A stretch of 64,000 nucleotides of DNA from Acidimicrobiales bacterium (GTDB lineage Bacteria > Actinomycetota > Acidimicrobiia > Acidimicrobiales > Iamiaceae), in NCBI GenBank assembly GCA_030447445.1, contig JAUJOW010000009.1, positions 1-64,000 of the forward strand, written 5' to 3'. The notes under the pieces are model-generated. The model made no database searches and was not told the origin of the DNA. It saw nothing but the letters and a program-made list of their open reading frames with translations. Positions within the stretch are counted from its first letter, which is position 1. The number at the start of each line of letters is the position of its first letter. Below, one piece after another: positions 1-64,000 of the stretch. Both the position numbers and the translations under genes were made by a program.

Positions 1-1
1 C

Positions 2-35
2 GTGACGGGAGTGCAGACGTGGGCCCTTCCGATCG
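2..35. other. Residual Illumina adapter at contig end
   Basis: About 30 of 34 bases match the TruSeq read-2 adapter as I remember it (it begins GTGACTGGAGTTCAGACGTG and ends CTTCCGATCT); the mismatches are T-to-G or T-to-C changes. This is library sequence, not genome, and it shows that the first bases of the window are a contig end. Reading frames crossing it are meaningless. Confidence 0.85.
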
Positions 36-164
36 GCGGTCGCGGGCCCCCACCCCGGCGCCCCGCCGGTGGGCCTCGTTGGCGTGGCGGCCGGCGCCGG
101 CCCCCATGTCGAGGAGGAGGGGACCGGCCCGGACACCGAGCCGGTCGTAGTCGACGGTCAGCAC
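36..164 (-). CDS. Class I SAM-dependent methyltransferase, N-terminal fragment
   Basis: Reading leftward from a GTG at 164, the frame begins VLTVDYDRLGVRAG and continues into LLLDMGAGAGRHANEA, a good Rossmann methyltransferase motif I (acidic residue, then the GxGxGRH loop). After roughly residue 36 the sequence degenerates toward the adapter at the contig end, so the rest of the gene is missing. The GTG lies 6 bp beyond the stop of the upstream glycosyltransferase, so the two are probably one transcription unit. The substrate cannot be told from this fragment. Confidence 0.55.
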
Positions 165-170
165 GGTCGC

Positions 171-1442
171 TCAGCCCGTCCCGTGGCCGTGGTGCTCGGC
201 CAGGAGCGCCCGGTACTGGTCCACCGTGCGGGCGGCCGTGCTCCGCCAGCTCCACAGATCGATGACCCGGCGGCGCCCGGCCTCCCCGATCCGGTCACAG
301 AGGGCGGGATCCTCGAGGGCGGTGCGGATGCGGGCGGCGAGGGCGTCGGCGTCGCCGGGCGGGACCAGCAGGGCGGTGTCGCCGTCGCTGCCGACGACCT
401 CGGGGAGGGCCCCGCCGGTGGTGGCCACCACGGGAACGCCGCAGGCCATCGCTTCGATGGCCGGCAGCGAGAAGCCCTCGTAGAGCGAGGGGACAACGGC
501 CAGGGTGGCCTCGGAGTACAGCTCGACGATGCGCTGGTCGGCCACCCCGCTGACGAAGGTGATGTGGTCGGTGAGGCCGAGCCGCTCGATGGTCTCGGCC
601 GAGCGACCCCCCTCCTTCTTGCGGCCGATGACGGTGAGGTACACGTCGCTGCGCTCCGTGCGGAGCTTGGCCACGGCCTCGAGCAGGAAGGTCAGCCCCT
701 TCATGGCCACGTCGGCGCTGGCCGTGGTGATCAGGTGCCCCGGGCGCCGCTCGACGGTGGGGACCGGGGCGAACCGCTCGGGGTCGACGCCGACGGGCAC
801 CACGTGCATCCGCTCGAGCGGCACCTTGTGGTCGCGGTGGATGTCCTCCATGGAGCTCGACGAGACGGTGATGACCCTCGGCACCCGTCGGGCCACCGCC
901 GTCTGCATGCGGGTGAACCCGTACCAGCGGGACAGGGTGACCTTGCGGTAGAGGCTGCGGGCGTGGGCGACCTCGAGCCGGCGGTCCACGGTGATCGGGT
1001 GGTGGATGGTGGCCACGAGGGGGAAGCCGAGGCGGGCCAGGCCCAGCAGTCCCCAGCCCAGGCTCTGGTTGTCGTGGACGAGGTCGAAGTCCTCACGGCG
1101 GCGGCGCAGCGCCGCCAACGCCCGCACCGAGAAGGCCAGCGGTTCGGGGAAGGAACCCGACGAGAAGGCCGTCACCTCCACGAGGTCGGCCAGGCTCTTC
1201 AGCTCCCACAGGCCGGGCATCCGCATGGGGAAGTGGTCGTTGTAGATGTCGAGGCTGTGCAAGCGGTGCAGGGGCACCCGCTCGTCGAGCTCGGGGTAGG
1301 GCTGGCCGGAGAACACCTCGACGTGGTGGCCGAGGTCGACCAGGGCCTTCGACAGGTGGCGGACGTAGATCCCCTGGCCACCGACGTGGGGCTTGCCCCG
1401 GTAGGTGAGGAGCGCGATGCGCAACGGGCGGTCGGCGGGCAT
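171..1442 (-). CDS. GT-B glycosyltransferase (family 4-like)
   Basis: A 423-residue GT-B glycosyltransferase that probably transfers a sugar from a nucleotide donor onto a lipid or polysaccharide acceptor at the cytoplasmic face. The N-terminal domain opens with IALLTYRGKPHVGGQGIYV, the glycine-rich loop typical of GT4 enzymes. The C-terminal donor domain carries the hallmark EGFSLPAIEAMACGVPVV near residues 320-337, including the conserved E-x7-E. I start at the ATG at 1442 because it lies directly before the first beta strand; 25 further upstream codons are open but overlap the preceding gene. A methyltransferase fragment follows 6 bp downstream. Acceptor and product are unknown. Confidence 0.85.
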   Translation of the reverse strand: MPADRPLRIALLTYRGKPHVGGQGIYVRHLSKALVDLGHHVEVFSGQPYPELDERVPLHRLHSLDIYNDHFPMRMPGLWELKSLADLVEVTAFSSGSFPEPLAFSVRALAALRRRREDFDLVHDNQSLGWGLLGLARLGFPLVATIHHPITVDRRLEVAHARSLYRKVTLSRWYGFTRMQTAVARRVPRVITVSSSSMEDIHRDHKVPLERMHVVPVGVDPERFAPVPTVERRPGHLITTASADVAMKGLTFLLEAVAKLRTERSDVYLTVIGRKKEGGRSAETIERLGLTDHITFVSGVADQRIVELYSEATLAVVPSLYEGFSLPAIEAMACGVPVVATTGGALPEVVGSDGDTALLVPPGDADALAARIRTALEDPALCDRIGEAGRRRVIDLWSWRSTAARTVDQYRALLAEHHGHGTG

Positions 1443-1465
1443 GGGGGCCAAAGCGTCGCCGGGAC

Positions 1466-1499
1466 TGACCCGCTGGTCAAGCCTGACGGACCGGTCAGG
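1466..1499. promoter_or_regulatory. Two adjacent inverted repeats (putative operator)
   Basis: TGACC-N4-GGTCA (1466-1479) is followed closely by CCTGAC-N6-GTCAGG (1482-1499). Both lie just upstream of the glycosyltransferase start at 1442 and overlap the last codons of the MOSC gene. On the minus strand a TTGACC with 17-nt spacing to GACGCT could form a promoter within them. The first palindrome has the same TGACC-N4-GGTCA architecture as the one at 14942-14955. Confidence 0.45.
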
Positions 1500-2289
1500 A
1501 CAGGCCCACGGGGTCACCCACGGCGACCGGGCCGGCGCTGGTCACGGCGGCGTAGACGCCGAGGTTGTTCTCGTGGTGGTCGCGGAGGGCAGCGGCCACG
1601 CCGGTGTCCCGACGGAGGCCGGGCTGGGCCCGGCTGGGCATGGGGCAGCGCACCGTGGGCATCAGCACCGACAGCTCGGCGCCGCCGAGGGTGAGCGTGC
1701 GGCCGACCCAGGCGTCCTCGACGAAGTCGCCGCCATGCTCGTGCGCGGCGGCATCGGCGCCGGTGTCGATGAGGGCGGTGGGGCGAAACCGGCGGACGTC
1801 CCAGTCGCCATCGGGGTGCAGGGCCCGGCCGGCGGCCAGGCTGGCATCGGTGACGAGGTGGGCGGCGGCGAGGTCGAGGAAGGTGCCGTCGGGGCAGGCC
1901 CACTCGAAGAGCTCTTGATCGGGCCGGTCGGCGTCCAAGCTCATCTCGAACGCTCGGGTGGCGCCGTCGTCAGCGGCGACCAGGCGCACGGGCCGGTCCA
2001 GCCAGGCCGACAGGGCGGCGTGCACGCCGGGGTCATCGGCGGCCCACTCGGTGCCGTCGGGGAGCGCGATGGTCACCGTGCCGTCCGCCTCGGTTCGGGC
2101 GGTGGCCTCCAGCAGGGCGCCGACCCGCTTGGCCGTCAGCAGGCGCTCGTCGTCGCCCCGCACGGCGTAGCGCCGGTCGCCGTCGAGGCTCTGCGGGCCG
2201 AGCACCCCGTCGGCGATCCGCTCGCCCTGCATCGACTTCACCGGGAACCGCCACAGCTCGGCCACCGTGCCCAGCACCCGTTCGGTCAC
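1495..2289 (-). CDS. MOSC domain-containing protein (beta-barrel MOSC N-terminal + MOSC)
   Basis: A 264-residue protein of the MOSC superfamily, which handles molybdenum cofactor sulfur or performs Moco-dependent reductions (YcbX/mARC-like). The N-terminus reads ELWRFPVKSMQGE, the typical opening of the MOSC beta-barrel domain, and DGDRRYAV follows. The C-terminal MOSC domain contains RFRPTALIDT and the Moco-associated PTVRCPMPSR with its conserved cysteine near residue 223. I choose the GTG at 2289 because TAGCGT lies 7 nt upstream, the spacing of a leaderless promoter; six upstream codons from a TTG are also open. It stands alone and its redox partner is not apparent here. Confidence 0.8.
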   Translation of the reverse strand: MTERVLGTVAELWRFPVKSMQGERIADGVLGPQSLDGDRRYAVRGDDERLLTAKRVGALLEATARTEADGTVTIALPDGTEWAADDPGVHAALSAWLDRPVRLVAADDGATRAFEMSLDADRPDQELFEWACPDGTFLDLAAAHLVTDASLAAGRALHPDGDWDVRRFRPTALIDTGADAAAHEHGGDFVEDAWVGRTLTLGGAELSVLMPTVRCPMPSRAQPGLRRDTGVAAALRDHHENNLGVYAAVTSAGPVAVGDPVGLS

Positions 2290-2296
2290 GGCCGCG

Positions 2297-2302
2297 ACGC
2301 TA
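2297..2302 (-). promoter_or_regulatory. -10 element TAGCGT, leaderless promoter of the MOSC gene
   Basis: TAGCGT on the minus strand ends 7 nt before the GTG at 2289. Transcription starting ~7 nt downstream would begin at the start codon itself. Confidence 0.45.
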
Positions 2303-2313
2303 GCCAACCACCG

Positions 2314-3612
2314 TCACAGGAGGAGCTGGCTGACGGTGTGGATGACCAGACCGGCCAGACCGCCGACGATGGTGCCGTTGATGCGGATGAACTGCAGGTC
2401 CCGACCCACCTGCAGCTCGATGCGGCGGGTGGACTCGTCGGGGTCCCAGCGCTCCACGGTGGTGGCGATGAGGTCGCCGATCTCACCCCGGGACTGCTCG
2501 ACCATCTCGACGGCCGCCGAGGTGATCCAGTCGTCGACCTTGCGCTGGAGCGAGGGGTCGTCCCGCAGCCGCTCACCGAAGCCGACCACACCGGCCTCGA
2601 TGCGACGGCGCAGCTCCGAGCTGGGGTCGGCGGTGCGGTCGAGCAACGCCTGCTTCAGGTCGGCCCACACCCCTCCCGACCAGGCCCGCACGGAGGGGTG
2701 GCCGAGCAGCTCCTCCTTCAGCTCCTCGGCCCGGACCCGCATGGCCGGCGACGTCTTCAGGTCGGCGGCGAGGGTCTGGACCCGTTCGTCGAAGTGGGCC
2801 CGCAGCTCGTGGTGGGGGTCGGCAGCGACGTCGGCCAGCAGGCGCTGCACCCCTTCGAAGAGCTTGGCGAAGACCCGGTCGTCGAGGGTCTCGGGCACCC
2901 ACCACGGCGACTCCATGCCGAGCCGCCGCCGGAGGGCATCGCGGTTGGCTTCGAGCGTCTCGCCCACCTTGCGGAGGGCGACACCGAACAGCTCCTGGTG
3001 ACGCCCGTCGGCGATGGCGATGTCGAGGCCCCGGCTGAGGAGCGGGGCCGCCGGCGTGGCCCGCACCTTGCGGGCGATGGCCGTCTCGATGGCGTCCTGC
3101 ACCTCGTCGTCCCGCAGGGCCTCGACCGCCGTGCGGACCACGGTGGCCAGCTGCTCGCCGACCCGAGCGGCGTTGGCCGGCCGAGCCAGCCACCCACCGA
3201 GACGCACGGCGATGGGCGTCCCCGACAGCTTCTCGGCCACCACCTCGCGGGTGAGGAAGTTCTGCTGGACGAAGGTGCCGAGACCCCGCCCGATGTCGTC
3301 CTTGCGGTTGGGGATGATGGCGGTGTGGGGGATCCGTAGGCCGAGCGGGTACCGGAACAGGGCGGTGACGGCGAACCAGTCGGCGAGCGCCCCCACCATC
3401 GCCGCCTCGGCGGTGGCTCGGACGTAGCCCAGCCACCCGTGGTCGGCCTCGAGCACCCTGGCGACCACGAACACCACCGTGGCGGCCACGAGGAAGCCGG
3501 TGGCCGTCCGCTTCATCCGGGCCAGGTCCCGACCTCGCTGCGCCTCGTCACCGGCGGCGACGGCGGTACCGGTGAGGGCGGATTCGGTCACCTCGGGGGC
3601 CTCGCCTCTCAT
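2314..3612 (-). CDS. DUF445 family membrane protein
   Basis: A 432-residue DUF445 protein. The family is membrane-anchored with a long, helical soluble part and has no established biochemical role. Family hallmarks are the N-terminal hydrophobic segment near residues 38-55 ([16 protein letters not shown]), then [19 protein letters not shown] and [18 protein letters not shown], typical of DUF445. The C-terminus is again hydrophobic ([19 protein letters not shown]). The ATG at 3612 overlaps the stop of the aldose epimerase gene as ATGA, implying translational coupling. The role is unknown; the linkage with a sugar epimerase may simply be operon convenience. Confidence 0.85.
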
Positions 3613-4409
3613 GGGTTCGACCACCTGAGGTCCAGCTCGGCGACCAGGGCCTGGCCCGGCGGAACGATGTCGGGCTCCCGGTTGAGGCTGTCGGGTGGGG
3701 CGGTCTGCGGTTCCACGCACAGCCCGACGGCGGGCTCGTCGTAGACGACCCACTGCCGGCACGAGGAGGCCAACGTGATGGTGCGGGCGCCGGGCCAGGT
3801 GATGGATGGCGGACGGGTGAGGTCGGTGAAGCAGTCGTCCCAGGGCCCGGGCGGCGGCCGCACCAGCGCACCGGTGGGGAGGCCGTCGGGGCCTCGCTGC
3901 CACATGGCGCCGGCGGCCAGGTCGAGCTCGGCCGGCCCCCCCGTGGCGAGGTGGCGGCGGAACCACGGGTGCCACCCACAGGCCGCCGGCATGGGCCGGT
4001 CCGCGGCGTGGACCTCGAGGGTGAGCCGGAGCTGGTCGGGCCCGAGGACGATGCGGTGGACGACGTGGCCGCCGAAGGGCCAGGGATCCTCCAGGGCCAC
4101 CTTGAGACGGGCCGAGGTGCCGTCGTGGCCGTCGTCGTCCCAGGCCGTCGACCACACCGTGCCGTGGACGGCGTGGGGAGGCAGGGTGAGGGGGAAGCGG
4201 TGCTCGGCGCTGGCGAAGGACAGCCGGCCCCAGCCGAGCCGCCCGGCCCAGGGGGCCATCGGATAGCACCCCCAGTGCAGGGGCCCGGGGGCCGGCGCGT
4301 CGGCCGGTGCCACGAGCAGGTCGATGCCGTCGAGGGCGATGGCCGCCACCCGTCCGCCGGCGTCCGGTTCGACCTCGACCCGGGCCGGTCCGCTCTCCAG
4401 GGTGATCAC
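3609..4409 (-). CDS. Aldose 1-epimerase / hexose mutarotase family protein
   Basis: A 266-residue galactose-mutarotase-like protein predicted to interconvert alpha and beta anomers of an aldose or sugar phosphate. Matching signatures are YPMAPWAGR (substrate loop), PHAVHGTVW and ACGWHPWF carrying the two conserved histidines, and CVEPQT with the probable catalytic glutamate. The GTG at 4409 is chosen because GACACT ends 6 nt before it (leaderless); an ATG at 4445 would add 12 non-conserved residues. The stop overlaps the DUF445 start. It is divergent from dtd across only 48 bp. Specificity (galactose, glucose-6-phosphate or other) is unresolved. Confidence 0.8.
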
Positions 4410-4415
4410 GGGCTC

Positions 4416-4450
4416 AGTGTCGCCGCTGCGGCCGGCGCGCCGCATACCTT
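4416..4450. promoter_or_regulatory. Divergent leaderless promoters, aldose epimerase / dtd
   Basis: Minus strand: GACACT (4416-4421) lies 6 nt before the GTG at 4409. Plus strand: TACCTT (4445-4450) lies 7 nt before the GTG at 4458. Both genes appear to be transcribed from the start codon, and the two -10 boxes sit in a 48-bp intergenic space. Confidence 0.45.
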
Positions 4451-4457
4451 CGGGGCC

Positions 4458-4895
4458 GTGCGGGCCCTCGTCCAGCGGGTGGAGCGGGCGGCGGTGTCCG
4501 TCGGCGGCGAAGAGGTCGGTGCCATCGGTGCCGGGCTCTGCGTCTTCGTCGGCGTGACCCACACCGACACCGCCGCCGTGGCCGAGCGGTTGGCGGCCAA
4601 GCTCTGGCACCTGCGGGTGATGGGTGACGACGCCGGCGTCATGAACCGTTCCCTCGCCGACACGACGGGGGCGGTCCTCGTCGTCAGCCAGTTCACCCTC
4701 TACGGCGACACCTCGCGAGGCCGGCGCCCGTCATGGGTCGGGGCCGCCTCCCCGGCGGTGGCTGAGCCGCTCGTCGACGCCGTCGTGGACGCCCTCCGCG
4801 ACCTCGGCGCCACCGTGGCCACCGGCCGCTTCGGCACCGACATGGCCGTCGAGCTGGTGAACGACGGACCGGTCACCCTCCTCGTCGATCTGTGA
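4458..4895 (+). CDS. dtd: D-aminoacyl-tRNA deacylase
   Basis: A 145-residue DTD that hydrolyses D-amino acids (and misacylated glycine) from tRNA, a proofreading enzyme in the cytoplasm. It starts [13 protein letters not shown], carries the active-site motif SQFTLYGD near residues 77-84, and ends with [10 protein letters not shown], the variant of NxGPVT that forms the cross-subunit active site. Length matches the family. The GTG is supported by TACCTT 7 nt upstream. The last 165 bp overlap, antisense, the 3' end of the convergent lnt frame. Confidence 0.92.
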
Positions 4896-6323
4896 GCGGT
4901 GGCTGCGCAGCGTGGCCAGCCAGGCGACGGCCACGAGGGCGGCGCCGAGGGCGATGAAGGGGCGGTCGCCGAGGCGGGTGTACGGCGTGAGGCCGGTGCG
5001 GAGGGCGAGGTCGTCCACGAGCACGGCCTGCTCGCTCACGCCGGTGCGGTCGAGCACCCGTCCGTCGGGGGTGATGAAGGCGGTGAAGCCGGTGGGTGCG
5101 ATCTGGGCCGCCCACCGCCCCGTCTCGATGGCCCGCAACTGCGACGACGCCACCTGTTGGGTCTGCACGATGGTCCCGGTGAACGAGGCGCCGTTGGTCG
5201 GGTTGAGCAAGGCGCCGGCGCCGTGGAGCACCGCTTCGCGGGCCCGGTGGCCGAAGAACACCTCCCAGGAGATGGCCACGCCGAGCGTGCCCTGCGGCGT
5301 CACCACGACGGGCGGGCCCCTCCCCACGATGGCATCGCGTTGGGGCAGGGCGTCACCGGCGACCGGCTCGAGCAGGCCACGGAAGGGCACCCACTCCCCG
5401 AAGGGGACCCGCTGGACCTTCTCGTACCGGTCGACGACGGTGCCGCTCCGGTCCCACACCACCGACGCGTTGTGGAAGGACTCGTCGTCCTCGGTCTCGA
5501 CCACGCCGGCCACGAGGGTGGTGCGCAGGCGCCGGGCCAGCTCGGCGAGGTCGTCACCCTCGGCGGCGTCGACCACGTAGCCGTCGGTGTCGACCACGTC
5601 CTCGGGCCAGAGGGTGAGGTCGACGCCGGCGGGGACGGCGGCGCTGGCCTCGAGGTGGCGCTCGAACACCACCCGGTCATCGACGTCCTCGTCTCGTGTG
5701 CCCTGGGCCCCGCCGCCCTGCACGAGCGCCGCCGACAGGGTGGTGCCGGTGTCGCGCCCGTGGGGGGCGGCTGCCGCTGCCCCGAGGAGGAGGGCCACGG
5801 CGGCGGTGCCGAGGAAGGCCGGCTTCCATGCCCGTTCGACCGCCGCGTTCACCGCCACCCCGATGGCGACGACAGCAGCCCCCACCACGAGGACCCCACC
5901 GAGACCGGCCACCGGGGCCAGCGGACCCTGGACCTGGCCGAGGGCCAGGGTCGACAGCGGCACCCCGCCGAAGGGCCAGGACACCCGCCACGCCTCCGAC
6001 AGCAGCCACGCACCCGGGAGGGCCAGCCGACGCCACCGGCCCGGCGGGCACACGGCGGCGGCGCCGCCGATCATGGCGCCGTAGACGGCGACGGCCACCA
6101 GGTAGCCGGGGACGGTCACGTCCTTCATCCACGAGAGCGACGGTCCCAACAGGGCCAACCCGACCAGCACCCCGCGGCAGAACCGTGCGCCCACCGGCTG
6201 ATCGGCGATCAGGCGGTCGAACAGCGCGATGCCGGCCACGGCCAGGGGCCAGAACCCCCACGGGGGCAGCGACAGGGCCAGCAGGACGCCGGCGGCCAGC
6301 CCGGTGAGCGCCACCTTGCTCAT
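4731..6323 (-). CDS. lnt: Apolipoprotein N-acyltransferase-like, nucleophile Cys replaced by Ser
   Basis: A 530-codon integral-membrane member of the Lnt family, which N-acylates mature lipoproteins using phospholipid. About six hydrophobic segments occupy residues 1-185, followed by the nitrilase-like domain. Glu241 (LWPEDV) and Lys302 ([11 protein letters not shown]) fit the first two members of the Glu-Lys-Cys triad. At the nucleophile position the protein reads [10 protein letters not shown], with Ser352 where Lnt has Cys in an ICYE-type motif. The start overlaps the hemG stop as ATGA. The final ~55 codons lie antisense to dtd and look non-conserved, so the true end may be near 4895. It could be a functional Ser variant or a divergent amidase-like protein. 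Confidence 0.8.
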
Positions 6324-7723
6324 CGGCCGGCGGCGGCCGACACCCGGTCGGCGGCCTCCATGCCGCTGCGGATGCAGGCGGGCACGCCCACCCCCCGCAG
6401 GGCGGCGCCAGCCACCACCACCCTGGGGCAGCGGTCGGCGAGGTCGGACTCGACCGCCGCCATCCGGTCGAGGTGGCCGGGGGCGTACTGGGGGAACGAG
6501 TCGGGCCAGCGGGTCACCCGGGTGGCCTCGGGCGGGCCGCGGAGGTCCATGGTCCGGGCAAGGTCCCCGACCACGGCGGCGACCAGGTCGTCGTCGTCGA
6601 GGTCGAGGGCGCGGTCGTCACCGTGGCGTCCGGCTGACGCTCGCAGCAGCACCGTGCCGTCTCCGTGTTGCGGGGCGAGGTGGGCCCACTTGCTGCTGGT
6701 CCACGAGCAGGCCGTGACGGTGGCGGCCTCGCCCCGGGGGACGAGGAAGCCACTGCCGTCGAGGGGCCGACCGAGGTGGACCGGGTCCACGGCAAGGGTC
6801 ACCACGGCGACCGACGCGTGCTCGACGGCGGCGAGGTGCTCGGCGGCGGTGGGTGCGAGCGACGCCAGCAGCGGCGCCATCCCCCAGGCCGGCAGCGCGA
6901 GGACGGCCCCGTCGCCTTCGAGGGTCGTGCCGTCGTCGAGGTCGACGGCGACGCCCTCGTCGCTCCTCGGCTCGAGGGCGACGGCCCGGCGACCGGTGGC
7001 CCACGTCACCTCGGGCATGGCCGCCACCAGGGCGTCCACCAGCCGGCCCATGCCGGCGAGCGGGCTGGCGAAGACGGGCGCGCCGGCGCCGGCCCGCCGC
7101 TGCTGTGCCCGGCAGGCCTCGATGAGGCTGGTGTGGGCCGGGTCGTGGGCGGCGGCGTGGAGCGGGGGGACGACGGCGGCCAGGCTGAGCCGGTGCGTGT
7201 CACCGGCGTTGATGCCGCCGACCAGGGGGTCGACGAGCGCCGCGACCACCTCGGGGCCGAGGCGGCACCCGACCACGGCGGCGATGGTCTCGTCGGTGGC
7301 GTCGTCCTGGTGGTGCGGTCCAGTGGCGGCGGCGTCGAGGTCGCGGCGGGCTCGGTCGAGCCCGGCCGGCGACACCAGGCCGCTGGCGGCGAGCGCGTCG
7401 AGGTCGGTCGGGACCCCCATGAGCTGGGGAGGCAGCGCCCGCAGGGCCCCGTGGCGCCAGATGTAGGCGCGGCCCACAGCCGGATGGGTGAGCTCGCCGT
7501 CGATCCCGAGCGCCCGACACAGATCGGCCGCCCATGGCACCCGCAGCAGGAAGGCGTCGGCGCCTTCGTCGACGGGTCGACCGGCGAACGGCGACGTCCG
7601 CAGCTTGCCCCCTACCCGGTCGTCGGCCTCGACGACGGTGACGGCGGTGGCGGCGCCGGTGAGGCGGTAGGCGGCGGCCAGCCCGGCGATGCCGCCACCC
7701 ACCACGACGACATGGCCGGTCAT
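6320..7723 (-). CDS. hemG: FAD-dependent proto/coproporphyrinogen oxidase
   Basis: A 467-residue flavoprotein of the HemY/HemG family. In actinobacteria this enzyme usually oxidises coproporphyrinogen III to coproporphyrin III in the coproporphyrin-dependent haem route. The N-terminal dinucleotide motif is VVVGGGIAGLAAAYRL, with EADDRVGGKLRT binding FAD, and PVDEGADAFL follows. The C-terminal VVVAGAALRGVGVPACIRSG is the second FAD-contacting segment. It lies in hemE-hemH-hemG with ferrochelatase 7 bp upstream; a five-codon micro-frame (ATGACCGGCCGATGA) tiles that gap. Its stop overlaps the start of lnt. The alternative symbols hemY and cgoX are used for the same family. Confidence 0.9.
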   Translation of the reverse strand: MTGHVVVVGGGIAGLAAAYRLTGAATAVTVVEADDRVGGKLRTSPFAGRPVDEGADAFLLRVPWAADLCRALGIDGELTHPAVGRAYIWRHGALRALPPQLMGVPTDLDALAASGLVSPAGLDRARRDLDAAATGPHHQDDATDETIAAVVGCRLGPEVVAALVDPLVGGINAGDTHRLSLAAVVPPLHAAAHDPAHTSLIEACRAQQRRAGAGAPVFASPLAGMGRLVDALVAAMPEVTWATGRRAVALEPRSDEGVAVDLDDGTTLEGDGAVLALPAWGMAPLLASLAPTAAEHLAAVEHASVAVVTLAVDPVHLGRPLDGSGFLVPRGEAATVTACSWTSSKWAHLAPQHGDGTVLLRASAGRHGDDRALDLDDDDLVAAVVGDLARTMDLRGPPEATRVTRWPDSFPQYAPGHLDRMAAVESDLADRCPRVVVAGAALRGVGVPACIRSGMEAADRVSAAAGR

Positions 7724-7734
7724 CGGCCGGTCAT
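7720..7734 (-). other. Micro-ORF MTGR bridging hemH and hemG
   Basis: ATG ACC GGC CGA TGA begins by overlapping the hemH stop as ATGA, and its own stop overlaps the hemG start as ATGA. The sequence GATGACCGGCC occurs twice in tandem with an 11-bp period, so the micro-frame looks like a tandem duplication of the hemG start site. Confidence 0.4.
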
Positions 7735-8669
7735 CGGTGCGTGGCGGTGACGGCGCCCACCACCCGGTCGGCCAGGGCGGCGAGCACGGGAGGGTGGTCG
7801 TCGATCGACCGGGTGCGGGTGAAGGCCAGCCCGGCCCGCTCGGCCACCTCCTTGGCCTCCACGTCGAGGTCGAACAGCACCTCGAGGTGGTCGGCCACGA
7901 AGCCCTGCGGGCACACGCACACCCCCTCGGCGCGGCCGGTGGCGGCCAGGTCCTCGATGACCGAGAGGATGTCGGGGCCTCGCCAGGATTCGGGGGTCCG
8001 ACCGGCGCTCTGCCACGCCATCGACCATCCCGCCCAGGGCTGGAGCCCGACCCGTTCGGCGACAGCGGCGGCCGACTCGCGCAGCTGGTCGGGGTAGGGG
8101 TCGCCGGCCAGCACCCGCTCAGGGAGGCTGTGGGCGGTGAAGAGCACCTTGTGCCGCTCGGGCAGGCCGGCGCGGGCCTCGGCGACAGCCTTGGCCAGGA
8201 AGTCGAGGAAAGCAGGTTCGCGGTGCCAGCTCTCGATGGCGATCGCCGTCATGTCGAGGGCGGCGGCGGCATCGGCCAGCCGGCGCTGGTACTCGCCCAC
8301 GCTGGCCGCCGAGTAGTGGGGGGCCAGCACGAGGCCGACCACCGAGGCGACGCCGGAGTCGGCCAGGGTGGCGACGGCGTCCTCGATGAAGGGAGCGGCG
8401 TGCTTCTGGCCCAGCACCACCCTCCATCGGCCCGGAGCCCGCTCCTCGAGGGCGGCGGCGATCCCCGCTCGCTGGGCTTCGGTGCGCTCGGCCAGGGGCG
8501 AGGTGCCGCCGATGGCGTCGTAGCGGCGCACGAGGTCGGCGAGCTGCTCGGCGGTGGGCCGTCGACCCCGACGGATGTGGGTGTAGTACGCCTCGACGTC
8601 GCCAGGGGTGGCCGGGGTGCCGTAGGCCATCACCACCACGCCGAGCGCGGCGGCCTCAGAAGAGCTCAC
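7731..8669 (-). CDS. hemH: Ferrochelatase (probably coproporphyrin ferrochelatase)
   Basis: A 312-residue ferrochelatase that inserts Fe2+ into (copro)porphyrin. Family marks are [19 protein letters not shown] at the N-terminus, [11 protein letters not shown], the catalytic-histidine segment [10 protein letters not shown] near residue 181, and the C-terminal [21 protein letters not shown] with the conserved acidic cluster. The GTG start at 8669 overlaps the hemE stop as GTGA. With hemE upstream and the FAD-dependent oxidase downstream, the cluster supplies late haem synthesis. An actinobacterial enzyme of this type normally acts on coproporphyrin III before decarboxylation (CpfC), which is inference here. 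Confidence 0.92.
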
Positions 8670-9730
8670 GCTGCCACCTCGCCGTCGGCCCGCCCCTCGG
8701 CGTGCACGAGCTCGACGATGCGACCGAGGACGGCCGGGTCGGTCTCGGGAAGCACGCCGTGGCCGAGGTTGAAGACGTGTCCGGGGTGGCCGGCGTTGCG
8801 GGCCAGCACGGCGCGGACCCGGTCGGCGACCACCTCCCAGGGGGCCAGCACGACGGCCGGGTCGAGGTTGCCCTGGAGGGCCACGTCGGGGCCGAGGCGG
8901 CGGCGGGCGTCGTCGAGGTGCACCCGCCAGTCGACACCGACGACATCGGCACCGGCCCGGTGCATGAGCCCGAGCAGCTCACCGGTGCTCACCCCGAAGT
9001 GGATGCGGGGCACGCCGAGGTCGGCCACACCGGCGAACACCTTGGCGCTGGCGGGGAGGACGAAGCGCTCGTAGTCGGCGGGGTCGAGGGCACCGGCCCA
9101 GCTGTCGAACAGCTGCACCACCGACGCGCCGGCCCCGACCTGGGAGCGGAGGGAGGCGACGGCGATGTCGGCCAGCCGGTCGAGGAGCGCCGCCCACAGC
9201 CCGGGGTCGCCGTACATGAGCGCCTTCGTGCGGGCGTAGGTGCGCGACGGGCGACCTTCGACCAGGTAGCTGGCGACCGTGAAGGGGGCCCCGGCGAACC
9301 CGATGAGCGGTGTTGCGCCGAGCTCGCCGGCGACGGTTCGCACCGTCTCCACGACGTAGGGCGTGTCAGTGTCGGGGTCGAGGGGGCGCAGCCGCTGGAG
9401 GTCGGCGCGGCAGGCGAAGGGCCGGTCGACCACCGGGCCCACGCCGGGGGCCACGTCGACGCCGAAGCCGATGGCGGCGACCGGCGTGACGATGTCGGAG
9501 TAGAGGATGGCGGCGTCGACGCCGTAGCGCCGTACCGGCTGCAGCGTGATCTCGGCGGCCAGGTCGGGGACCCGAATGGCGTCGAGGATGCTGCCCTCCC
9601 CCCGGAGGGCCCGGTACTCGGGCAGGGACCGCCCGGCCTGGCGCATGAACCACACCGGCACCCGGGCCCTGGGCTGTCGTCGACAGGCGCGCAGCAGGGG
9701 AGCGTCGAGCGGCGGGGCCACGCGGGTCAC
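8666..9730 (-). CDS. hemE: Uroporphyrinogen decarboxylase
   Basis: A 354-residue HemE that decarboxylates the four acetate side chains of uroporphyrinogen III to give coproporphyrinogen III. The signature [17 protein letters not shown] is near residues 21-37, followed by [33 protein letters not shown] and the C-terminal [12 protein letters not shown]. The start is the GTG at 9730, giving a normal family length; upstream open codons are low-complexity and are rejected. Its stop overlaps the hemH GTG. It follows the SCO1664-like gene by 23 bp on the same strand. Confidence 0.93.
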
Positions 9731-9753
9731 GGTACCGTCGGCCGCGCCGCCCC

Positions 9754-10455
9754 TCAGATCAGCGGCCACGGGTAGCGGCGGCCGCTCGGGTCGACCGGGA
9801 ACGTGCCGGCCCGGAGCAGGCGGAGAGCCCGCACCCCCACCGCGTCGCACTCCTCCGGGGAGAGCAGGTGGCGGAGGAGGGCGGCCAGGTCGGCGTCGAC
9901 GAGCGCGGTGACGGCCTCGACCAGCTCGTCGGGCAACGGCTCGCCGCCGAAGTCCCAGATCACGGTGCGCAGCTTCGGGCCGGGCGCGAAGGACAGCCCG
10001 TTGTCGATGCCCCAGAGGTGCCGATCGGCGTCGATGAGGCAGTGGCCGCTCTTGCGGTCGGTGCTGTTGGCGAGCACGTCGAAGGCGCAGATCCGCCGCA
10101 GTTGGGGATGGGTGGCCTCGTCCTCGAGGAGGGTGAAGTAGTGCTGTTCGAAGTCGGCGTCGATGAAGAGCTGGAGGGAGCCCTCCCCCAGCGGGGCATC
10201 GTCACGGGTGGTCGTGGGCGGCACCATGTCCCAACCGAGGGCGTCGGCCAGCACCCACGCCGCCACCTCCCGCCGGTAGAGACCGGCGGGGAAGTCCCAC
10301 AGCGGCCGCTCGCCCCGGACCGGCTTGTACACCGCTCGGGTGCAGGCGTCGCCCTTGGCCACCTCGACGAGGAAGGTGCCGTTGGAGCTCCACGGCATGC
10401 GCCCGATGACGTCGATCCTGCCGGTGCGGAGCAGGGTGAGCGGTGTCAGGGTCAC
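9754..10455 (-). CDS. SCO1664-family protein (kinase-like/HipA-related fold)
   Basis: A 233-residue protein of the actinobacterial SCO1664 family. Members are distant relatives of PI3/4-kinase-like proteins and none has a known substrate. Recognisable segments are GTFLVEV followed by [16 protein letters not shown] (an ATP-contacting lysine), [36 protein letters not shown] (an HxD-N-like catalytic loop with N and D) and WGIDNGLSF (a DxG-like Asp). The GTG start at 10455 overlaps the DUF3090 stop as GTGA. The set phosphomutase-DUF3090-SCO1664 is conserved in actinobacteria, usually beside mshC; here hemE follows instead. Confidence 0.8.
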
Positions 10456-10988
10456 GCCGGGGGACGGTGCCCGTTGGTGCGGGGACAGGAGTGGTCGGGC
10501 CCCTTCGGGTGCCCGCACAGCCCGCAGGGCGGCCGGCCGGCCTCCACCACCTGACCGGCCCGGGCGATGTAGGCGGCGACCTGAGCTCGGGTGAGCGACA
10601 GGTGGAGGCGGGCCCCGGTGGCCTCACCTTCGTCCCCTGTCTCCTCGCCCTCGGTGTCGATGCGCTCCTCGACCCGCAGCTCGATCCGGTCGGCGGACTC
10701 GTCGTAGCCGATGGCCATGGTGCCTGCCGTCCACGCCGCCATCACCGGTTCGACCAGCTCGGGTGCCGGCGGGGGGTCGGTGATGGGCGGCAGATCGGCC
10801 AGGACGCCGGCCAGGAACTCCGCCAGGCCGGCCACCTGTTGCTTCTCGCACTTCACCGACACCACGGTGCTGCCCGAGGTGGCCTGCAGGTAGAACACCC
10901 GTCGTCCCGGCTCCCCCACCGTGCCGGTGGTGAAGCGGTCGACGTCGGTCAGCTCGAAGGACTCGCTGAACCCACCGGGCTCGCTCAT
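10452..10988 (-). CDS. DUF3090 family protein
   Basis: A 178-residue DUF3090 protein, an actinobacterial family of unknown function. The N-terminal region RFTTGTVGEPGRRVFYLQA is typical, as is KCEKQQVAGLAEFL. The C-terminus ends with a small zinc-ribbon-like motif, CGLCGHPKGPDHSCPRTNG. The start is the ATG at 10988 within an ATGAGCGAGCC cassette that is present three times in tandem (see the micro-ORFs at 10985-11016). The stop overlaps the SCO1664-like start as GTGA, so the pair is translationally coupled. Confidence 0.85.
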   Translation of the reverse strand: MSEPGGFSESFELTDVDRFTTGTVGEPGRRVFYLQATSGSTVVSVKCEKQQVAGLAEFLAGVLADLPPITDPPPAPELVEPVMAAWTAGTMAIGYDESADRIELRVEERIDTEGEETGDEGEATGARLHLSLTRAQVAAYIARAGQVVEAGRPPCGLCGHPKGPDHSCPRTNGHRPPA

Positions 10989-11016
10989 TCGGGCTCGCTC
11001 ATTCGGGCTCGCTCAC
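10985..11016 (-). repeat. Triple 14-bp start-site repeat encoding two micro-ORFs (VSEPE, MSEPE)
   Basis: On the minus strand, TGAGCGAGCCCGAA is repeated with a 14-bp period. GTG at 11016 overlaps the phosphomutase stop (GTGA) and reads VSEPE-stop; that stop overlaps an ATG at 11002 reading MSEPE-stop; that stop overlaps the DUF3090 ATG at 10988. The gap is thus tiled completely by 5-residue frames with 4-nt overlaps. Confidence 0.55.
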
Positions 11017-11657
11017 GAGGCGGTCAGCCCGGCCAGCTCACCGCCGGTCGAGTTGACGGTCAGGACCACCGGTCCGCCGGCGGCGTAGGCCACCGCCGTG
11101 ACCGAGCACGGTGACACCACGATGCGCTGGAACAGGTCGAGGTGGGTGCCGAGGGCCGCCGCGACCGCCGCCTTGATGGGGTCGGCGTGGGACACGCAGA
11201 CGATGGTCTCGCCCCGGTGCCGTCCGCACAGCCGCCCGACGGCGCCGGTGATGCGGGTCTGCATCTCGGCGAAGGACTCGCCGTCGGGGAACCGGAAGCC
11301 GCTCGGGTACTGCTGCACGGTCTTCCACTCCGGCAGCTTGCGCAACGCCTTCAGCTCCGCGCCGGTCCAGGACCCGAAGTCGCACTCGTCCAGCCCGCGC
11401 TCCGTACGGGTGCGGAGGCGGCGGGCCCGGGCGATGGGAGCGGCGGTCTCCCGGGCCCGCTCCAAGGGCGAGGTGTAGACGGCGGCCACCTCCTTCAGCG
11501 CGGCGATGCGCTCGGCGGCGGCGCCGGCCTGGTCGGTGCCGGCGTCGGCGAGGTGGAGCCCCGGCGCCCGACCCGGCAGCGTGGCTCCGGTGGTGGGTGT
11601 CTGGCCGTGGCGCACGTAGAGGACCAAGGTGGGGGCCGGAGGCTTGGAGCGCGCCAT
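11013..11657 (-). CDS. Histidine phosphatase family protein (MSMEG_4193-type phosphomutase)
   Basis: A 214-residue branch-1 histidine phosphatase/phosphoglycerate-mutase-fold protein, probably a phosphatase on an unknown phosphate ester. The catalytic motif LYVRHGQTPTTG is near residues 12-23, with the acid motif ECDFGSWTGAELK and a second catalytic His in VSHADPIKA near residue 155. The ATG at 11657 directly precedes the first strand. It leads the phosphomutase-DUF3090-SCO1664 cluster, and its TGA feeds into two micro-ORFs before DUF3090. It is divergent from the uracil-DNA glycosylase with nearly abutting starts; TAGGTT and TATCGT in this space may serve as opposed -10 boxes. Confidence 0.85.
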   Translation of the reverse strand: MARSKPPAPTLVLYVRHGQTPTTGATLPGRAPGLHLADAGTDQAGAAAERIAALKEVAAVYTSPLERARETAAPIARARRLRTRTERGLDECDFGSWTGAELKALRKLPEWKTVQQYPSGFRFPDGESFAEMQTRITGAVGRLCGRHRGETIVCVSHADPIKAAVAAALGTHLDLFQRIVVSPCSVTAVAYAAGGPVVLTVNSTGGELAGLTAS

Positions 11658-11679
11658 GAGAGCGGCCAACCTATCGTCG

Positions 11680-12348
11680 ATGGTCGATTCCTTGGCCCGG
11701 GTGGAGGCCGACGTGATCGGGTGCCGGGCCTGTCCGAGGTTGGTGGCCTGGCGGGAGCAGGTCGGCCGGGACAAGCGGGCCGCCTTCCGCGACGAGGACT
11801 ACTGGGCCAAGCCCGTACCGAGCTTCGGGGATCCCGCCGCCCACCTGGTCATCGTCGGGCTCGCCCCCGCCGCCCACGGCGGCAACCGGACGGGCCGCAT
11901 CTTCACCGGCGACCGCTCAGGCGACTTCCTGTACGCCGCGCTGCACCGGGCCGGCTACGCCAACCAGCCGACGAGCCGGCACCGGGGTGACGGGCTGGTG
12001 CTCACCGGGGCGTGGATCACGGCGCCGGTCCACTGCGCCCCGCCCGCCAACCAGCCGACCCCAGCCGAACGCGACGCCTGCGGCGTCTACCTCGAGCGGG
12101 AGCTGGCCCTGCTCAGCGGGGTGCGGGTGGTGCTCGTGCTCGGCGGGTTCGCCTACCAGGTGATGGCCGGCCTGCTCGGGGCCCGACCCCGCCCGCGGTT
12201 CGCCCATGGCCTGGAGGTCCCAGCGCCGGACGGGCGCACCATCGTGTGCTCCTACCACGTGAGCCAGCAGAACACCTTCACCGGCACGCTCACCCCGGCG
12301 ATGCTCGACGCCGTGCTCTCCCGAGCCCGGGCCCTCGGCACGGCCTGA
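11680..12348 (+). CDS. Family 5 uracil-DNA glycosylase (UdgB-like), 4Fe-4S
   Basis: A 222-residue base-excision repair glycosylase that removes uracil (and often hypoxanthine) from DNA. Family-5 motif A is GLAPAAHGGNRTGRIFTGD, with Ala rather than the Asp of families 1 and 4, and motif B is HVSQQNTFTGTLT. Cys15, Cys18, Cys118 and Cys134 can ligate a 4Fe-4S cluster. I start at the ATG at 11680; an ATG at 11656 adds eight residues and overlaps the divergent gene. It is a single gene on the plus strand among minus-strand neighbours. Confidence 0.9.
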   Translation: MVDSLARVEADVIGCRACPRLVAWREQVGRDKRAAFRDEDYWAKPVPSFGDPAAHLVIVGLAPAAHGGNRTGRIFTGDRSGDFLYAALHRAGYANQPTSRHRGDGLVLTGAWITAPVHCAPPANQPTPAERDACGVYLERELALLSGVRVVLVLGGFAYQVMAGLLGARPRPRFAHGLEVPAPDGRTIVCSYHVSQQNTFTGTLTPAMLDAVLSRARALGTA

Positions 12349-12384
12349 CCGACCTCAACCGGCGGGCTCCCGACCGGTGAATCC

Positions 12385-13239
12385 CTAGCGGACGAGCGCC
12401 ACCAGCTCGCCGCCGGCGTAGAGCACGGCGGTCAGGCCGAGGAACAGGGCGACCACCGTGCGGAGCCTCCGATCCGAGGTGCGGACGGTGAGGGCGGCGC
12501 CGAGGCGGGCGCCGGGCACGACACCGACGGCCAAGAGCAGCGCGAAGCGCCAGTCGATGTCGCCGAGCAGGGCGTGGGTGACGGTGCCGGGCACGGCGAA
12601 CAGGGCGACGCAGGCCAGGGACGTGGCGATCGCCTCCTTGATCGGCACGCGAGCCACCTGGGTGAATCCGGGCACCATGACGATGCCGCCCCCCACACCG
12701 AGCAGTCCCGACAGGAGGCCGGCCACCAGGCCGACGGCGGCGAACCGCACGGGGGCCACCTCCGCCGAGGTGGTGCCGAAGGGGGCGACGGGGGCGACCT
12801 CGGCATCGGACTCCGGGTCGGCCCGGGCTGGTCCCGTCGTCCGGGCTTCGGCCTCGTCGGCGGCCCGGCCGCTCGTGTACATGCGCCACGCGCTGAACCC
12901 GAGCAACCCGGCGGTGAGGAGCATCAGCAGATGTCCTTCGCCGGGCACCACCCTCGACAGGATCGAGCCGGCCACGGCGGCGATGATGCCGAGGGGCGCC
13001 GTCCAGGCCACCACCCGCCAGTCGATGAGGTGCTCCCGGACGTACCGGGCGGTGCCGCTCGCCGCTCCCGGGATGATGGACGGCAGCGTCGTCCCCACCG
13101 CCACCAGCGCCGAGGCGCCGAGGGCCCGGATGGCCGGTGTGGAGATGACAGCTCCGCCCACGCCGAACAGGCCCGACAGCGCCCCGGTGGCCACGCCGGC
13201 GAGCACGGTGAGCGCGTCACGCAGCGGTCCGGGATCCAT
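12385..13239 (-). CDS. TauE/SafE family transporter (TSUP)
   Basis: A 284-residue membrane protein of the TSUP family, which moves sulfite, sulfonates or related organic anions. The two internally duplicated halves each carry the signature glycine motif (GLFGVGGAVISTP near residues 21-33 and GLLGVGGGIVMVPGF near 168-182), separated by an acidic loop rich in A, E and D. About eight hydrophobic segments are visible. The ATG at 13239 is preceded by TAGACA 5 nt upstream, suggesting a leaderless transcript. It is divergent from a small lipoprotein gene. The substrate is not deducible. Confidence 0.85.
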   Translation of the reverse strand: MDPGPLRDALTVLAGVATGALSGLFGVGGAVISTPAIRALGASALVAVGTTLPSIIPGAASGTARYVREHLIDWRVVAWTAPLGIIAAVAGSILSRVVPGEGHLLMLLTAGLLGFSAWRMYTSGRAADEAEARTTGPARADPESDAEVAPVAPFGTTSAEVAPVRFAAVGLVAGLLSGLLGVGGGIVMVPGFTQVARVPIKEAIATSLACVALFAVPGTVTHALLGDIDWRFALLLAVGVVPGARLGAALTVRTSDRRLRTVVALFLGLTAVLYAGGELVALVR

Positions 13240-13305
13240 GCGGCTGTCTACGGGGAGGGCCTGGTGGAGGCAAGTCGGCGATTCGGAGGTCACCGACCCC
13301 CCCGA

Positions 13306-13311
13306 TAGCGT
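13306..13311 (+). promoter_or_regulatory. -10 element TAGCGT, leaderless promoter of the lipoprotein gene
   Basis: TAGCGT ends 7 nt before the ATG at 13319, matching the spacing seen at other leaderless genes in this window. Confidence 0.4.
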
Positions 13312-13318
13312 TGCTCCG

Positions 13319-13699
13319 ATGTCCTCCGAGCCGGCCCCGCCGCTGCCGCCGCCTCCTCCTGTTCCCACGACGCGGCGGAGGACACGGCGCCTCGCCGCCG
13401 CCGTGGCGGTGGCGGCGGTGCTCGTCGGCGGCTGCACGGGGGCCCGCAAGGACCCCACCAAGTACGGCGACACGACGAGGCGCAACTTCATCGAGGGTTG
13501 CGTCGACCAGGGCCGGGATGCCGGCCTCGACGGTGCCGCCCAGGTGTGCCGCTGCGCCTATTCCCGCATCGTGGACGAGGTGTCCTTCGCCCAGTTCAAG
13601 AAGGACAACGACGCCTTGGAGAAGGACCCGGGCCCCCTCCCGGTGCGGTACCGGCGGATCATCGACCGGTGCGCGGAGGGGCAGGCCGAGCCCGGCTGA
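13319..13699 (+). CDS. Small cysteine-containing lipoprotein, unknown function
   Basis: A 126-residue predicted lipoprotein that I do not recognise. After a proline-rich cytoplasmic leader and an Arg-rich n-region (RRRTRRL), a hydrophobic stretch ends in the lipobox LVGGC with Cys39 as the lipidated residue. The mature part has four further cysteines (about 61, 77, 79 and 118), including a CRC pair, and is charged and helical. Such spacing could allow two disulfides outside the membrane. Its leaderless promoter faces away from the TauE gene. No partner is evident. Confidence 0.7.
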   Translation: MSSEPAPPLPPPPPVPTTRRRTRRLAAAVAVAAVLVGGCTGARKDPTKYGDTTRRNFIEGCVDQGRDAGLDGAAQVCRCAYSRIVDEVSFAQFKKDNDALEKDPGPLPVRYRRIIDRCAEGQAEPG

Positions 13700-13723
13700 C
13701 CGGGCGGCCGGCTGACCGGCGGC

Positions 13724-14914
13724 CTATGCCGGCGCCACCTTGGCCGCCGGAGGGGGCAGCACGCCGGGGTAGGGCACCGCCGACTCCGGCCAGCGCTTCC
13801 TGCTCTTGGCCGCCAGCTTGTGCATGAGGGCGATGGCAGCGGGGTCGTCGTCGCCGGGTCGGGCGAGGACGGCACCCGAGTCGATCATGCGGGCGATGAT
13901 CTCCCGGCCGAGCTCGGTGCGGACCACGGTGAGGGTCCAGTCGTTGAACTTGCCGATGCCACCGGTGGAGATGTCGGCGTGTTCGGCGGCGAAGTCGGGG
14001 CAGCGGGTGCAGCCTTCACGGGTCCAGGCGTGGCACTCCTTCAGCGGCACCTCGTGGTAGTCGCCGTTGCGCATCCAGATCTGGAAGACGCCCTTGATGT
14101 TCATCTTGACCATGTCGGCCCGGGCCAGCCCGTACTTGGCCTCGAACAGCTCGTCGAAGATGGCGTCGTCGAACGTCTTCGAGCACAGCAGGCCGATGTT
14201 GAAGATGATCGGCTTGCTGATCTTGCCGACCTTGCGGGACCACATGACCGGCGGCACCGAGGACTGGCAGCCCATCCCCACCAGGGCCAGCTTGGATAAC
14301 CCCCGCTCGACGGCCTCATCGAGGGCCAGGGTGTTGGCCGAGTAGGTGTAGCGGCTCCCGGCCGAGGCGAGGATCTCCTCCGGGTTGGTCGCCACCCCGG
14401 GCTTGGCCTTCCACGTCGTGCCGTCGCCCTCGAGGTAGGACACCAGGGCGGCGTCGATGTACCCCTCGTCCATGGCCCAGATGAGCAGCGCCGAGACCAG
14501 CCCGCCGTCCTGACCCATGCGGTGCACCATGTCCTCGCTGGCCCGGGTGAGCAGGATGTCGGAGTAGACGCCGGAGATCTCGTCGGTGCCGCGGAAGCGG
14601 CCGAAGAGGTGGTCGTCGGCCTCGGTCTCCCAGGTCCGGAACCGGGGGCAGGCCCGGGTGCAGCTCGTGCAGCCCTTCTGGCCGTGGATGCAGTCGTGGG
14701 GGCCGAGCTCCTCCTCGAGGTGGAACGGCTTGTAGCCGCCCTGGGCGTGGTCGTAGCCGATCACGTCGTGCGGGCAGGAGATCACGCACCCGGCGCACCC
14801 GGTGCAGAGGCCGGTGGCGATGACCTCGTCGTAGAGCTCCTTCCACTGCGCTGTCCACCGGCCGGTGGGCAGGGCGTCGGCGGGTTGCTCGGGCGCCTCT
14901 TCGGTGATGGCCAC
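13724..14914 (-). CDS. FrhB-like coenzyme F420 hydrogenase/dehydrogenase beta-subunit family protein
   Basis: A 396-residue iron-sulfur flavoprotein of the FrhB/FdhB family, typically moving electrons between ferredoxin-type clusters and F420 via FAD. The N-terminus has a ferredoxin motif with Cys37, 40, 43 and 47 (CTGCAGCVISCP) and a second cluster with Cys75, 82, 85 and 89. FrhB features follow: GQDGGLVSALL, VGMGCQSSV, FNIGLLCSKTF and EGCTRCPDF. The GTG at 14914 has TACGCT ending 7 nt upstream. It is divergent from an acyl-CoA dehydrogenase across a palindrome. Natural roles could be ferredoxin- or F420-linked oxidation; the hydrogenase subunits FrhA and FrhG are absent here. Confidence 0.82.
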   Translation of the reverse strand: MAITEEAPEQPADALPTGRWTAQWKELYDEVIATGLCTGCAGCVISCPHDVIGYDHAQGGYKPFHLEEELGPHDCIHGQKGCTSCTRACPRFRTWETEADDHLFGRFRGTDEISGVYSDILLTRASEDMVHRMGQDGGLVSALLIWAMDEGYIDAALVSYLEGDGTTWKAKPGVATNPEEILASAGSRYTYSANTLALDEAVERGLSKLALVGMGCQSSVPPVMWSRKVGKISKPIIFNIGLLCSKTFDDAIFDELFEAKYGLARADMVKMNIKGVFQIWMRNGDYHEVPLKECHAWTREGCTRCPDFAAEHADISTGGIGKFNDWTLTVVRTELGREIIARMIDSGAVLARPGDDDPAAIALMHKLAAKSRKRWPESAVPYPGVLPPPAAKVAPA

Positions 14915-14921
14915 GGGGCGC

Positions 14922-14927
14922 AGCGTA
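14922..14927 (-). promoter_or_regulatory. -10 element TACGCT, leaderless promoter of the FrhB-like gene
   Basis: TACGCT on the minus strand is 7 nt before the GTG at 14914, which it helps to fix as the start. Confidence 0.4.
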
Positions 14928-14939
14928 GACTCGACCCGG

Positions 14940-14957
14940 CTTGACCGCTGGGTCAAG
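14940..14957. promoter_or_regulatory. Perfect palindrome CTTGACC-N4-GGTCAAG between divergent genes
   Basis: Seven-base perfect arms with a GCTG spacer sit between the divergent FrhB-like and acyl-CoA dehydrogenase genes, 9 bp before the latter's ATG. Position and symmetry suggest a dimeric repressor site, for instance TetR-type regulators that control acyl-CoA genes. The core TGACC-N4-GGTCA recurs at 1466-1479. Confidence 0.5.
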
Positions 14958-14966
14958 ATAGGGGCC

Positions 14967-16280
14967 ATGGACCTCACCTATCCGCCCGAAGCCGAGGAGT
15001 TCCGTGCCGAGATCCGGGCCTGGCTGACCGAGCACCTGCCCGACGGGTGGTTCGACGAGGGGTTCGCGCTCACCGGTGAGGATCGCAAGCGGTTCAACAA
15101 GGCCTGGACCAAGCAGCTCTTCGAGGGCGGCTGGATCTGCGCCTCGTGGCCCACGGAGTACGGCGGCAAGGGCCTGTCCACCATCCAGAACGTGGTGCTC
15201 AACGAGGAGTTCGCCCGGGCCCGGGCCCCGCTGCGGGCCGACTTCTTCGGTGACACCCTGGTCGGTCCCACCATCCTCCAGTGGGGCACCGAGGAGCAGA
15301 AGAAGCAGTTCCTGCCCGGCATCCTCAAGGGCCAGACGTCGTGGTGCCAGGGCTTCTCCGAGCCCGAGGCCGGCTCTGACCTGGCCTCCCTCAAGACCAA
15401 GGCCGTGCTCGACGGCGACGAGTGGGTGGTCAACGGCCAGAAGGTGTGGACCACCCAGGCCCAGTACGCCGACTACTGCTTCCTGCTCGCCCGCACCGAC
15501 CCCGACGCCCCCAAGCACGCCGGCATCTCCTATCTCCTCGTGCCCATGAAGCAGCCCGGCGTCGAGGTGCGACCCATCGTCCAACCCGACGGGTCGGCCG
15601 AGTTCAACGAGGTGTTCTTCAGCGATGCCCGCTGCCCGGAGGCCAACGTGGTCGGGGGGCTGAACAACGGTTGGGCTGTGGCGATGACCACCCTCGGCTT
15701 CGAGCGGGGCTCGTCGGCCACCACCAGCCATCGCCGCTTCGAGCGTGAGCTCGACGTCATCCTCGAGCGGGCCCGGGAGAACGGCCGCATCGCCGACCCG
15801 GTCATCAGGCAGCGCCTGGTGCGGCAGTGGTCGAAGATCCAGATCATGCGCATCAACGGGTACCGGACGCTGTCGTCGGTGCTGCACGACAAGAAGGACT
15901 TCGGGGTGGCCGCCCTCGGGGCCACCAACAAGATGTTCTGGTCCGAGACCCATCGGGACACGATGAAGCTGGCCATGGACATCCTCGGCATGGAGGGTGA
16001 CGTCCTCACCGGCAAGCCCGGGGACGAGTTCGTGCCCGGCATGGGTCGCCGCGAGGCAGCGCGGGACTACCCGGTGTCCCCGTTGCAGGCATCGTTCTTC
16101 TTCTCCCGGTCCGAGACGATCTGGGGCGGCACCGCCGAGATCCAGCGCAACATCGTCGGCGAGCGGGTCCTCGGCCTCCCGAAGGAGCCCAAGCCGACGC
16201 CTCGCGGCGACGGTGCGGCGGCTCCGGCGCCGGCGCCGGACCGGGAAGCCAAGGCCGAGCCCGCCGCCACCGGGAGCTGA
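14967..16280 (+). CDS. Acyl-CoA dehydrogenase
   Basis: A 437-residue flavin-dependent acyl-CoA dehydrogenase that introduces an alpha-beta double bond into an acyl-CoA. Matching features are the helical N-domain (MDLTYPPEAEEFRAEIRAWL), the FAD-contacting QGFSEPEAGSDLASLKT and VNGQKVWTTQAQYADY, and the C-terminal ETIWGGTAEIQRNIVGERVLGLP. An extra ~30-residue tail rich in Pro, Ala and Lys follows the fold. Start at the ATG at 14967. The palindrome just upstream suggests regulation shared with the FrhB-like gene. Chain-length or sterol specificity cannot be assigned. Confidence 0.9.
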   Translation: MDLTYPPEAEEFRAEIRAWLTEHLPDGWFDEGFALTGEDRKRFNKAWTKQLFEGGWICASWPTEYGGKGLSTIQNVVLNEEFARARAPLRADFFGDTLVGPTILQWGTEEQKKQFLPGILKGQTSWCQGFSEPEAGSDLASLKTKAVLDGDEWVVNGQKVWTTQAQYADYCFLLARTDPDAPKHAGISYLLVPMKQPGVEVRPIVQPDGSAEFNEVFFSDARCPEANVVGGLNNGWAVAMTTLGFERGSSATTSHRRFERELDVILERARENGRIADPVIRQRLVRQWSKIQIMRINGYRTLSSVLHDKKDFGVAALGATNKMFWSETHRDTMKLAMDILGMEGDVLTGKPGDEFVPGMGRREAARDYPVSPLQASFFFSRSETIWGGTAEIQRNIVGERVLGLPKEPKPTPRGDGAAAPAPAPDREAKAEPAATGS

Positions 16281-16340
16281 GCCGACCCGCGCCGGGCATC
16301 TGCCGTCGGCCCGTCCGGCGGCACTAGCGTTTTCGATCTC

Positions 16341-17891
16341 ATGGCCCACCTGCCGCCGCCTTCGACGCGCCTCCGACGCACATGGGGTGAGCGTGTCGTG
16401 CTGGCCGTCCTGGTCCTGCTCGTGGCCACCTCGGCCAGCGGCGCCGTCGCCGTGGCCTACGGCACGTGGCGGTTCGGCCAGGTCGACAAGATCGACGTCG
16501 ACCTCCCCGACGCCGCCGACGGTGCTCCCCGCAACTACCTCGTCGTTGGTTCCGACAGCCGGGCACGGCTCGATCCCGACGCTCCTGACGCCGGCGTCTT
16601 CGGCCCCGACTCGGGCGGCCGACGGGCCGACACCATCCTCATCGTCCGGGTCGATCCCCGAGGGGGGCGGGCGTCGATGCTCTCGGTGCCCCGCGACCTG
16701 TGGGTGCCGATCGCCGGTACGGACGAGCGCCAGCGCATCAACTCCGCCTATGCCGAGGGGCCACAGGTCCTGGCCGACACCCTCCAGCAGTACCTCGGCA
16801 TCCCCGTCAACCACTACGTCGAGGTCGACTTCCGCGGGTTCAAGGAGCTCGTGGACGCCATCGACGGTGTGCCCATGTACTTCGAGCGGGCCATGAAGGA
16901 CGACAGCTCCGGGCTCGACGTCCTGCACCCCGGGTGCGTCACCCTCGATGCGGCGCAGGCGCTGGCCTTCGTCCGCGCCCGCCACCTCCAGTACATGCTC
17001 GACGGCGAGTACCTCGTCGACCCGAGCGGCGACCTCGGCCGCATCACCCGCCAACAGCTGTTCGTCCGCCAGGCCATCGCCCGGGCCATCTCGAAGGGGT
17101 TCTCCAACCCCGTCACCCTCAACCGCCTCGTCGAGGTGGGCGTGGCCAGCGTCGGCATCGACGAGGAGCTGCGGGCGTCGGAGCTGTTGGCCCTCGGACG
17201 CCGCTTCCGGTCCTACTCCCCGGACCGCCTCGTCACCCACACGCTCCCCGTGACCGACTTCCGCACCGACGGCGGCGCCGAGGTGCTCGCCCTGCAGGAA
17301 GACGTCGCCACACCGGTGCTCGACCTGTTCCGTGACCGTCCCGGTGCCGTGCCGGGCGGGGGGGCAGGTCCGACGGGACCGCTGACCGAGGCCGACGTCT
17401 CGGTCCGGGTGCTCAACGGCACAGGGGTCCAGAACCACGCCGGCAACGTGGCCGGCGCGCTGGACCGGGCCGGGTTCGACATCGCCGCCATCGGGAACGT
17501 GTCGGAGATCGGCGGGGGGCAGCTCGATCGCACCGAGATCATGTTCAACCCGGTCGACCTGCGGGCCGCCGACCTGCTGGCCCGTCACCTCAGCGCAGGG
17601 GCTCGGCTCCGTCCCGACGACGACGTGGAGTCCGGCGCCGCCATCCTGGTCACCGGGCGGGACTTCACCACCGTCGAGGCGGCGGCCCTGCCCCGGGCCG
17701 TCGACGGCGGCGAACCGCCCGGCACCGAGCAGACCGCCGCCGACGTCGGCACCGAGGTCGAGGCCGACGGCGGTGCCGAGGCCGACGGGGGCGCTGACGA
17801 GGGGAGCGGCGACGGGTCGCCGGCCACGACGACCACGATGCCGGTGGGCCGCACGCCTGGCGAGGCCCCCCCGGGCGAACGCTGTGGGTAG
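16341..17891 (+). CDS. LytR-CpsA-Psr (LCP) family ligase with C-terminal LytR_C domain
   Basis: A 516-residue membrane-anchored LCP protein, probably attaching an undecaprenyl-linked glycopolymer (teichoic-acid or arabinogalactan-like) to peptidoglycan outside the membrane. A single transmembrane helix occupies about residues 19-40. The LCP domain starts at NYLVVGSDSR and includes RRADTILIVRVDP, SVPRDLWV, RINSAYAEG and ALAFVRARHL with the catalytic arginines. A LytR_C domain (VSVRVLNGTGVQNHAGNVAG) begins near residue 353, and an acidic Thr/Gly/Asp-rich tail closes the protein. A possible -10 box TAGCGT lies 10 nt before the ATG. Confidence 0.9.
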   Translation: MAHLPPPSTRLRRTWGERVVLAVLVLLVATSASGAVAVAYGTWRFGQVDKIDVDLPDAADGAPRNYLVVGSDSRARLDPDAPDAGVFGPDSGGRRADTILIVRVDPRGGRASMLSVPRDLWVPIAGTDERQRINSAYAEGPQVLADTLQQYLGIPVNHYVEVDFRGFKELVDAIDGVPMYFERAMKDDSSGLDVLHPGCVTLDAAQALAFVRARHLQYMLDGEYLVDPSGDLGRITRQQLFVRQAIARAISKGFSNPVTLNRLVEVGVASVGIDEELRASELLALGRRFRSYSPDRLVTHTLPVTDFRTDGGAEVLALQEDVATPVLDLFRDRPGAVPGGGAGPTGPLTEADVSVRVLNGTGVQNHAGNVAGALDRAGFDIAAIGNVSEIGGGQLDRTEIMFNPVDLRAADLLARHLSAGARLRPDDDVESGAAILVTGRDFTTVEAAALPRAVDGGEPPGTEQTAADVGTEVEADGGAEADGGADEGSGDGSPATTTTMPVGRTPGEAPPGERCG

Positions 17892-18027
17892 CCACTCGGG
17901 GCGCCGGCGGTGACGCCGGCCACGTGCAACCGCGAGACGAGCGTGGTCGGACCCTCGCGATGTCGCCGCGCCGCAGCGGGATCGAGCAGAATGGAGCAGC
18001 GCCGTCGTCTCGACATCGGAGGTCTCC

Positions 18028-18411
18028 GTGTCCGTCCTCAAGCTGGTGCCCGCCAAGATCCATGGTGTGGCCGACTACGCGAGCGGCCTCGCCCTGATCC
18101 TCGTCGCGCTGCTGGTCGGTGGATCCGATGAGGCGGTGGCCACCGGCGTCGTGCTCGGGGCCGTGCTCCTGGTGGTCAGCGTCCTCACCGACTACCCCCT
18201 CGGGATCGTCAGGGTCGTTCCCTTCAAGGTCCACTCGGCCGGCGACTACCTCGGCGCCGTTGCGCTCATCGCCGCGCCGTTCGTGCTCGGCTTCAACGAC
18301 ACCGACGGCGGTCTGACCGCCTTCTACATCGCCGTTGGCGTCGCCCTCATCGCCATCAGCCTCGTCACCGACTACGAGAACACAGCGACCGATCGCCTCG
18401 CGGCAGGGTGA
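18028..18411 (+). CDS. Small four-helix membrane protein (SPW-repeat-like)
   Basis: A 127-residue hydrophobic protein with about four transmembrane segments arranged as two similar halves. Each begins with a KxHxxxDYxxG motif (KIHGVADYASG near residue 10 and KVHSAGDYLGA near residue 67) and contains a TDYPLG or TDYE turn. That duplicated pattern resembles SPW-repeat or YccF-like small membrane proteins, but I do not recognise the family with certainty. The GTG at 18028 has a clear CGGAGG Shine-Dalgarno 6 bp upstream, unlike the leaderless neighbours. Confidence 0.65.
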   Translation: MSVLKLVPAKIHGVADYASGLALILVALLVGGSDEAVATGVVLGAVLLVVSVLTDYPLGIVRVVPFKVHSAGDYLGAVALIAAPFVLGFNDTDGGLTAFYIAVGVALIAISLVTDYENTATDRLAAG

Positions 18412-18441
18412 CCACGGGGCACGCCTGATGCCTTCGCCGAC

Positions 18442-19572
18442 TCAGGCTGCGGGAGGCGACTGCGTTACTCCCCGGATGCGGATAGCGGAGCGGTACCAGT
18501 CGTAGGTGGAGCGGAGGCCGTCGGCAAGGTCGATTGAGTGACGCCAACCGAGGGCATGGATGCGCGACACGTCGAGGACCTTGCGGCGCATCCCGTCGGG
18601 TTTGGTCGGATCGAAGACGAGCTCTGCGTCGGGGTGAACGAGGTCCCGAATCGTCTCTGCGATCTGGCGAACGGTGTGATCCTCGCCCGTACCGACGTTC
18701 ACGAAGCCCGGGCGGTCATACGTCGCCATGAGGAAGAGGCAGGCGTCAGCCAGATCGTCGACATGCATCAGTTCGCGGCGTGGCGTGCCGGTACCCCACG
18801 CCGTCACCTGCCGGTCACCCCGGAGCCTCGCTTCATGGAATCGCCGGATGAGCATGGCCACGAGGTGGCCATCGGCGAGGTCGAAGTTGTCGTCGGGTCC
18901 GTAGAGGTTGGTCGGCATCGCCGAGATGAAGTTGTCGCTGTACTGCGTGCGATAGGCCTCGCACAGCTTGATGCCGGCGATCTTGGCGATGGCGTACGCC
19001 TCATTGGTGGGCTCGAGGGGCCCCTCCAGAAGCCGCTCCTCGGTGATCGGCTGACTTGCATCGCGCGGATAGATGCAGCTCGAACCCAGATACAGGAGCT
19101 TCTTGACGCCGAAGTCATGACTCGCTTGGACAACGGTCGCGTGGATCATCATGTTGTCGTAGAGGAAGGCGGCCGGACGGGCGGTGTTCGCACCGATGCC
19201 ACCGACAGTGCCAGCCACGAGGAAGACGAACTCCGGACGATTGGCGCGGAACCAGTAGCTCACCGCCGCCTGGTCCCTCAGGTCCAGCTGGTCTCGTGTC
19301 GCCGTGAGCAGATTCTGGTACCCGGCTGCTCGCAGCTTCCGAATGAGGGCTGATCCGACGAGTCCTCGATGGCCCGAGACGAATATCCGGGCGTCGAGGG
19401 GCAGGCTCGCAGTGCTGCTGTTCTCATCATCGACGTCAACAGGGCCAGCTGCTCGCCCGCCTCGGCTGTGACCACCGCTGCTCAGCATCTGCGCGCGTGC
19501 GGCGGTGTACGGCTCGTTGCTCTCCACCATTCGCGAGCGGATGAGCTTCTTGAGGTCTTTGTCCTTGGTCAT
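18442..19572 (-). CDS. GDP-L-fucose synthase-like epimerase/reductase with N-terminal extension
   Basis: A 376-residue extended SDR resembling GDP-L-fucose synthase, which makes GDP-L-fucose from GDP-4-keto-6-deoxymannose. The core starts near residue 62 with ARIFVSGHRGLVGSAL (NADPH motif), then VFLVAGTVGGIGANT, YLGSSCIYP, the catalytic YxxxK in YAIAKIAG (Tyr about 193) and TNLYGPDDNF. The first ~58 residues are an extra segment, MTKDKDLKKLIRSRMVESN followed by PYTAARAQML. The ATG at 19572 has a GGAGG 5 nt upstream, so the extension is probably translated. No GDP-mannose dehydratase gene is nearby. Base composition seems lower in GC than its neighbours, suggesting transfer. Confidence 0.8.
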   Translation of the reverse strand: MTKDKDLKKLIRSRMVESNEPYTAARAQMLSSGGHSRGGRAAGPVDVDDENSSTASLPLDARIFVSGHRGLVGSALIRKLRAAGYQNLLTATRDQLDLRDQAAVSYWFRANRPEFVFLVAGTVGGIGANTARPAAFLYDNMMIHATVVQASHDFGVKKLLYLGSSCIYPRDASQPITEERLLEGPLEPTNEAYAIAKIAGIKLCEAYRTQYSDNFISAMPTNLYGPDDNFDLADGHLVAMLIRRFHEARLRGDRQVTAWGTGTPRRELMHVDDLADACLFLMATYDRPGFVNVGTGEDHTVRQIAETIRDLVHPDAELVFDPTKPDGMRRKVLDVSRIHALGWRHSIDLADGLRSTYDWYRSAIRIRGVTQSPPAA

Positions 19573-20001
19573 GAGTCCTCCAAGTTGTTCACGCACACCC
19601 GCCCCAGCTGCGGATGCGTGAGCACGAAGGCCTCGCTACCGGACACACCCGAGGATTCTCTCCCCTTCGCCCAGATCAGTCGCCCTGCTGGGGTTCGGGC
19701 AACGCCAAGGGCTTGGCGACGGGTCGGCGCCGAAGACAGCCTTCCGAGGCCCGGGCCCGATGTCAAGCACCGCGGCGGCGAGCCGGGGCCGTCCGGCCCG
19801 TCAGCGGACGCCGACGCCGGGTACCGGAGGTGGATGACGGCGTGGCTGGGGCGGAACGTCAACAACGGTGCGTTGAGTGCCACGCGAACGCGGCGATGGC
19901 CGACGACTGCCGATGACGGCGCGCGGTCAAGGCGACGGACTCTGAGAACTCCTCGCCCGTACCCGGATGCGCCGACTACCAGGGGCCTTCCCGGCGACCT
20001 G
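19573..20001. other. 429-bp region without a convincing gene
   Basis: No frame here has protein-like sequence over its full length. On the minus strand the frame ending at 19569 (PAGRLIWAKGRESS, then FVLTHPQLGRVC, then NNLEDS) overlaps the epimerase start as ATGA and looks somewhat protein-like for its last ~45 residues. It has no plausible start and may be the remnant of a gene. A small GGGCCG-TC-CGGCCC inverted repeat lies near 19783-19798. Confidence 0.4.
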
Positions 20002-21257
20002 TCAGTTGGCCGACGGTGGTGGGTCGAACTGGATCCACTTGCGGTGGAGGGGTTCGCCGAGGGGTGGTTGCCATGCGCTGCCGGTGGGCCCGGTGGCGGG
20101 GTCGGGGGGTGGGGTGGGCCGGGGGTGGCCGGTGAGTCTTCGCCCGTAGGGGTCAGAGAAGACCAGCCCGTCGGGTCGGTCGGCGTCGCCGTGGATGCCC
20201 AGGCGGCCCCGGTGGTGCATGCGGTGATGGGCCGGGCACAGGCAGATGAGGTTGGCGGTGTCGGTGGGTCCGCCGTCTTCCCAGTGGACCATGTGGTGGA
20301 CGTGGGTGCGCCGGCGCCGGTCACAACCCGGCACCCGACAGCCCCCGTCGCGGTGCTCCACCACGATCCGGGTCCGGTCGGGCACGATGTGCTGGGCCCG
20401 ACCCACGCTGACCGCCACCCCGCCCATCTCGCCGATGACCTTGATGTGGCCGTCACAGGTCAGATAGCGGCGCAGACTGTCGGGCAGGGCCGGCCCGAGG
20501 TGCACCCGGGCCTGGGGTTCGCCGTCGGGGCCGGCTTCGAGGTGCAGGAGGGTCATGTACCGGTCCCGGTGGGCCCGCTCGGAGACCCGGCCCCCAGGTA
20601 GGCGTCGGCCACTTCGGCCAACGCGCCGGCCCAGGTGACCAGTTCGGTGTCACCGTCGGCCTTGCGAACGTCGGCGAGATGGTTGCGGGCCGCTCCCAGG
20701 GCCGATTCGACCAGGGCCCCCTCATCGGCGGGCAGATGGATCGACGCCCGCCACGACCCGTCATCGTCGAAGTGGAACGCCACCCGGCGCTCCTCCTCGG
20801 CGGGAGCCACTTCCTCGGGCTCGGTGTCGGTATCGGTGTCCGTCTCGGTCCAGGCGTACTTGGCCAGGGCCCGCACCAATTGGGGGACGGTGGCCATGGT
20901 GGCGAACTCGGCCACCTCGGCATCAGCCCAGGCCGGGACGTGCCGGCACACCACCGCCACCTGATCCTCGGACAACCGGCCCTCCGAGAAGGCCGCCATC
21001 GTCGCCGGCAACTCCGTCCACCGGCGAGCGATGGCCACCCAGGCCCGGGCCCGACGAGGTGACACCCCGCACTTCCAGGTCACCCAATGCTCCGGCGACC
21101 GGATCCCCCACCCCTCCCAGGCACCGCTCTCCAACGCCTCCGCGATCACCGCCACCGTCCGAGCGGCGGTGACGTTGGCCATCCCGCACAACGACCCCAG
21201 CTCGCCCTCCAGGCGAACCGTGACCTGTTCCCGGGCCTCACCCTCGACCATCACCAT
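20002..21257 (-). CDS. DUF222-HNH endonuclease (13E12-type), frameshifted
   Basis: Two abutting frames together give a ~418-residue DUF222 plus HNH nuclease protein. The N-terminal DUF222 part spans 21257 to ~20596 (SPEHWVTWKCGVSPRRARAW, LSEDQVAVV). The C-terminal part contains the HNH fold: CRVPGCDRRRRTHVHHMVHW, then TDTANLICLCPAHHRMHH. The frame breaks in a run of five C at 20591-20595; restoring one base gives the smooth reading YLGGRVSERAHRDRYM. Either a sequencing indel or a real frameshift is possible. An SOS-box-like palindrome covers the GTG at 21272, so I favour the ATG at 21257 (or 21251). Such genes are repeated and DNA-damage-inducible in mycobacteria; their role is unclear. Confidence 0.75.
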
Positions 21258-21264
21258 CCCTACA

Positions 21265-21280
21265 TCGTACACACGTTCGA
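21265..21280 (-). promoter_or_regulatory. LexA SOS-box-like palindrome upstream of the HNH gene
   Basis: The minus strand reads TCGAACGTGTGTACGA. The mycobacterial/actinobacterial LexA consensus is TCGAAC-N4-GTTCGA, so 11 of the 12 consensus positions match. It sits immediately before the HNH start, where LexA binding would block initiation. DUF222-HNH genes of mycobacteria are known SOS-regulon members. Confidence 0.65.
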
Positions 21281-21314
21281 TTCTGGAGGCAAGCTGACGG
21301 TCAGATGGCGCGGT

Positions 21315-23018
21315 TCACCCCGGTCGTGGCCCCCGCAACAGGCGGCCCGGGGTGGCGCCTGTCCACTCACCGTCGGCGTAGGTCTCGATGCCGGCGACGA
21401 AGGTGTGCCGGTACCCGGTCGCCCGCTGGACCAGGCGGCGCCCGCCGGCCGGCAGGTCTCGCCGGATCTCCGGTGGCCGGAGCATGAGCGACTCGAAGTC
21501 GACGATGTTCATATCGGCACGCTTGCCGGGGACCAGGGAGCCGCGGTCGGCGAGGCCCAGGGCCATGGCCGTCTCCTGTGTCTGACCCCGGACGAGCTCC
21601 TCCAGCGGAAGGCGCGGACCGCGGGTCCGGTCACGGGCCCAGTGGGTGAGCAGATAGGTCGGGAAGGACGCATCGCAGACGGTGCCGACGTGGGCGCCAC
21701 CGTCGGACAGCCCGGTGATCGTGTACGGGGAGCTGAGCATCTCCCGGATGGGTTCGAGGGTCCCGTCGCTGTAGTTCTCGAACGGGTAGTAGAGGAGCTG
21801 TTTGCCCCCGTTGCCGAGCAGCAGGTCGTAGGCCAGCGCCTCCGGGGTGGTGCCCGCTCTCGCCGCCCGGGCCGAGACCGACGTCGAGGGGTCGGGTTCG
21901 TAGTCGGGCGGGTCGCCGAGCTCGAACGTCTTGGTGAGGGCGTGCGCCATCCACGCCGCGAACCCGCCCTCCGGGCGCTCGCCGAGGATGGCATCGCGAA
22001 CCTCGGGGGTACGCATGCGGGCCACTCGTTCGTCGAGGGGCAGATCGGCGATGGACTTGTAGGCGGCATGGCCGGCGAAGGGATGGATCGTGGCATCGAG
22101 GCCCAGCAGCACGCCGATCGGTCGTGGCCCGACCTGGGCCCGCATGGTGATGCCGGCGTGGTTGGCGTCTTCGACCTCCTGCAGGAGCTCTCGCCACAGC
22201 TCCGGAGCGTGATCCACCTGGAGGAGGCTGAACGAGAGCGGCCGCCCGGACACCTCGCCCAGCTTTCGGAGCAACGCGATCTCGACCGGTTCGCCGAAGT
22301 CGGAGTTGGCCTGGATCACACCCTCGCCGGCGGCGGCCATGGCCTCGGCGATGCCGAGGAGCTCGGGCTCGCCCGCCGTGAGCCCGGGCGTGAAGCGGCC
22401 ATCGGCGGCACGGTGCTTCTTGGTGCGGGAAGTGGTGAACCCGAGCGCACCCGCCTCGAGCGCCTCCTGCACGATGCGGCCCATCTCGCCGATCTCATCT
22501 GCGGTCGGGACCTCGGCGTGGTCAGCGCCCCGCTCACCCATGACGAAGAACCGGACGGCGGCGTGGGGCACCTGGGTGCCGATATCCATCGTCCGATGAC
22601 GGCGTTCAATGGCGTCGAGGTACTCCGGAAACGACTCCCAGGTGAAGTCGATGCCCTCGGCGAGCGCCGACCCGGGGATGTCCTCGACCCCTTCCATGAG
22701 GTTGATGAGGTAGGCCTCGGCGCCGCGGCGCACGGGAGCGAAGCCGACCGAGCAGTTCCCGAACACCGTCGTGGTGACGCCGTGCCAGGCGGACGGAGCC
22801 AGCTCGCTGTCCCAGATCGCCTGCCCGTCGTAGTGGGTGTGGACGTCACACCACCCCGGCAGCACCAACAGGCCGTCGGCGTCCAGCTCCCGTCGCCCGC
22901 GAGTGGTGACGGTGCCGATGCTGGTGATCATCCCGCCGCCGACAGCCACGTCGGCCGTCCGCATCGGCGCACCGGTGCCGTCGACGACCGTCCCACCACG
23001 GATCACGAGGTCGTGCAT
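21315..23018 (-). CDS. D-aminoacylase / N-acyl-D-amino-acid deacylase family amidohydrolase
   Basis: A 567-residue metal-dependent amidohydrolase of the D-aminoacylase/dihydroorotase-like type, likely hydrolysing an N-acyl-D-amino acid or a similar cyclic amide. It begins MHDLVIRGGTVVDGTGAPM, the usual composite beta-sandwich opening. The metal site HTHYDGQ (WCDVHTHYDGQAIWD) is near residues 60-66, followed by TTTVFGNCSVGFAP with the metal-bridging cysteine typical of D-aminoacylases. SDGGAHVGTVCD near residue 460 holds the catalytic Asp, and LGLADRGSLVPGKRADMNIVD closes the barrel. It is longer than the ~480-residue Alcaligenes enzyme. It stands alone. Confidence 0.85.
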   Translation of the reverse strand: MHDLVIRGGTVVDGTGAPMRTADVAVGGGMITSIGTVTTRGRRELDADGLLVLPGWCDVHTHYDGQAIWDSELAPSAWHGVTTTVFGNCSVGFAPVRRGAEAYLINLMEGVEDIPGSALAEGIDFTWESFPEYLDAIERRHRTMDIGTQVPHAAVRFFVMGERGADHAEVPTADEIGEMGRIVQEALEAGALGFTTSRTKKHRAADGRFTPGLTAGEPELLGIAEAMAAAGEGVIQANSDFGEPVEIALLRKLGEVSGRPLSFSLLQVDHAPELWRELLQEVEDANHAGITMRAQVGPRPIGVLLGLDATIHPFAGHAAYKSIADLPLDERVARMRTPEVRDAILGERPEGGFAAWMAHALTKTFELGDPPDYEPDPSTSVSARAARAGTTPEALAYDLLLGNGGKQLLYYPFENYSDGTLEPIREMLSSPYTITGLSDGGAHVGTVCDASFPTYLLTHWARDRTRGPRLPLEELVRGQTQETAMALGLADRGSLVPGKRADMNIVDFESLMLRPPEIRRDLPAGGRRLVQRATGYRHTFVAGIETYADGEWTGATPGRLLRGPRPG

Positions 23019-23083
23019 GGCGTCGATGCTCGCGCACCTCTCACCGGCTCCGCCACGGGGCCGGCACACCTGCTCTCCCGCCG

Positions 23084-23893
23084 TCAGGGGTCGGTCGGTC
23101 CGACCTCCTCCATACCCGATGTCTCCAACGAGCGCTTCCCCGACGCGTAGACGAAGGACTCGCCCGTCGAGCGAACGTCGAAGTTCCATCCGAGCTGGGC
23201 GAGCTCCTCCTGCAAGTTCTCGGGAAGCCAGAACCGCTTGACGATCGAGAACCTGCGCCCGTCGTCGAGGGTTCGGACGGCCACGGCCGTCGACAGGTCC
23301 GTGCTGCCGTTGGGCCGGCCAGCGAGATCGAAGCTCTCGACCTGTCCGCCTGCGGGGAGACCCTCGGGGAGACGGCTGTCGATGAGGAAGACCCGGCCGC
23401 CAGGAGCCAGGGCACGATCGACGAGAGCCCAGAACGCCGGAGCGAGTGCTGGTGGGACGTGGCCGAGCCAGAAGCTAAAGAACACGACGTCGTAGCGCCG
23501 CTGAGGTTCCCACCCGAACAGGTCGGCCTCGACGTAGGTGACGCCAGAGGCCTCCGGTCCGAGCTTGACACGGTTGATGGCGAGCACCTCCGGTGACGCG
23601 TCCACGACGGTCAGGGAGGCCGCTGTGCGGACCAGGTGGCGTGTCCAGTTTCCCGTGCCTGCAGCGAGCTCGAGGACGTCGCCTGTCGCCCCGAAGCCGG
23701 CGAGGGCGTCCTCCAGTGCCTTGCGCTCGAGGAACCAGCGCCGACGGTGCTCCTCACCCCGGTAGGCAACACCGGTCCGCTCCCACCAGTTGTCGTACTC
23801 GGCTGCCCGAGCCCGGTAGTAGGCGACCTGCTCGTCGAGGAGCTCTTCGGCTCGACGCTCTTCGGCTCGACGCTCTTCGGCTCCACGGTCCAC
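23084..23893 (-). CDS. Class I SAM-dependent methyltransferase
   Basis: A ~269-residue methyltransferase. The N-terminal helix EQVAYYRARAAEYDNWWERTG leads to motif I VLELAAGTGNWTRHL, then VVDASPEVL (SAM-ribose acidic residue), FFSFWLGHVPP and LAPGGRVFLIDS. The substrate is unknown, although this subgroup often acts on small molecules. The start is uncertain: I use the GTG at 23893; open codons continue upstream to 23986, and the first conserved residues are ~20 codons inside. The leader includes a 15-bp sequence repeated three times (EERRA repeats). Confidence 0.75.
   Translation of the reverse strand: MDRGAEERRAEERRAEELLDEQVAYYRARAAEYDNWWERTGVAYRGEEHRRRWFLERKALEDALAGFGATGDVLELAAGTGNWTRHLVRTAASLTVVDASPEVLAINRVKLGPEASGVTYVEADLFGWEPQRRYDVVFFSFWLGHVPPALAPAFWALVDRALAPGGRVFLIDSRLPEGLPAGGQVESFDLAGRPNGSTDLSTAVAVRTLDDGRRFSIVKRFWLPENLQEELAQLGWNFDVRSTGESFVYASGKRSLETSGMEEVGPTDP
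23843..23887. repeat. Three tandem copies of a 15-bp unit
   Basis: CTCTTCGGCTCGACG is repeated three times without interruption; the last copy has one change. In the methyltransferase frame it encodes EERRA-type repeats near the N-terminus. Being a multiple of three, copy-number change would alter length without breaking the frame. Confidence 0.85.
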
Positions 23894-24013
23894 TGGGAAC
23901 CAGCCAAGCACGCTGGCTGAGCGCTGTCCCGAGCCGGCGTACCGGCCCGCAGCTGTGGGTCTCACCGAGCTCCCGCGCAACATCAAGGCCGTGCCGCATC
24001 AGAGACGATAGCG

Positions 24014-24694
24014 TTACGCCCTCGGCAGTCGACGACCTCGAGGTTGCCGTGGCCACCGCGCTCGAGGCTGGCGGCACAGGAGCACCTTGGCAGCCGCCGG
24101 ACCGTAACCCGCGAGCGCATCCGCGTCATCCTCGACCCGGTGGCCACCCGCTCTGCCTCTTCCAACGGGCGGAAAGGCGGAGACGAATGCTGCTTGGTCG
24201 TCTGTCTCCACGGCCTTGTCGCAGTAGTTCGCCCGCACCCACGCGACGGACTCGTCGACGGGATGTCCGATCATCGTTGTGAGGCACGCGAGCGCCGTGC
24301 CAGTGCGGCCGTGGCCTCCCAGGCGGCCGATCTCCACTCGCTCGCCCGAACGCGCTCGGTGCAAGAGGCGATCGAGAGCCGCTCGCAGAGCGACGAGATC
24401 GGCCGGCACACCGAAGTCGGGCCAGTCCACGTGCTCGTGGGGCCAAGGCGGTTGCCAACGCCGGTCGAGATACAACCCGAAGTCCGGGACACGATCGCGA
24501 ACATCGGGTGAGGCCTCGTCGAAGGAGACAGCGACCATCTTGGTTCCATCCGGCAAGGCCACAGCAGTTCGATGGCGATGCAACTCATGCTCCCGATGCG
24601 CGTGCTCGGGAGCCGCGCACTTCGGTGTCGTTGACTCCGCCGGCCAGGAGGTCGCGCACTCGATACACAGGACCACGGTGGTGATGTCCGTCAC
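24014..24694 (-). CDS. Protein-tyrosine-phosphatase-like protein with catalytic Cys replaced by Arg
   Basis: A ~226-residue protein of an actinobacterial PTP-like family. The N-terminus has a small Cys set (VVLCIECATSW and PKCAAPEH) that may bind zinc. Further on, VDWPDFGVPADLVAL and a P-loop in the form EIGRLGGHGRTGTALA appear. Active members, as I recall them, have Cys where this protein has Arg124 (TGC versus CGC, one base), so the phosphate-ester chemistry should be lost. The GTG at 24694 has TACCGT ending 6 nt upstream (leaderless). The last ~45 residues are Arg-rich and unconvincing; a frameshift near 24180 may hide the real end. Confidence 0.6.
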   Translation of the reverse strand: MTDITTVVLCIECATSWPAESTTPKCAAPEHAHREHELHRHRTAVALPDGTKMVAVSFDEASPDVRDRVPDFGLYLDRRWQPPWPHEHVDWPDFGVPADLVALRAALDRLLHRARSGERVEIGRLGGHGRTGTALACLTTMIGHPVDESVAWVRANYCDKAVETDDQAAFVSAFPPVGRGRAGGHRVEDDADALAGYGPAAAKVLLCRQPRARWPRQPRGRRLPRA

Positions 24695-24700
24695 GAGGAC

Positions 24701-24706
24701 ACGGTA
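24701..24706 (-). promoter_or_regulatory. -10 element TACCGT, leaderless promoter of the PTP-like gene
   Basis: TACCGT on the minus strand ends 6 nt before the GTG at 24694. Confidence 0.4.
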
Positions 24707-24750
24707 GGCCGGGGTACGCACGCCTTTGCCGAGGAGAGGGAGCGTCGTCC

Positions 24751-25581
24751 CTACCGTCGGAGGGCGGTCTTGGAGCGGAGTCTGGCGACCGTCAGCACTG
24801 CAAGCAGGTGGGCCGTCACCGTGCCTCCTCCTTCGAGAACGCGCCGCCTGATCCTGCTGATCAGCTCGGCCTGCGCGTCAGGGGGGAGCTCCTTGATGCC
24901 CGACTGCGTCGAGAGGTTGACGGCGTAGTCGTCGGCAGTGAAGGCGACGTCGAAGGGGTATCGCCGGATCGTCGGCTCCTCGAACAGTCCCGAGGCGCGC
25001 ACCGCCGGTCCGAGGTCTCCGACGCGATCGGGATGTTTGGTAGCCGGGTCGATTCGCTCTCCACCGACGGCGACGTAGTCGTCCTGGACGTCCCACCAGA
25101 ACTGGTCGGCGTCGTCCGGGATGACCCATGGTGTCGCCAGCGCGATGAGGTGCCCTCCGGGTCTGAGCACGGCGGCCGACTTGTGAAAACGGATGGCGGG
25201 ATCGACCCAGTGCAACGAGTTGCAGGCGAAGACGGCGTCGAAGGGTGCGGAGCCGGGATCCCACGCCTCGTAGGAGGTCGTCACCACCTCGACGGCTGGG
25301 AAGGAGGCAAGGTTCTGCCGGGCCCGCGCCGCAAGATTGCGGCCGACCTCCAGGGCCAAGACTCGAAGGCCCCGCTCCGCCAACGGACGCGTCGCTTGGC
25401 CAGTTCCCGGGCCGACCTCAACGACCGCTGAGCCCGGATGCAAGCCCGCGAGCTCGACAAGATCGTCAAAGACGAAACTCGGAGCGACCGGGCGCGACCG
25501 ATCGTAGGCATGCGCGTCCTCATCGAACGCGACGCGGAATGTGTCACGCTCGCTCGTCTCCCAGGGCGGCTTCGACGGCAT
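24751..25581 (-). CDS. Class I SAM-dependent methyltransferase
   Basis: A 276-residue methyltransferase of the type annotated as methyltransferase domain 11 or UbiE-like. Motif I is VVEVGPGTGQATRPLAERG near residues 53-71, with LALEVG for the ribose-binding acid, FDAVFACNSLHWVDP (motif II region) and LRPGGHLIALATPW (motif III region). The C-terminal third, RRYPFDVAFTADDYAVNLSTQS and later ARLRSKTALRR, is typical of this subgroup. The ATG at 25581 begins MPSKPPWETSERDTFRVAF; 27 upstream codons are open but unlike the family. Substrate unknown. Confidence 0.85.
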   Translation of the reverse strand: MPSKPPWETSERDTFRVAFDEDAHAYDRSRPVAPSFVFDDLVELAGLHPGSAVVEVGPGTGQATRPLAERGLRVLALEVGRNLAARARQNLASFPAVEVVTTSYEAWDPGSAPFDAVFACNSLHWVDPAIRFHKSAAVLRPGGHLIALATPWVIPDDADQFWWDVQDDYVAVGGERIDPATKHPDRVGDLGPAVRASGLFEEPTIRRYPFDVAFTADDYAVNLSTQSGIKELPPDAQAELISRIRRRVLEGGGTVTAHLLAVLTVARLRSKTALRR

Positions 25582-25706
25582 CGCGGGTCCAGGCCTCTCC
25601 CACGACAGCCTGCCCCAGCAACGCCAGCTCTGCGGGGGCACGTCATCGAGGGCGCGAGCCACTCGATCTGCCGGTGACCATCCGGCCGGGCGAATAGGGT
25701 CCCGCT

Positions 25707-26300
25707 GTGGACGAGCCCCGGGCCGAGCGACCCGACATGCCTGACTATGGAGTGGACACTCCGTCGTGGGTGCCGCTGCCGTGGTCGTGGGCCGCCGAGC
25801 GGCTGATCGCCAACCGCAACTTCTGGGTGGTCACTGTCTCGGCCGCCGGTCGTCCTCACGCCCTGCCGGTCTGGGGGGTGTGGGACGACGACGACGAGCG
25901 CTTCGGGTTCTCCTGTGGACCGCGGGCCCGGAAGGCCCGCAACCTCGAGGCCAATGGGCGCGCCGTGATCATGACGGCCGACACCGTCGAATGCGTCTCC
26001 ATCGAGGGCCGAGCCACCCCCGTTCGTGACGACGAGGGCCAAGCGCGATGGATCGAGCGCTACCTCGCCAAGTACCAGCCGCTCGCTCCGAGCATCAGTG
26101 CCGACTTCCTCCGTCAGAACCTCATCGTCGAGTTCGAGCCCGAGCGGGCCTTTGGGATCATCGAACGGGAGGAGGAGTTCTCGACCCGGGCAACCCGGTG
26201 GGTGTTCGGCGATGTCGGACGGAGCGCCGCCCCCGACGACGTCTCAGAGACCTGGCTGCGATGCTGTGGAGCGCGATGCGAGCGGCTCGAGCGGCCCTGA
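25707..26300 (+). CDS. Pyridoxamine 5'-phosphate oxidase-like flavin/F420-binding protein
   Basis: A 197-residue split-beta-barrel protein of the PPOX superfamily, many actinobacterial members of which use F420H2 or FMN to reduce small substrates. It contains FWVVTVSAAGRPHALPVWGVW, the cofactor-binding RKARNLEANGRAVIM and the C-terminal motif TRATRWVF. After this the frame runs ~30 further residues, including CC, which is unusual. The GTG at 25707 has TAGGGT 4 nt upstream; an ATG at 25737 is the alternative. The tail overlaps the Nudix gene start by 25 bp. Confidence 0.75.
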   Translation: MDEPRAERPDMPDYGVDTPSWVPLPWSWAAERLIANRNFWVVTVSAAGRPHALPVWGVWDDDDERFGFSCGPRARKARNLEANGRAVIMTADTVECVSIEGRATPVRDDEGQARWIERYLAKYQPLAPSISADFLRQNLIVEFEPERAFGIIEREEEFSTRATRWVFGDVGRSAAPDDVSETWLRCCGARCERLERP

Positions 26301-26737
26301 TCCTGATTTGCGAGGGCGACGTGGCGCTCATCGAGAGACATAGCGACGGTCGCGACTATTGGGTGTTCCCCGGCGGCGGGGTTGACCCCGGTGAGACGCC
26401 AGAGGTGGCAGCACTGCGAGAGGCTCGGGAAGAGCTCGGGCTCGAGGTCGTCGTCGTTCGTGAGGTGCTCGAGCTGCACGAGCAGTGGTTCGGGAGGGAG
26501 GTTCAACACTTCTTCCTCGCCGAGACACGCCAACGACGCTTCGGCGACATGACCGGTCCGGAGCTGAGGGAGATGACGCTGACCAATCGGTACGGGCGCC
26601 AGTGGGTTCCAGTTGGACGGGCCGTCGAACTCGAGTTGTTGCCGGTGCCTGCCAAGGAGCTCCTCGCCGCGGTGGCCGCAGGTCGTGCCTGGCCGGCGCA
26701 GGTCGAGGTCGTCACTACAAGCGCCGAGTCTCCGTAG
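26276..26737 (+). CDS. Nudix hydrolase
   Basis: A 153-residue Nudix protein that hydrolyses a nucleoside diphosphate linked to another moiety. The complete Nudix box GGVDPGETPEVAALREAREE followed by LG lies near residues 34-55, with the catalytic REARE-E helix intact. The N-terminus (AALILICEGDVALIERH) is the usual first strand. The ATG at 26276 lies inside the 3' end of the PPOX gene; an ATG at 26261 is also possible. Substrate not predictable. Confidence 0.85.
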   Translation: MRAARAALILICEGDVALIERHSDGRDYWVFPGGGVDPGETPEVAALREAREELGLEVVVVREVLELHEQWFGREVQHFFLAETRQRRFGDMTGPELREMTLTNRYGRQWVPVGRAVELELLPVPAKELLAAVAAGRAWPAQVEVVTTSAESP

Positions 26738-26752
26738 CCGTCCCCTATCGCC

Positions 26753-26764
26753 GGGGGGGGGGGG
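26753..26764. repeat. Run of twelve G
   Basis: A 12-base G homopolymer lies 16 bp after the Nudix stop codon and before the tRNA gene. It may be slippage-prone or of uncertain length in the assembly. Confidence 0.9.
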
Positions 26765-26868
26765 ACCGCCGCCGCCGTCTTCGAGCGGGCACACATGAGG
26801 GACACGGCAGCCGTTCTCGTGCGGTACTTCCCCCCGGGCGATCCGCCCTGGTAGGGCCCAGAATCTCG

Positions 26869-26943
26869 TGGCGCCCTCGGCAGGACTCGAACCTGCGCAC
26901 ACGGCTCCGGAGGCCGATGCTCTATCCGCTGAGCTACGAGGGC
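26869..26943 (-). tRNA. tRNA-Arg(CCG)
   Basis: On the minus strand the 7-bp acceptor stem GCCCTCG/CGAGGGC, a D-arm GCTC-AGCGGATA-GAGC, the anticodon loop CTCCGGA (anticodon CCG) and a T-arm GCAGG-TTCGAGT-CCTGC fold into a complete cloverleaf. The discriminator is G and CCA is encoded (26869-26871). The outermost anticodon-stem pair appears to be a T-T mismatch. It decodes CGG, an abundant Arg codon at this GC content. Confidence 0.93.
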
Positions 26944-27011
26944 GAGCCCGCAAGGCTAGCGCAGGCCCATCCTCGGGCCGGGTGGGGGCGAGCGGTCGGA
27001 GGGCGCTCCAC

Positions 27012-27017
27012 TACGAT
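27012..27017 (+). promoter_or_regulatory. -10 element TACGAT, leaderless promoter of the response regulator
   Basis: TACGAT ends 6 nt before the ATG at 27024. Confidence 0.4.
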
Positions 27018-27023
27018 CCGACG

Positions 27024-27394
27024 ATGACCGGCCCGACCATCCTCGTGGTCGACGACGACCCGGTGATACTCGACCTCCTGGCTGTCAACTTCGAGCTCGA
27101 GGGCTACACGGTGCTCCGGGCCTCCGACGGCGAGGAGGCCCTGGACGTCCGCGCGAGCAGCACCCCGACGTGGTGGTCAGCGACATCATGATGCCCAAGC
27201 GCAGCGGGATCGAGGTGGTGATGGAGCTCAAGGCCGATCCCGCCACAGCCGCCATCCCGGTGGTGCTCGTCTCGGCCAAGGCCCTGGCCAGCGACGTCCG
27301 GGCCGGGCGCGAGGCCGGCGCCGACGACTACGTGACCAAGCCGTTCGAGCCCGACGACCTGCTGGCGCGGGTCGACAAGCTCGTCGGTCGCTGA
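27024..27394 (+). CDS. Single-domain response regulator (receiver only), frameshifted
   Basis: A CheY-like receiver domain of about 123 residues without an output domain. The acidic pocket is in ILVVDDDPVILDLL, the phosphoacceptor Asp in DVVVSDIMMPKRSG, the Thr/Ser switch in VVLVSAKAL, and the conserved lysine in DDYVTKPFEPDDLL. The frame changes near 27150-27158: adding one base turns the broken reading into a continuous ALD...EQHPDVVVSD. This is most likely a sequencing indel. It is followed 11 bp later by argS. Its histidine kinase is not in the window. Confidence 0.8.
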
Positions 27395-27405
27395 CCCGAC
27401 CCGGC

Positions 27406-29013
27406 ATGATCCGCGACGACCTCGCCCAGTCGCTGCGTGGCGCCCTCGGCGCGCTGGGGGTCGACCCTCCGCCGGGCACCGTGCACCTCGAGCGACCGGC
27501 GCGACGAGAGCGGCGACTGGTCGTCGAACGTGGCCCTGGCCTCGGCCAAGGGCACCGGCCGCAACCCCCGGCAGCTCGCGCAACAGGTGGTCGCCCACCT
27601 CGCCGCCGACCCGCCGGCCCACGTGGCCCGGGTCGAGGTTGCCGGCCCCGGCTTCGTCAACTTCCACCTGCACCCGACGTGGCTGCACGACGTGCTCACC
27701 GAGGTGGTCACCGCCGGCACCGACGGGTACGCCCGGCTCACCTCTTCGGTCGGGGAGCGGGTGCAGATCGAGTTCGTGTCGGCCAACCCCACCGGGCCGA
27801 TCCACGTCGGCAACGGCTGGTTCGCCTCCTACGGCGACGCCCTCGGCCGGCTCCTCGAGCGCTGCGGCGCCGACGTCAGCCGGGAGTACTACGTCAACGA
27901 CACCGGCGGCCAGATCCGCCGGCTCGGCGCCAGCGTGCTGGCCCGCCGGTCAGGCCGCCCCGTACCTGAGGACGGCTACCCCGGTGGGTTCGTCAAGGGC
28001 TTGGCCTCCGCCTACGACGGGTCCGACGACGTCGAGGTCGCCGGGCGGTGGGCAGCCGAGCGCATCGTCGGCTTCATCCGCCACCAGATGGAGTCCGTGC
28101 ACATCCACTACGACACCTGGTTCAGCCAGGCCTCGATCGAGGAGAGCGAGGCGGTGGTCGAGACCGTCGGCGCGCTGGCCGAGCGTGGTCTCGTCCACCA
28201 GCGGGAGGGGGCCACCTGGCTGCGCACCGGCGACTTCGGTGATCCCCGCGAGGAGCGGGTCCTGCGCAAGGCCGACGGCGACTACACCTACCTGGCCGGC
28301 GACCTCGCCTACCACCGGGACAAGTTCCTGGTCCGGGGCTTCGACCGGGTGATCGACGTGTGGGGCGCTGACCACCACGGCCAGGTGGCCAGCCTGCTGG
28401 CCGGGGTGGAGGCGCTCGGGGTGGAGCGGGGCCGCCTCGAGGTCCGCCTCGGACAGATGGTCTCGCTCACGAGCGGACGGATGTCGAAGCGGGCCGGCAA
28501 CGCCGTCGACCTCGACGATCTGGTCGACGAGATCGGCGCCGACGCCATGCGCCTGCTCTCGCTGCTCACGTCGATCGACCAGGCCGTCACCATCGACCTC
28601 GACAAGGTGCGGGCGGAGTCGCGGAGTCGCCCGTGTACTACGTGCAGTACGCCCACACCCGCATCGCATCGATCGGGCGAGTGGCCGCCGAGCGGGAGGT
28701 CGAGCGGCGCCCCCTGGCCGACGTCGACCTCGGTCTTCTGACCCACGAGCGCGAGCTGGAGGTGCTGCGCTCGCTGTCGGCGCTGCCGGAGGTGGTCGCC
28801 CTCGCCACCGCCGAGCGGGCGCCCCACAAGGTGGGCACGTGGGTGCGGGAGCTGGCCGACCGCTTCCACGGCTTCTACCACGACTGCTCGGTGCTGGGTG
28901 GCGACGTCGAACCCGAGCAGACGCAGGCCAGGCTGTGGCTCGTGGAGGCGGCCAGGGTCGGCTTCGCCATCGGTCTCCACCTGCTCGGCGTGTCCGCCCC
29001 GGACCGCATGTGA
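27406..29013 (+). CDS. argS: Arginyl-tRNA synthetase, two compensating frameshifts in the sequence
   Basis: Class I ArgRS that charges tRNA-Arg. It begins MIRDDLAQSLRGALGALGVD. The HIGH-type motif is SANPTGPIHVGNGW and the KMSKS-type motif is GRMSKRAGNAVDLDDLVDE; the anticodon-binding DALR domain (PVYYVQYAHTRIASI and on to the end) closes it. The reading frame changes near 27490-27500, where removing one C joins VHLER to DESGDWSSNV, and again near 28615-28630, where one added base joins KVRAES to AESPVYYVQ. Since argS is essential and the two indels restore each other, assembly errors are likely. Its stop overlaps lysA as GTGA. Confidence 0.88.
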
Positions 29014-30278
29014 CCACGTTCCCCCGGTACCTGTTGCCCGACACCGCGGTGGTGGGCGACGACGGCTGGTTGGTCATCGGCGGCTGCCACACCGGTGAGC
29101 TGGCCGCCCGCTTCGGTACGCCGCTGTTCGTGTACGACGAGACCCACCTCCGGGCGCGGTGCCGGGAGGCCGTGGCCGCCTTCGGCGACGGCGTGGCCTA
29201 CGCCACCAAGGCGTTCCTGTGCCGGGCCATGGCCGAGCTGGCGGTGGCCGAGGGCATGTCCCTCGACGTGGCCACCGAAGGCGAGCTCCACGTGGCGCTC
29301 GCCGCTGGCGCCGACCCCGGTCGCCTCGTGCTCCACGGCAACAACAAGAGCGACGCCGAGCTGCGCCGGGCCCGAGAGGTGGGCGTGGGCCGCACCGTGG
29401 TCGACTCCTTCGACGAGATGGACCGCCTCGACCGGCTCCACCGCGCCGACGGCCGGGTGCCCAAGGTGCTCGTGCGGGTCACGCCCGGCATCGAGGCCCA
29501 CACCCACGAGTACGTCCGCACCGGCCAGGACGACTCGAAGTTCGGGTTCACGCTGTCCACCGGTCGGGCCCACGCCGCCGTCGAGCGGGCCCGGGCGTCG
29601 CGCTCGGTCGAACTCGTGGGGGTGCACGTCCACATCGGGAGCCAGGTGTTCGTGGCCGACTTCTTCAGTGAGGCCGTGGCCGCCATCGCCCCGTTCTTCG
29701 AGCCGCTCGGGCTGCCCGAGCTGTCGATCGGCGGCGGGGTGGGCGTGGCCTACGTCGAGGGCGAGGCGGCGCCGAGCATTCCCGAGTGGGGGAAGGCGGT
29801 GCGGACGGCGTGCGCCGAGGCCGGCATCACCGCCCGGGTGACGGCCGAGCCTGGGCGGGCCATAGTGGCCGGCGCCGCCGTCACGCTGTACACGGTCGGT
29901 ACCGTGAAGGACCTGCCCGGCATCCGCACCTACGTGTCGGTCGACGGGGGCATGAGCGACAACCCCCGACCGGTGCTCTACGGCAGCGGGTACGAGACGT
30001 TCCTGGCCCGCGCCGTCGACGCCGACCGGACCCGCGTGGTCACGGTCGTCGGCAAGCACTGCGAGTCCGGCGACGTGCTGGTCCGGGACGCTCGGCTTCC
30101 CGCTGACCTGGCCGTCGGCGACGTGATGGCCACTCCGGTCACCGGCGCCTACGGCCACTCGATGGGATCCAACTACAACAAGGTGCCCCGTCCCCCAGTG
30201 GTCTTCGTCGCCGACGGTGACGCCCGGTTGGTCGTCCGCAGGGAAACCCTCGACGACCTGCTGCGACTCGATCGCTGA
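29010..30278 (+). CDS. lysA: Diaminopimelate decarboxylase
   Basis: A 422-residue PLP enzyme (fold type III) that converts meso-diaminopimelate to L-lysine. The PLP lysine is in VAYATKAFLC (Lys about 66), with GVHVHIGSQV, SIGGGVGVAY (phosphate-binding glycines), TAEPGRAIVAGA, the active-site cysteine in VGKHCESGDVL, and TGAYGHSMGSNYN. The GTG at 29010 overlaps the argS stop. argS-lysA-hom-thrC is a typical actinobacterial order linking the aspartate-family pathways. Confidence 0.94.
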   Translation: MTTFPRYLLPDTAVVGDDGWLVIGGCHTGELAARFGTPLFVYDETHLRARCREAVAAFGDGVAYATKAFLCRAMAELAVAEGMSLDVATEGELHVALAAGADPGRLVLHGNNKSDAELRRAREVGVGRTVVDSFDEMDRLDRLHRADGRVPKVLVRVTPGIEAHTHEYVRTGQDDSKFGFTLSTGRAHAAVERARASRSVELVGVHVHIGSQVFVADFFSEAVAAIAPFFEPLGLPELSIGGGVGVAYVEGEAAPSIPEWGKAVRTACAEAGITARVTAEPGRAIVAGAAVTLYTVGTVKDLPGIRTYVSVDGGMSDNPRPVLYGSGYETFLARAVDADRTRVVTVVGKHCESGDVLVRDARLPADLAVGDVMATPVTGAYGHSMGSNYNKVPRPPVVFVADGDARLVVRRETLDDLLRLDR

Positions 30279-30329
30279 TCTATCGCCGTCACTCGTTCGC
30301 TGCGCTCACTCCGTTCCGGCGAGCTTGAG

Positions 30330-30421
30330 GACGGCGCCTGTGGCGCCGTCGTCTCTCGGTCGGTCGACCAGCCAAGCTGGATCGACCGGCGCGCCGAGGG
30401 GGCCGGCGGAGCCGCCCCCTC
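30330..30421. terminator. Array of three GC hairpins between lysA and hom
   Basis: Three consecutive stem-loops occur in ~90 nt. GACGGCGCC-TGT-GGCGCCGTC is at 30330-30350. CGGTCGACCAGC-CAA-GCTGGATCGACCG, with one bulge, is at 30361-30388. A GAGGGGGC...CCCCCTC stem with one bulge is at 30396-30421. No U-tract follows. They may terminate lysA transcription, form a structured leader, or be a repeat element: the flank GAGTGAGCGCAGCGAACGAG (minus strand, near 30300) recalls the repeats before rho and rpiB. Confidence 0.5.
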
Positions 30422-30469
30422 GGGCACCCCCCACTGCGAACGAGTAATGGCGGACGTGTACGGCATCGG

Positions 30470-30475
30470 TACCGT
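30470..30475 (+). promoter_or_regulatory. -10 element TACCGT, leaderless promoter of hom
   Basis: TACCGT ends 6 nt before the hom GTG at 30482, indicating that hom has its own promoter downstream of the hairpin array. Confidence 0.45.
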
Positions 30476-30481
30476 AGCGGG

Positions 30482-31762
30482 GTGGACGGGTCGGTGGTGC
30501 GGGTTGGTGTGCTGGGGTGCGGCAACGTGGGCGCCGCGCTCGTCGAGCTGTTGCGCACCCAGGGCGACGAGATCGGTGCCCGCACCGGTGTGCGCATCGA
30601 GGTGGTGCGGGTGGCCGTGCGCAGCCTGTCCCGGGAGCGGCCGGTGGTGCTGCCCGAGGACGTGCTGACCAACGACGCCGCCGCCGTCGTGGCCGACCCC
30701 TCGGTCGACGTGATCGTCGAGGTGATCGGCGGCATCGAACCGGCCCGCGAGCTGATCACCGCCGCCCTGAAGTCCGGCAAGCCCGTGGTCACGGCCAACA
30801 AGGAGCTGCTGGCCAACGTCGGTGCCGAGCTGTTCGAGGTGGCCGAAGCGGCCGGGGTGGACCTGCTGTTCGAGGCAGCCGTGGCCGGGGGGGTCCCCTT
30901 CATCCGCCCGCTGCGGGAGTCGCTGGTGGGGGAGCGCATCCACCGGGTGATCGGCATCGTGAACGGCACCACCAACTACATCCTCACCCGCATGACCGAG
31001 GACGGCGTGTCGTACCAGGCCGCCCTCGCCGAGGCCCAGAGCCTCGGCTACGCCGAGCGCGACCCCACCGCCGACGTCGAGGGCTACGACGCCGGGGCGA
31101 AGGCCGCCATCATCGCCTCCATCGCCTTCGGCGTGCGGGTGGTGGCCGGCGACGTGTACCACGAGGGCATCTCCGGGCTCACCCCCGCCGACATCGGTTT
31201 CGCCACCCGGCTCGGCTACGTGGTCAAGCTGCTGGCCGTGGCCGAGCTCATCGACGGAGAGGTCGGCGTGCGAGTCCACCCGGCCATGGTCCCGGCCACC
31301 CACCCCCTGGCCAGCGTGCGCGACAGCTACAACGCCCTCTTCGTCGAGGGCGAGTCGGTGGGCAACCTCATGTTCTACGGGCGGGGAGCGGGAGGCCGGC
31401 CCACGGCCAGCGCCGTGCTGGGCGACCTCATCGACGCCGCCGGCAACCTCCGCCGGGGGGCGCACGCCACCATCGGGTCCCTGACCAAGGCCCGCATCCG
31501 ACCCGTCGACGACGCCACCTCCGAGTACTACCTGAACGTCGAGGTGGCCGACCGCCCCGGCGTGCTGGCCGCCGTGGCCGGAGCGTTCGGGCGCCACGGC
31601 GTGTCCATCCGGGCCATGGAGCAGGAGGGCCTGGGGGACGAGGCTCGCATCGTGTTCATCACCCACACCGCCCGTGAGGCCGACATGGCCGCCACGTTGG
31701 CCGGGCTGCGAGAGCTCGACGCCGTCGACCGGGTGGTGTCCCTCCTCCGGGTCGTCTCGTGA
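30482..31762 (+). CDS. hom: Homoserine dehydrogenase with C-terminal ACT domain
   Basis: A 426-residue NAD(P)-dependent enzyme reducing aspartate semialdehyde to homoserine. The nucleotide-binding loop is VGVLGCGNVGAALV, followed by VTANKELLA, EAAVAGGVPFIRPL, GIVNGTTNYILT and GYAERDPTADVEGYDAGAKAAI, all family signatures. A regulatory ACT domain (LNVEVADRPGVLAAVAGAFG) begins near residue 348 and probably gives feedback inhibition by threonine. The GTG at 30482 has a -10 box 6 nt upstream. thrC follows after a 10-nt gap tiled by a micro-ORF. Confidence 0.95.
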   Translation: MDGSVVRVGVLGCGNVGAALVELLRTQGDEIGARTGVRIEVVRVAVRSLSRERPVVLPEDVLTNDAAAVVADPSVDVIVEVIGGIEPARELITAALKSGKPVVTANKELLANVGAELFEVAEAAGVDLLFEAAVAGGVPFIRPLRESLVGERIHRVIGIVNGTTNYILTRMTEDGVSYQAALAEAQSLGYAERDPTADVEGYDAGAKAAIIASIAFGVRVVAGDVYHEGISGLTPADIGFATRLGYVVKLLAVAELIDGEVGVRVHPAMVPATHPLASVRDSYNALFVEGESVGNLMFYGRGAGGRPTASAVLGDLIDAAGNLRRGAHATIGSLTKARIRPVDDATSEYYLNVEVADRPGVLAAVAGAFGRHGVSIRAMEQEGLGDEARIVFITHTAREADMAATLAGLRELDAVDRVVSLLRVVS

Positions 31763-31776
31763 AGGTTCGGCTGTGA
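31759..31776 (+). other. Micro-ORF VKVRL bridging hom and thrC
   Basis: GTG AAG GTT CGG CTG TGA overlaps the hom stop as GTGA, and its stop overlaps the thrC GTG as GTGA. GTGAAG occurs at both ends, 14 bp apart, the same period as in the DUF3090 repeat. Confidence 0.4.
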
Positions 31777-33170
31777 AGTACGTGAGCACCCGGGGCGAGG
31801 CACCGGTCCTCGACTTCGGCGACGTCCTGCTCTGCGGCTTGGCCACCGACGGCGGGCTCTACGTCCCCGAGGAGTGGCCCCGCCTCCCCGAGTCGGCGCT
31901 CTCGGCCGCCGGACGGCCGTACGCGGCAGTGGCGGCGGAGGTGATGTGGCCCTACGTCGAGGGGAGCGTCGATCGGGCCGCCTTCGACGCCATGGTGGCC
32001 GACGCCTACGCCCTCTTCGCCCACCCCGACGTCTGCCCGGTGCGGGAGATCGACGACGGCCTCTGGCTGCTCGAGCTCTTCCACGGGCCCACGCTCGCCT
32101 TCAAGGACGTCGCCCTCCAGCTCGTCGGGCGCCTGTTCGACCACGAGCTGACCCGACGCGGCGAGCGGGCCACCATCGTGGTGGCCACCTCCGGTGACAC
32201 CGGGTCGGCGGCCATCGAAGCCTGTCGAGGTCGGGACACCCTCGACATCGTGGTGCTGCACCCGGCCGGGCGCACGAGCGAGGTGCAGCGCCGCCAGATG
32301 ACGACGGTGGGGGAGCCCAACGTCCACAACGTGGCCGTCGACGGCACCTTCGACGACTGCCAGGACCTGGTGAAGGCCATGTTCGCCGACCCCTCGCTGC
32401 GGGCCGACGTCGGGCTGGCGGCCATGAACTCGATCAACTGGGGCCGGGTGATGGCCCAGGTCGTCTACTACGCGACCGCCGCCGCCAGCGTGGCTCCCGG
32501 CCGGGCGCCGGTGGCCTTCTCGGTGCCGACCGGGAACTTCGGCAACGTGCTGGCCGGTTGGGTGGCCCGCCGAACCGGCCTCCCCATCGCGCAGCTCGTC
32601 ATCGGTTCCAACCGCAACGACATCCTCGTCCGCTGGCTCGCCACCGGAGCCATGGAGCAGCGGACCGTCCACCCCACCATCAGCCCCAGCATGGACATCC
32701 AGGTGTCCAGCAACGTCGAGCGCCTCCTCTTCGAGCTCTACGACCGCGACGGGCAGGTGGTCGCCGAGCGCATGGCCGAGCTGCGGGCCGAGGGCCGCGT
32801 CGACCTCGGCGACACCCGCTTGGCCCCGGTCAGCGAGGTGCTCGACGGAGCCGCCTTCGACGACGACGCCACCCGAGCCGAGATCGCCCGCACCCACGCC
32901 GCCACGGGCGTGCTGCTCGACCCGCACTCGGCGGTGGCGGTGGCGGCCGCTCGGGCCCGCCAGCGCCATCCCGCCGTCCCCATGGTCTGCCTGGCCACGG
33001 CCCATCCGGCCAAGTTCCCCGACGCCGTCGAGGAGGCCACCGGCATCAGGCCGCCCCTGCCCGACGCGCTCGCCGACCTGTTCGACCGCCAGGAGCGGTA
33101 CGAGTCGCTGCCCAACGACCTGGCCGCCGTCTCGGCCCACGTGCGGGCCGTGGTCAGGCGCCGGGGCTGA
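31773..33170 (+). CDS. thrC: Threonine synthase
   Basis: A 465-residue PLP-dependent synthase converting O-phosphohomoserine to threonine. The N-terminus MKYVSTRGEAPVLDFGDVLL (initiated by GTG) is typical of the long bacterial class. The PLP lysine is in FHGPTLAFKDVALQ (Lys about 111), with ATSGDTGSAAIEACRGRD, MNSINWGRVMAQ and FSVPTGNFGNVLAGW for cofactor and phosphate contacts. It follows hom, but no GHMP-type homoserine kinase gene is present; the apgM-like gene downstream may fill that step. The 3' end overlaps the convergent vapC stop by 17 bp. Confidence 0.95.
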   Translation: MKYVSTRGEAPVLDFGDVLLCGLATDGGLYVPEEWPRLPESALSAAGRPYAAVAAEVMWPYVEGSVDRAAFDAMVADAYALFAHPDVCPVREIDDGLWLLELFHGPTLAFKDVALQLVGRLFDHELTRRGERATIVVATSGDTGSAAIEACRGRDTLDIVVLHPAGRTSEVQRRQMTTVGEPNVHNVAVDGTFDDCQDLVKAMFADPSLRADVGLAAMNSINWGRVMAQVVYYATAAASVAPGRAPVAFSVPTGNFGNVLAGWVARRTGLPIAQLVIGSNRNDILVRWLATGAMEQRTVHPTISPSMDIQVSSNVERLLFELYDRDGQVVAERMAELRAEGRVDLGDTRLAPVSEVLDGAAFDDDATRAEIARTHAATGVLLDPHSAVAVAAARARQRHPAVPMVCLATAHPAKFPDAVEEATGIRPPLPDALADLFDRQERYESLPNDLAAVSAHVRAVVRRRG

Positions 33171-33561
33171 CCACCTCGAGCCCGAAGGCGGTGCCGGCGT
33201 CGGCCATCCGCCGGTCGTAGGTGACGACGTGGTGGAGGCGACGCCCGAGGAGGAGGGCAGTGGCCACGTGGATGGCGTCGAGCGTTCGCAGACCAGGGTG
33301 GTGAAGGTGGCGAGCCCGGTCGAACACGCCGTCGTCGACGGCGATCAGGGTGGTGCTGCGGAGGACGGCCTCTGCTCGTGCCATGCCGTCGGGGTCGATG
33401 ATCCGGGTCCGGCCGGTCACCTCGACGACAGCGAGCTCGGAGGCGACCCGGCCTTGCCAGCGGAGCAGGTGCTGGCGCAGCTCCTTCGACCCCGGCTCGC
33501 GGAAGACCCGCTTGAGCAGCGCCGAGGAGTCGACGTAGACGATGTCAGAGCCGGTCGGCAC
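33154..33561 (-). CDS. vapC: PIN-domain toxin, VapC family
   Basis: A 135-residue PIN-domain ribonuclease, the toxin half of a VapBC module that cleaves tRNA or rRNA. The acidic residues are visible: Asp in YVDSSALLKRV, Glu in SELAVVEVTGR, Asp in LRTLDAIHVATALLL and Asp in VTYDRRMAD. The GTG at 33561 gives the usual start MPTGSDIVYVDSS. The preceding antitoxin frame ends at 33545 and overlaps, as expected for VapBC, but that antitoxin is decapitated. The cassette is wedged between thrC and the apgM-like gene on the opposite strand, a probable insertion. Confidence 0.8.
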   Translation of the reverse strand: MPTGSDIVYVDSSALLKRVFREPGSKELRQHLLRWQGRVASELAVVEVTGRTRIIDPDGMARAEAVLRSTTLIAVDDGVFDRARHLHHPGLRTLDAIHVATALLLGRRLHHVVTYDRRMADAGTAFGLEVVSPGA

Positions 33562-33682
33562 GGGACTCGTCGAGGGCCTCCATGACCGAGGGCCGGTCAT
33601 AGGCTGACGCCGGCCGGGGCTTGACGTCGAGGAGGTCTCCGATAGCACCCGGCTGCTCGTTGATCGAGGGGTCATAGGCTGA
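33545..33682 (-). pseudogene. Remnant of VapB/Phd-type antitoxin (C-terminal 45 residues)
   Basis: The frame upstream of vapC reads SAYDPSINEQPGAIGDLLDV, then KPRPASAYDRPSVMEALDES and RADRL. This resembles the C-terminal, toxin-wrapping tail of Phd/VapB antitoxins. There is no DNA-binding N-terminal domain and no usable start, because the apgM-like gene begins here on the other strand. A 15-bp sequence, GGTCATAGGCTGACG, occurs twice (33595-33609 and 33670-33684), bounding the fragment. Confidence 0.5.
33675..33680 (+). promoter_or_regulatory. -10 element TAGGCT, leaderless promoter of the apgM-like gene
   Basis: TAGGCT ends 6 nt before the GTG at 33687. It lies inside one copy of the 15-bp direct repeat GGTCATAGGCTGACG; the other copy is 75 bp upstream. 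Confidence 0.45.
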
Positions 33683-33686
33683 CGTC

Positions 33687-34835
33687 GTGAAGTACGTCGT
33701 GTGCGTTCCCGACGGCTGCGCCGACCAGCCGGTGGCCGCCCTCGACGGGCGGACCCCCCTCGAGGTGGCGAAGATGCCGACCCTCGCCGCCCTGGCCGCC
33801 CGGGGCGAGGTGGGGCGGGCGGCGGTCATCCCCGACGGGCTCCCACCGGGCAGCGACGTCGGCAACATGAGCATCTTCGGTTACGACCCGGCCCGCCACC
33901 ACACCGGCCGGGCCCCCATCGAGGCCGCCGCGCTCGGGTTGACCCTTCGGCCGGACCAGGTCGCCTACCGGTGCAACCTGGTGTCGATCGGCCCCGACGG
34001 CACCATGGCCGACTTCGCCGGGGGGCACCCGTCGACCGAGGAGGCGGCCGAGGTCGTGGCCGCCCTCGACGAGGCCCTCGGGACCGAGGAGCTGTCGTTC
34101 CACCCCGGCGTCCAGTACCGCCACATCGTCGTGGCGCCGGCGGCGTGGGGTGAGGCGGAGTGCACCCCACCCCACGACCTGTCCGACAAGCCGGTGACGT
34201 GGCCGACCGGCCCGGCCGCCGCCGAGCTTCAGGCGCTCATGGAGGCCTCACGGGAGATCGTGGGCCCATCCGGCCTGGCCGCCAACCAGGTCTGGCTCTG
34301 GGGTCAGGGGACCCAGCCGCGATTGGCGCCCTTCCGTGACGTCCACGGGGTCGACGCCGGCATCGTCACCGCCGTGGACCTCGTCCGCGGCCTCGGGGTG
34401 CTGACCGGCATGGAGGTGGTTGACGTGCCCGGGGCCACCGGGTGGTTCGACACCGACTACGAGGCCAAGCGCGACGCCGCACTCGCGGCGCTGGCCGAGG
34501 GCACCGACCTGTTCGTCATCCACGTCGAGGCCACCGACGAGGCCGGCCACGCCGGCGACCTCGACGAGAAGATCACCGCCCTCGAGCACTGGGACCGGCG
34601 CATCCTGGGCGGCCTGGTCGACGGCCTCGACCAACTCGGCCCCTGGCGCCTCCTGCTGCTCCCCGACCACGCCACGCCGGTCGAGCTCAAGACCCACACC
34701 AGCGACTCCGTCCCCTACCTGCTGGCCGGCTCGGCCGGCGACGGACCGGGGGGCACCTACAGCGAGCCGGCCACGGCCACCTGCCCCGCCGTGCCCGGTC
34801 ACCACCTCATGGGGCGGCTCGTCGGCGTCCGCTGA
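33687..34835 (+). CDS. ApgM-like alkaline-phosphatase-superfamily protein, probable homoserine kinase
   Basis: A 382-residue member of the archaeal-type, cofactor-independent phosphoglycerate mutase family (COG3635). The metal and phosphate pocket is visible: VVCVPDGCADQPV at the N-terminus, GSDVGNMSIFGYDPARHHTGRAPIEA with the nucleophilic Ser/Asn segment, HVEATDEAGHAGDLDEKI (metal-binding His and Asp) and LLPDHATPVELKTHTSDSVP. A subgroup found beside hom and thrC in genomes lacking thrB has been proposed to be an alternative homoserine kinase. The position here, after hom-thrC with no thrB nearby, fits that; glycolytic mutase activity is the alternative. Confidence 0.82.
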   Translation: MKYVVCVPDGCADQPVAALDGRTPLEVAKMPTLAALAARGEVGRAAVIPDGLPPGSDVGNMSIFGYDPARHHTGRAPIEAAALGLTLRPDQVAYRCNLVSIGPDGTMADFAGGHPSTEEAAEVVAALDEALGTEELSFHPGVQYRHIVVAPAAWGEAECTPPHDLSDKPVTWPTGPAAAELQALMEASREIVGPSGLAANQVWLWGQGTQPRLAPFRDVHGVDAGIVTAVDLVRGLGVLTGMEVVDVPGATGWFDTDYEAKRDAALAALAEGTDLFVIHVEATDEAGHAGDLDEKITALEHWDRRILGGLVDGLDQLGPWRLLLLPDHATPVELKTHTSDSVPYLLAGSAGDGPGGTYSEPATATCPAVPGHHLMGRLVGVR

Positions 34836-35135
34836 GCGCGGCACTGAAGTAGGGAGCCGACAGCCTCGGGCCGGCTTGAGCCCGTCGTCGGCGGGGTGGC
34901 TACACTGAGGCCCTCCCCAGCGAGTCGGTGACCGATCGCTGCGGAGCACCTGACGGGGTTTCCCTCCACGCCGATCGGCTGCGCACCGTCTGCGCGCGCC
35001 GGGACCCCGAGGCTCGCACCCCGATTGAAGCGAGGTAGCACCGTTGAGTGAGCCGCAGGCGAGCGAACCAGAAGGAACGGCGGCGGTTCGCCCCGTAGGG
35101 GCGAGGCTCATCGGCGCGGACCGAAGGGAGCACCG
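34836..35135 (+). other. rho leader region (300 bp)
   Basis: There is no full-size gene. It holds a candidate sigma70-type promoter (34876-34906), a GC-rich stretch, and from 35044 a 31-codon mini-ORF coinciding with a structured repeat that ends at the rho start codon. Long leaders are common for rho genes, which are often autoregulated. Confidence 0.5.
34876..34906 (+). promoter_or_regulatory. rho: Candidate promoter of rho (TTGAGC-N19-TACACT)
   Basis: TTGAGC (34876-34881) and TACACT (34901-34906), separated by 19 nt, make a reasonable -35/-10 pair. This would give a leader of about 220 nt before the rho ATG. Confidence 0.4.
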
Positions 35136-35139
35136 ATGA
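35044..35139 (+). repeat. SEP-type structured repeat / 31-codon mini-ORF ending at the rho start
   Basis: From a TTG at 35044 the frame reads LSEPQASEPEGTAAV through RREHR, and its TGA overlaps the rho ATG as ATGA. At DNA level GAGCCGCAGGCGAGCGAACC is shared with the junctions at 45433 and 45561. A CGCCCC-GTA-GGGGCG hairpin (35089-35103) follows. Then CTCATCGG (35107-35114) pairs perfectly with CCGATGAG (35133-35140), placing the rho ATG inside a stem. Confidence 0.5.
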
Positions 35140-36926
35140 GTGGCTTCGACCGATCGCTGCTGGAACGCAAGGAGCGCGACGAGCTGAGCCAGATCGCCGA
35201 GCAGCTCGGCCAGAAGCCGCCGTCGCGGGCCAAGAAGGCCGACATCGTCGAGCTGATCCTCCGGCTGGCCGGCGTGACGGTCGACGGCGGCGAGGACGCC
35301 GCCCCGACCAGCTCCGGGTCAGGGGAGCGGGCGGCGGGCAACGGCGCCGCCACCGGGGACGGGGGAGTCGACCGCGGCAGCGTCGACGCCAACGGGTCGG
35401 CAGCGTCACCGGCCACACCCGCCGGGGCGACCGACGGTGCCACCGGCGGTGCCAGCGCACCGCCTCCGAGCGAGGAGCCCGATGGTGCCGACGGCGGGGC
35501 GGAGGGGGCCCAACGGGACCGGAGCGGCCACGGTGGCCAGGACGGCGGGTCGAGCGGGGACGGACGGGTCGGTCAGCCCGGTGTCGGCGTCCGTCCCGAC
35601 GAGGCCGGTGATCGGTTGGGGCGGGATGACGGGGTCCCGTCGGGGCAGGGCACCGGGCCGGACCCGTCCAACCGGGGCGACGAGGGGGAGCCCGGCAACC
35701 GCCGCCGGCGCCGTCGCGGTCGTGACCGCCCCGGTGGTGGCCAGCAACAGCAGCAGGGCGACGATTCGATGCTGGGCGAGCCCATCGACGTGGAGGGCCT
35801 TCTCGATCTCCGTGACGAGGGCTACGGGTTCCTCCGGCTGAAGGGGTACCTGCCGAGCAAGGACGACGTGTACGTCTCGGTCAAGCAGGTGCGCCAGTTC
35901 GCGCTGCGCAAGGGCGACCGTCTGGCCGGCAAGAGTCGGGCGGCGGCTCGCAACGAGAAGAACCCGGCCCTCCTCCAGATCGACCTGGTGAACGGCGTCG
36001 ACCCGGAGAAGAACCGCAATCGTCCCCGGTTCGAGGACCTCACCCCCTTGTTCCCCGACGAACGGCTCAACCTCGAACTGGCCGACGACCCCGGCAACAT
36101 GACCGCCCGCATCATCGACCTGCTGGCCCCCATCGGGAAGGGCCAGCGCGGCCTCATCGTGTCGCCCCCCAAAGCCGGCAAGACCACGGTGATGAAGCAG
36201 ATCGCCCGCTCCATCGAGACCAACAACCCCGAGTGCCACCTCATCGTGCTGTTGGTCGACGAGCGCCCCGAAGAGGTCACCGACATGCGACGGTGGCTCA
36301 TCCGGGGCGAGGTGGCGGCGTCGACCTTCGACCGACCCTCCGACGAGCACACCACCGTGGCCGAGCTCGTGATCGACCGGGCCAAGCGCATGGTCGAGGA
36401 CGGCAAGGACGTCGTCATCATCCTCGACGGCATCACCCGCCTGGCCCGGGCCTACAACCTGGCCGCGCCGGCCACCGGGCGCATCATGTCGGGCGGCATC
36501 GACGCCGGCGCGCTCTACCCGCCCAAGAAGTTCTTCGGCGCCGCCCGCAACGTCGAGGAGGGCGGGTCGCTGACCATCCTCGCTACCGCCCTCGTCGAGA
36601 CGAACTCCCGCATGGACGAGCACATCTTCGAGGAGTTCAAGGGCACCGGGAACATGGAGCTCAAGCTCGACCGGCGCCTCGCCGACCGGCGCATCTACCC
36701 GGCCATCGACGTGGAGTCGTCCTCCACCCGCCACGAGGAGCTGCTGTTCGACCGCAAGGAGCTCCAGCAGGTGTGGAAGCTGCGCCGGGTCCTGTCGGGG
36801 CTGCGGGGCGACGAGCGGGACAGCAACGCCGCCGGACTGGAGCTGCTCATCGACCGGATGAGGACTTTCAAGTCCAACGAGGCGTTCCTTTCCGAGATCG
36901 CCAAGGCGCCCACCGTCGCCGGTTGA
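35136..36926 (+). CDS. rho: Transcription termination factor Rho
   Basis: A 596-residue hexameric RNA helicase/ATPase that terminates transcription. The N-terminal helical domain (residues 1-45, [20 protein letters not shown]) is followed by a ~165-residue disordered Gly/Asp/Ser-rich insert ending in a basic [10 protein letters not shown] patch, as in other high-GC actinobacteria. The RNA-binding cold-shock-like domain starts at [19 protein letters not shown]. The ATPase has Walker A PPKAGKTT near residue 346, Walker [16 protein letters not shown], the Q/R-loop residues ([19 protein letters not shown]) and [11 protein letters not shown]. The ATG overlaps a mini-ORF and may be sequestered in a hairpin. 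Confidence 0.96.
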
Positions 36927-37022
36927 CGGGAATAGCCCTACGTTGAACGGATCGGATGACCGATCGGCTGATCGTTCCGTCCCCACCGATCCACCGACCC
37001 GAACTGCGACACTGGAGCCATC

Positions 37023-37235
37023 ATGAAGGCCGACATCCACCCCGAGTACATCGAGACGCAGGTGCGGTGCTCGTGCGGCAACTCGTTCACCACCCGCTCG
37101 ACCGTGCCGTCGCTCCCCGTCGAGCTGTGCAACGAGTGCCACCCCTTCTACACCGGCAAGCAGAAGCTGGTGGACACCGGGGGCCGCATCGACCGCTTCG
37201 AGCGCCGTTACGGGCGCCGCAAGGGCCAGAAGTAG
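37023..37235 (+). CDS. rpmE: 50S ribosomal protein L31 (zinc-binding type)
   Basis: A 70-residue L31 that helps bridge the ribosomal subunits. It begins [20 protein letters not shown] and keeps the four-cysteine zinc site (Cys16, Cys18, Cys36, Cys39), so it is the C+ form expressed when zinc is sufficient. The body [20 protein letters not shown] is strongly conserved. rho-rpmE adjacency is typical of Gram-positive and actinobacterial genomes. Confidence 0.97.
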
Positions 37236-37310
37236 CGACCCTCCTGCGTCCTGGGGCAGGAATCGGTCCCCGGGAGCCGGCCATCTGCGCCAGAACGTGA
37301 TGACGACGCG

Positions 37311-38330
37311 ATGACCCAGATCGACCGCGCCACGCTGGTGGCGGTCAAGCTGCGGGCGCTGGTACGGGACCACTGGGCCGCGACCGAAGGGGAGCCGGGG
37401 CCGTTCCCCGGCGGCGCCACCCTCCGGATGGGGGCGACCGGCTGGGTTCTCATCGAGCAGCGGGCCGAGCGACGCCTCGGGGGGGCGTTGGCCTGGGCCC
37501 GCCAGCACGCGGTGGCCGACCTCCACCTCCTCGTCGACCAGCCTGCCCCGGCCGCCGCCGTGGTCGCCCGTCGAGCGGCCCAGTTCACCACCCCTCCTCA
37601 CGTGTGGCAGGTCGAGGACCGCTCGCTGGTGGCGGTCGACCCGGCGCCGCCGCCCACCCCGAGCGTGCCCCCGCCGACCGCCGAGCTGCTCGGCGCCATG
37701 CTGGCCGACGCCGGTCTCGAGGTGGTCGTGGAGGGCGGCGAGCTGGTCGGCGAGGTGCTCGGTCTCGAGGTGGCACGGGTGCGACCGGCCGACGACACCG
37801 GTGGCGACCACGGCGCCGACGTCCACCTCGAGGTCGGCGTCGGACGCTTCGATCGGGAGGCGTTCGCCATGATGCATCCCGAGCTCGGCGACGCCGCCGC
37901 CCTCGACGTCGTCGTCGCCGTCGTGCGCGGCCACCGCCGGCCGGGTGCTCCCCACCACCAGCTCAACCAGCTCGTGCCCGAGCGGTGGTTGCGGGCCGAG
38001 GTCGTCGCCGACCCGGCCACGGTGGGCGCCGCCACCCTGCGGCCGGTGGAGTCGGCCGTCCCCCGCCGAGACCTGACCGAGCGGGTGCCGGCCACCGCCG
38101 TGGGCACCGACGGCGACGGTCGTCCCATCGTCGTCACCTGCTCGGTCGGCGTCGACCTCGATCTCGTCCCCACCGCCGCCGACGACCGGCTGGCCCATGC
38201 TCCCGGCGCCCGACTGGTGCTGGCTGTGCCCCCGCGCGATGCCGTGCCGGTGACCGAGGCCCTCGCCGGTGCGTTGGCCGAGCCGGCCACGGTGATGACC
38301 GTCGACGGCGGTTGGGGCGGCGAGCGATGA
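37311..38330 (+). CDS. Uncharacterised protein between rpmE and prfA
   Basis: A 339-residue soluble protein I do not recognise. It has two unlike halves: residues 1-95 (ATLVAVKLRALVRDHWAATE, GATGWVLIEQRAERRLGG), and residues 120-339 with repeated acidic beta-rich segments and a final VMTVDGGWGGER. The first half has an arrangement of hydrophobic strand and helix with Asp/Glu, but no catalytic signature is evident. Its stop overlaps the prfA ATG as ATGA, so it is co-translated with release factor 1. It has typical GC-rich codon use and protein-like composition, so it is probably real. Confidence 0.7.
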   Translation: MTQIDRATLVAVKLRALVRDHWAATEGEPGPFPGGATLRMGATGWVLIEQRAERRLGGALAWARQHAVADLHLLVDQPAPAAAVVARRAAQFTTPPHVWQVEDRSLVAVDPAPPPTPSVPPPTAELLGAMLADAGLEVVVEGGELVGEVLGLEVARVRPADDTGGDHGADVHLEVGVGRFDREAFAMMHPELGDAAALDVVVAVVRGHRRPGAPHHQLNQLVPERWLRAEVVADPATVGAATLRPVESAVPRRDLTERVPATAVGTDGDGRPIVVTCSVGVDLDLVPTAADDRLAHAPGARLVLAVPPRDAVPVTEALAGALAEPATVMTVDGGWGGER

Positions 38331-39394
38331 TGGACGGTCGTTTCGACGAGCTGGAGCGCGAGCTGGCCGACGTGGAGGGTCGGCTGGCCGACCCCGCCGT
38401 GTTCGCCGACCAGGACCGCTACGCCGAGCTGGCCCGTCGACACAAGGAGCTCGACGCCCTCGTCACCCGGATCGGCGAGGTGCGACGACGCACCGGTGAC
38501 CTGGAGGCGGCTCGGGAGATGTTCGCCGAGTCCTCGGGCGACGACCGGGAGTCCATGCGCCGGGAGGTCGATGCCGCGGAGGCCGACCTCGCCCGCCTCG
38601 CCCAGGAGCTGCGCCTGCTGCTCCTGCCCCGGGATCCCAACGCCGACCGCAACGTCATCGTGGAGATCCGCGGCGCCGAGGGGGGCGAGGAGGCCAACCT
38701 GTTCGCCCGCGACCTGTTCGAGATGTACCGGGCCTGGGCCGGGCGGATGGGGTGGACGTTCGAGGTGCTCGGCTCGGAGGGGTCCGAGATGGGAGGGTAC
38801 AAGGAGATCACCTTCCTGGTGAAGGGCGATGGGGTGTGGACCCGCATGAAGCACGAGGGCGGCCCGCACCGGGTCCAGCGGGTCCCGGTCACCGAGTCGC
38901 AGGGCCGCATCCACACCTCCTCGGCCACTGTCACCGTCCTCCCCGAGGCGGCCGAGGTCGACGTGTCGATCGACCCCGGCGACCTCCAGGTCGACGTGTA
39001 CCGCTCGTCGGGGCCGGGCGGCCAGTCGGTGAACACCACCGACTCGGCGGTGCGGGTCACCCACAAGCCGACCGGGCTGGTGGTGGCCATGCAGGACGAG
39101 AAGAGCCAGATCCAGAACCGAGCCAAGGCCCTGCGGGTCCTGCGGTCCCGGCTCTTGAAGCTCGAGCAGGACCGCCAGGCGGCCGAGGCCTCCGAGGCCC
39201 GCCGGGACCAGGTGGGCGGGGGCGGCCGATCCGAGAAGATCCGCACCTACAACTTCAAGGAGAACCGGCTCTCCGACCACCGCATCGGCCTCACGCTGTA
39301 CAAGCTCGACAGGGTGCTGGCGGGTGAGCTCGAGGACGTGAGCGACGCCCTGGTGGCCGACGAGCAGACCCGCCGGCTGACCGAAGTGGACTGA
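38327..39394 (+). CDS. prfA: Peptide chain release factor 1
   Basis: A 355-residue RF1 that recognises UAA and UAG and triggers peptide release. The GGQ motif lies in SSGPGGQSVNTTDSAVR, preceded by HRVQRVPVTESQGRIHTSSA carrying the PVT tripeptide anticodon of RF1. The C-terminal RIGLTLYKLDRVLAGEL is standard. The ATG at 38327 (MMDGRFDEL) overlaps the stop of the uncharacterised gene. prmC, which methylates the GGQ glutamine, follows 10 bp later. Confidence 0.96.
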   Translation: MMDGRFDELERELADVEGRLADPAVFADQDRYAELARRHKELDALVTRIGEVRRRTGDLEAAREMFAESSGDDRESMRREVDAAEADLARLAQELRLLLLPRDPNADRNVIVEIRGAEGGEEANLFARDLFEMYRAWAGRMGWTFEVLGSEGSEMGGYKEITFLVKGDGVWTRMKHEGGPHRVQRVPVTESQGRIHTSSATVTVLPEAAEVDVSIDPGDLQVDVYRSSGPGGQSVNTTDSAVRVTHKPTGLVVAMQDEKSQIQNRAKALRVLRSRLLKLEQDRQAAEASEARRDQVGGGGRSEKIRTYNFKENRLSDHRIGLTLYKLDRVLAGELEDVSDALVADEQTRRLTEVD

Positions 39395-39404
39395 TTCGCA
39401 CCGC

Positions 39405-40277
39405 GTGGGCACGATCTCGTGGCGGCAGCTCCTGGGTGAGGCCGGCCACCGCCTGGGCGGGCCGGGCTCACCGTCCCTGTCACCGGCCGTCGATGCCCGG
39501 CGCATCGTCGAGGAGGCGTCGGGCTGGGAGGGCTCCGAGCTGCAGCGCCGGCTCGACGCCCCGGCCACCGAGCGGGGCGTGGCCCGCTTCGACCACATGC
39601 TGGGCCGGCGCCTGGCCGGTGAGCCGCTCCAGTACGTGCTCGGCCGGTGGGGCTTCCGGACCCTCGACCTGGCTGTCGACAGCCGGGCCCTCATCCCCCG
39701 ACCCGAGACCGAGCGGGTGGTCGAGGAGGCCCTCCGCGAGCTCGACCGGAGCGGGAAGCGCACGGCCCGGGTGGTCGACCTCGGGACGGGGTCGGGAGCC
39801 ATCGCGCTCAGCGTGGCCGCCGAGCGGGAGGGCGTCGAGGTGTGGGCCACCGACGTCTCGACCGACGCCCTGGCCCTGGCCCGCGCCAACCTGGCCGGAC
39901 TTGCCGGCCGGAGCGCCACCCGGGTCCGCCTGGCCGAGGGGGACTGGTTTGCCGCCCTGCCCCCGGCGTTGGCCGGCACCGTCGATCTGGTCGTGGCCAA
40001 CCCGCCCTACGTCGCCGCCGGCGAGCCGCTCCCGGCCGAGGTGGCCGACTGGGAGCCGACCCGAGCCCTGGTGGCCGGGCCCACCGGGCTGGAGGCCATC
40101 GCCGTGATCGTGACCGAGTCGCCCCGCTGGTTGGCCGCCGGCGGTGCCGTGGTCGTCGAGATCGGCGACACCCAGGCGGCTGCGGCGGCCGGCCTGGCCC
40201 GGGCCGCCGGGCTCTCCGCCGTCGAGGTCCGCCCCGACCTCGCCCGCCGCCCCCGCATCCTCGTAGCCCACCGCTGA
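39405..40277 (+). CDS. prmC: Release factor glutamine methyltransferase
   Basis: A 290-residue HemK/PrmC that N5-methylates the glutamine of the GGQ motif of release factors. The N-terminal helical domain (ISWRQLLGEAGHRLGGPG) precedes a methyltransferase with motif I VVDLGTGSGAIALSVA, IPRPETERVVEEAL and the diagnostic catalytic NPPY in VVANPPYVAAGEPL near residue 205. It starts with a GTG at 39405. Pairing with prfA is the usual arrangement. Confidence 0.94.
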   Translation: MGTISWRQLLGEAGHRLGGPGSPSLSPAVDARRIVEEASGWEGSELQRRLDAPATERGVARFDHMLGRRLAGEPLQYVLGRWGFRTLDLAVDSRALIPRPETERVVEEALRELDRSGKRTARVVDLGTGSGAIALSVAAEREGVEVWATDVSTDALALARANLAGLAGRSATRVRLAEGDWFAALPPALAGTVDLVVANPPYVAAGEPLPAEVADWEPTRALVAGPTGLEAIAVIVTESPRWLAAGGAVVVEIGDTQAAAAAGLARAAGLSAVEVRPDLARRPRILVAHR

Positions 40278-40302
40278 AGGCCGCCGCTGACCAGTCGCTG
40301 AT

Positions 40303-41694
40303 TCAGCGAACCCCGGCGCCCTGGGCCCTCTCCCCCCGAGGGATCCAGACCTGCTCGGGCTCGCCCGCCAGCACGTGGTCGACGAACTCGACTCCCTGCA
40401 TCGTCGAGTGGTCCATGTTGCCGATCTCGTAGAGCCATGCGCCGAACCGGCCGCGGGACCAGATGTGCTGCTCCCGCAGCCACGGCTGGATCGTGCCGAG
40501 GGCGGCGTCGCGACCCACCGACGGCACCGGGTAGGTCATGTCCGGCGAGCAGCGCCACGTGGTCACCACGCGGGACCGGTCGCAGTCCTCCATCAGCCCG
40601 GTGGCCACGAGCCCGTCGATCACCCGCTCGACGATCGTGCCCTCGTCCTCGGGCTTGAACTCCGAGCGCGACGTCTCGGTGAGGAGCAGGGTCTGGTCCG
40701 GCCGGGCCGTCATGTACGGCGAGTAGTTCGACAGGTACGTGACCCGGTAGAAGGGCACGTCCGGCTCCGGGAAGTAGATCCAGTTCTTCGAGCTGTTCGC
40801 CGGCCGGTCGATACCCACGCCGACGATGTGGCTGCCGCTCCAGACGAGGTCGCCGGCGGCCCGGCGCACTGGCTCGGGCACGCCCTGGAGGCACCCGACG
40901 AGCCGGTTGAGCGGCATCGTCGACAGGAGCACGTCGTAGGGCCATGACCGCCCGTCGTCGGTGTGCACGACCTTGGCGGCGGGGTCGATGGACACGACGC
41001 TGGTCTTCAGGTGGAGGTTGTGCTCGACGTAGCGGCGCAGGCCCTCATAGAGGAAGCCGGTGCCGCCCCGCAGGGGGTAGCGGAACGAGTTGTTCGGTCC
41101 CCACGAGACCTGGTCCTCGCCGAGGATCACGTTGCGGAGGATCGTCTCCACGTCCACCACCGACACGCGCTCACCTATCCATATCTCGTTCATGAGCTCG
41201 GCCGGGGTGGCCCAGACCTTGAAGTTGTAGGGGATCATGAAGTGCTGGGCGATGCCCTCACCGAACACGGCGTGGACCCACTCCTCGAAGTTGGAGAACG
41301 GCCGCTTCTCCTGTTGCGCCCGGATGAGGCCGTTCACGCATGCGAACACCGTCTCCGGCTCGAGGTCACGGATGTTGTTCTGGAACGGGTACGGGATGAA
41401 CCGGTCCTCCATCCAGACCCACGCCTCCCGCTGCAGCTCTGTGTAGTCGCCGCCCATCAGCTTGTCGACCAGCTCGTCGTAGTACTCGTAGTGGCTGAAC
41501 ATCACGTGGCCACCGATGTCGTAGGTGAAGCCGGCCTCGTCGGTGAACGATGTCGCCAGGCCACCCACGTAGTCGTTCGCCTCCAGGAGCGCCCAGTCGT
41601 CGTGGCCGAGCTCCTGCAGGCGGTAGCCGGCGCCGAGCCCGGTCGGACCGGCACCGACGATGACGATCGTCGGGCCATCCGACGACAGGGGCAT
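40303..41694 (-). CDS. FAD-dependent UDP-galactopyranose-mutase-like/amine-oxidase-like protein
   Basis: A 463-residue flavoprotein with the Rossmann motif TIVIVGAGPTGLGAGYRLQE near residues 8-27 and FAD-contacting GGLATSF. Its YDIGGHVMFSHYEYYDEL and the middle YPFQNNI and RYPLRGGTGFLYEGL resemble the UGM/protoporphyrinogen-oxidase-like oxidoreductases seen in glycan clusters (NAD(P)-binding protein, COG1232). It may rearrange or oxidise a nucleotide sugar. Start at the ATG at 41694, next to the first strand. It faces prmC and is flanked on the other side by tsaC. Exact reaction unknown. Confidence 0.75.
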   Translation of the reverse strand: MPLSSDGPTIVIVGAGPTGLGAGYRLQELGHDDWALLEANDYVGGLATSFTDEAGFTYDIGGHVMFSHYEYYDELVDKLMGGDYTELQREAWVWMEDRFIPYPFQNNIRDLEPETVFACVNGLIRAQQEKRPFSNFEEWVHAVFGEGIAQHFMIPYNFKVWATPAELMNEIWIGERVSVVDVETILRNVILGEDQVSWGPNNSFRYPLRGGTGFLYEGLRRYVEHNLHLKTSVVSIDPAAKVVHTDDGRSWPYDVLLSTMPLNRLVGCLQGVPEPVRRAAGDLVWSGSHIVGVGIDRPANSSKNWIYFPEPDVPFYRVTYLSNYSPYMTARPDQTLLLTETSRSEFKPEDEGTIVERVIDGLVATGLMEDCDRSRVVTTWRCSPDMTYPVPSVGRDAALGTIQPWLREQHIWSRGRFGAWLYEIGNMDHSTMQGVEFVDHVLAGEPEQVWIPRGERAQGAGVR

Positions 41695-41861
41695 GGTGTC
41701 GAGCCCGGCGGGGTCGACGGCCCGCCCGCCTCCGGCTCGGCTGTGGCCCATCACTCTCCTGGAAGTCGCGTCACGGCTCCCGGCGGGTGCCAGACCTGGC
41801 CTGTGGTCAGCCGGAGTGGCGCTACCCGGCGGTTCCATCGGTGAAACTCGTGCCGTCACCG

Positions 41862-41867
41862 TAACCT
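41862..41867 (+). promoter_or_regulatory. -10 element TAACCT, leaderless promoter of tsaC
   Basis: TAACCT ends 7 nt before the GTG at 41875. Confidence 0.45.
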
Positions 41868-41874
41868 CGCCGTC

Positions 41875-42489
41875 GTGGCCGGCGGAGCAGGTGCGGAGAT
41901 GGTGGCCGAGGCGGCCGAGGCACTCCTCGCCGGCGGGGTGGTCGTCGTCCCCACCGACACCGTCTACGGCGTGGCCGCGCTGCCGAGCGTGCCCGGGGCC
42001 ACCGATCGGCTCTTCGAGCTGAAAGCTCGCGACCGAACCCAGCCCCTGGCCGTGCTCGTCGCCGACACCGCTCAGGCCCGCTCCCTCGTGGCGCCGCCCT
42101 CGGAGATCGTGGAGCGGTGGATGACCCGTTGCTGGCCCGGCCCCTTGACCCTCGTGCTGCCTCGGGCCCCCGGTGAGGCTCGGAACCTCGAGCTGGGTGG
42201 CGATCCCGCCACTGTCGGCGTGCGCTGCCCGGCCCACAACCTCGTCCGCCGGCTGGCCGCCATGGTGGGACCGGTGGCCACCACCAGCGCCAACCGACAC
42301 GGCGAGGCCACCCCACCGACGGCGGCCGGGGCGGCGGCGGCGCTGGCCGGGACGATCGACGTGGTGGTCGACGGGGGACCCTGTGCCGGGGTGCCGTCGA
42401 CGGTGGTCGACGCCACCGGTTCCCGGTGGCACATACGCCGGGAGGGCGCCATCGGCCGTCGGGCTCTGGCCGCCGCCGGCCGCCCGTGA
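41875..42489 (+). CDS. tsaC: L-threonylcarbamoyladenylate synthase (Sua5/YrdC/TsaC)
   Basis: A 204-residue YrdC-domain enzyme making threonylcarbamoyl-AMP for tRNA t6A37 modification. VVVPTDTVYGVAALPS, the nucleotide-binding KARDRTQPLAVLV, TRCWPGPLTLVLPR, the TSANRHGE motif and STVVDATG are all present. No C-terminal Sua5 domain follows, so it is the short form. The leaderless GTG at 41875 fits the -10 spacing. The prfA-prmC-tsaC order is common in actinobacteria, here separated by the flavoprotein gene. Confidence 0.94.
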   Translation: MAGGAGAEMVAEAAEALLAGGVVVVPTDTVYGVAALPSVPGATDRLFELKARDRTQPLAVLVADTAQARSLVAPPSEIVERWMTRCWPGPLTLVLPRAPGEARNLELGGDPATVGVRCPAHNLVRRLAAMVGPVATTSANRHGEATPPTAAGAAAALAGTIDVVVDGGPCAGVPSTVVDATGSRWHIRREGAIGRRALAAAGRP

Positions 42490-42595
42490 GCGTTCCCGGC
42501 CGCGGGAGCCGGTTGGCGTCGGCCATCCGCGCATGGTGGCCTGGGCGGGAGGGGCCGCCCGGCCCCCTCCGCTGATCCGAGGACGTCGCCCTCCC

Positions 42596-42772
42596 ATGAC
42601 CGCAGTTCGCTTCGGAGCCGCGCTCATCGTCCTCGGCGCCGCCCTCATCGCCGCGGGGGCGCTCCACTGGAGCAACGACGACCTGCTCCACATCGGCGGT
42701 GTCGGCTCCATCGTCTTCGGCGCCGTGGGCGTGTGCATCGCCACCGAGACCCGGGACAACGGCCGCCGCTGA
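42596..42772 (+). CDS. Small membrane protein (two transmembrane segments)
   Basis: A 58-residue hydrophobic protein starting MTAVRFGAALIVLGAALIAA, with a loop HWSNDDLLHIGG and a second helix VGSIVFGAVGVCIATE. No family recognised. There is a plausible ATG at 42596 but no good Shine-Dalgarno. It could be a real small membrane peptide or an open stretch between tsaC and hsp20. Confidence 0.4.
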   Translation: MTAVRFGAALIVLGAALIAAGALHWSNDDLLHIGGVGSIVFGAVGVCIATETRDNGRR

Positions 42773-42848
42773 ACCTGTCGCGGAGTCATGGAGGTAGTCG
42801 GCGTGGGGTAGGACGGGCTGGTCACCCGACCGCCGAAGGGAGTGACCA

Positions 42849-43223
42849 GTGAGCGAGCTCGAGCCGTCAGTGGGTGATTGCCACGTCCCGGTGAACATGT
42901 GGGAGACGGGGGGCTCGCTCGTGGTCGTCGCTCCCATGCCGGGGGTCATGGCCGAGGACGTGCAGGTCGCCCTCGAGGGCGGAACGCTCACGCTGCGGGC
43001 CGCGGAGCGCAGTCGAGCCCAGAAGCGGGACTACCACCTCCATGAGTGGGGCTACGGGCCCTACGAGCGCACCCTCGAGCTGCCCGAGGGGTTCCGGGGT
43101 TCGGTCGCCGCCACCCTGGGCAACGGCCAGCTCGCCGTTCGGGTGGGCAAGAGCGGCACCGGCGAGGACCAGCAGAGCCAGACCGTCGTCCCCTCCACCG
43201 CTGGCACCACCGACAACCTCTGA
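42849..43223 (+). CDS. Hsp20/alpha-crystallin small heat-shock protein
   Basis: A 124-residue small heat-shock protein that holds unfolded proteins. The alpha-crystallin domain spans ~18-105: SLVVVAPMPGVMAEDVQVALEGGTLTLRA, YHLHEWGYGPYERTLELPEGF and the terminal strand ATLGNGQLAVRVGK. The usual GVLxxxIPK-like tail is replaced by a short hydrophilic end. GTG at 42849. The upstream ~75 bp contains no obvious HrcA or HspR palindrome. Confidence 0.85.
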   Translation: MSELEPSVGDCHVPVNMWETGGSLVVVAPMPGVMAEDVQVALEGGTLTLRAAERSRAQKRDYHLHEWGYGPYERTLELPEGFRGSVAATLGNGQLAVRVGKSGTGEDQQSQTVVPSTAGTTDNL

Positions 43224-43329
43224 CGCCCGCTCACCGTGCACGTCCACCGACCCCACTCACCGCCCTAGGCGCGACCGCATTCGACGGACCCCTTGACACA
43301 ACTCCGGGAACCGGATGCCACGGCACGGT

Positions 43330-43350
43330 CAGTCTGGTCACGTCAGACTG
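43330..43350 (-). terminator. Hairpin spanning the thiolase stop codon
   Basis: CAGTCTG-GTCACGT-CAGACTG is a perfect 7-bp stem with a 7-nt loop that includes the thiolase TGA on the minus strand. No T-tract follows, so it could be a weak terminator or an mRNA-stability hairpin. Confidence 0.4.
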
Positions 43351-44831
43351 AGGGTGCCGTCGGGTCGGAGGTGGCCGGGCCGGCCGATCACCTCGGTGCG
43401 CTCGGTGGCATCGAGCACGTCGGGCTCGTCGTTGGTCCCCCAGGCCCGCCGCCCGTCGGGCAGGCGCAAGGCGTAGAACCCGTGTTCGGCGGCGCCGGCG
43501 CGGTCGTGCATGACCGTGGCCCCCTCCACCGTCACCGGGCCGTCCCACTCCTCGCACAGCTCGACCCAGCCGGCGGCGTCCACCTCGGCCTGGGGGGCGG
43601 CGTGGCGGAACGATCCCGCCGGGGGAGGCGACGTCGAGTACACGCCGAAGGCGTGCTTGGTGAGGAACCCACCGTTGGCGGTGCAGAGCCCGACGGCGCC
43701 GGCATCGGCCCGCAACACGGCGACCATGGTGGCGATGGCGTGCATCACGTAGTCGTTCCACGGGCCCCCGGCGAAGCTGAGCCCGCCGGTGACCGTCAGT
43801 GGGCGGTCGAGGCCGAGGCCCAGCTCGGCGGCGGCGACCTGCACCGCCGACGGGAAGCACGAGTAAAGGTCGATGTGGGCGACGTCGTCGACGCCCACCC
43901 CGGCGAGGGCCAGCGCCCTCGCCCCGGCCACGGCGATGGCCGGGGAGGCGCACAGGCTCGGGCGGTTGGACACGAATGGCGTGTCCCTGGCGTCGGTGCC
44001 CGCCCACGGGAACACCCAGCGGTCGCTCGGCACGCCCAGCGCCCGGGCCCGCCCGACCGAGCACATGATCACCGCGGCGCCCTGCTCCACGTTGTTGTTC
44101 GAGTTCATCAGCTTCGGGTACGGGAACCCGATCATGCGGTTGTCGGGGCCGACCTCCCGCAGCTCCTCGGCGGTGTAGCGACGTTGGATCCAGGCGTGAG
44201 GGTTGGCGGCGGCCACCGCGCTGAACCCGGCCCACAGCTCGGACAGGTGGACGAGGTGGTCGGCCGGTGTCCGCCCCGCCGCCGCCCGCAGCGCGCTCTC
44301 GAAGATGGGGTAGTGCTGCACGGGCATCATGAGGCCCCGGGCCGTCTCCCCAGGGTGGAACATCGGGGTGTCGTCACCCAGGGTGACGGTGGGGACGAGG
44401 TGGTCGGGCTGGACGCTCCAGTCGGGACGCTCCCCGACAGCCCGCAGGGCCATCCGCGTGCGCCAGGCCTCGGCCCCGCACAGCAGCGCCAGGTCGGTCT
44501 GCCCGGCGGCGATGTCGAGCGCCACCCGGTTCACCAGCGCCTGCGGGTAGTTGCCGCCGGCCACGGTGTGCAGCGTTCGCCGGGGGGAGGCGCCGAGGCG
44601 CGACGCCACCAGTGCCGCCGGGTCCCGGTAGCGCCACGACAACACGTTGACCACGCCAACCGTGTCGGCCTGGCCGAGCACATCGGTGCTGGCGCCGCTG
44701 TCCTTCCCGGCCCGGCGGAGGGCCTCGGCCATGAGGTCCACGGGCTCGAGCGGATCCTCACCCCGGTCGACGCGCTGGTTCACCTGGCCGCCGCCGACGA
44801 GCACGGGGCGGCGGGGGTCGAGCGCCGTCAT
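43338..44831 (-). CDS. Thiolase-like acetyl-CoA acetyltransferase family protein
   Basis: A 497-residue thiolase-superfamily protein of the SCP-x/acetyl-CoA acetyltransferase-like type common in actinobacteria. The N-terminus is PRRPVLVGGGQVNQR, with TLHTVAGGNYPQALVNRVA in the position of the nucleophile segment (no clear cysteine there) and ALLCGAEAWRTRMAL nearby. C-terminal hallmarks are HIDLYSCFPSAVQ, TGGLSFAGGPWNDYVMHA and GLCTANGGFLTKHAFGVYST, with His and Cys-like residues typical of the family. It may cleave or form a beta-ketoacyl-CoA; the substrate is unknown. It is divergent from the phosphatase gene. Confidence 0.8.
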   Translation of the reverse strand: MTALDPRRPVLVGGGQVNQRVDRGEDPLEPVDLMAEALRRAGKDSGASTDVLGQADTVGVVNVLSWRYRDPAALVASRLGASPRRTLHTVAGGNYPQALVNRVALDIAAGQTDLALLCGAEAWRTRMALRAVGERPDWSVQPDHLVPTVTLGDDTPMFHPGETARGLMMPVQHYPIFESALRAAAGRTPADHLVHLSELWAGFSAVAAANPHAWIQRRYTAEELREVGPDNRMIGFPYPKLMNSNNNVEQGAAVIMCSVGRARALGVPSDRWVFPWAGTDARDTPFVSNRPSLCASPAIAVAGARALALAGVGVDDVAHIDLYSCFPSAVQVAAAELGLGLDRPLTVTGGLSFAGGPWNDYVMHAIATMVAVLRADAGAVGLCTANGGFLTKHAFGVYSTSPPPAGSFRHAAPQAEVDAAGWVELCEEWDGPVTVEGATVMHDRAGAAEHGFYALRLPDGRRAWGTNDEPDVLDATERTEVIGRPGHLRPDGTLSLT

Positions 44832-44856
44832 GGACGGCCAAGCTAGGGGTCGCCGT

Positions 44857-44862
44857 TACAAT
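44857..44862 (+). promoter_or_regulatory. -10 element TACAAT upstream of the LMW phosphatase
   Basis: TACAAT, close to the TATAAT consensus, ends 7 nt before position 44870, the first codon of the conserved phosphatase sequence. By the rule seen elsewhere in the window, the transcript would start at that codon. Confidence 0.5.
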
Positions 44863-44869
44863 CCGGCCC

Positions 44870-45436
44870 ATCGAGATCCTCTTCCTGTGCACCGGCAACA
44901 TCTGCCGCTCCCCGATGGCCGAGGCTCTCCTTCGCCACCGCATGGAGCAACTGGGCGTGGTGGCCACCGTGTACTCGGCCGGCCTCCTGTACGACGACGC
45001 GCCGCCCTCGGCCGGTGCGGTGGAGGTCCTCGAGCGTCGGGGTGTCGACCTCAGCGCGCACCGCAGCCGCATCATGCGGCCCGACGAGGTGGCCACGGCC
45101 GACCTCGTGCTGGCCATGGCCCGCATGCACCTGCGGGAGGCCGTGGTCATGGTCCCGAGGCGGTTCGGCCACATCTTCACGCTGAAGGAGCTCGTGCGCC
45201 GGGCCGAGCAGGTCGGCCCCCGTGTCGAGGAGTCCTTCGAGGACTGGCTCGCCCGAGTCGGGTTCGGTCGCCGCACGGTGGAGTTCCTCGGCGAGTCACC
45301 CGAGGACGACATCGCCGACCCGATCGGCCAGTCGGTGGCCACCTACGACCGCACCGCCGCCGAGCTCGACGACCTCGTGGCCCGCCTCTGCGCCCTCGTG
45401 TGGAGCCGGGCTGCTCGGGAGGTGCGCCACGCATGA
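44870..45436 (+). CDS. Low-molecular-weight protein-tyrosine phosphatase, apparent ATC start
   Basis: A ~188-residue LMW-PTP that dephosphorylates phosphotyrosine or phosphoarginine-like substrates. The P-loop LFLCTGNICRSPMAEALL has Cys7 and Arg13, and the general-acid DPIGQSVATYDRTAAELD is at the C-terminus. No ATG, GTG or TTG precedes the P-loop in frame; the conserved sequence begins at ATC (44870), which lies 7 nt after a TACAAT box, the typical leaderless spacing. A start at the later ATG (44915) would remove the P-loop. Either AUC initiates or there is a base error. Its stop overlaps a mini-ORF leading to rpiB. Confidence 0.8.
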   Translation: MEILFLCTGNICRSPMAEALLRHRMEQLGVVATVYSAGLLYDDAPPSAGAVEVLERRGVDLSAHRSRIMRPDEVATADLVLAMARMHLREAVVMVPRRFGHIFTLKELVRRAEQVGPRVEESFEDWLARVGFGRRTVEFLGESPEDDIADPIGQSVATYDRTAAELDDLVARLCALVWSRAAREVRHA

Positions 45437-45564
45437 GCGAGCCGGCAGGGCGAGCGAACCAGACAGAACGGGTGGTCTCGCCGCGAAGCGGCGAGCGCTC
45501 ATTGGTGCCACCTCGATCTGACGAGACGGGGCGTGGACTCACAAGGCGGAGGGTGCACCAATGA
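45433..45564 (+). CDS. 43-residue mini-ORF within the SEP-type repeat (phosphatase-rpiB junction)
   Basis: ATG at 45433 overlaps the phosphatase stop as ATGA. The frame reads MSEPAGRANQTERVVSPRSG, and on to TRRRVHQ, and ends by overlapping the next ATG at 45561. It is Arg-rich and low in hydrophobics. At DNA level it resembles the element before rho: a conserved core, a CTCGCCGC-GAA-GCGGCGAG hairpin (45477-45495), then GCTCATTGGTGC (45497-45508) paired to GCACCAATGAGC (45555-45566). The two encoded peptides differ in frame, so the DNA or RNA structure rather than the peptide is conserved. Confidence 0.4.
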   Translation: MSEPAGRANQTERVVSPRSGERSLVPPRSDETGRGLTRRRVHQ

Positions 45565-45605
45565 GCGAGCCGCAGGCGAGCGAAGCAGACGGTGTGCGCC
45601 GGTGA
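45561..45605 (+). other. 14-residue mini-[17 protein letters not shown] before rpiB
   Basis: ATG at 45561 overlaps the stop of the 43-residue frame, and its TGA overlaps the rpiB GTG at 45602 as GTGA. Its first 30 nt repeat the SEP core (25 of 27 bases match the copy before rho). Its ATG lies in the right arm of the 12-bp inverted repeat. Confidence 0.4.
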
Positions 45606-46072
45606 GGGTGGCCATCGGGGGCGACCACGCCGGCTTCGCGCTCAAGAGCCACCTCGTGGGGGTGCTGGCCGGCCTGGCCCACGACGTGATCGACCTCGGC
45701 ACCGACAGCGAGGAGCCCGTCGACTACCCCAGGTACTGCGCCGCCGTGGGCCGAGCCGTGGTGGGCGGCCACGCCGACCGGGGCATCGTGCTCGGCGGCA
45801 GCGGGCAGGGGGAGCAGCTGTCCGCCAACAAGGTGCGGGGCGTGCGGGCGGCCCTGTGCAACGACCTCTACACCGCCCGCCTGTCCCGAGCCCACAACGA
45901 CGCCAACGTGTTGTCGATGGGCGGGCGGGTCGTCGGCGCCGGCCTCGCCACCGAGATCGTCGAGCTGTGGCTCAGCACCGACTTCGACGGTGGCCGCCAC
46001 CAGCGCCGTCTCGACCAGATCGCCGAGCTGGAGTCGCGCTTCGGCGAGAGCCCGGAAGGAAGTGCACGCTGA
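45602..46072 (+). CDS. rpiB: Ribose-5-phosphate isomerase B
   Basis: A 156-residue RpiB that interconverts ribulose-5-phosphate and ribose-5-phosphate. It begins [18 protein letters not shown], with [34 protein letters not shown] and [16 protein letters not shown]. The enterobacterial active-site cysteine is absent (GGSGQGE); actinobacterial RpiB enzymes use an acidic residue there instead, so this is normal. The GTG start is reached through two overlapping mini-ORFs. glyA follows with a one-base TGATG overlap. Confidence 0.94.
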
Positions 46073-47325
46073 TGACCACCTGGCCGACGGAGCGGGACCA
46101 CGAGGTCTTCGCCATCATCGACGCAGAACGGGACCGGCAGAACACGACCCTCCAGCTCATCGCCTCGGAGAACTTCGCCTCGCCGGCCGTGCTCGAGGCC
46201 ACCGGGTCGGTCCTCACCAACAAGTACAGCGAGGGCTACCCGGGCCGGCGCTACTACGGGGGCAACGAGGTCATCGACCAGGCCGAGGAGCTGGCCCGCC
46301 AGCGGGCCTGCGCCCTGTTCGGCGCCGAGCACGCCAACGTGCAACCCCACTCCGGCGCCCAGGCCAACATGGCCGCCTACCTCGGCCTGCTCGACCCCGG
46401 CGACACGATCCTGGCGCTGCGCCTCGACCAGGGCGGGCACCTGACCCACGGCTCACCGGTCAGCGCCAGCAGCACCTTCTACCGGTTCGTCCACTACGGG
46501 GTGACCCCGTCCGACGAGCGGATCGACTTCGACCAGGTCCGCGACCTCGCCGCCGAGCACCGACCCAGGATGATCGTGGCCGGGGCCACCGCCTACCCCC
46601 GGGTGCTGGCCCCCGAACCGTTCCGCGTCATCGCCGACGAGGTCGGCGCCCTGTTCATGTTCGACGCCGCCCACGTGGCCGGCCTCGTCGCCGGCGGCGC
46701 CCACCCCAACCCGGTGCCCCACGCCGACGTCGTCACCCTCACCACCCACAAGACCCTCCGAGGGCCACGGGGCGGCTGCATCCTGTCCCGGGCCGAGCAC
46801 GCCGCCGCCATCGACAAGGCCGTGTTCCCGGGGTCACAGGGCGGCCCGCTCGACCACGTGGTCGCCGCCAAGGCGGTGGCCTTCGGGGAGGCGGCCCGGG
46901 CCGAGTTCGCCGACTACGCCGCCCAGGTCGTCGCCAACGCCGCCGCCCTGGCCGAGGCCCTCGTCGGTCACGGCCTCCGGCTCGTGTCGGGCGGCACCGA
47001 CAACCACCTCATGCTGGTCGACCTGCGCCCGCTCGACCCGGACCTCTCGGGGAAGAAGGCCCGCCTCGCGCTCGACCGGGCCGGCATCAGCCTCAACGAG
47101 AACACGGTGCCCGGCGATCCCCGTCCGCCGTACATCACGAGCGGGCTGCGCATCGGCACGCCGGCGGTGACCACCCAGGGCATGCGGGAGCGCGAGATGC
47201 GCGAGATCGCCTTCCAGATCCACCGGGTGCTCACGAGCATCGGCGACGACGCCGAGCTGGCCGCCGCCCGCGACGACGTCGTCACGCTCTGCTCCAAGTT
47301 CGCGCCGTACGCTGCTGGGGCGTGA
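46072..47325 (+). CDS. glyA: Serine hydroxymethyltransferase
   Basis: A 417-residue PLP enzyme (fold type I) interconverting serine and glycine with tetrahydrofolate. It has [62 protein letters not shown] and the PLP-lysine segment [19 protein letters not shown] (Lys about 227). The C-terminal [16 protein letters not shown] is conserved. The rpiB TGA and the glyA ATG share one base (TGATG). A 14-residue mini-ORF bridges to wecA. The one-carbon units produced feed purine and methionine synthesis. Confidence 0.96.
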
Positions 47326-47366
47326 CGCCTCTGACGCCTCTGACGCCGCTGCCGACGAGCGCCTGA
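47322..47366 (+). other. 14-residue mini-[17 protein letters not shown] bridging glyA and wecA
   Basis: GTG at 47322 overlaps the glyA stop (GTGA). The frame is made of three near-copies of the 9-bp unit CTGACGCCT and ends TGATG, sharing one base with the wecA ATG. No Shine-Dalgarno is needed if ribosomes reinitiate stepwise. Confidence 0.4.
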
Positions 47367-48484
47367 TGCCGTCGGTCAGCGAGTACGCCACCGTCTTCGG
47401 CGTCGCCTTCGCCGTCACCCTCGTGTGCACGCCGGTGGCCGGTCGGCTGGCCCGGCGGGCCGGGATCTTCGCTCACCCCGACGAGCGCCGGGTGCACGAG
47501 GTGGCCACGCCCTACCTGGGTGGTGTGGCCATGTTCGTGGGCCTCGCCGTGGCCATGATCGTGGCGTGGCGGGTGCCGGGCTTCCAGGCCGTGTTCGACG
47601 GGTCGTCCATCCCCGTCGCCGTCGTCGTCGGCGCCCTGCTCATCTGCGCGTTGGGCACCGCCGACGACGTGCGCCCGGTGTCGGCCCCGGCCAGGACGGC
47701 GGGCATGGTCCTGGCCGCCAGCCTCACCTACGTGCTCGGCGTGTCCATGCTGTTCTTCCGCATCCCCTTCGCCGGCATCGTCGTCCTCAGCTCCGACCTG
47801 GCCCCGTTGATCACCGTGCTCTGGGTGATCGGCATGGCCAACGCCGTGAACCTCATCGACGGGCTCGACGGCCTGGCCGCCGGCATCGTGGCCATCGCCG
47901 CCGGCGCCTTCTTCCTCTACGGCCACCGCCTGGCCGAGGTGGGCGTGCTGCGCCCCGAGAACCCGAGCCCGCTGCTGGCCGTGATCGTCGTCGGCATCTG
48001 CCTCGGCTTCCTGCCCTTCAACTTCCACCCCGCCCGGGTGTTCATGGGCGACGGCGGCGCCCTCATGCTCGGCCTGCTGATGGCTTCGTCGACGATGCTC
48101 GTCGGCGGCCAGACCGACGACCCCTTCTCGGGGCAGGTGTTCTTCTTCTACCTGCCGGTGGTCATCCCGTTCTTCGTGATGGGCGTGCCCATCTTCGACA
48201 CCGCGTTCGCCATCGTGCGCCGGGCTCGCAAGCGCATCGGCCCGGCCGTCGCCGACAAGGACCACCTCCACCACCGCCTGATGCGCCTCGGTCACGGGCA
48301 CCGTCGCAGCGTGGTGATCCTGTGGGTCTGGACGGCGCTCCTGTCGGGCTTCGTCCTGTACCCCGTGTACACCCGCAAGGGCGACGCCTTCGTGCCCATC
48401 GGGGTGGCCGCCCTCGGGCTCGTGCTCTACACCTACTTCCACCCCGGCGTCCGCCGGGCCCGGGGAGCCGACGCCGACCTGTGA
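47366..48484 (+). CDS. wecA: Undecaprenyl-phosphate GlcNAc-1-phosphate transferase family (WecA/TagO-like)
   Basis: A 372-residue polytopic (about 10-11 helix) PNPT-family enzyme that loads a sugar-1-phosphate onto undecaprenyl phosphate, starting cell-wall glycopolymer synthesis. The metal-binding motif GTADDVR, NLIDGLDGLAAGI, the MGDGGALMLGL segment and the cytoplasmic HLHHRLMRLGHGHR loop are all present. The arrangement before the atp operon is typical of actinobacteria (the rfe gene). Substrate specificity (GlcNAc or MurNAc) cannot be stated but WecA-like is likely. Confidence 0.9.
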   Translation: MPSVSEYATVFGVAFAVTLVCTPVAGRLARRAGIFAHPDERRVHEVATPYLGGVAMFVGLAVAMIVAWRVPGFQAVFDGSSIPVAVVVGALLICALGTADDVRPVSAPARTAGMVLAASLTYVLGVSMLFFRIPFAGIVVLSSDLAPLITVLWVIGMANAVNLIDGLDGLAAGIVAIAAGAFFLYGHRLAEVGVLRPENPSPLLAVIVVGICLGFLPFNFHPARVFMGDGGALMLGLLMASSTMLVGGQTDDPFSGQVFFFYLPVVIPFFVMGVPIFDTAFAIVRRARKRIGPAVADKDHLHHRLMRLGHGHRRSVVILWVWTALLSGFVLYPVYTRKGDAFVPIGVAALGLVLYTYFHPGVRRARGADADL

Positions 48485-48509
48485 CTCCTCCCCACGGTGG
48501 TGCTGGAGG

Positions 48510-49910
48510 TCAGGCGTAGGTCCAGTCGGGTTGCTTGGCCGCCTGGTGCTGGTCCCAGGTGACGGTCCCGTCGGCCAGGGCGACGATCTTGGGGACCAGG
48601 ATCGGCCTGGGTTCGTCGATCGAGCAGCGGCCCTCGAGGTGGAGCGCGAACTCCTCGGGGAAGCGCTGGAGCAGGCTGGAGACGAGGACCTGTTCCTCGG
48701 TGGCCAGGTAGCAACGGGCCTGGTCGGTGACCGACCGCAGGCGGACGCCCATCACCTCGACGTCGTGCTCGGTGCCGGTGCCGGCACCGAGTGCCTCGAG
48801 CACCCGGGTGATCTCGCCGCTGCCGAACTTGCACGCCCGGCACTGGCCGCAGCTCTCGACGTACAGGAACCGGCTCAACGCCCTCGCCACCTCCACGGCG
48901 CAGGCGGTGTCGTCGTAGACCACGAAGCCGGCCGACCCCAACCCGCTGCCGACGGCGGCCAGGTCCTCATAGGAGAGGGGCACGTCGAGCATCGACCCGG
49001 TCAGCACGCCGTTGGCGACCCCGTTGACGACAGCCTGGACCCGACGGCCGGGACGGGGGCCACCGGCCCGGTCGATCAGCTCCCCCACGGTCGTGCCCAG
49101 CTCCACCTCGACCACGAGGGGGTGCTGCACGTCACCGGTGACGGTGGCCACCACCGTGCCCGGTGAGCGGTCGGTCCCGAGGGAGCGGAACCACTCCGGG
49201 CCCCGGGCCAGCACGAGGGGGACGTTGGCCAGCGTCTCGACGTTGTTCACGAGGGTCGGGTTGGCCTGGCCGGGGCCCGCCGTGCCGGAGGGGACGGCCT
49301 CGGTGGCCTCCCACCCGGACTGGATGTCGGTGGCGAACAGGCCGTGCTGGAAGGGCGGGAAGAGGCGGGGGAGCGGCTCACGGCCCTCGATCACCTCGAG
49401 CAGCCCCTTCTCCTCGCCGAAGAGGTACTCGTCGGGCCCGAGGACGAGCGTGACCGGGATCGAACCGAACCAACCGGCCGCCGAGGTCTCCTCGATGGCG
49501 GTCCGCAGGCGGGCCACCTCCGGCTCGAAGCTGGCCTTGGTGGCGACGTAGGCGCCGTCGGCGTCGAGCGCGGCCACGGCGATGGCCAGCCCCTCGAGCA
49601 CCCGGTACGGGTCGTGGCGGAGCAGTGCCCGGTCCTTGAACGTCCCCGGTTCGCCTTCGGCGGCGTTGGCGACGGCGAAGCGGCGACCCGGTCCGGCGTC
49701 CCGGATGCTGGCCCACTTGGTGCCGGTCGGGAAGCCGCCGCCACCACGGCCCCGCAGCCGGCTGAGGGTCAGCTCGCCGATCACCCATCCAGGGCCCCGC
49801 CCCCGGGCCAGGGCGAGCGCCTCGCCACCACCCCGGGCCAGGTGGGCGGCGAGATCGGGCACCGGTTCACCGGCCAGGAGCACCGGGATCCCCTGCTCCT
49901 CCGCAGCCAT
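48510..49910 (-). CDS. NuoF-like NADH dehydrogenase 51-kDa subunit homologue
   Basis: A 466-residue homologue of complex I NuoF/HoxF carrying FMN and one 4Fe-4S cluster. The FMN-binding glycine loop RGRGGGGFPTGTKW is near residues 53-66, NADH-site residues NAAEGEPGTFKDR near 82-94, and the cluster ESCGQCRACKFGSGE near 350. A C-terminal Cys (HLEGRCSIDEP) belongs to the unusual tail. No nuoE or nuoG lies beside it, so it is a lone NADH- or ferredoxin-linked flavoprotein, perhaps a partner for a protein elsewhere. It is divergent from the atp operon. Confidence 0.82.
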   Translation of the reverse strand: MAAEEQGIPVLLAGEPVPDLAAHLARGGGEALALARGRGPGWVIGELTLSRLRGRGGGGFPTGTKWASIRDAGPGRRFAVANAAEGEPGTFKDRALLRHDPYRVLEGLAIAVAALDADGAYVATKASFEPEVARLRTAIEETSAAGWFGSIPVTLVLGPDEYLFGEEKGLLEVIEGREPLPRLFPPFQHGLFATDIQSGWEATEAVPSGTAGPGQANPTLVNNVETLANVPLVLARGPEWFRSLGTDRSPGTVVATVTGDVQHPLVVEVELGTTVGELIDRAGGPRPGRRVQAVVNGVANGVLTGSMLDVPLSYEDLAAVGSGLGSAGFVVYDDTACAVEVARALSRFLYVESCGQCRACKFGSGEITRVLEALGAGTGTEHDVEVMGVRLRSVTDQARCYLATEEQVLVSSLLQRFPEEFALHLEGRCSIDEPRPILVPKIVALADGTVTWDQHQAAKQPDWTYA

Positions 49911-50038
49911 ACGACGCCTTCCTAGCCCACCTCCTTGCCCCGGCGCCCGCCATGGTGGCAGCCTGGCGCCCGCCCGACGCTGCCCGAGCGGGGTGCCGAG
50001 GGACCTCGCTCAAACGTTCGCGTCGTCGCGAGGAAGAT

Positions 50039-50067
50039 TTGCACCCCCCGAAACCTTCTCCTAGATT
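50039..50067 (+). promoter_or_regulatory. Promoter of the ATP synthase operon (TTGCAC-N17-TAGATT)
   Basis: TTGCAC (50039-50044) and TAGATT (50062-50067) with an ideal 17-nt spacer lie 50 bp before the first atp gene at 50118. This would leave a leader of about 45 nt. Confidence 0.5.
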
Positions 50068-50117
50068 GCGCCTCCATTCACAAGCGCTGGTCGAGCCACC
50101 GATCGGCGCCGGCCCCG

Positions 50118-50435
50118 GTGAGTGACCGTTTGTTCGACCTACGAGCCAAGCGAGAGCTGCACAGCGGCTTCGGCGACGCCCTCGGGCGGGGCCTGGAGCT
50201 GGCGCTCACCCCGGTGCTGTTCGGCGGGCTCGGGTGGCTGCTCGACCGGTGGCTCGACACCGGCCCCGCCTTCACGATCGCCCTGGTCGTGTTCGCCTGC
50301 GCCGGCATCTTCGTCCGAATGTGGATCGGCTACGACACCGCCATGCGCCGCCAGGAGGACCAGGTGCCCGCCCTCCGTCGCCGCATCGCCCCCGGGCCTG
50401 CCGACACCACCTCCGGCCCGGGGACCGAGCGGTGA
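50118..50435 (+). CDS. atpZ: AtpZ/AtpI-type ATP synthase accessory membrane protein
   Basis: A 105-residue protein with two transmembrane helices, in the position of AtpZ. It contains GDALGRGLELALTPVLFGGLGW and later TIALVVFACAGIFVRMWIGYD with a charged cytoplasmic tail RRQEDQVPALRR. AtpZ assists c-ring or F-ATPase assembly and may form an Mg2+ channel with AtpI. The GTG at 50118 is the first gene of the operon; its stop overlaps the next gene as GTGA. Confidence 0.75.
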   Translation: MSDRLFDLRAKRELHSGFGDALGRGLELALTPVLFGGLGWLLDRWLDTGPAFTIALVVFACAGIFVRMWIGYDTAMRRQEDQVPALRRRIAPGPADTTSGPGTER

Positions 50436-50896
50436 CCGCCGCCCCGGCGGCTGCCGTCGCCACTTGCGACCTCGGACCGGCTACGGAGCGCCAGGTGGCC
50501 GTCGACCTGGTCCGCCGGGGCCTGCTCGCCGCCCCTGCGGCCCTGGCCATCGGCGGCCTCGCCTGGGGATGGGACGGCGTGGCCTCGATCGGCCTCGCCG
50601 CCGCCCTCGTGCTCGCCAACTTCTGGGCCTCGGCGGCGCTGCTGGCCTGGGCCGCCCGCATCTCCTTCGGCCTGGTCATGGGCGTCGCCCTCTTCGGCTT
50701 CCTCGTCCGCCTGGCCCTGGTCTCGGCGGTGGTGCTGGCCCTGGAGGACCAGCCCTGGGTACGCCCCGTGCCCCTCGCCGTGACCCTGGTGGTGAGCCAC
50801 CTCGGGCTCCTCGCCTGGGAGACCCGCTACGTGTCGGCCTCCCTCGCCTTCCCCGGCCTCCATCCCGGCCCCCGGCCCACGACCGAGAAGGAGTAG
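50432..50896 (+). CDS. atpI: ATP synthase subunit I-like protein
   Basis: A 154-residue membrane protein with about four transmembrane helices (segments near 32-52, 57-78, 83-105 and 112-130), in the atpI position before atpB. Sequence identity to AtpI is weak, but length, topology and location agree. It may help c-ring assembly. The GTG at 50432 overlaps the preceding stop as GTGA. The N-terminal ~25 residues are cytoplasmic and polar. Confidence 0.75.
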   Translation: MTAAPAAAVATCDLGPATERQVAVDLVRRGLLAAPAALAIGGLAWGWDGVASIGLAAALVLANFWASAALLAWAARISFGLVMGVALFGFLVRLALVSAVVLALEDQPWVRPVPLAVTLVVSHLGLLAWETRYVSASLAFPGLHPGPRPTTEKE

Positions 50897-50902
50897 CGCA
50901 GC

Positions 50903-51953
<1,051 letters not shown>

Positions 51954-51961
51954 GAGCGCCG

Positions 51962-52660
51962 ATGCGACGGTTCCGACTGCTCAGCGCGCTGGCCGTCACC
52001 GTCCTCGCCCTGCTGGGCCCCGCCCACGCCGCCGCCGCCCAGGAGGGCGACCTCGGCGAGGGCACCGAGGAGGGCAACGAGGGTGGTTCCGAGATCGGCC
52101 ACGCCGAGGAGGAGTGCATCCACCTCCTCGAGGAAGGGGGCACGATCGACGACTGCCAGGAGGCCCCCAACCCGATCCTGCCCGAGACCAACGAGATCAT
52201 CTGGGGCGCCGTCGGCTTCTTCATCGTCCTCGGGTTCCTGTGGCGCTTCGGCTACCCGGCGGTCAAGAAGGGCATGGAGGCCCGGGCCGACCGCATCCGT
52301 TCCGACCTCGACGCCGCCGAGTCCCAGCGGTCCGAGGCCGAGCAGGTCCTGTCGGAGTACCGCGCCCAGCTGGCCGACGCCCGGTCCGAGTCGGCCCGCA
52401 TCATCGAGGAGGCCCGCCAGTCGGCCGACTCGATGCGGCGGGACCTCGCCGCCCAGGCCGAGACCGACATCGCCGACATGCGCCGCAAGGCCGCCGCCGA
52501 GATCGAGTCGGCCAAGACCCAGGCCATCGCCGATCTCCGCAACGAGGTGGCCAACCTGGCCATCGCTGCCGCCGAGCGGGTGGTGGAGCGCAGCCTCGAC
52601 CGCGAGACCAACACCGCCCTCGTGGAGAGCTTCATCAGCCAGGTCGGGTCCGACCGCTGA
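51962..52660 (+). CDS. atpF: ATP synthase subunit b with N-terminal signal-like sequence and extracytoplasmic domain
   Basis: A 232-residue peripheral-stalk subunit. Unusually, residues 1-23 look like a Sec signal peptide (RRFRLLSALAVTVLALL, then AHA). They are followed by a ~50-residue acidic stretch with Cys52 and Cys65 before the real membrane helix (about 78-97, IIWGAVGFFIVLGFLWRFGY). The remaining ~130 residues form the long charged coiled-coil dimer stalk (SQRSEAEQVLSEYRAQLADA and on). The standard b subunit has no such N-terminal domain. Start at the ATG at 51962. Confidence 0.85.
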   Translation: MRRFRLLSALAVTVLALLGPAHAAAAQEGDLGEGTEEGNEGGSEIGHAEEECIHLLEEGGTIDDCQEAPNPILPETNEIIWGAVGFFIVLGFLWRFGYPAVKKGMEARADRIRSDLDAAESQRSEAEQVLSEYRAQLADARSESARIIEEARQSADSMRRDLAAQAETDIADMRRKAAAEIESAKTQAIADLRNEVANLAIAAAERVVERSLDRETNTALVESFISQVGSDR

Positions 52661-53187
52661 TGGCCGACGAGCGCATCCGGGCCTACGCCGAGGCGCTGTA
52701 TGCCATCGCCCGCGCCGAGGGCCCCCTCGACGAGATCGAGGACGAGCTGTTCCGCTTCGCCCGGGTGCTCGACGGCTCCGAAGAGCTGCGGGAGAAGCTG
52801 TCCGACCCCCACATCGCCCCGAGCGTTCGTCAGCAGATCGTCACCGACCTGCTCGGGGGCAAGGCCACGCCGGCCACGGTGAACCTTGTCGGCATGGTGG
52901 TCGGCATCGGTCGGGCCCGGGACCTGTCCGCCATCGTCTCGGCCATGGTGGAGACGAGTGCCCACCGGGCCAACAAGGAGGTCGCCGAGGTGCGCTCGGC
53001 GATCCCGCTCACCGACGACCAGAAGTCCCGGCTGGCCGATGCCCTTGGCCAGGCCACCGGCAAGGAGGTCGAGGTCAAGGTCATCGTGGACGAGTCGATC
53101 AAGGGTGGCGTGCTCGCCCGGGTCGGTGACACGGTCATCGACGGGTCGGTCCGCCGCCGCCTCGACCAGCTCCGTAACTCCCTCTAG
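52660..53187 (+). CDS. atpH: ATP synthase subunit delta
   Basis: A 175-residue F1 subunit linking the stalk to the alpha3beta3 head (OSCP homologue). It begins [20 protein letters not shown] and has the N-terminal six-helix bundle, then the C-terminal part [20 protein letters not shown] and [20 protein letters not shown] followed by [10 protein letters not shown]. The ATG at 52660 shares one base with the atpF stop (TGATG). The gene ends in a tandem repeat containing its TAG stop (53180-53202). Confidence 0.95.
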
Positions 53188-53202
53188 GAATTCCCTCTAG
53201 GA
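53180..53202. repeat. 13-bp tandem duplication at the atpH stop / atpA ribosome-binding site
   Basis: CCCTCTAGGA occurs twice with a 13-bp period. The first copy contains the atpH TAG and the second provides the GGAG ribosome-binding site for atpA. Short tandem duplication at a gene junction, as at several other sites in the window. Confidence 0.8.
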
Positions 53203-53213
53203 GAACGAACCCC

Positions 53214-57302
<4,089 letters not shown>

Positions 57303-57303
<1 letters not shown>

Positions 57304-57692
57304 TGGCGCTGGCCGTGCAGGTGGTGTCCCCGGAGCGCATCCTCTGGTCGGGCGACGCCGACATGGTGCTGACCCGCACCGTGGGGGGCGGGGAGATCGC
57401 CTTCCTCGACGGCCACGCCCCGTTCGTGGGCGCGCTCGGCATCGGCGTGACCCGCATCCGCCCCACCGACGGTGCCGACGTGGGGGTGGCCGTGCACGGC
57501 GGCTTCGTCGAGGTGAGCGACAACCAGGTGTCGATCCTCTCCGACGCGGCCGAGCTCCCCGAGGAGATCGACGTGGCCCGCGCCGAGGAGGCCCGCACCC
57601 GGGCCGAGGCGTCGCTCCGCGACGAGCACGACGCCGAGACCGAGGCCGCCCTGCGCCGGGCCAACGTCCGCCTCGAGGCCGCCGGCCGCTGA
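57303..57692 (+). CDS. atpC: ATP synthase subunit epsilon
   Basis: A 129-residue rotor subunit, mostly the beta-sandwich domain: ALAVQVVSPERILWSGDADMV, GEIAFLDGHAPFVGALG and VAVHGGFVEVSDNQVSILSDAAE. The C-terminal alpha-helical hairpin (EIDVARAEEARTRAEA and on) is present and can inhibit hydrolysis. The ATG shares one base with the atpD stop (TGATG). It is the last gene of the operon. Confidence 0.95.
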
Positions 57693-57698
57693 CGTGGG

Positions 57699-57746
57699 GT
57701 TCTCGGGACATCGGGACGGTGATGGCCGTGCCCATGTCCCGAGAAC
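57699..57746 (+). terminator. Long inverted repeat at the end of the atp operon
   Basis: GTTCTCGGGACAT (57699-57711) and ATGTCCCGAGAAC (57734-57746) are perfect 13-bp arms around a 22-nt loop that itself can pair partially. It sits 7 bp after the atpC stop, so it is a natural operon-end stem-loop, though no T-tract follows. A MITE-like remnant with those terminal repeats is the alternative. Confidence 0.6.
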
Positions 57747-57761
57747 GGTCCGGGCCGGCTG

Positions 57762-58895
57762 ATGGCCCGGCGGCGGCTCGGGGTGGTGCTGCTCGTCCCG
57801 GAGCCGGCCAGCACCGAGATCCAGGGGCTGCGACGGGCCGTGGGCGACCCAGCGCTCGACGCCATCCCTGCCCACCTCACCCTCGTTCCTCCGGTCAACG
57901 TCCGCGAGGCCGAGCTCCCTTTGGCACTGGCCCGGCTGCGGGCGGCGGCCGGGGCGGCGGAGGGGACCATCGAGGTCACCCTCGGCCCGCCGGCGACGTT
58001 CCCGACACCGAGCCCGGTGCTGTACCTGGCCGTCGGCGGTGACCTCGAAGCCCTGACCCTGGTGCGGGACAGCGTCTTCGCGGCGCCGCTGCACCGTCGC
58101 CTCGACCACCCGTTCCACCCCCACGTCACGTTGGCCACCGAGCTCCCGGCCGAGCGGCTGGCGGCGGCGGTGGCCGTCATGCCCTCCTACCGGACCACCG
58201 CCGCCTTCGACCGGGTCCACCTCCTCGAGGAGCGGCGACTCGGTGACGGTCGTCGGGTCTGGCGAGCGGTGGCCGACGCCCCCTTCGCCAGACCGGCGGT
58301 CATCGGAACGGGTGGGCTCCCACTCGAGGTGACCGTCACCGCGCTGGCCGACCCGGAGGTGGCCGCCGTGCTCGGCGCCGGCGACCACGACTCGATCGGC
58401 CCGACCGACATCGTGGTCACGGCCCGACGGGAGGGGAGGGTGGTGGGCGCCGCCGCCTTCGCCGTCGAAGGTCACCAGGTTCGGTTGACCGGGATCGCCG
58501 TGGTCCCCGCCGAACGGGGCACGGGCGTGGGTGGGCACCTGCTCGAGCGGGCCGCTCGTGCGGCCGCCGACGTCGGCGGCACCGCCCTGGTGGCCCGGAC
58601 CACCGCCGCCGCCCACGACGCGTGGTTGGGCGTCCACGGCTGGCGCGCTCCGCCCGGAACGGACACCCGCGCCCGCCCCTGGCGGCCGCGGGGACGCTGC
58701 AGAGCCGCAGACCCCCCCTCTGAACACCACTCACCGCTGGCCGGCGGTATACCGAGCCTGCGGCCGCGTTGCGGACGGTGGATCCCCGCCCCACCTCCGA
58801 TCAGACGTGGGCGCGTAACACCCGCTTCGAGCCCGCCGGTCCTCCCCCCCACCGGCGGGTTCGGCGCGGGCGGCCGGGCGGCCTACCCTCCCCAG
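57762..58895 (+). CDS. 2'-5' RNA ligase-like (2H phosphoesterase) plus GNAT acetyltransferase
   Basis: A two-domain protein. Residues 1-170 form a 2H phosphoesterase/LigT-like domain with the two His-x-Thr/Ser-type motifs PAHLTLVPP near residue 37 and HPHVTLATE near 120. Residues ~190-300 form a GNAT fold with VRLTGIAVVPAERGTGVGGHLL, the acetyl-CoA-binding R-x-x-G-x-G motif. Both domains act on small molecules or RNA ends; the combination is unusual and its role unknown. There is no stop before the SDR start at 58896: the frame stays open through a GC-rich spacer, so the given end marks that boundary only. ATG at 57762. Confidence 0.7.
58828..58863 (+). terminator. Strong hairpin between the GNAT protein and the SDR gene
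   Basis: CGAGCCCGCCGGT pairs with ACCGGCGGGTTCG (13 bp including one G-T) around a C-rich 10-nt loop. It separates the 2H-GNAT gene from the SDR gene and argues for two genes, despite the continuous reading frame through this spacer. Confidence 0.55.
58884..58889 (+). promoter_or_regulatory. -10 element TACCCT, leaderless promoter of the SDR gene
   Basis: TACCCT ends 6 nt before the ATG at 58896, supporting an independent SDR start. Confidence 0.45.
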
Positions 58896-59684
58896 ATGCC
58901 CGCCCCGTGGACCCGAGCCCTCGTCACCGGCGCGTCGAGCGGCATCGGCAGGGCCATAGCCTCCCGCCTCGCCGCCGATGGCACCGACCTCGTGCTCGTG
59001 GCCCGGACGGTGGCGGCGCTGGAGGAGGTCGCCGCCGACGCTCGCCGTCACGGCGTCGAGGCCGACGTCGTGGTGGCCGACCTGGCCGACGGCGACGACC
59101 TGGCCACCGTCGAGGCCCGCCTGGTCGGCCACCCGCCCGTCGACCTGCTGGTGAACAACGCCGGCTTCGGGACCTACGGCCGGTTCCACACCCTCGACAT
59201 CGAGGAGGAGCAGCGCGAGATCGCCGTCAACGTCGTCGCACCGGTGCGGCTGACCCGGGCGGCCATCGGTGGCATGCTCGATCGAGGGACGGGGTCGATC
59301 ATGAACATCTCGTCGATGGCGTCGCTCCAACCCACTCCCGGCAACGCCACCTACGGGGCCACCAAGGCGTTCTTGACCGCCTTCAGCGAGTCGCTGCACG
59401 AGGAGCTCCGGGGCACTGGCGTCAAGGTCACCGCCGTGCTGCCCGGCTTCACCCACACCGGGTTCCAAGCCCGCGCCGGCCTCGGCACCACCGGCGGGCT
59501 GCCGAGCTTCGTCTGGCAGGAGGCCGAGGAGTGCGCCGCCGAGGCCGTCGCCGCCACCCGAGCGGGGCGGGCCATCGTCGTCCCCGGCACGCTCAACAAG
59601 GTGACCGCGGCCGGCTCGGCGGCGCTGCCCCGGGCGGCCAAGCGCCGGTTGGTCGGCGTCCTCTCGACCCGCTTCAAGGACTGA
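58896..59684 (+). CDS. Short-chain dehydrogenase/reductase
   Basis: A 262-residue classical SDR using NAD(P)H. The cofactor motif is ALVTGASSGIGRAIASRL near residues 8-25, NNAG appears in LLVNNAGFGTYG, the catalytic Ser is in IMNISSMAS, and YxxxK is in YGATKAFLTAF. The substrate is not predictable, but this YdfG/DltE-like type commonly reduces hydroxy acids or aldehydes. It has its own leaderless promoter. The stop is convergent with the ArsC-like gene and they overlap by 11 bp. Confidence 0.9.
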   Translation: MPAPWTRALVTGASSGIGRAIASRLAADGTDLVLVARTVAALEEVAADARRHGVEADVVVADLADGDDLATVEARLVGHPPVDLLVNNAGFGTYGRFHTLDIEEEQREIAVNVVAPVRLTRAAIGGMLDRGTGSIMNISSMASLQPTPGNATYGATKAFLTAFSESLHEELRGTGVKVTAVLPGFTHTGFQARAGLGTTGGLPSFVWQEAEECAAEAVAATRAGRAIVVPGTLNKVTAAGSAALPRAAKRRLVGVLSTRFKD

Positions 59685-60027
59685 ACAGCTCGAGCACCTT
59701 CTCGGGGGGGCGGCCGATGACGGCCTGGTCGCCCCGCACCACGATGGGCCGCTCGATCAGGACGGGGTTGGCGGCCATGGCGTCGAGCAGCTGGTCCCGG
59801 CTGGCACCGGCCAGGTCGAGCTGGCGGTAGGCGTCCTCGTCGGTGCGCATCATCGCTCGAGGGTCGTCGATGCCGAGCAGGCCCATGAGGCGCTCGAGGT
59901 CGGCCCGCGACGGCGAGTCCTTCAGGTACTCGACGACCTCGGCGTCGACGCCCCGTTCCTCGAGCAGGGCCAGGGCGGCCCGAGACTTCGAGCAGCGCGG
60001 GTTGTGGAAGATGGTGACGTCGCTCAT
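59674..60027 (-). CDS. ArsC/Spx-family arsenate-reductase-like protein
   Basis: A 117-residue thioredoxin-fold protein of the ArsC/YffB family. The catalytic Cys12 is in TIFHNPRCSKSRAALALLEE, and EYLKDSPSRADLERLMGLL, the PVLIERPIVV cis-Pro segment and IGRPPEKVLELF are all typical. Arsenate reductase activity would need a thiol donor (glutaredoxin or mycothiol); many such proteins have other reductase roles. ATG at 60027; a TTG at 60036 overlaps the glpX stop as TTGA and is in the same frame. It follows glpX by 5 bp. Confidence 0.85.
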   Translation of the reverse strand: MSDVTIFHNPRCSKSRAALALLEERGVDAEVVEYLKDSPSRADLERLMGLLGIDDPRAMMRTDEDAYRQLDLAGASRDQLLDAMAANPVLIERPIVVRGDQAVIGRPPEKVLELFSP

Positions 60028-60032
60028 CGTCG

Positions 60033-61028
60033 TCAACTGAACTCGATGACCGAGAACTCCTTCAGCTTCTGGAGCTGGTGTCGGGCGTTGACCAGCCTGA
60101 CCGTGCCCGACTGTGACCGCATGACGAGGGACTGCGTCGTCGCCCCCCGACCGTCGTAGTGGACGCCCTTCAGCAGCTCGCCGTCGGTGACGCCGGTGGC
60201 GGCGAAGAAGCAGTTGTCCCCCGAGACGAGGTCCTTGGTGGTCAGCACCCGGTCGACGTCGTACCCGGCGGCGCGGGCGGCCTCGCGCTCGCCGTCGTCG
60301 CGGGCCCACAGGCGGCCCTGGATGGCGCCGCCCATGCAGGTCAGCGCGGCCGCCGAGATGACGCCCTCCGGGGTGCCGCCGATGCCGAGGAGGATGTCAC
60401 CGCCGGACTCGGGCCAGGCCGTGGAGATGGCCCCGGCCACGTCACCGTCCTGGATGAGGCGGATGCGGGCCCCCGCCTCGCGGACCTCGGCGATGAGATC
60501 CTCGTGGCGGGGCCGGTCGAGGATCACCGCGGTCACGTCACGGACGTCCTCACCCTTGGCCTCGGCCACGGCGTTGACGTTCTCGGTCGGCGAACGGGTG
60601 ATGTCGACCACGTCCGCGGCCTCGGGACCGACGGCGATCTTCTCCATGTACACGAAGGGTCCGGGGTCGAACATGGTTCCCCGCTCGGACACGGCGATGA
60701 CGGCCAGGGCGTTGCCCCGTCCGAGGGAGGTGAGCGTGGTGCCCTCGAGGGGGTCGACGGCGATGTCGCACAAGGGTGGGGTGCCGTCGCCGATCCGCTC
60801 GCCGTTGTAGAGCATCGGCGCCTCGTCCTTCTCGCCCTCGCCGATGACCACGATCCCGTCCATGGACACCGTGTCGAGCACGACCCGCATGGCGTCCACG
60901 GCGGCGCCGTCGGCCCCCTTCTTGTCGCCCCGTCCCATCCACCGGGATGCGGCCATGGCCGCCGCCTCGGTGACCCGCACCAGCTCCAAGGCCAGGTTGC
61001 GGGTGGGGACCTGCTTCTCCGGCGTCAT
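60033..61028 (-). CDS. glpX: Fructose-1,6-bisphosphatase class II
   Basis: A 331-residue GlpX-type phosphatase of gluconeogenesis. It contains [50 protein letters not shown] with the metal-binding Asp-Pro-Leu-Glu-Gly motif, [13 protein letters not shown] and [16 protein letters not shown]. This is the actinobacterial main fructose bisphosphatase. The ATG at 61028 has TAGGGT ending 6 nt upstream. The ArsC-like gene follows as a second cistron. Confidence 0.95.
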
Positions 61029-61034
61029 GGCTGG

Positions 61035-61040
61035 ACCCTA
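61035..61040 (-). promoter_or_regulatory. -10 element TAGGGT, leaderless promoter of glpX
   Basis: TAGGGT on the minus strand is 6 nt before the ATG at 61028. On the plus strand TAGCCT (61076-61081) lies 9 nt before the ppx start, so the divergent pair shares a ~60-bp space. Confidence 0.45.
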
Positions 61041-61090
61041 GTTGCCCCCTGCGAAGGGCTCCGGCTGGCCCTCGCTAGCCTCCGCGGTGG

Positions 61091-62638
61091 ATGGCCAACG
61101 CCCTCGCCGCCGTCGACGTCGGCACCAACTCGCTGCACCTGGTGGTGGCCCGGGTCACCGACGACGACCGGTTCGAGGTCGTCGCCCGGGAGAAGGAGAT
61201 GGTGCGCCTCGGTCGTGGCGCCGGCGACATGAAGCGCCTCGCCCCCGATGCCATCGACCGCGGGGTGGCCGCCCTCACCCGCTTCCGGCGGATCGCCGAG
61301 GTGTCCGAGGCCCCTGTACGGGCCGTGGCCACCAGCGCCGTCCGTGAGGCCGAGAACCACGACGAGTTCATCGACCGGGCCTGGGAGGAGGCCGGCGTGG
61401 ACGTGGAGATCATCTCGGGCGTCGAGGAGGCCCGGCTCATCCACCTCGGGGTCCTCCAAGTCTTGCCGGTGTACGACAAGCAGTTGCTGCTCTGCGACAT
61501 CGGCGGCGGCAGCACCGAGCTGCTCATCGGGGAGCGAGGCACCGTCCGGGCCGCCCGCAGCCTGAAGCTCGGCGCCGTGCGGCTCACAGACCGGTTCTTC
61601 CCGAACAGCGGCCTCCACCCGTCAGCGGTCGACTCCTGCCGTCGCCACGTCCAGTCGGTGCTGGCGCCGTTCCTGCGGGAGGTGGAGCGCTACGGGTTCT
61701 CGGTGGCCGTCGGCTCCTCTGGCACCGTGCAACAGGTGGTCAAGCTGAGCCATGCCGCCGCCGGCACCGACCCGTTGCGCACCCTCAACGGGGCCACGCT
61801 GACCCGGATCGAGCTCGGCCGGGTGGTCAAGGCCGTGGTCAAGGCCACCCGGACGGGAAGGCGTGAGGCCCTGCCCGGCCTCGAGGAGAAGCGCTCCGAC
61901 ATCATCCTCGCCGGTGTGCTGATCCTCGAGGGCGTCTTCGAGGCCTGCGGGATCGAGGAGCTGGTGGTGAGCGACTACGCCCTGCGCGAGGGCGTGCTGC
62001 TCGACACCATCCATCGACGCCGTGGCGGGTCGCTGCACCTGTTGAGCGACGTGTCCCGGCGCAGCGTGCAGGCCCTGGTCGACGCCTGCGACGACGACCC
62101 CGACCACTCCGCCTGGGTGGCCCGGTTGGCGCTCGAGCTGTTCGACGCCACCGCCGACCTCCACGGTCTCGACAGCGGATCCCGCGACTACCTCGAGGCT
62201 GCCGCCCTGCTCGCCAACGTCGGGCTCTTCGTGTCCCACGCCAAGCACCACAAGCACAGCTACTACGTGATCAGGAACTCCGAGCGGCTGGTGGGCTTCG
62301 CCGACGACGAGATCGAGGTCATCGCCCAGGTCGCCCGCTACCACCGCAAGAGCGCACCCAAGCTCCGCCACCCCGAGTACGCCGCCCTCGACCACGACGA
62401 CCAGCAGGTGGTCCGCACCCTCGCCGGCCTGCTCCGGGTGGCCATCGGGCTCGACCGCAGCCACCGACAGCTCGTCGACGGGCTGCAGGTCGACACCTCC
62501 GGCAAGCGGGTGGTCGTCGGCGTGGTGCCCACCGACGGGGCCGACCTCAGCCTGGAGATCTACGACGCCAACGAGCGCACCACCCTCCTGGCCGACGTCC
62601 TCGGCCGTCCTGTCGAGGTCGCCGCCGCCCGCCGTTGA
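61091..62638 (+). CDS. Ppx/GppA exopolyphosphatase family protein with HD-type C-terminal domain
   Basis: A 515-residue protein whose N-terminal ASKHA domain removes terminal phosphates from polyphosphate or pppGpp: [17 protein letters not shown] (phosphate 1), [41 protein letters not shown] (phosphate 2) and [10 protein letters not shown]. The C-terminal ~200 residues ([40 protein letters not shown]) are the HD-like helical domain of long Ppx proteins, though the second HD is modified. It regulates stringent response or phosphate stores. It is divergent from glpX. Confidence 0.9.
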
Positions 62639-62655
62639 CGGCGATACTGGAGGCC

Positions 62656-64000
62656 GTGGACGGTCGGGAGCGGTGGCAGTGGGACTACGAGGCCAGCCGG
62701 CGGGGCGACGACGAGCCCACCACCCTCTCGGGTGTCCCGCTGGCCGCGGTCTACGGCCCGGGCGACATCGACCCCGCCGCCGGCGAGCCGCCCGAGCGGA
62801 TCGGTTGGCCCGGGCAGGTCCCGTTCACGCGTGGCCCGTACGCCTCGATGTACCGCTCGAAGCTCTGGACGATGCGGATGTTCGCCGGCTTCGGCACCGC
62901 CACGGACACCAACGAGCGGTTCAAGGCCATCCTGGCCGCCGGGGGCGATGGCCTCTCGACGGCGTTCGACCTGCCCACGTTGATGGGCCGCGACTCCGAC
63001 GACCCGGTGGCCGAGGGAGAGGTCGGCAAGTGCGGCGTGGCCGTGGACACGCTGGCCGACATGGAGGACCTCTTCGCCGGCATCGACCTCGGGGCCGTCA
63101 CCACGTCGATGACCATCAACTCGCCGGCCGCCGTGGTCTTCGCCATGTACATCGCCACGGCGGAGGCCCGGGGGGTCGAACGACGCCGGCTCGGCGGCAC
63201 CCTCCAGAACGACATCCTGAAGGAGTACCAGGCCCAGAAGGAGTTCATCTTCCCGCCCCGCCCGTCGATGCGGCTGGTGCGGGACACGATCGCCTTCACG
63301 GCCGCCGAGATGCCCCGCTGGCACCCGGTCTCGATCTCCGGCTACCACATCCGGGAGGCCGGCAGCACCGCCGCCCAGGAGCTCGGCTTCACGGTGGCCA
63401 ACGGCTTCGCCTACGTCGAGCTGGCCCGCGAGGCCGGCCTGGCCGTCGACGCGTTCGCGCCCCGCCTGTCGTTCTTCTTCAACGCCCACATCGACTTCTT
63501 CGAGGAGATCGCCAAGTACCGAGCGGCCCGGCGGATCTGGGCGCGGTGGCTGGCCGAGCGCTACGGCGCCACCCGGGAGGCGTCGCTGCGGATGCGCTTC
63601 CACACCCAGACCGCCGGCGTGTCCCTCACCGCGCAGCAGCCCGAGCTGAACGTGGCCCGCACTGCTATCGAAGCCCTGGCCGGCGTGCTCGGGGGCACCC
63701 AGAGCCTCCACACCAACGCCATGGACGAGGCGCTCGCTCTGCCCACCGAGCGGACCGCCCGCATCGCCCTGCGCACCCAGCAGGTGATCGCCCACGAGAC
63801 CGGTGTGGCCAACGTGGCCGACCCGCTCGGCGGCTCGTGGTACGTCGAGGCGCTGACCGACGAGATGGAGCGGCGGGCCGAGGAGGTCTTCGCCCACCTC
63901 GACGAGCTCGGCGGCGGTTCGATGCTCGAAGGGGTCCACGCCGCGCTCGACAACGGGTGGTTCCAGGGTGAGATCGCCGACGCCGCCTACGACCTCGAAC
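62656..64000 (+). CDS. Methylmalonyl-CoA mutase large-subunit-type protein, N-terminal part
   Basis: The first 448 codons of an acyl-CoA mutase (TIM-barrel substrate domain), cut by the end of the window. It begins at a GTG at 62656 with [20 protein letters not shown] and contains [88 protein letters not shown] and [20 protein letters not shown], all family-conserved. The B12-binding domain is not in this segment, so it may be in the missing part or a separate small subunit. Methylmalonyl-CoA, isobutyryl-CoA or ethylmalonyl-CoA specificity cannot be fixed from what is visible. Confidence 0.9.

Follow-up and report, generated by a model that had tools for sequence, protein, structure and literature searches.

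A tandemly repeated start-site cassette ahead of a DUF3090 gene as a candidate translational relay in Acidimicrobiia

The window analysed here is a stretch of 64,000 nucleotides from an Acidimicrobiales bacterium (contig JAUJOW010000009.1). On its minus strand it encodes a protein of the histidine phosphatase superfamily (branch 1; 11013..11774; PF00300 His_Phos_1, E 8e-47), for which the start called at about 11657 is more likely than one at 11774, followed by a DUF3090 protein (10452..10988; PF11290, E 1e-36), whose gene starts MSEPGGFSESFEL and overlaps the next gene at its 3' end by a GTGA. Read on the minus strand, the junction between phosphatase and DUF3090 is TCG-TGAGCGAGCCCGAA-TGAGCGAGCCCGAA-TGAGCGAGCCCG-GTGGG. 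The phosphatase gene ends in TCG TGA, and this stop (11015-11013) overlaps a GTG at 11016, which opens the micro-ORF GTG AGC GAG CCC GAA TGA (VSEPE*, 10999..11016, minus strand). A second micro-ORF, ATG AGC GAG CCC GAA TGA (MSEPE*, 10985..11002, minus strand), comes next, and an ATGA joins it to the ATG of DUF3090 at 10988, which reads ATG AGC GAG CCC GGT in frame. Phosphatase, VSEPE*, MSEPE* and DUF3090 are thus linked by GTGA/ATGA/ATGA, exactly as the original prediction had described for these two five-codon frames, and every step is a stop/start overlap of 4 nt, the overlap expected both of termination-reinitiation and of mycobacterial interspersed repetitive units (MIRU). Between the phosphatase stop and the DUF3090 start there are 27 bases; the two relay steps plus the native overlap amount to a frame shift of three bases, so that DUF3090 is back in the phosphatase frame.

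The micro-ORFs lie in a tandem array of TGAGCGAGCCCGAA (10976..11015, minus strand), to which Tandem Repeats Finder assigns a period of 14, 2.9 copies, 100% matches and a score of 80, the second highest in the window. Full copies occupy 11015-11002 and 11001-10988. This array had been described as a triplicated 14-bp cassette, and the tandem repeat is indeed exact, but the third copy comprises only 12 of the 14 bases (10987-10976). The period had also been derived from a five-codon frame with 4-nt overlaps; such a frame does produce the linkage, but 14 is not special, as any period of 3n+2 that carries NTGA ends each copy on the next start. The two-copy string has no second site in the 3.07-Mb genome at up to three mismatches. 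The proposed comparison of cassette copy number among related genomes found nothing to compare: the TGAGCGAGCCCGAA repeat occurs in no relative examined, and the array only in its own genome. This genome (86% complete, 37 contigs), whose size and gaps suggest a metagenome-assembled origin, is the sole member of its genus that was compared, within a family of 24 genomes.

A total of 189 distinct phosphatase-DUF3090 junctions from related Acidimicrobiia were classified according to the phosphatase stop and the DUF3090 start. In 81 of them the stop forms an NTGA that shares the DUF3090 frame and could serve as the start of that gene, in two the genes overlap directly by 8 nt, in 51 the stop is not NTGA (the controls), and in the remaining 55 an NTGA stop is followed by a DUF3090 start 4-150 nt downstream. 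Relative to the NTG, the start of DUF3090 in these 55 junctions is in the relay phase in 41 cases, in the other phase in 11 and in frame in three, while the corresponding numbers are 15, 17 and 19 for the 51 controls, and 4, 11 and 11 for the 26 junctions with TAA or TAG stops alone. The ratio of relay to other phase (41:11 after NTGA vs 4:11 after TAA/TAG) differs with P 3e-4. When each genus is counted once, which partially corrects for shared ancestry, 39 of 52 are in the relay phase (P about 1e-9 against 1/3).

In 53 of the 55 junctions, the frame that begins at NTGA closes over the DUF3090 start, the overlap being 4, 1 or 8 nt, and the two exceptions belong to one AT-rich lineage (L041/L062); under the same frame-walking rules, only 11 of 38 out-of-frame controls succeed (P 2e-12). 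All 41 relay-phase junctions hold a single micro-ORF of 2-26 codons, which ends on the DUF3090 start by ATGA/GTGA or, in L029, L030 and L151, by TGATG. Six of the 11 other-phase junctions are chains of two relays, of 5 and 5 codons in the window, 9 and 3 in L008, 6 and 6 in L091, 23 and 28 in L100, 25 and 25 in L103, and 5 and 31 in L106. In the other five, the frame ends inside ATGNNTGA with an 8-nt overlap; the 8-nt overlaps of L033 and L092 were read from the sequence, the frame-walking script having missed both. L098, although in frame (phase 0), holds a chain of three relays, bringing the multi-relay chains to seven. The genome that carries it (G043) has two DUF3090 copies, one of which is reached through this chain and its 16-bp tandem repeat. 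Relay peptides differ from genus to genus, whereas the phase is kept. Motifs resembling a Shine-Dalgarno sequence precede 23 of 53 relay starts by a loose test, so that direct initiation may contribute at those sites. In Actinomycetes whose DUF3090 has a separate leader (L244, L247, L248, L250), the NTGA frames contain no relay.

Further high-scoring tandem arrays lie at the phosphatase-DUF3090 junction of other genomes. Together with the 14 bp of the window, their periods are 17 (L091, three copies), 17 (L181), 38 (L136) and 74 (L103), all of the form 3n+2; in L098, with period 16, the first frame runs past one copy to reach its stop on the third (2x16=32). The relay peptide of L136, MSASFDLNDLEPS, consists of a copied DUF3090 N-terminus joined to the phosphatase C-terminus, and sister genomes of the same genus show a direct overlap at this junction, which is, at the level of sequence, direct evidence for the birth of a relay by tandem duplication. 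For the array of the window, tandem duplication, as originally proposed, is shown by its perfect repeats, although the duplicated unit may descend from a MIRU-like repeat (see below) rather than from the native start.

The same rule was examined at other junctions in four genomes of the order (G014, G016, G028 and that of the window), 864 kb in total. These genome-wide counts rest on gene calls by a simple caller of our own, based on a six-frame margin model; a first caller was dropped because, at 74% GC, it mistook antisense frames for genes, and its test, which had shown no enrichment, was discarded. Where the next start lies 3-120 nt away, exact relays were found in 25 of 40 junctions after NTGA versus one of 37 after TAA/TAG (P 7e-9), with an intermediate frequency after CTGA (26/140). 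CTGA was split from TAA/TAG after the data were seen and kept apart because CTG may itself serve as a start; with all non-NTGA stops pooled, the contrast is 25/40 against 27/177 (P 5e-9), while phase alone is not significant genome-wide against the same pool (P 0.07). All ten ATGA junctions with spacings of 13-120 nt are relays. Enrichment was weak in two Actinomycetes genomes (5/17 vs 6/56). The intermediate frequency after CTGA may reflect occasional use of CTG as a start. The junction between DUF3090 and the SCO1664-family gene provides only six NTGA cases with a downstream start, too few for the rule. In 16 junctions of this kind (e.g., L066, L069, L075, L084), the downstream frame and the DUF3090 stop share a CTGA, and no ATG, GTG or TTG start is present within 30 nt upstream or ahead of the conserved region. 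This arrangement suggests CTG starts at 4-nt overlaps, with starts farther upstream inside DUF3090 as another possibility.

Several of the relatives' relays at the phosphatase-DUF3090 junction share a head, NTGAGCGAGCCGNAGGCGAGCGAA, which is dispersed, with 19 copies in the genome of the window, 33 in G047 and 24 in G291, while the reversed head pattern gave no copies in any genome searched. In the genome of the window, the full unit measures 92 bp, and in nine copies compared, 72 of 96 columns are invariant; each of the nine has its end on an RTGA start, encodes a relay of 31 codons and overlaps the flanking start by 4 nt. Searching with the consensus gave at least 17 matches in this genome, some full and some partial, and one weak match in each of two other members of the family. 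The elements are exemplified by loci L305-L316, L323 and L324, with tandem copies in L310, L323 and L324; tandem copies are spaced by 92 bp in this genome and by 77 or 74 in other genera. These spacings are all 3n+2, the occasional exceptions being 76 (G291) and 78 (G047). Shortened units of 14 codons (at 45561 in the window) and 10 codons exist, L312 among them, as do head-only fusions (L305, L318), and elements of this MIRU-like type occupy the phosphatase-DUF3090 junction itself in other genera (L065, L099, L103, L106, L121). Rfam has no match to the repeat. A Y1 transposase, of the kind that moves REP elements, was rejected as the mover: no PF01797 (Y1_Tnp) match was found in this genome (86% complete), whereas there were hits in 5 of 14 controls.

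Two sites with this repeat lie on the plus strand of the window. A full copy (35044..35139) ends its 31-codon relay on the ATGA start, at 35136, of a gene that is called Rho-like from its translation rather than from a family search; in this copy the head does not coincide with a gene stop. Two diverged tandem units (45433..45605), with relays of 43 and 14 codons, connect a low-molecular-weight phosphatase gene with rpiB (start 45602) through an ATGA/ATGA/GTGA chain. The closest relative offers the empty site (L345), a direct GTGA overlap at rpiB where the genome of the window carries the two units; this site was probably coupled before the insertion and would still be coupled via two relays.

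In our main reading, held with a probability of about 0.78, the cassette is a two-step translational relay operating by termination-reinitiation and derived from tandem duplication of a coupled start site. A ribosome that ends the phosphatase at its TGA would restart on the overlapping GTG and make VSEPE, stop and restart on the overlapping ATG to make MSEPE, and stop once more to restart on the ATG of DUF3090. The pentapeptides would need no function of their own. The array would have grown by duplication in units of 3n+2 bases. The copied segment would have been the native DUF3090 start (MSE...) or, alternatively, the head of the MIRU-like family, in which case the cassette could stand at the far end of a shortening series of the element. 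The sequences themselves show how the junction is built, the constraint on phase among relatives, the repeat family and one empty site; we infer that the micro-ORFs are in fact translated, and in what order the events took place. The original prediction that the micro-ORFs still hand on ribosomes is backed by the relay phase, which is kept in unrelated sequences of about 50 genera but not after TAA/TAG.

The proposed mechanism has precedents. Overlaps of -4, -1 and -8 are the commonest coupling overlaps, and a gap of about 20 nt nearly abolishes coupling (PMC10666635). Since reinitiation succeeds where stop and start overlap but not across longer gaps, insertions would be retained only if every stop falls on the next start. 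The overlapping pairs studied by Huber et al. in 2019 and 2023 (PMC6728339, PMC10666635) show the same overlaps as here but overlap directly, whereas the micro-ORFs described here bridge 4-150 nt with every step overlapping. In mycobacteria, small ORFs are coupled by RTGA, and the linkage is conserved more than the peptide (Shell et al. 2015, PMC4633059). They share with the present relays the RTGA tetramer to the next gene and the unconserved peptide; however, they lie at the 5' ends of leaderless transcripts and load ribosomes, while the relays would pass them on between genes, sometimes in chains. In Mycobacterium tuberculosis, a small ORF overlapping PPE2 by AUGA (uPPE2) is needed for the downstream gene, mainly through termination-reinitiation (PMC11260477), but it is part of a leader controlled by a B12 riboswitch, whereas the relay of the window lies between two genes. 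MIRU (Supply et al. 1997), according to PMC12548453, insert at start codons with an ORF coupled by a -4 overlap, and, going by the layout given there, the dispersed 92-bp element appears to resemble them closely. It is found in another bacterial class, with a unit of 92 bp (77 or 74 in other genera), and the cassette of the window departs further, as it is 14 bp long, has five-codon relays, sits at one locus and is not itself dispersed.

A variant that keeps the relay function and changes its origin regards the cassette as a minimal deletion derivative of the 92-bp element, in which the head NTGAGCGAGCC became fused to the tail CCG/ATGA before tandem amplification. We give this variant somewhat less than an even chance. 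VSEPE and MSEPE equal what codons 1 to 5 of the element ORF (VSEPEASEPEG) would yield, and the abundance of full and partial copies in the genome, the shortened and head-only forms, and the elements at the same junction in other genera are all in its favour. On the other hand, DUF3090 genes of relatives already begin with ATGAGCGAG (MSES...), so that most of the match to the element may be native, and codon 4 is CCG in nearly all listed element heads but CCC in the cassette.

The other alternatives dispense with the hand-over of ribosomes or with the array itself. The array might be neutral tandem slippage, with DUF3090 initiated directly on its ATG and the micro-ORFs irrelevant; slippage is common, and the array is unique to its own genome among those searched. 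Neutral arrays would nevertheless be expected in all three phases, whereas it is only after NTGA stops that the relay phase prevails, and the array periods are nearly all 3n+2, which makes this explanation unlikely. Slightly less probable still is that selection merely removes out-of-frame translation into DUF3090: this would also predict a stop before or near the start, but any upstream stop would be enough, and yet in 53 of 55 junctions the stop falls right on the start. An assembly artefact, with a single copy in the true genome, is conceivable in a fragmented and incomplete assembly. It is nonetheless very improbable, given that an array of 40 bp is short enough for single reads to span and that other genomes (L091, L098, L103, L136) have independent arrays, of different sequence, at this junction, which makes an assembly error less likely. 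Least credible of all is readthrough of the TGA to give a phosphatase-DUF3090 fusion; the frames do match after two relays, with 27 bases from stop to start, but any chain of two relays returns to the upstream frame, and readthrough is not needed as an extra cause, and nothing else in the locus points to it.

Selection for termination-reinitiation apparently fits the pattern across relatives best. Unrelated insertions show a constraint on phase only where the upstream stop itself supplies a start (NTGA), and this is sequence-level evidence that reinitiation at overlaps is in use and selected for in this bacterial class, for which there is almost no genetics. A broader proposal, which we put at close to even odds, is that Acidimicrobiia have MIRU-like mobile repeats of 92, 77 or 74 bp, together with deletion derivatives as short as 14 bp, which insert at coupled starts and bring a built-in relay ORF, and that class-wide selection keeps the chains in phase, so that many intergenic gaps of 10-150 nt that pass for uncoupled would be coupled through unannotated micro-ORFs. 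For translational coupling, the junction is a natural experiment. The relay constraint shows how coupled sites tolerate insertions and repeats and explains the repeat periods of 3n+2, and relays of this size are missed both by surveys of gene distance and by gene finders.

Three additional putative relays were found in the window. On the minus strand, MTGR* (7720..7734) joins a ferrochelatase gene (ending at 7731) to a gene for an amine oxidase/FAD oxidoreductase (starting at 7723), and is carried by the second tandem start/stop cassette of the window, with an 11-bp unit, ATGACCGGCCG (7714-7737). On the plus strand, VKVRL* (31759..31776) leads from homoserine dehydrogenase to threonine synthase by GTGA...GTGA, and a relay of 14 residues (47322..47366) leads from serine hydroxymethyltransferase to a glycosyltransferase family 4 gene by GTGA...TGATG. 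The latter relay encloses an in-frame 9-bp repeat, TGACGCCTC.

Follow-up and report, generated by a model that had tools for sequence, protein, structure and literature searches.

The hairpin-rich region between lysA and hom in the window—by which we mean the whole 64,000-nt stretch of DNA under analysis—is probably a copy of a mobile hairpin repeat, REP/MITE-like, dispersed and non-autonomous, that resides in 3' untranslated regions (3' UTRs). The element consists of a conserved 47-nt head followed by lineage-specific GC-rich hairpins. The repeat is dispersed, the pairing within its head covaries, its copies are placed tightly and in an oriented manner at stop codons, and the same junctions in relatives are devoid of it. 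If the reading holds, it would add to the dispersed hairpin repeats an actinobacterial one with a near-fixed stop-codon placement, and without the RAYT linked to REPs; its sense orientation in most carriers and the strict Watson-Crick covariation around GA/GA steps are further uncommon traits.

The element between lysA and hom

The lysA gene ends with a TGA stop codon at positions 30276–30278, the anchor of the element, and hom starts at 30482, so that 203 nt lie between the two. In 14 relatives the lysA alignment reached residue 423 or 415 of the 424, from which we conclude that the C-terminus of lysA is unchanged. On the same plus strand, the conserved head occupies a 47-nt box at 30280–30326, to which our covariance model R1 assigned 71.7 bits and within which the pairing covaries. 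The head hairpin itself spans 30283–30322, its outer stem being formed by 30283–30288 with 30317–30322, inside which 2-bp steps alternate with pyrimidine-pyrimidine mismatches; these steps of the sense strand are therefore GA/GA on the bottom strand, where the purine-rich head segment (30292–30311, minus strand) constitutes the motif GAGTGAGCGCAGCGAACGAG, with GA/GA mismatches in tandem and GCGNAGC at the apex. Further along the plus strand are hairpin 2 (30327–30353), with 12-nt arms that are 92% complementary and a 3-nt loop; hairpin 3 (30361–30388), with the 3-nt loop CAA and a bulged A at 30381; and hairpin 4 (30394–30423), with a perfect 10-bp outer stem and the inner sequence GGCGGAGCC, which hairpin is followed by GGCACCCCCC without any T-run. 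A left inverted arm at 30284–30300 is complementary in 15 of 17 positions (88%) to a right inverted arm at 30436–30452, close to where the element ends on its 3' side.

An earlier, sequence-only reading of this DNA had described three GC hairpins within 30290–30425, preceded by a minus-strand motif. The hairpins do lie there and the structure is real, although there are four of them—the minus-strand motif being part of an additional one, the head—and, since the 17-nt inverted arms enclose the whole, the element extends beyond 30425 to about 30452. Where that reading had claimed two stems of at least 9 bp, we found such stems in hairpins 2, 3 and 4 alike. The sense strand from 30280 to 30435, folded as RNA, had a minimum free energy of -90.3 kcal/mol, compared with -71.75 ± 4.18 kcal/mol in dinucleotide shuffles (z -4.44, with none of the 200 reaching it), and the bottom strand from 30280 to 30455, folded as DNA, reached a z of -7.0, likewise with 0 of 200 shuffles as good.

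The sequence-only reading had also maintained that the region was not simply the 5' UTR of hom, a point that we can uphold: the -10-like hexamer TACCGT lies at 30470–30475 on the plus strand, outside the element. Similar hexamers were seen by eye shortly 5' of hom in relatives that have a short lysA-hom gap and lack the element. The comparison suggests a leaderless hom promoter at the TACCGT-like hexamer, both in the window's own genome and in the short-gap relatives; a scan with consensus promoters found no promoter at the hom hexamer.

Dispersal of the repeat and covariation of its head

The assembly of the window's own genome (G000) is 86% complete and comprises 37 contigs. The model R1 was built from the 33 heads of alignment A1, for which 38 heads had been found, four truncated and one divergent head being dropped; with this model, and 150 candidates scored, seven heads with E<1e-3 were detected in the own genome. 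Searching that genome at the DNA level gave one copy that is 88% identical over nearly the whole element and stands behind another gene, a second copy that is 73% identical over most of the element, and shorter ones. In a first survey, in which at most 14 candidates were scored per genome, matches occurred in 23 of 61 genomes, the own included, while in a sample of the order R1 found heads in 43 of 198 genomes at E<=0.01 and in 25 of 198 at E<1e-6. A draw across the phylum yielded 14 of 396 genomes at E<=1e-3, the matches outside the order being weak (best 4.8e-6). An exact 28-mer scan of named genomes retrieved 46 stretches, every title of which belonged to Actinomycetota or a group within it: Acidimicrobiales, Acidimicrobiia, Ilumatobacter, Aquihabitans (including Aquihabitans sp. 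G128) and one "Actinomycetes bacterium".

One genome, G135, contains at least 52 left ends, of which 37 are identical across 44 nt, and 50 right ends, counted with up to 3 mismatches. The unit amplified there is an element of about 205 bp that starts with the same head (e.g., L153, L192, L285), and its amplification is recent; some contigs of that genome terminate inside the element. CTAG stood at both ends in 13 of 22 G135 copies, as either a target-site duplication or part of the element ends, and preceded TGCC in 20 of the 22. Short inverted arms enclose the whole element in the window copy and in two other genomes, the inverted ends exceeding the controls in the window genome, G124 and G135; in G003, G068 and G063 such ends were no better than controls, on which account we rejected them as a general trait. 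In the 88% copy (L075/L002, G000:C21:69392), the two ends, GTTTCGCCGTCAC on the left and GTGACGGCGAAAC on the right, are exact inverses of each other, and the GTG start codon of a priA-like gene lies within the right one.

The covariation of the head was assessed in two sets, with the kinship of the copies left in, so that the figures are not to be taken as probabilities. Among the 33 aligned heads, 88.1% of the cells paired versus 74.8% in shuffles, 58 cells were doubly changed versus 19.1 ± 3.3, and the covariation score was 0.365 versus 0.140 in shuffles and at most 0.144 upon sliding the 3' partners by 1–3 columns. The pairs changed on both sides (7 versus 6.2) and the pair types (17 versus 16.4) did not exceed the shuffles. 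Across the 120 distinct heads of the second set, the inner pair that is free to vary was C-G in 53, T-A in 48, G-C in 13, a wobble in 1 and mismatched in 5; it was thus Watson-Crick in 114 of 120, when independent columns would predict 47.5 Watson-Crick and 23.6 wobble pairs. The second head pair was C-G in 86, T-A in 33 and other in 1, the third A-T in 104, G-C in 13 and G-T in 3, and the outer stems averaged 5.5 pairs, compared with 4.1 when the partners were shuffled.

When 96 heads were constrained to the covarying structure, the bottom strand was the stabler in all of them, at -14.3 versus -7.7 kcal/mol for the sense strand as RNA, and at -3.2 versus -1.7 kcal/mol as DNA. That structure coincided with the minimum free energy fold in 58 of the 96 as bottom-strand RNA, in 24 as sense RNA, in 29 as bottom-strand DNA and in 8 as sense DNA; five heads folded singly failed to beat their shuffles (z -1.9 to +0.4). 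The scarcity of wobble pairs, along with the preferred bottom strand, suggests that the pairing is kept at the DNA level, and for these two reasons we favour a DNA hairpin over an RNA. Of the structured RNA that the sequence-only reading had contemplated, the conserved pairing stands, although the evidence points to DNA as the molecule that folds. That reading had further entertained a repeat family, to be given up should neither other copies nor conserved pairing appear; the genome search and the covariance analysis that it proposed were run, and since further copies exist in the own genome and in the order, and the head pairing is conserved and covaries, the repeat-family idea is retained.

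The motif GCGNAGC/GCTNCGC is itself frequent, with 2.07 occurrences per 190-nt element, when shuffles have 0.46 and upstream coding DNA has 0.26; over the 150 nt that follow the head, the figures are 1.27 versus 0.32. Hairpin 3 resembles the head in design: in other genomes it has the same core with other outer arms, which arms change together. Its search pattern gave 14 matches, 10 of them with the bulged A and two of the other loci being counted on both strands, and because the pattern fixes the inner core, only the outer arms and the bulge are informative.

Placement at gene ends and the same junctions in relatives

To locate the copies with respect to genes, we called gene ends with a simple coding score, for which three genes of the window served as the training set. 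The set comprised 101 fetched copies from six genomes, second matches inside fetched loci being left out: 30 of at least 31 in G003, 20 of at least 32 in G124, 12 of at least 31 in G068, 8 of 16 in G063, all 7 in the own genome and 24 of at least 52 in G135. The head counts in G003, G068, G124 and G135 are lower bounds, with about 31 candidates scored per genome. In the 77 copies of the five genomes other than G135, the head started between -3 and +4 nt from the end of the sense-gene stop codon in 66 (25 of 30 in G003, 16 of 20 in G124, 12 of 12 in G068, 7 of 8 in G063 and 6 of 7 in the own genome). When stop triplets were counted regardless of frame, 63 of 70 heads had one adjacent to them, versus 7.3% of random positions in the same loci. 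As to orientation, 35 of the 77 copies lay in the sense direction between tandem genes and 2 in the antisense, with 38 between convergent genes, 1 between divergent ones and 1 unresolved. In G135, 9 of 24 heads touched a stop and the tandem orientation was mixed, 6 sense and 5 antisense.

This placement directly behind stop codons suggests a small mobile element that settles at gene ends. The strong sense bias is nevertheless unexpected for neutral insertion, and counts against the reading of a mobile repeat. So do the mixed orientation and the few stop contacts in G135, the Y1_Tnp domain missing from 13 of 14 carriers tested, the absence of a long autonomous copy at six internal solo ends of G135, the lack of a visible target-site duplication in the window copy, inverted ends that beat the controls only in the window genome, G124 and G135, and the weak folding of single heads. 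The bias in G003, G068, G063 and the own genome, taken together with the mixed orientation in G135, could fit either insertion followed by selection or an oriented insertion.

We then compared the junctions themselves. Of 23 hom loci, 8 were left out of the count—7 without lysA beside hom and one partial—and R1 detected the head in none of the 14 family relatives that have lysA beside hom, whose gap measured 23–135 nt in 11 and 788–872 nt in 3. The same held for the junction of metK and priA, the site of the 88% copy: the head was found in none of 18 relatives keeping the gene order, with 5 of 24 priA-type loci of relatives left out because the locus did not include the gene upstream. Nor did R1 find a head in the excluded hom or priA-type loci. 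Since two independent junctions are empty throughout the relatives, a gain of the element at lysA-hom and at metK-priA in the own genome is to be favoured, on this comparison of sequences, over losses elsewhere. Behind metK, several of the element-free relatives have a simple GC hairpin as judged by eye, and a pattern confirmed it in 3 of 6 loci tried; this hairpin leaves room for a role at the transcript end.

Origin of the repeat, and its alternatives

As a mechanism for the mobile repeat, we propose that it would spread as DNA, with the bottom strand folding into 2-bp Watson-Crick steps and tandem GA/GA pairs under a GCGNAGC cap, and that a putative host or transposase enzyme would recognise this bottom-strand head hairpin. 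Copies would persist behind stop codons, the proposed reason being that nothing is disrupted there; a resident copy would be transcribed as a multi-hairpin 3' UTR, which structure may block read-through by the polymerase or 3' decay by nucleases. That coding-sequence ends direct and orient the insertion itself, thus providing genes with a portable multi-hairpin 3' end, appears to us doubtful. Should such directed insertion prove true, part of the gene ends in Acidimicrobiia-type genomes would be built from mobile DNA, and the hairpin alternating Watson-Crick steps with tandem GA/GA pairs would be the recognition signal of an undescribed enzyme. The reading of a mobile repeat makes testable the notion of a mobile DNA that targets gene ends, or is selected into them, as a ready-made 3' UTR, and it warns annotators that such "lysA-hom leaders" would be insertions.

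One may instead regard the element as mainly a functional terminator or mRNA 3'-end stabiliser that is copied to gene ends and kept there by selection, in which proposal the head would mark the end of translation—for instance, as a binding site for Rho or for an RNA-binding protein—and polymerase or nucleases would be halted at the GC hairpins. We consider this account conceivable, if on the unlikely side. The start of the head within -3 to +4 nt of the stop in 66 of 77 copies, the 35 tandem sense against 2 antisense copies outside G135, and the strong tandem hairpins all speak for it, as does the GGGGCGGG..CCCGCCCC-type GC hairpin behind metK in element-free relatives, where the own genome has the element. 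Against it stand the lack of a U-tract, the weak folding of the head on the sense strand, a near absence of wobble at the covarying pairs that is unlike selection on an RNA helix, the patchy presence and the mixed orientation in G135. A terminator had likewise been among the suggestions of the sequence-only reading; with no U-tract, the element is not a canonical intrinsic terminator, and a scan of 29900–30900 for intrinsic terminators, that is for a GC stem with a T-run, found none. Like intrinsic terminators, the element has GC-rich stem-loops behind a stop codon, but it differs from them in the missing T-run, in having several hairpins and in a covarying head unrelated to termination. A terminator-like role may nonetheless be exerted by the element.

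That the element belongs to a known class and is mobilised in a known manner, be it as a REP/BIME by a RAYT or as a MITE by a DDE insertion sequence that targets CTAG, seems improbable to us. In placement the REPs come nearest: they are, as described in PMC3733652, dispersed imperfect hairpins that stand mostly behind tandem or convergent genes, often at less than 20 bp from the 3' end, to which location the placement of our 77 copies corresponds; the paper treats GTAG and CGTC families, the termini of the GTAG REPs often giving a TAG stop. Some of the REPs tabulated in PMC2817692 contain GCGNAGC. Actinobacteria are absent from the main text of PMC3733652. The CTAG found at each end of 13 of the 22 G135 copies and the imperfect inverted ends in that genome likewise agree with a known class. 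The present element, however, measures some 150–205 bp, contains several hairpins and a GA/GA-rich head, and in the window copy the sequence that joins the stop to the stem is TGATCTATCGCC, with no GTAG head. The Y1_Tnp/RAYT domain (PF01797) was found in 2 of 25 genomes and was absent from 13 of the 14 element carriers tested, among which G010 alone has it, and a search of the 86% complete own genome for PF01797 gave none; RAYT was therefore rejected as the mobiliser. No target-site duplication was seen by eye in the window copy, and among twelve G135 stretches, several of which reached contig ends, none of six internal solo ends led to a long autonomous copy. With MITEs and repeat units of the ERIC type the element shares its non-autonomy, the inverted ends of some copies and the recent burst in G135, although here inverted ends are not general, the multi-hairpin interior is conserved and the anchoring at stops is sense-oriented.

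The MIRUs of mycobacteria are equally short, mobile, intergenic actinobacterial repeats at codon boundaries, and are associated with a "DTGA site" description. According to PMC12548453, MIRUs insert at start codons and contain an ORF that is coupled at -4 nt; our element is anchored to a stop codon and ends at about 30452, and hom starts at 30482, 30 nt past the right arm, which facts set it apart by description. The literature searched yielded no description of the repeat, and six literal motif strings occurred in none of the papers covered.

That the region is a chance cluster of GC hairpins, or else a leader or riboswitch of hom, is scarcely credible. The genome is GC-rich and hairpins are common, but the shuffle controls were beaten, homologous copies stand behind other genes and hom occurs in relatives without the element. 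In addition, nothing came near an Rfam gathering score: over the window Rfam returned only a tRNA at 26872–26943, and a permissive search of 30150–30600 gave two matches, both far below their gathering scores.

The sequence-only reading had supposed that the region could be a third, diverged copy of a repeat near rho and rpiB, and this kinship we could not sustain. In the own genome, with 150 candidates scored, R1 had no match there at E<=10, and the rho motif—GAGTGAGCCGCAGGCGAGCGAACC at 35046–35069—has a partner of its own at 45563 with 2 mismatches. In the comparison, made with the head model R1 only, the rho/rpiB repeat shared with the head only GAGC..GCGA pieces, through which a remote link to that family is possible. 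The rpiB region (45420–45600) folds with a z of -3.2 and the rho region, at -0.75, is unremarkable. A related rho/rpiB-type stretch at 45437–45460 overlaps the TGA stop of the preceding ORF (44915–45436). Finally, G010 contains tandem arrays of a GCTCGCTGCGCTCGCT-type motif with spacings of 33 and 30 nt, at L071 (G010:C1:173232-173384) and at G010:C1:1715620-1715850.

Follow-up and report, generated by a model that had tools for sequence, protein, structure and literature searches.

How do four reading frames come to lie end to end in one operon, each stop codon overlapping the next start, and what is the DNA that carries the two smallest of them? This question is raised by positions 45433-45605 of the window (the whole 64,000-nt stretch of Acidimicrobiales DNA that was analysed), which lie between a phosphatase gene and rpiB. 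An earlier note, made from the letters alone, had described two mini-ORFs, a hairpin and an inverted repeat there, and had proposed a dispersed element that couples or controls translation. We think that these positions probably hold a mobile mini-element resembling the mycobacterial interspersed repetitive units (MIRUs), which are known mainly as typing markers; the element would preserve translational coupling between its neighbours and hide a start codon until a ribosome passes. We put the probability of this reading, drawn from sequence comparison, at about 0.7.

Anatomy of the junction

The upstream gene (44870..45436, start codon putative; this and all following features are on the forward strand) is a member of the low-molecular-weight phosphotyrosine phosphatase family (Pfam LMWPc, 2.4e-28), and its stop TGA (45434-45436, within the ATGA at 45433-45436) is also the left end of the element. 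A complete copy of a long type, measuring 128 nt from left TGA to right TGA and homologous to copies at gatC/gatA and elsewhere, constitutes mini-ORF 1 of 43 codons (45433..45564). It is followed by mini-ORF 2 of 14 codons (45561..45605), which ends in GTGA, and by rpiB (45602..46072; NCBIfam rpiB subfamily, 1e-56), whose GTG start at 45602 overlaps the mini-ORF 2 stop. Phosphatase, mini-ORF 1, mini-ORF 2 and rpiB are joined through ATGA, ATGA and GTGA overlaps, in that order, and all coordinates that the earlier note gave for these frames and joints hold. Its treatment of the second mini-ORF as a separate part does not: mini-ORF 2 is the element once more, in tandem and 3'-truncated to 41 nt of core and tail, like other short copies, such that 45433-45605 consists of one complete and one truncated copy.

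Within the complete copy, the conserved 5' core TGAGCGAGCC...GGCGAGCGAA (45434..45458) is a recurring pattern, and the claim that a core is shared with a site before rho is borne out at 35045-35067. The GAA-loop hairpin that had been reported is also present: hairpin 1, CTCGCCGC-GAA-GCGGCGAG, lies at 45477..45495 with a GNA triloop, and in copy L003 it reads CTCGCTGC-GGA-GCAGCGAG, a compensatory change relative to the window copy. The inverted repeat described as a perfect 12 bp, with the second ATG in its right arm, exists but is larger than was thought; its arms (45496-45514 and 45549-45567) are 19 nt long and 89% complementary. We refer to this inverted repeat as the start-codon stem, as the ATG at 45561, most of an SD-like GGAGG and the bases next to the ATG fall inside its right arm. 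RNA folding of the window copy is stronger than that of shuffles (z -3.2). Separately, a 30-nt stretch of core (45563-45592) has 97-100% identity to plasmids of Sinorhizobium medicae and meliloti, with no other plasmid match; chance, convergence or transfer might each explain it.

Where rho begins, the window contains a second full copy, of a 92-nt type. Its mini-ORF runs from the TTG at 35044 to the TGA at 35139, the arms of its start-codon stem (35106..35141) lie at 35106-35117 and 35130-35141, as indicated by covariation and by RNA folding (z -2.8), and an SD-like AGGT precedes the TTG. Transcription termination factor rho may itself depend on translation of this leader frame.

Copies, empty sites and relatives

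Is the element dispersed, as the earlier note supposed? Further copies in the genome, whose absence had been named as refuting, are plentiful: blastn places the element at about 20 sites (E<1e-3), and the core pattern, with up to three mismatches, has 27 matches in this genome vs 1 for a reversed control pattern. About a dozen of the copies are full, truncated ones being more numerous. Nine full copies are of the 92-nt type, including the rho copy and a tandem pair; the longer type is represented by the window copy, by gatC/gatA, by G000:C9:651 and, with an insert, by G000:C21:34779; and further short copies, such as L060 before pgk, have an RTGA end that lies on the start of a gene. All full copies are oriented towards the downstream gene (sense), and copies occupy either an RTGA stop-start overlap or a start codon; the rho copy, L042 and L047 are of the latter sort, with no upstream gene within coupling distance. 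In L022, L007 and L139, only the core is present; it is read in frame with the gene downstream, which thereby gains an N-terminal extension, MSEPxAS..., a route to new protein starts.

Relatives show what such junctions look like when they are empty. In about 20 of them, most of those that could be read, argB and argD meet in a bare [AG]TGA overlap; in the window's genome, the element occupies exactly this TGA, and the ATGAGCGCTCCC that follows matches the native argD start (GTGAGCGCCCCG in L202). The phosphatase/rpiB junction is likewise a bare ATGA in L070. These bare junctions imply that the flanks are native and that the repeat was inserted. As regards a target-site duplication, TGA is present at both ends of the element, and the base that precedes it is often unequal, with G on the left and A on the right in 15 of 36 copies. 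The same junctions have been used in different genomes, i.e. those at sucD, sufD/sufC, a 165-aa family and rapZ (names from sequence inspection), and at sucD and sufD/sufC the element types differ between genomes. Before one gene (start ...DLERYE.EIELQLYKEY), two kinds of element are found in genomes of two families (L304 of G174, L025 of the window's genome, G000), a repeated use of one junction.

The element has relatives in several families of Acidimicrobiia and cousins elsewhere in Actinomycetota. Of 296 genomes in the class, 3 have the strict core; with two mismatches allowed, the core is present in three of the family's nine genera, the window's genome being counted. The covariance-model search of relatives that the earlier note had suggested, with a model built from 19 copies, gave matches for 13 of the 395 genomes in the class, some of the weaker ones (in G079 and G090) being related repeats away from stop-start overlaps. 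Of 397 genomes across the phylum, 12 match a looser core, TGAGCGAGC-loop-GCGAGCGAA, some of them not with this kind of element; control matches are zero. A scan of public genomes gave 34 stretches, every one in MAGs named Acidimicrobiia, Acidimicrobiales or unclassified Actinomycetota; the loci of G301, from the window's family, equal those of 'Acidimicrobiales bacterium YX2bin34'. A genome of the same family (G110) holds a copy, L097, that bridges both core variants by joining the short core to the long type (122 nt), and G174 holds 11 copies of 74 nt each. A core search of viral contigs found none, and carriage of the element by viruses was rejected on that ground.

Other repeats were encountered along the way. 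Those of G079 (L308-L312) have a similar core, GAGCCGAGCCGATAGGCGAGGCGACCA.TGAGCACAG, and a left end that follows TTAG or CTAG, not NTGA; they are possibly a cousin with another target. In G384, G541 and G373 (L105-L107, L110-L112, L118, L119), tandem repeats of about 62 nt have a GAGCGAGC..GCGAGCGAA centre flanked by long G-rich and C-rich arms, and are not obviously located at stop-start overlaps.

Open frames, covarying stems and competing explanations

What does the element preserve as it spreads? One answer is length. All eight length classes are 3n+2, such that the mini-ORF spans from upstream stop to downstream start: 36 of 40 copies in the 68-78-nt class, for which the right end was set independently of frame, obey the rule, as do the 92, 95, 122, 125 and 128-nt classes; L066, L140 and L146 break the frame. 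Stops interrupt the mini-ORF frame in 2 of 54 copies and the other two frames in 17 and 7. With NTGA at both ends, a length of 3n+2 and no in-frame stop, the upstream stop overlaps the mini-ORF and the mini-ORF stop overlaps the next start.

The second answer is structure. Compensatory changes in the start-codon stem occur in three separate alignments, and thus covariation, the lack of which had also been named as refuting, is found. In the MAG AC_25, nine gap-free copies have 8 of 17 pairs changed on both sides, with 94.8% of cells pairing and a covariation score of 0.355, compared to 0.132 when shuffled and at most 0.109 when slid. The stem scores 0.143 vs 0.072 in the 77-nt class. The alignment of own-genome copies scores 0.160 vs 0.097 and lies above shuffles on only three of five measures; in this last set, the start codon's first base notably covaries, forming U-A in six copies and C-G in three. 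An all-against-all scan of 1656 position tests, the p-values of which are only guides given that the copies are related, returned predicted stem pairs as its two best. The stem is broken in L017 and L159.

The pairing does not end with the element but carries on past it, into the host gene as far as codon 2. Arm base -1 forms Watson-Crick pairs with +5 in 32 of 36 copies (22 expected) and arm base -2 with +6 in 22 (16.5 expected); among the copies of this arm-match test, there is no signal past +7, i.e. from +8 on. Both base matching and duplex energies indicate that an arm fits its own downstream gene better than the genes of other copies, outer duplexes being not significant in the long-hairpin type and weak in the other type. 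TGAC sites have GTCA arms in 5/5 cases, TGAG sites nearly always have CTCA arms, and one TGAA site has a TTCA arm. This match to codon 2 reflects either selection after insertion or guided insertion. In the latter case, the internal arm would be a guide that pairs with the target RTGANN, two host-gene bases included, selects the insertion site and later becomes the lock on the start codon. We regard the guide role as improbable; if it holds, base pairing would be how stop-start junctions are recognised, and the pairs so formed would go on to lock the start codon.

How might such an element work? A small mobile repeat would have entered the ATGA stop-start overlap of phosphatase and rpiB, with the truncated copy lying in tandem behind it. 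A ribosome ending the upstream gene would reinitiate on the mini-ORF, melt the start-codon stem as it translates, terminate on RTGA and reinitiate on the next gene; absent that ribosome, the stem, formed by the internal arm and the start region at the element's own right end, would keep the downstream start closed. Downstream translation would in this way be made dependent on upstream translation. We infer ribosome passage, reinitiation and locking from established models of translational coupling (PMC12548453), whose mechanisms we assume here, and from an engineered device, synTCE (PMC11602170). With frame and overlaps kept and reinitiation coupled, insertion would be nearly neutral for the operon. 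Several observations count against this reading: the copies at a start codon with no upstream gene in reach, those with a broken stem or frame, and the own-genome alignment, which beats its shuffles on three measures out of five.

Must the element regulate anything? It could be a purely selfish repeat with no regulatory effect, in which RTGA ends are due to the integration machinery or to purging, the stem is a DNA hairpin for mobilisation and the open frame avoids polarity. Nearly all copies have GNA-triloop hairpins, as such a repeat might, and the junctions with an element (argD, gatA, rpiB, rho, sucD, sufC and rapZ are among them) share no pathway and no conserved class of regulated gene. 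Among the stem mismatches, G.U and A.C (16 vs 11 types) do not clearly differ, and roles as RNA and as single-stranded DNA are both compatible with them. Against this account, the arm matches host-gene bases past the RTGA, a match that would be superfluous for a DNA hairpin confined to the element, and element-bearing genomes are without a Y1 transposase. Among the 18 genomes searched for this mobilising enzyme (PF01797), the only one found belongs to a genome of the same family without detected strict-core copies; Y1/RAYT mobilisation was rejected for this reason, and no mobilising enzyme for the element was found, which also counts against the coupling reading of a mobile repeat. On balance, we find a purely selfish repeat unlikely, and prefer the coupling element.

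A regulated switch, in which hairpin 1 and the start-codon stem are alternatives that answer a ligand, a protein or a stalled ribosome by switching the downstream gene on or off, would draw on the 77-nt class, where covariation within one alignment supports both of these mutually exclusive structures. In the window's own type, however, the two hairpins are not mutually exclusive; copy L157 has lost hairpin 1 yet kept the start stem; the junctions have no common pathway; and Rfam 15 gives no match up to E=1 in 34900-45700. We consider a switch very improbable.

Could the mini-ORFs encode functional small proteins? The core does give them a constant N-terminus, MSEPxASE, but the remainder differs between types, and L182 tolerates a frameshifted middle created by two cancelling indels. 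Diversity at codon positions 1, 2 and 3 is 0.22, 0.19 and 0.13 in A4 and 0.18, 0.16 and 0.16 in A3, so that in A4 the third position varies least and in A3 it varies no more than the others. This pattern suggests that what counts is an open frame and not the peptide; we rejected a functional mini-peptide, which has scarcely any chance of being right, and agree with the earlier note that structure is kept where peptide is not. Finally, short frames are common in GC-rich DNA, but chance tiling of such frames is refuted by the existence of further copies, and the recurrent core, the 3n+2 rule, the empty sites and the covariation all speak against it.

Comparison with known systems

The earlier note knew of no description of this element, and we found none in the open-access literature (most subscription journals being outside its scope). 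The kind itself is already known, and in this respect the word undescribed went too far: MIRUs (Supply et al. 1997, as cited in PMC12548453; also described in PMC4213456) insert at start codons with their ORF coupled at -4 spacing (PMC12548453). They are repeats without dyad symmetry, with small ORFs that overlap their neighbours and run in the same direction (PMC4473831), and their lengths of 77 and 53 bp are also 3n+2. Our element is likewise a short dispersed intergenic repeat, at times in tandem; its small ORF overlaps the adjoining ORFs at both ends and runs in their direction, and its empty sites indicate insertion into a stop-start coupling site. It differs in having several covarying hairpins, one of them over the downstream start codon, and in being found in Acidimicrobiia. 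We call it MIRU-like because the organisation is alike, dyad symmetry is present and the comparison is by description only; what is new is a structured, covarying counterpart of MIRUs in uncultured Acidimicrobiia.

Towards the MIRUs, the closest relatives are probably the unstructured repeats of G542, a genome of the same phylum but another family. These 77- and 80-nt cousins share a core (TGAGCGAGC-loop-GCGAGCG), RTGA ends, 3n+2 length and tandem copies, but have another 3' half, in which inspection revealed no start-codon stem; a search of plasmids and phages gave no match to a G542 cousin. REP/BIME repeats with their RAYT (Y1) enzymes are also short, dispersed and palindromic, but they are extragenic and in both orientations, whereas copies of the element lie in one orientation, include start and stop signals and reside in genomes with no Y1 transposase. 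Unlike the ends of MITEs, the left end TGAGCGAGCC and the right end CACCRRTGA are not inverted copies, the inverted repeat being internal to the right half.

In anatomy and proposed working, the element is like synTCE (PMC11602170), in which a hairpin over the RBS/start is combined with an overlapping stop-start and opened by a ribosome on the upstream frame; synTCE is engineered and is no relative. The element would be nature's counterpart to what synthetic biology has built by design, and the same junction, with the element in one genome and bare in another, offers a natural experiment on translational coupling.
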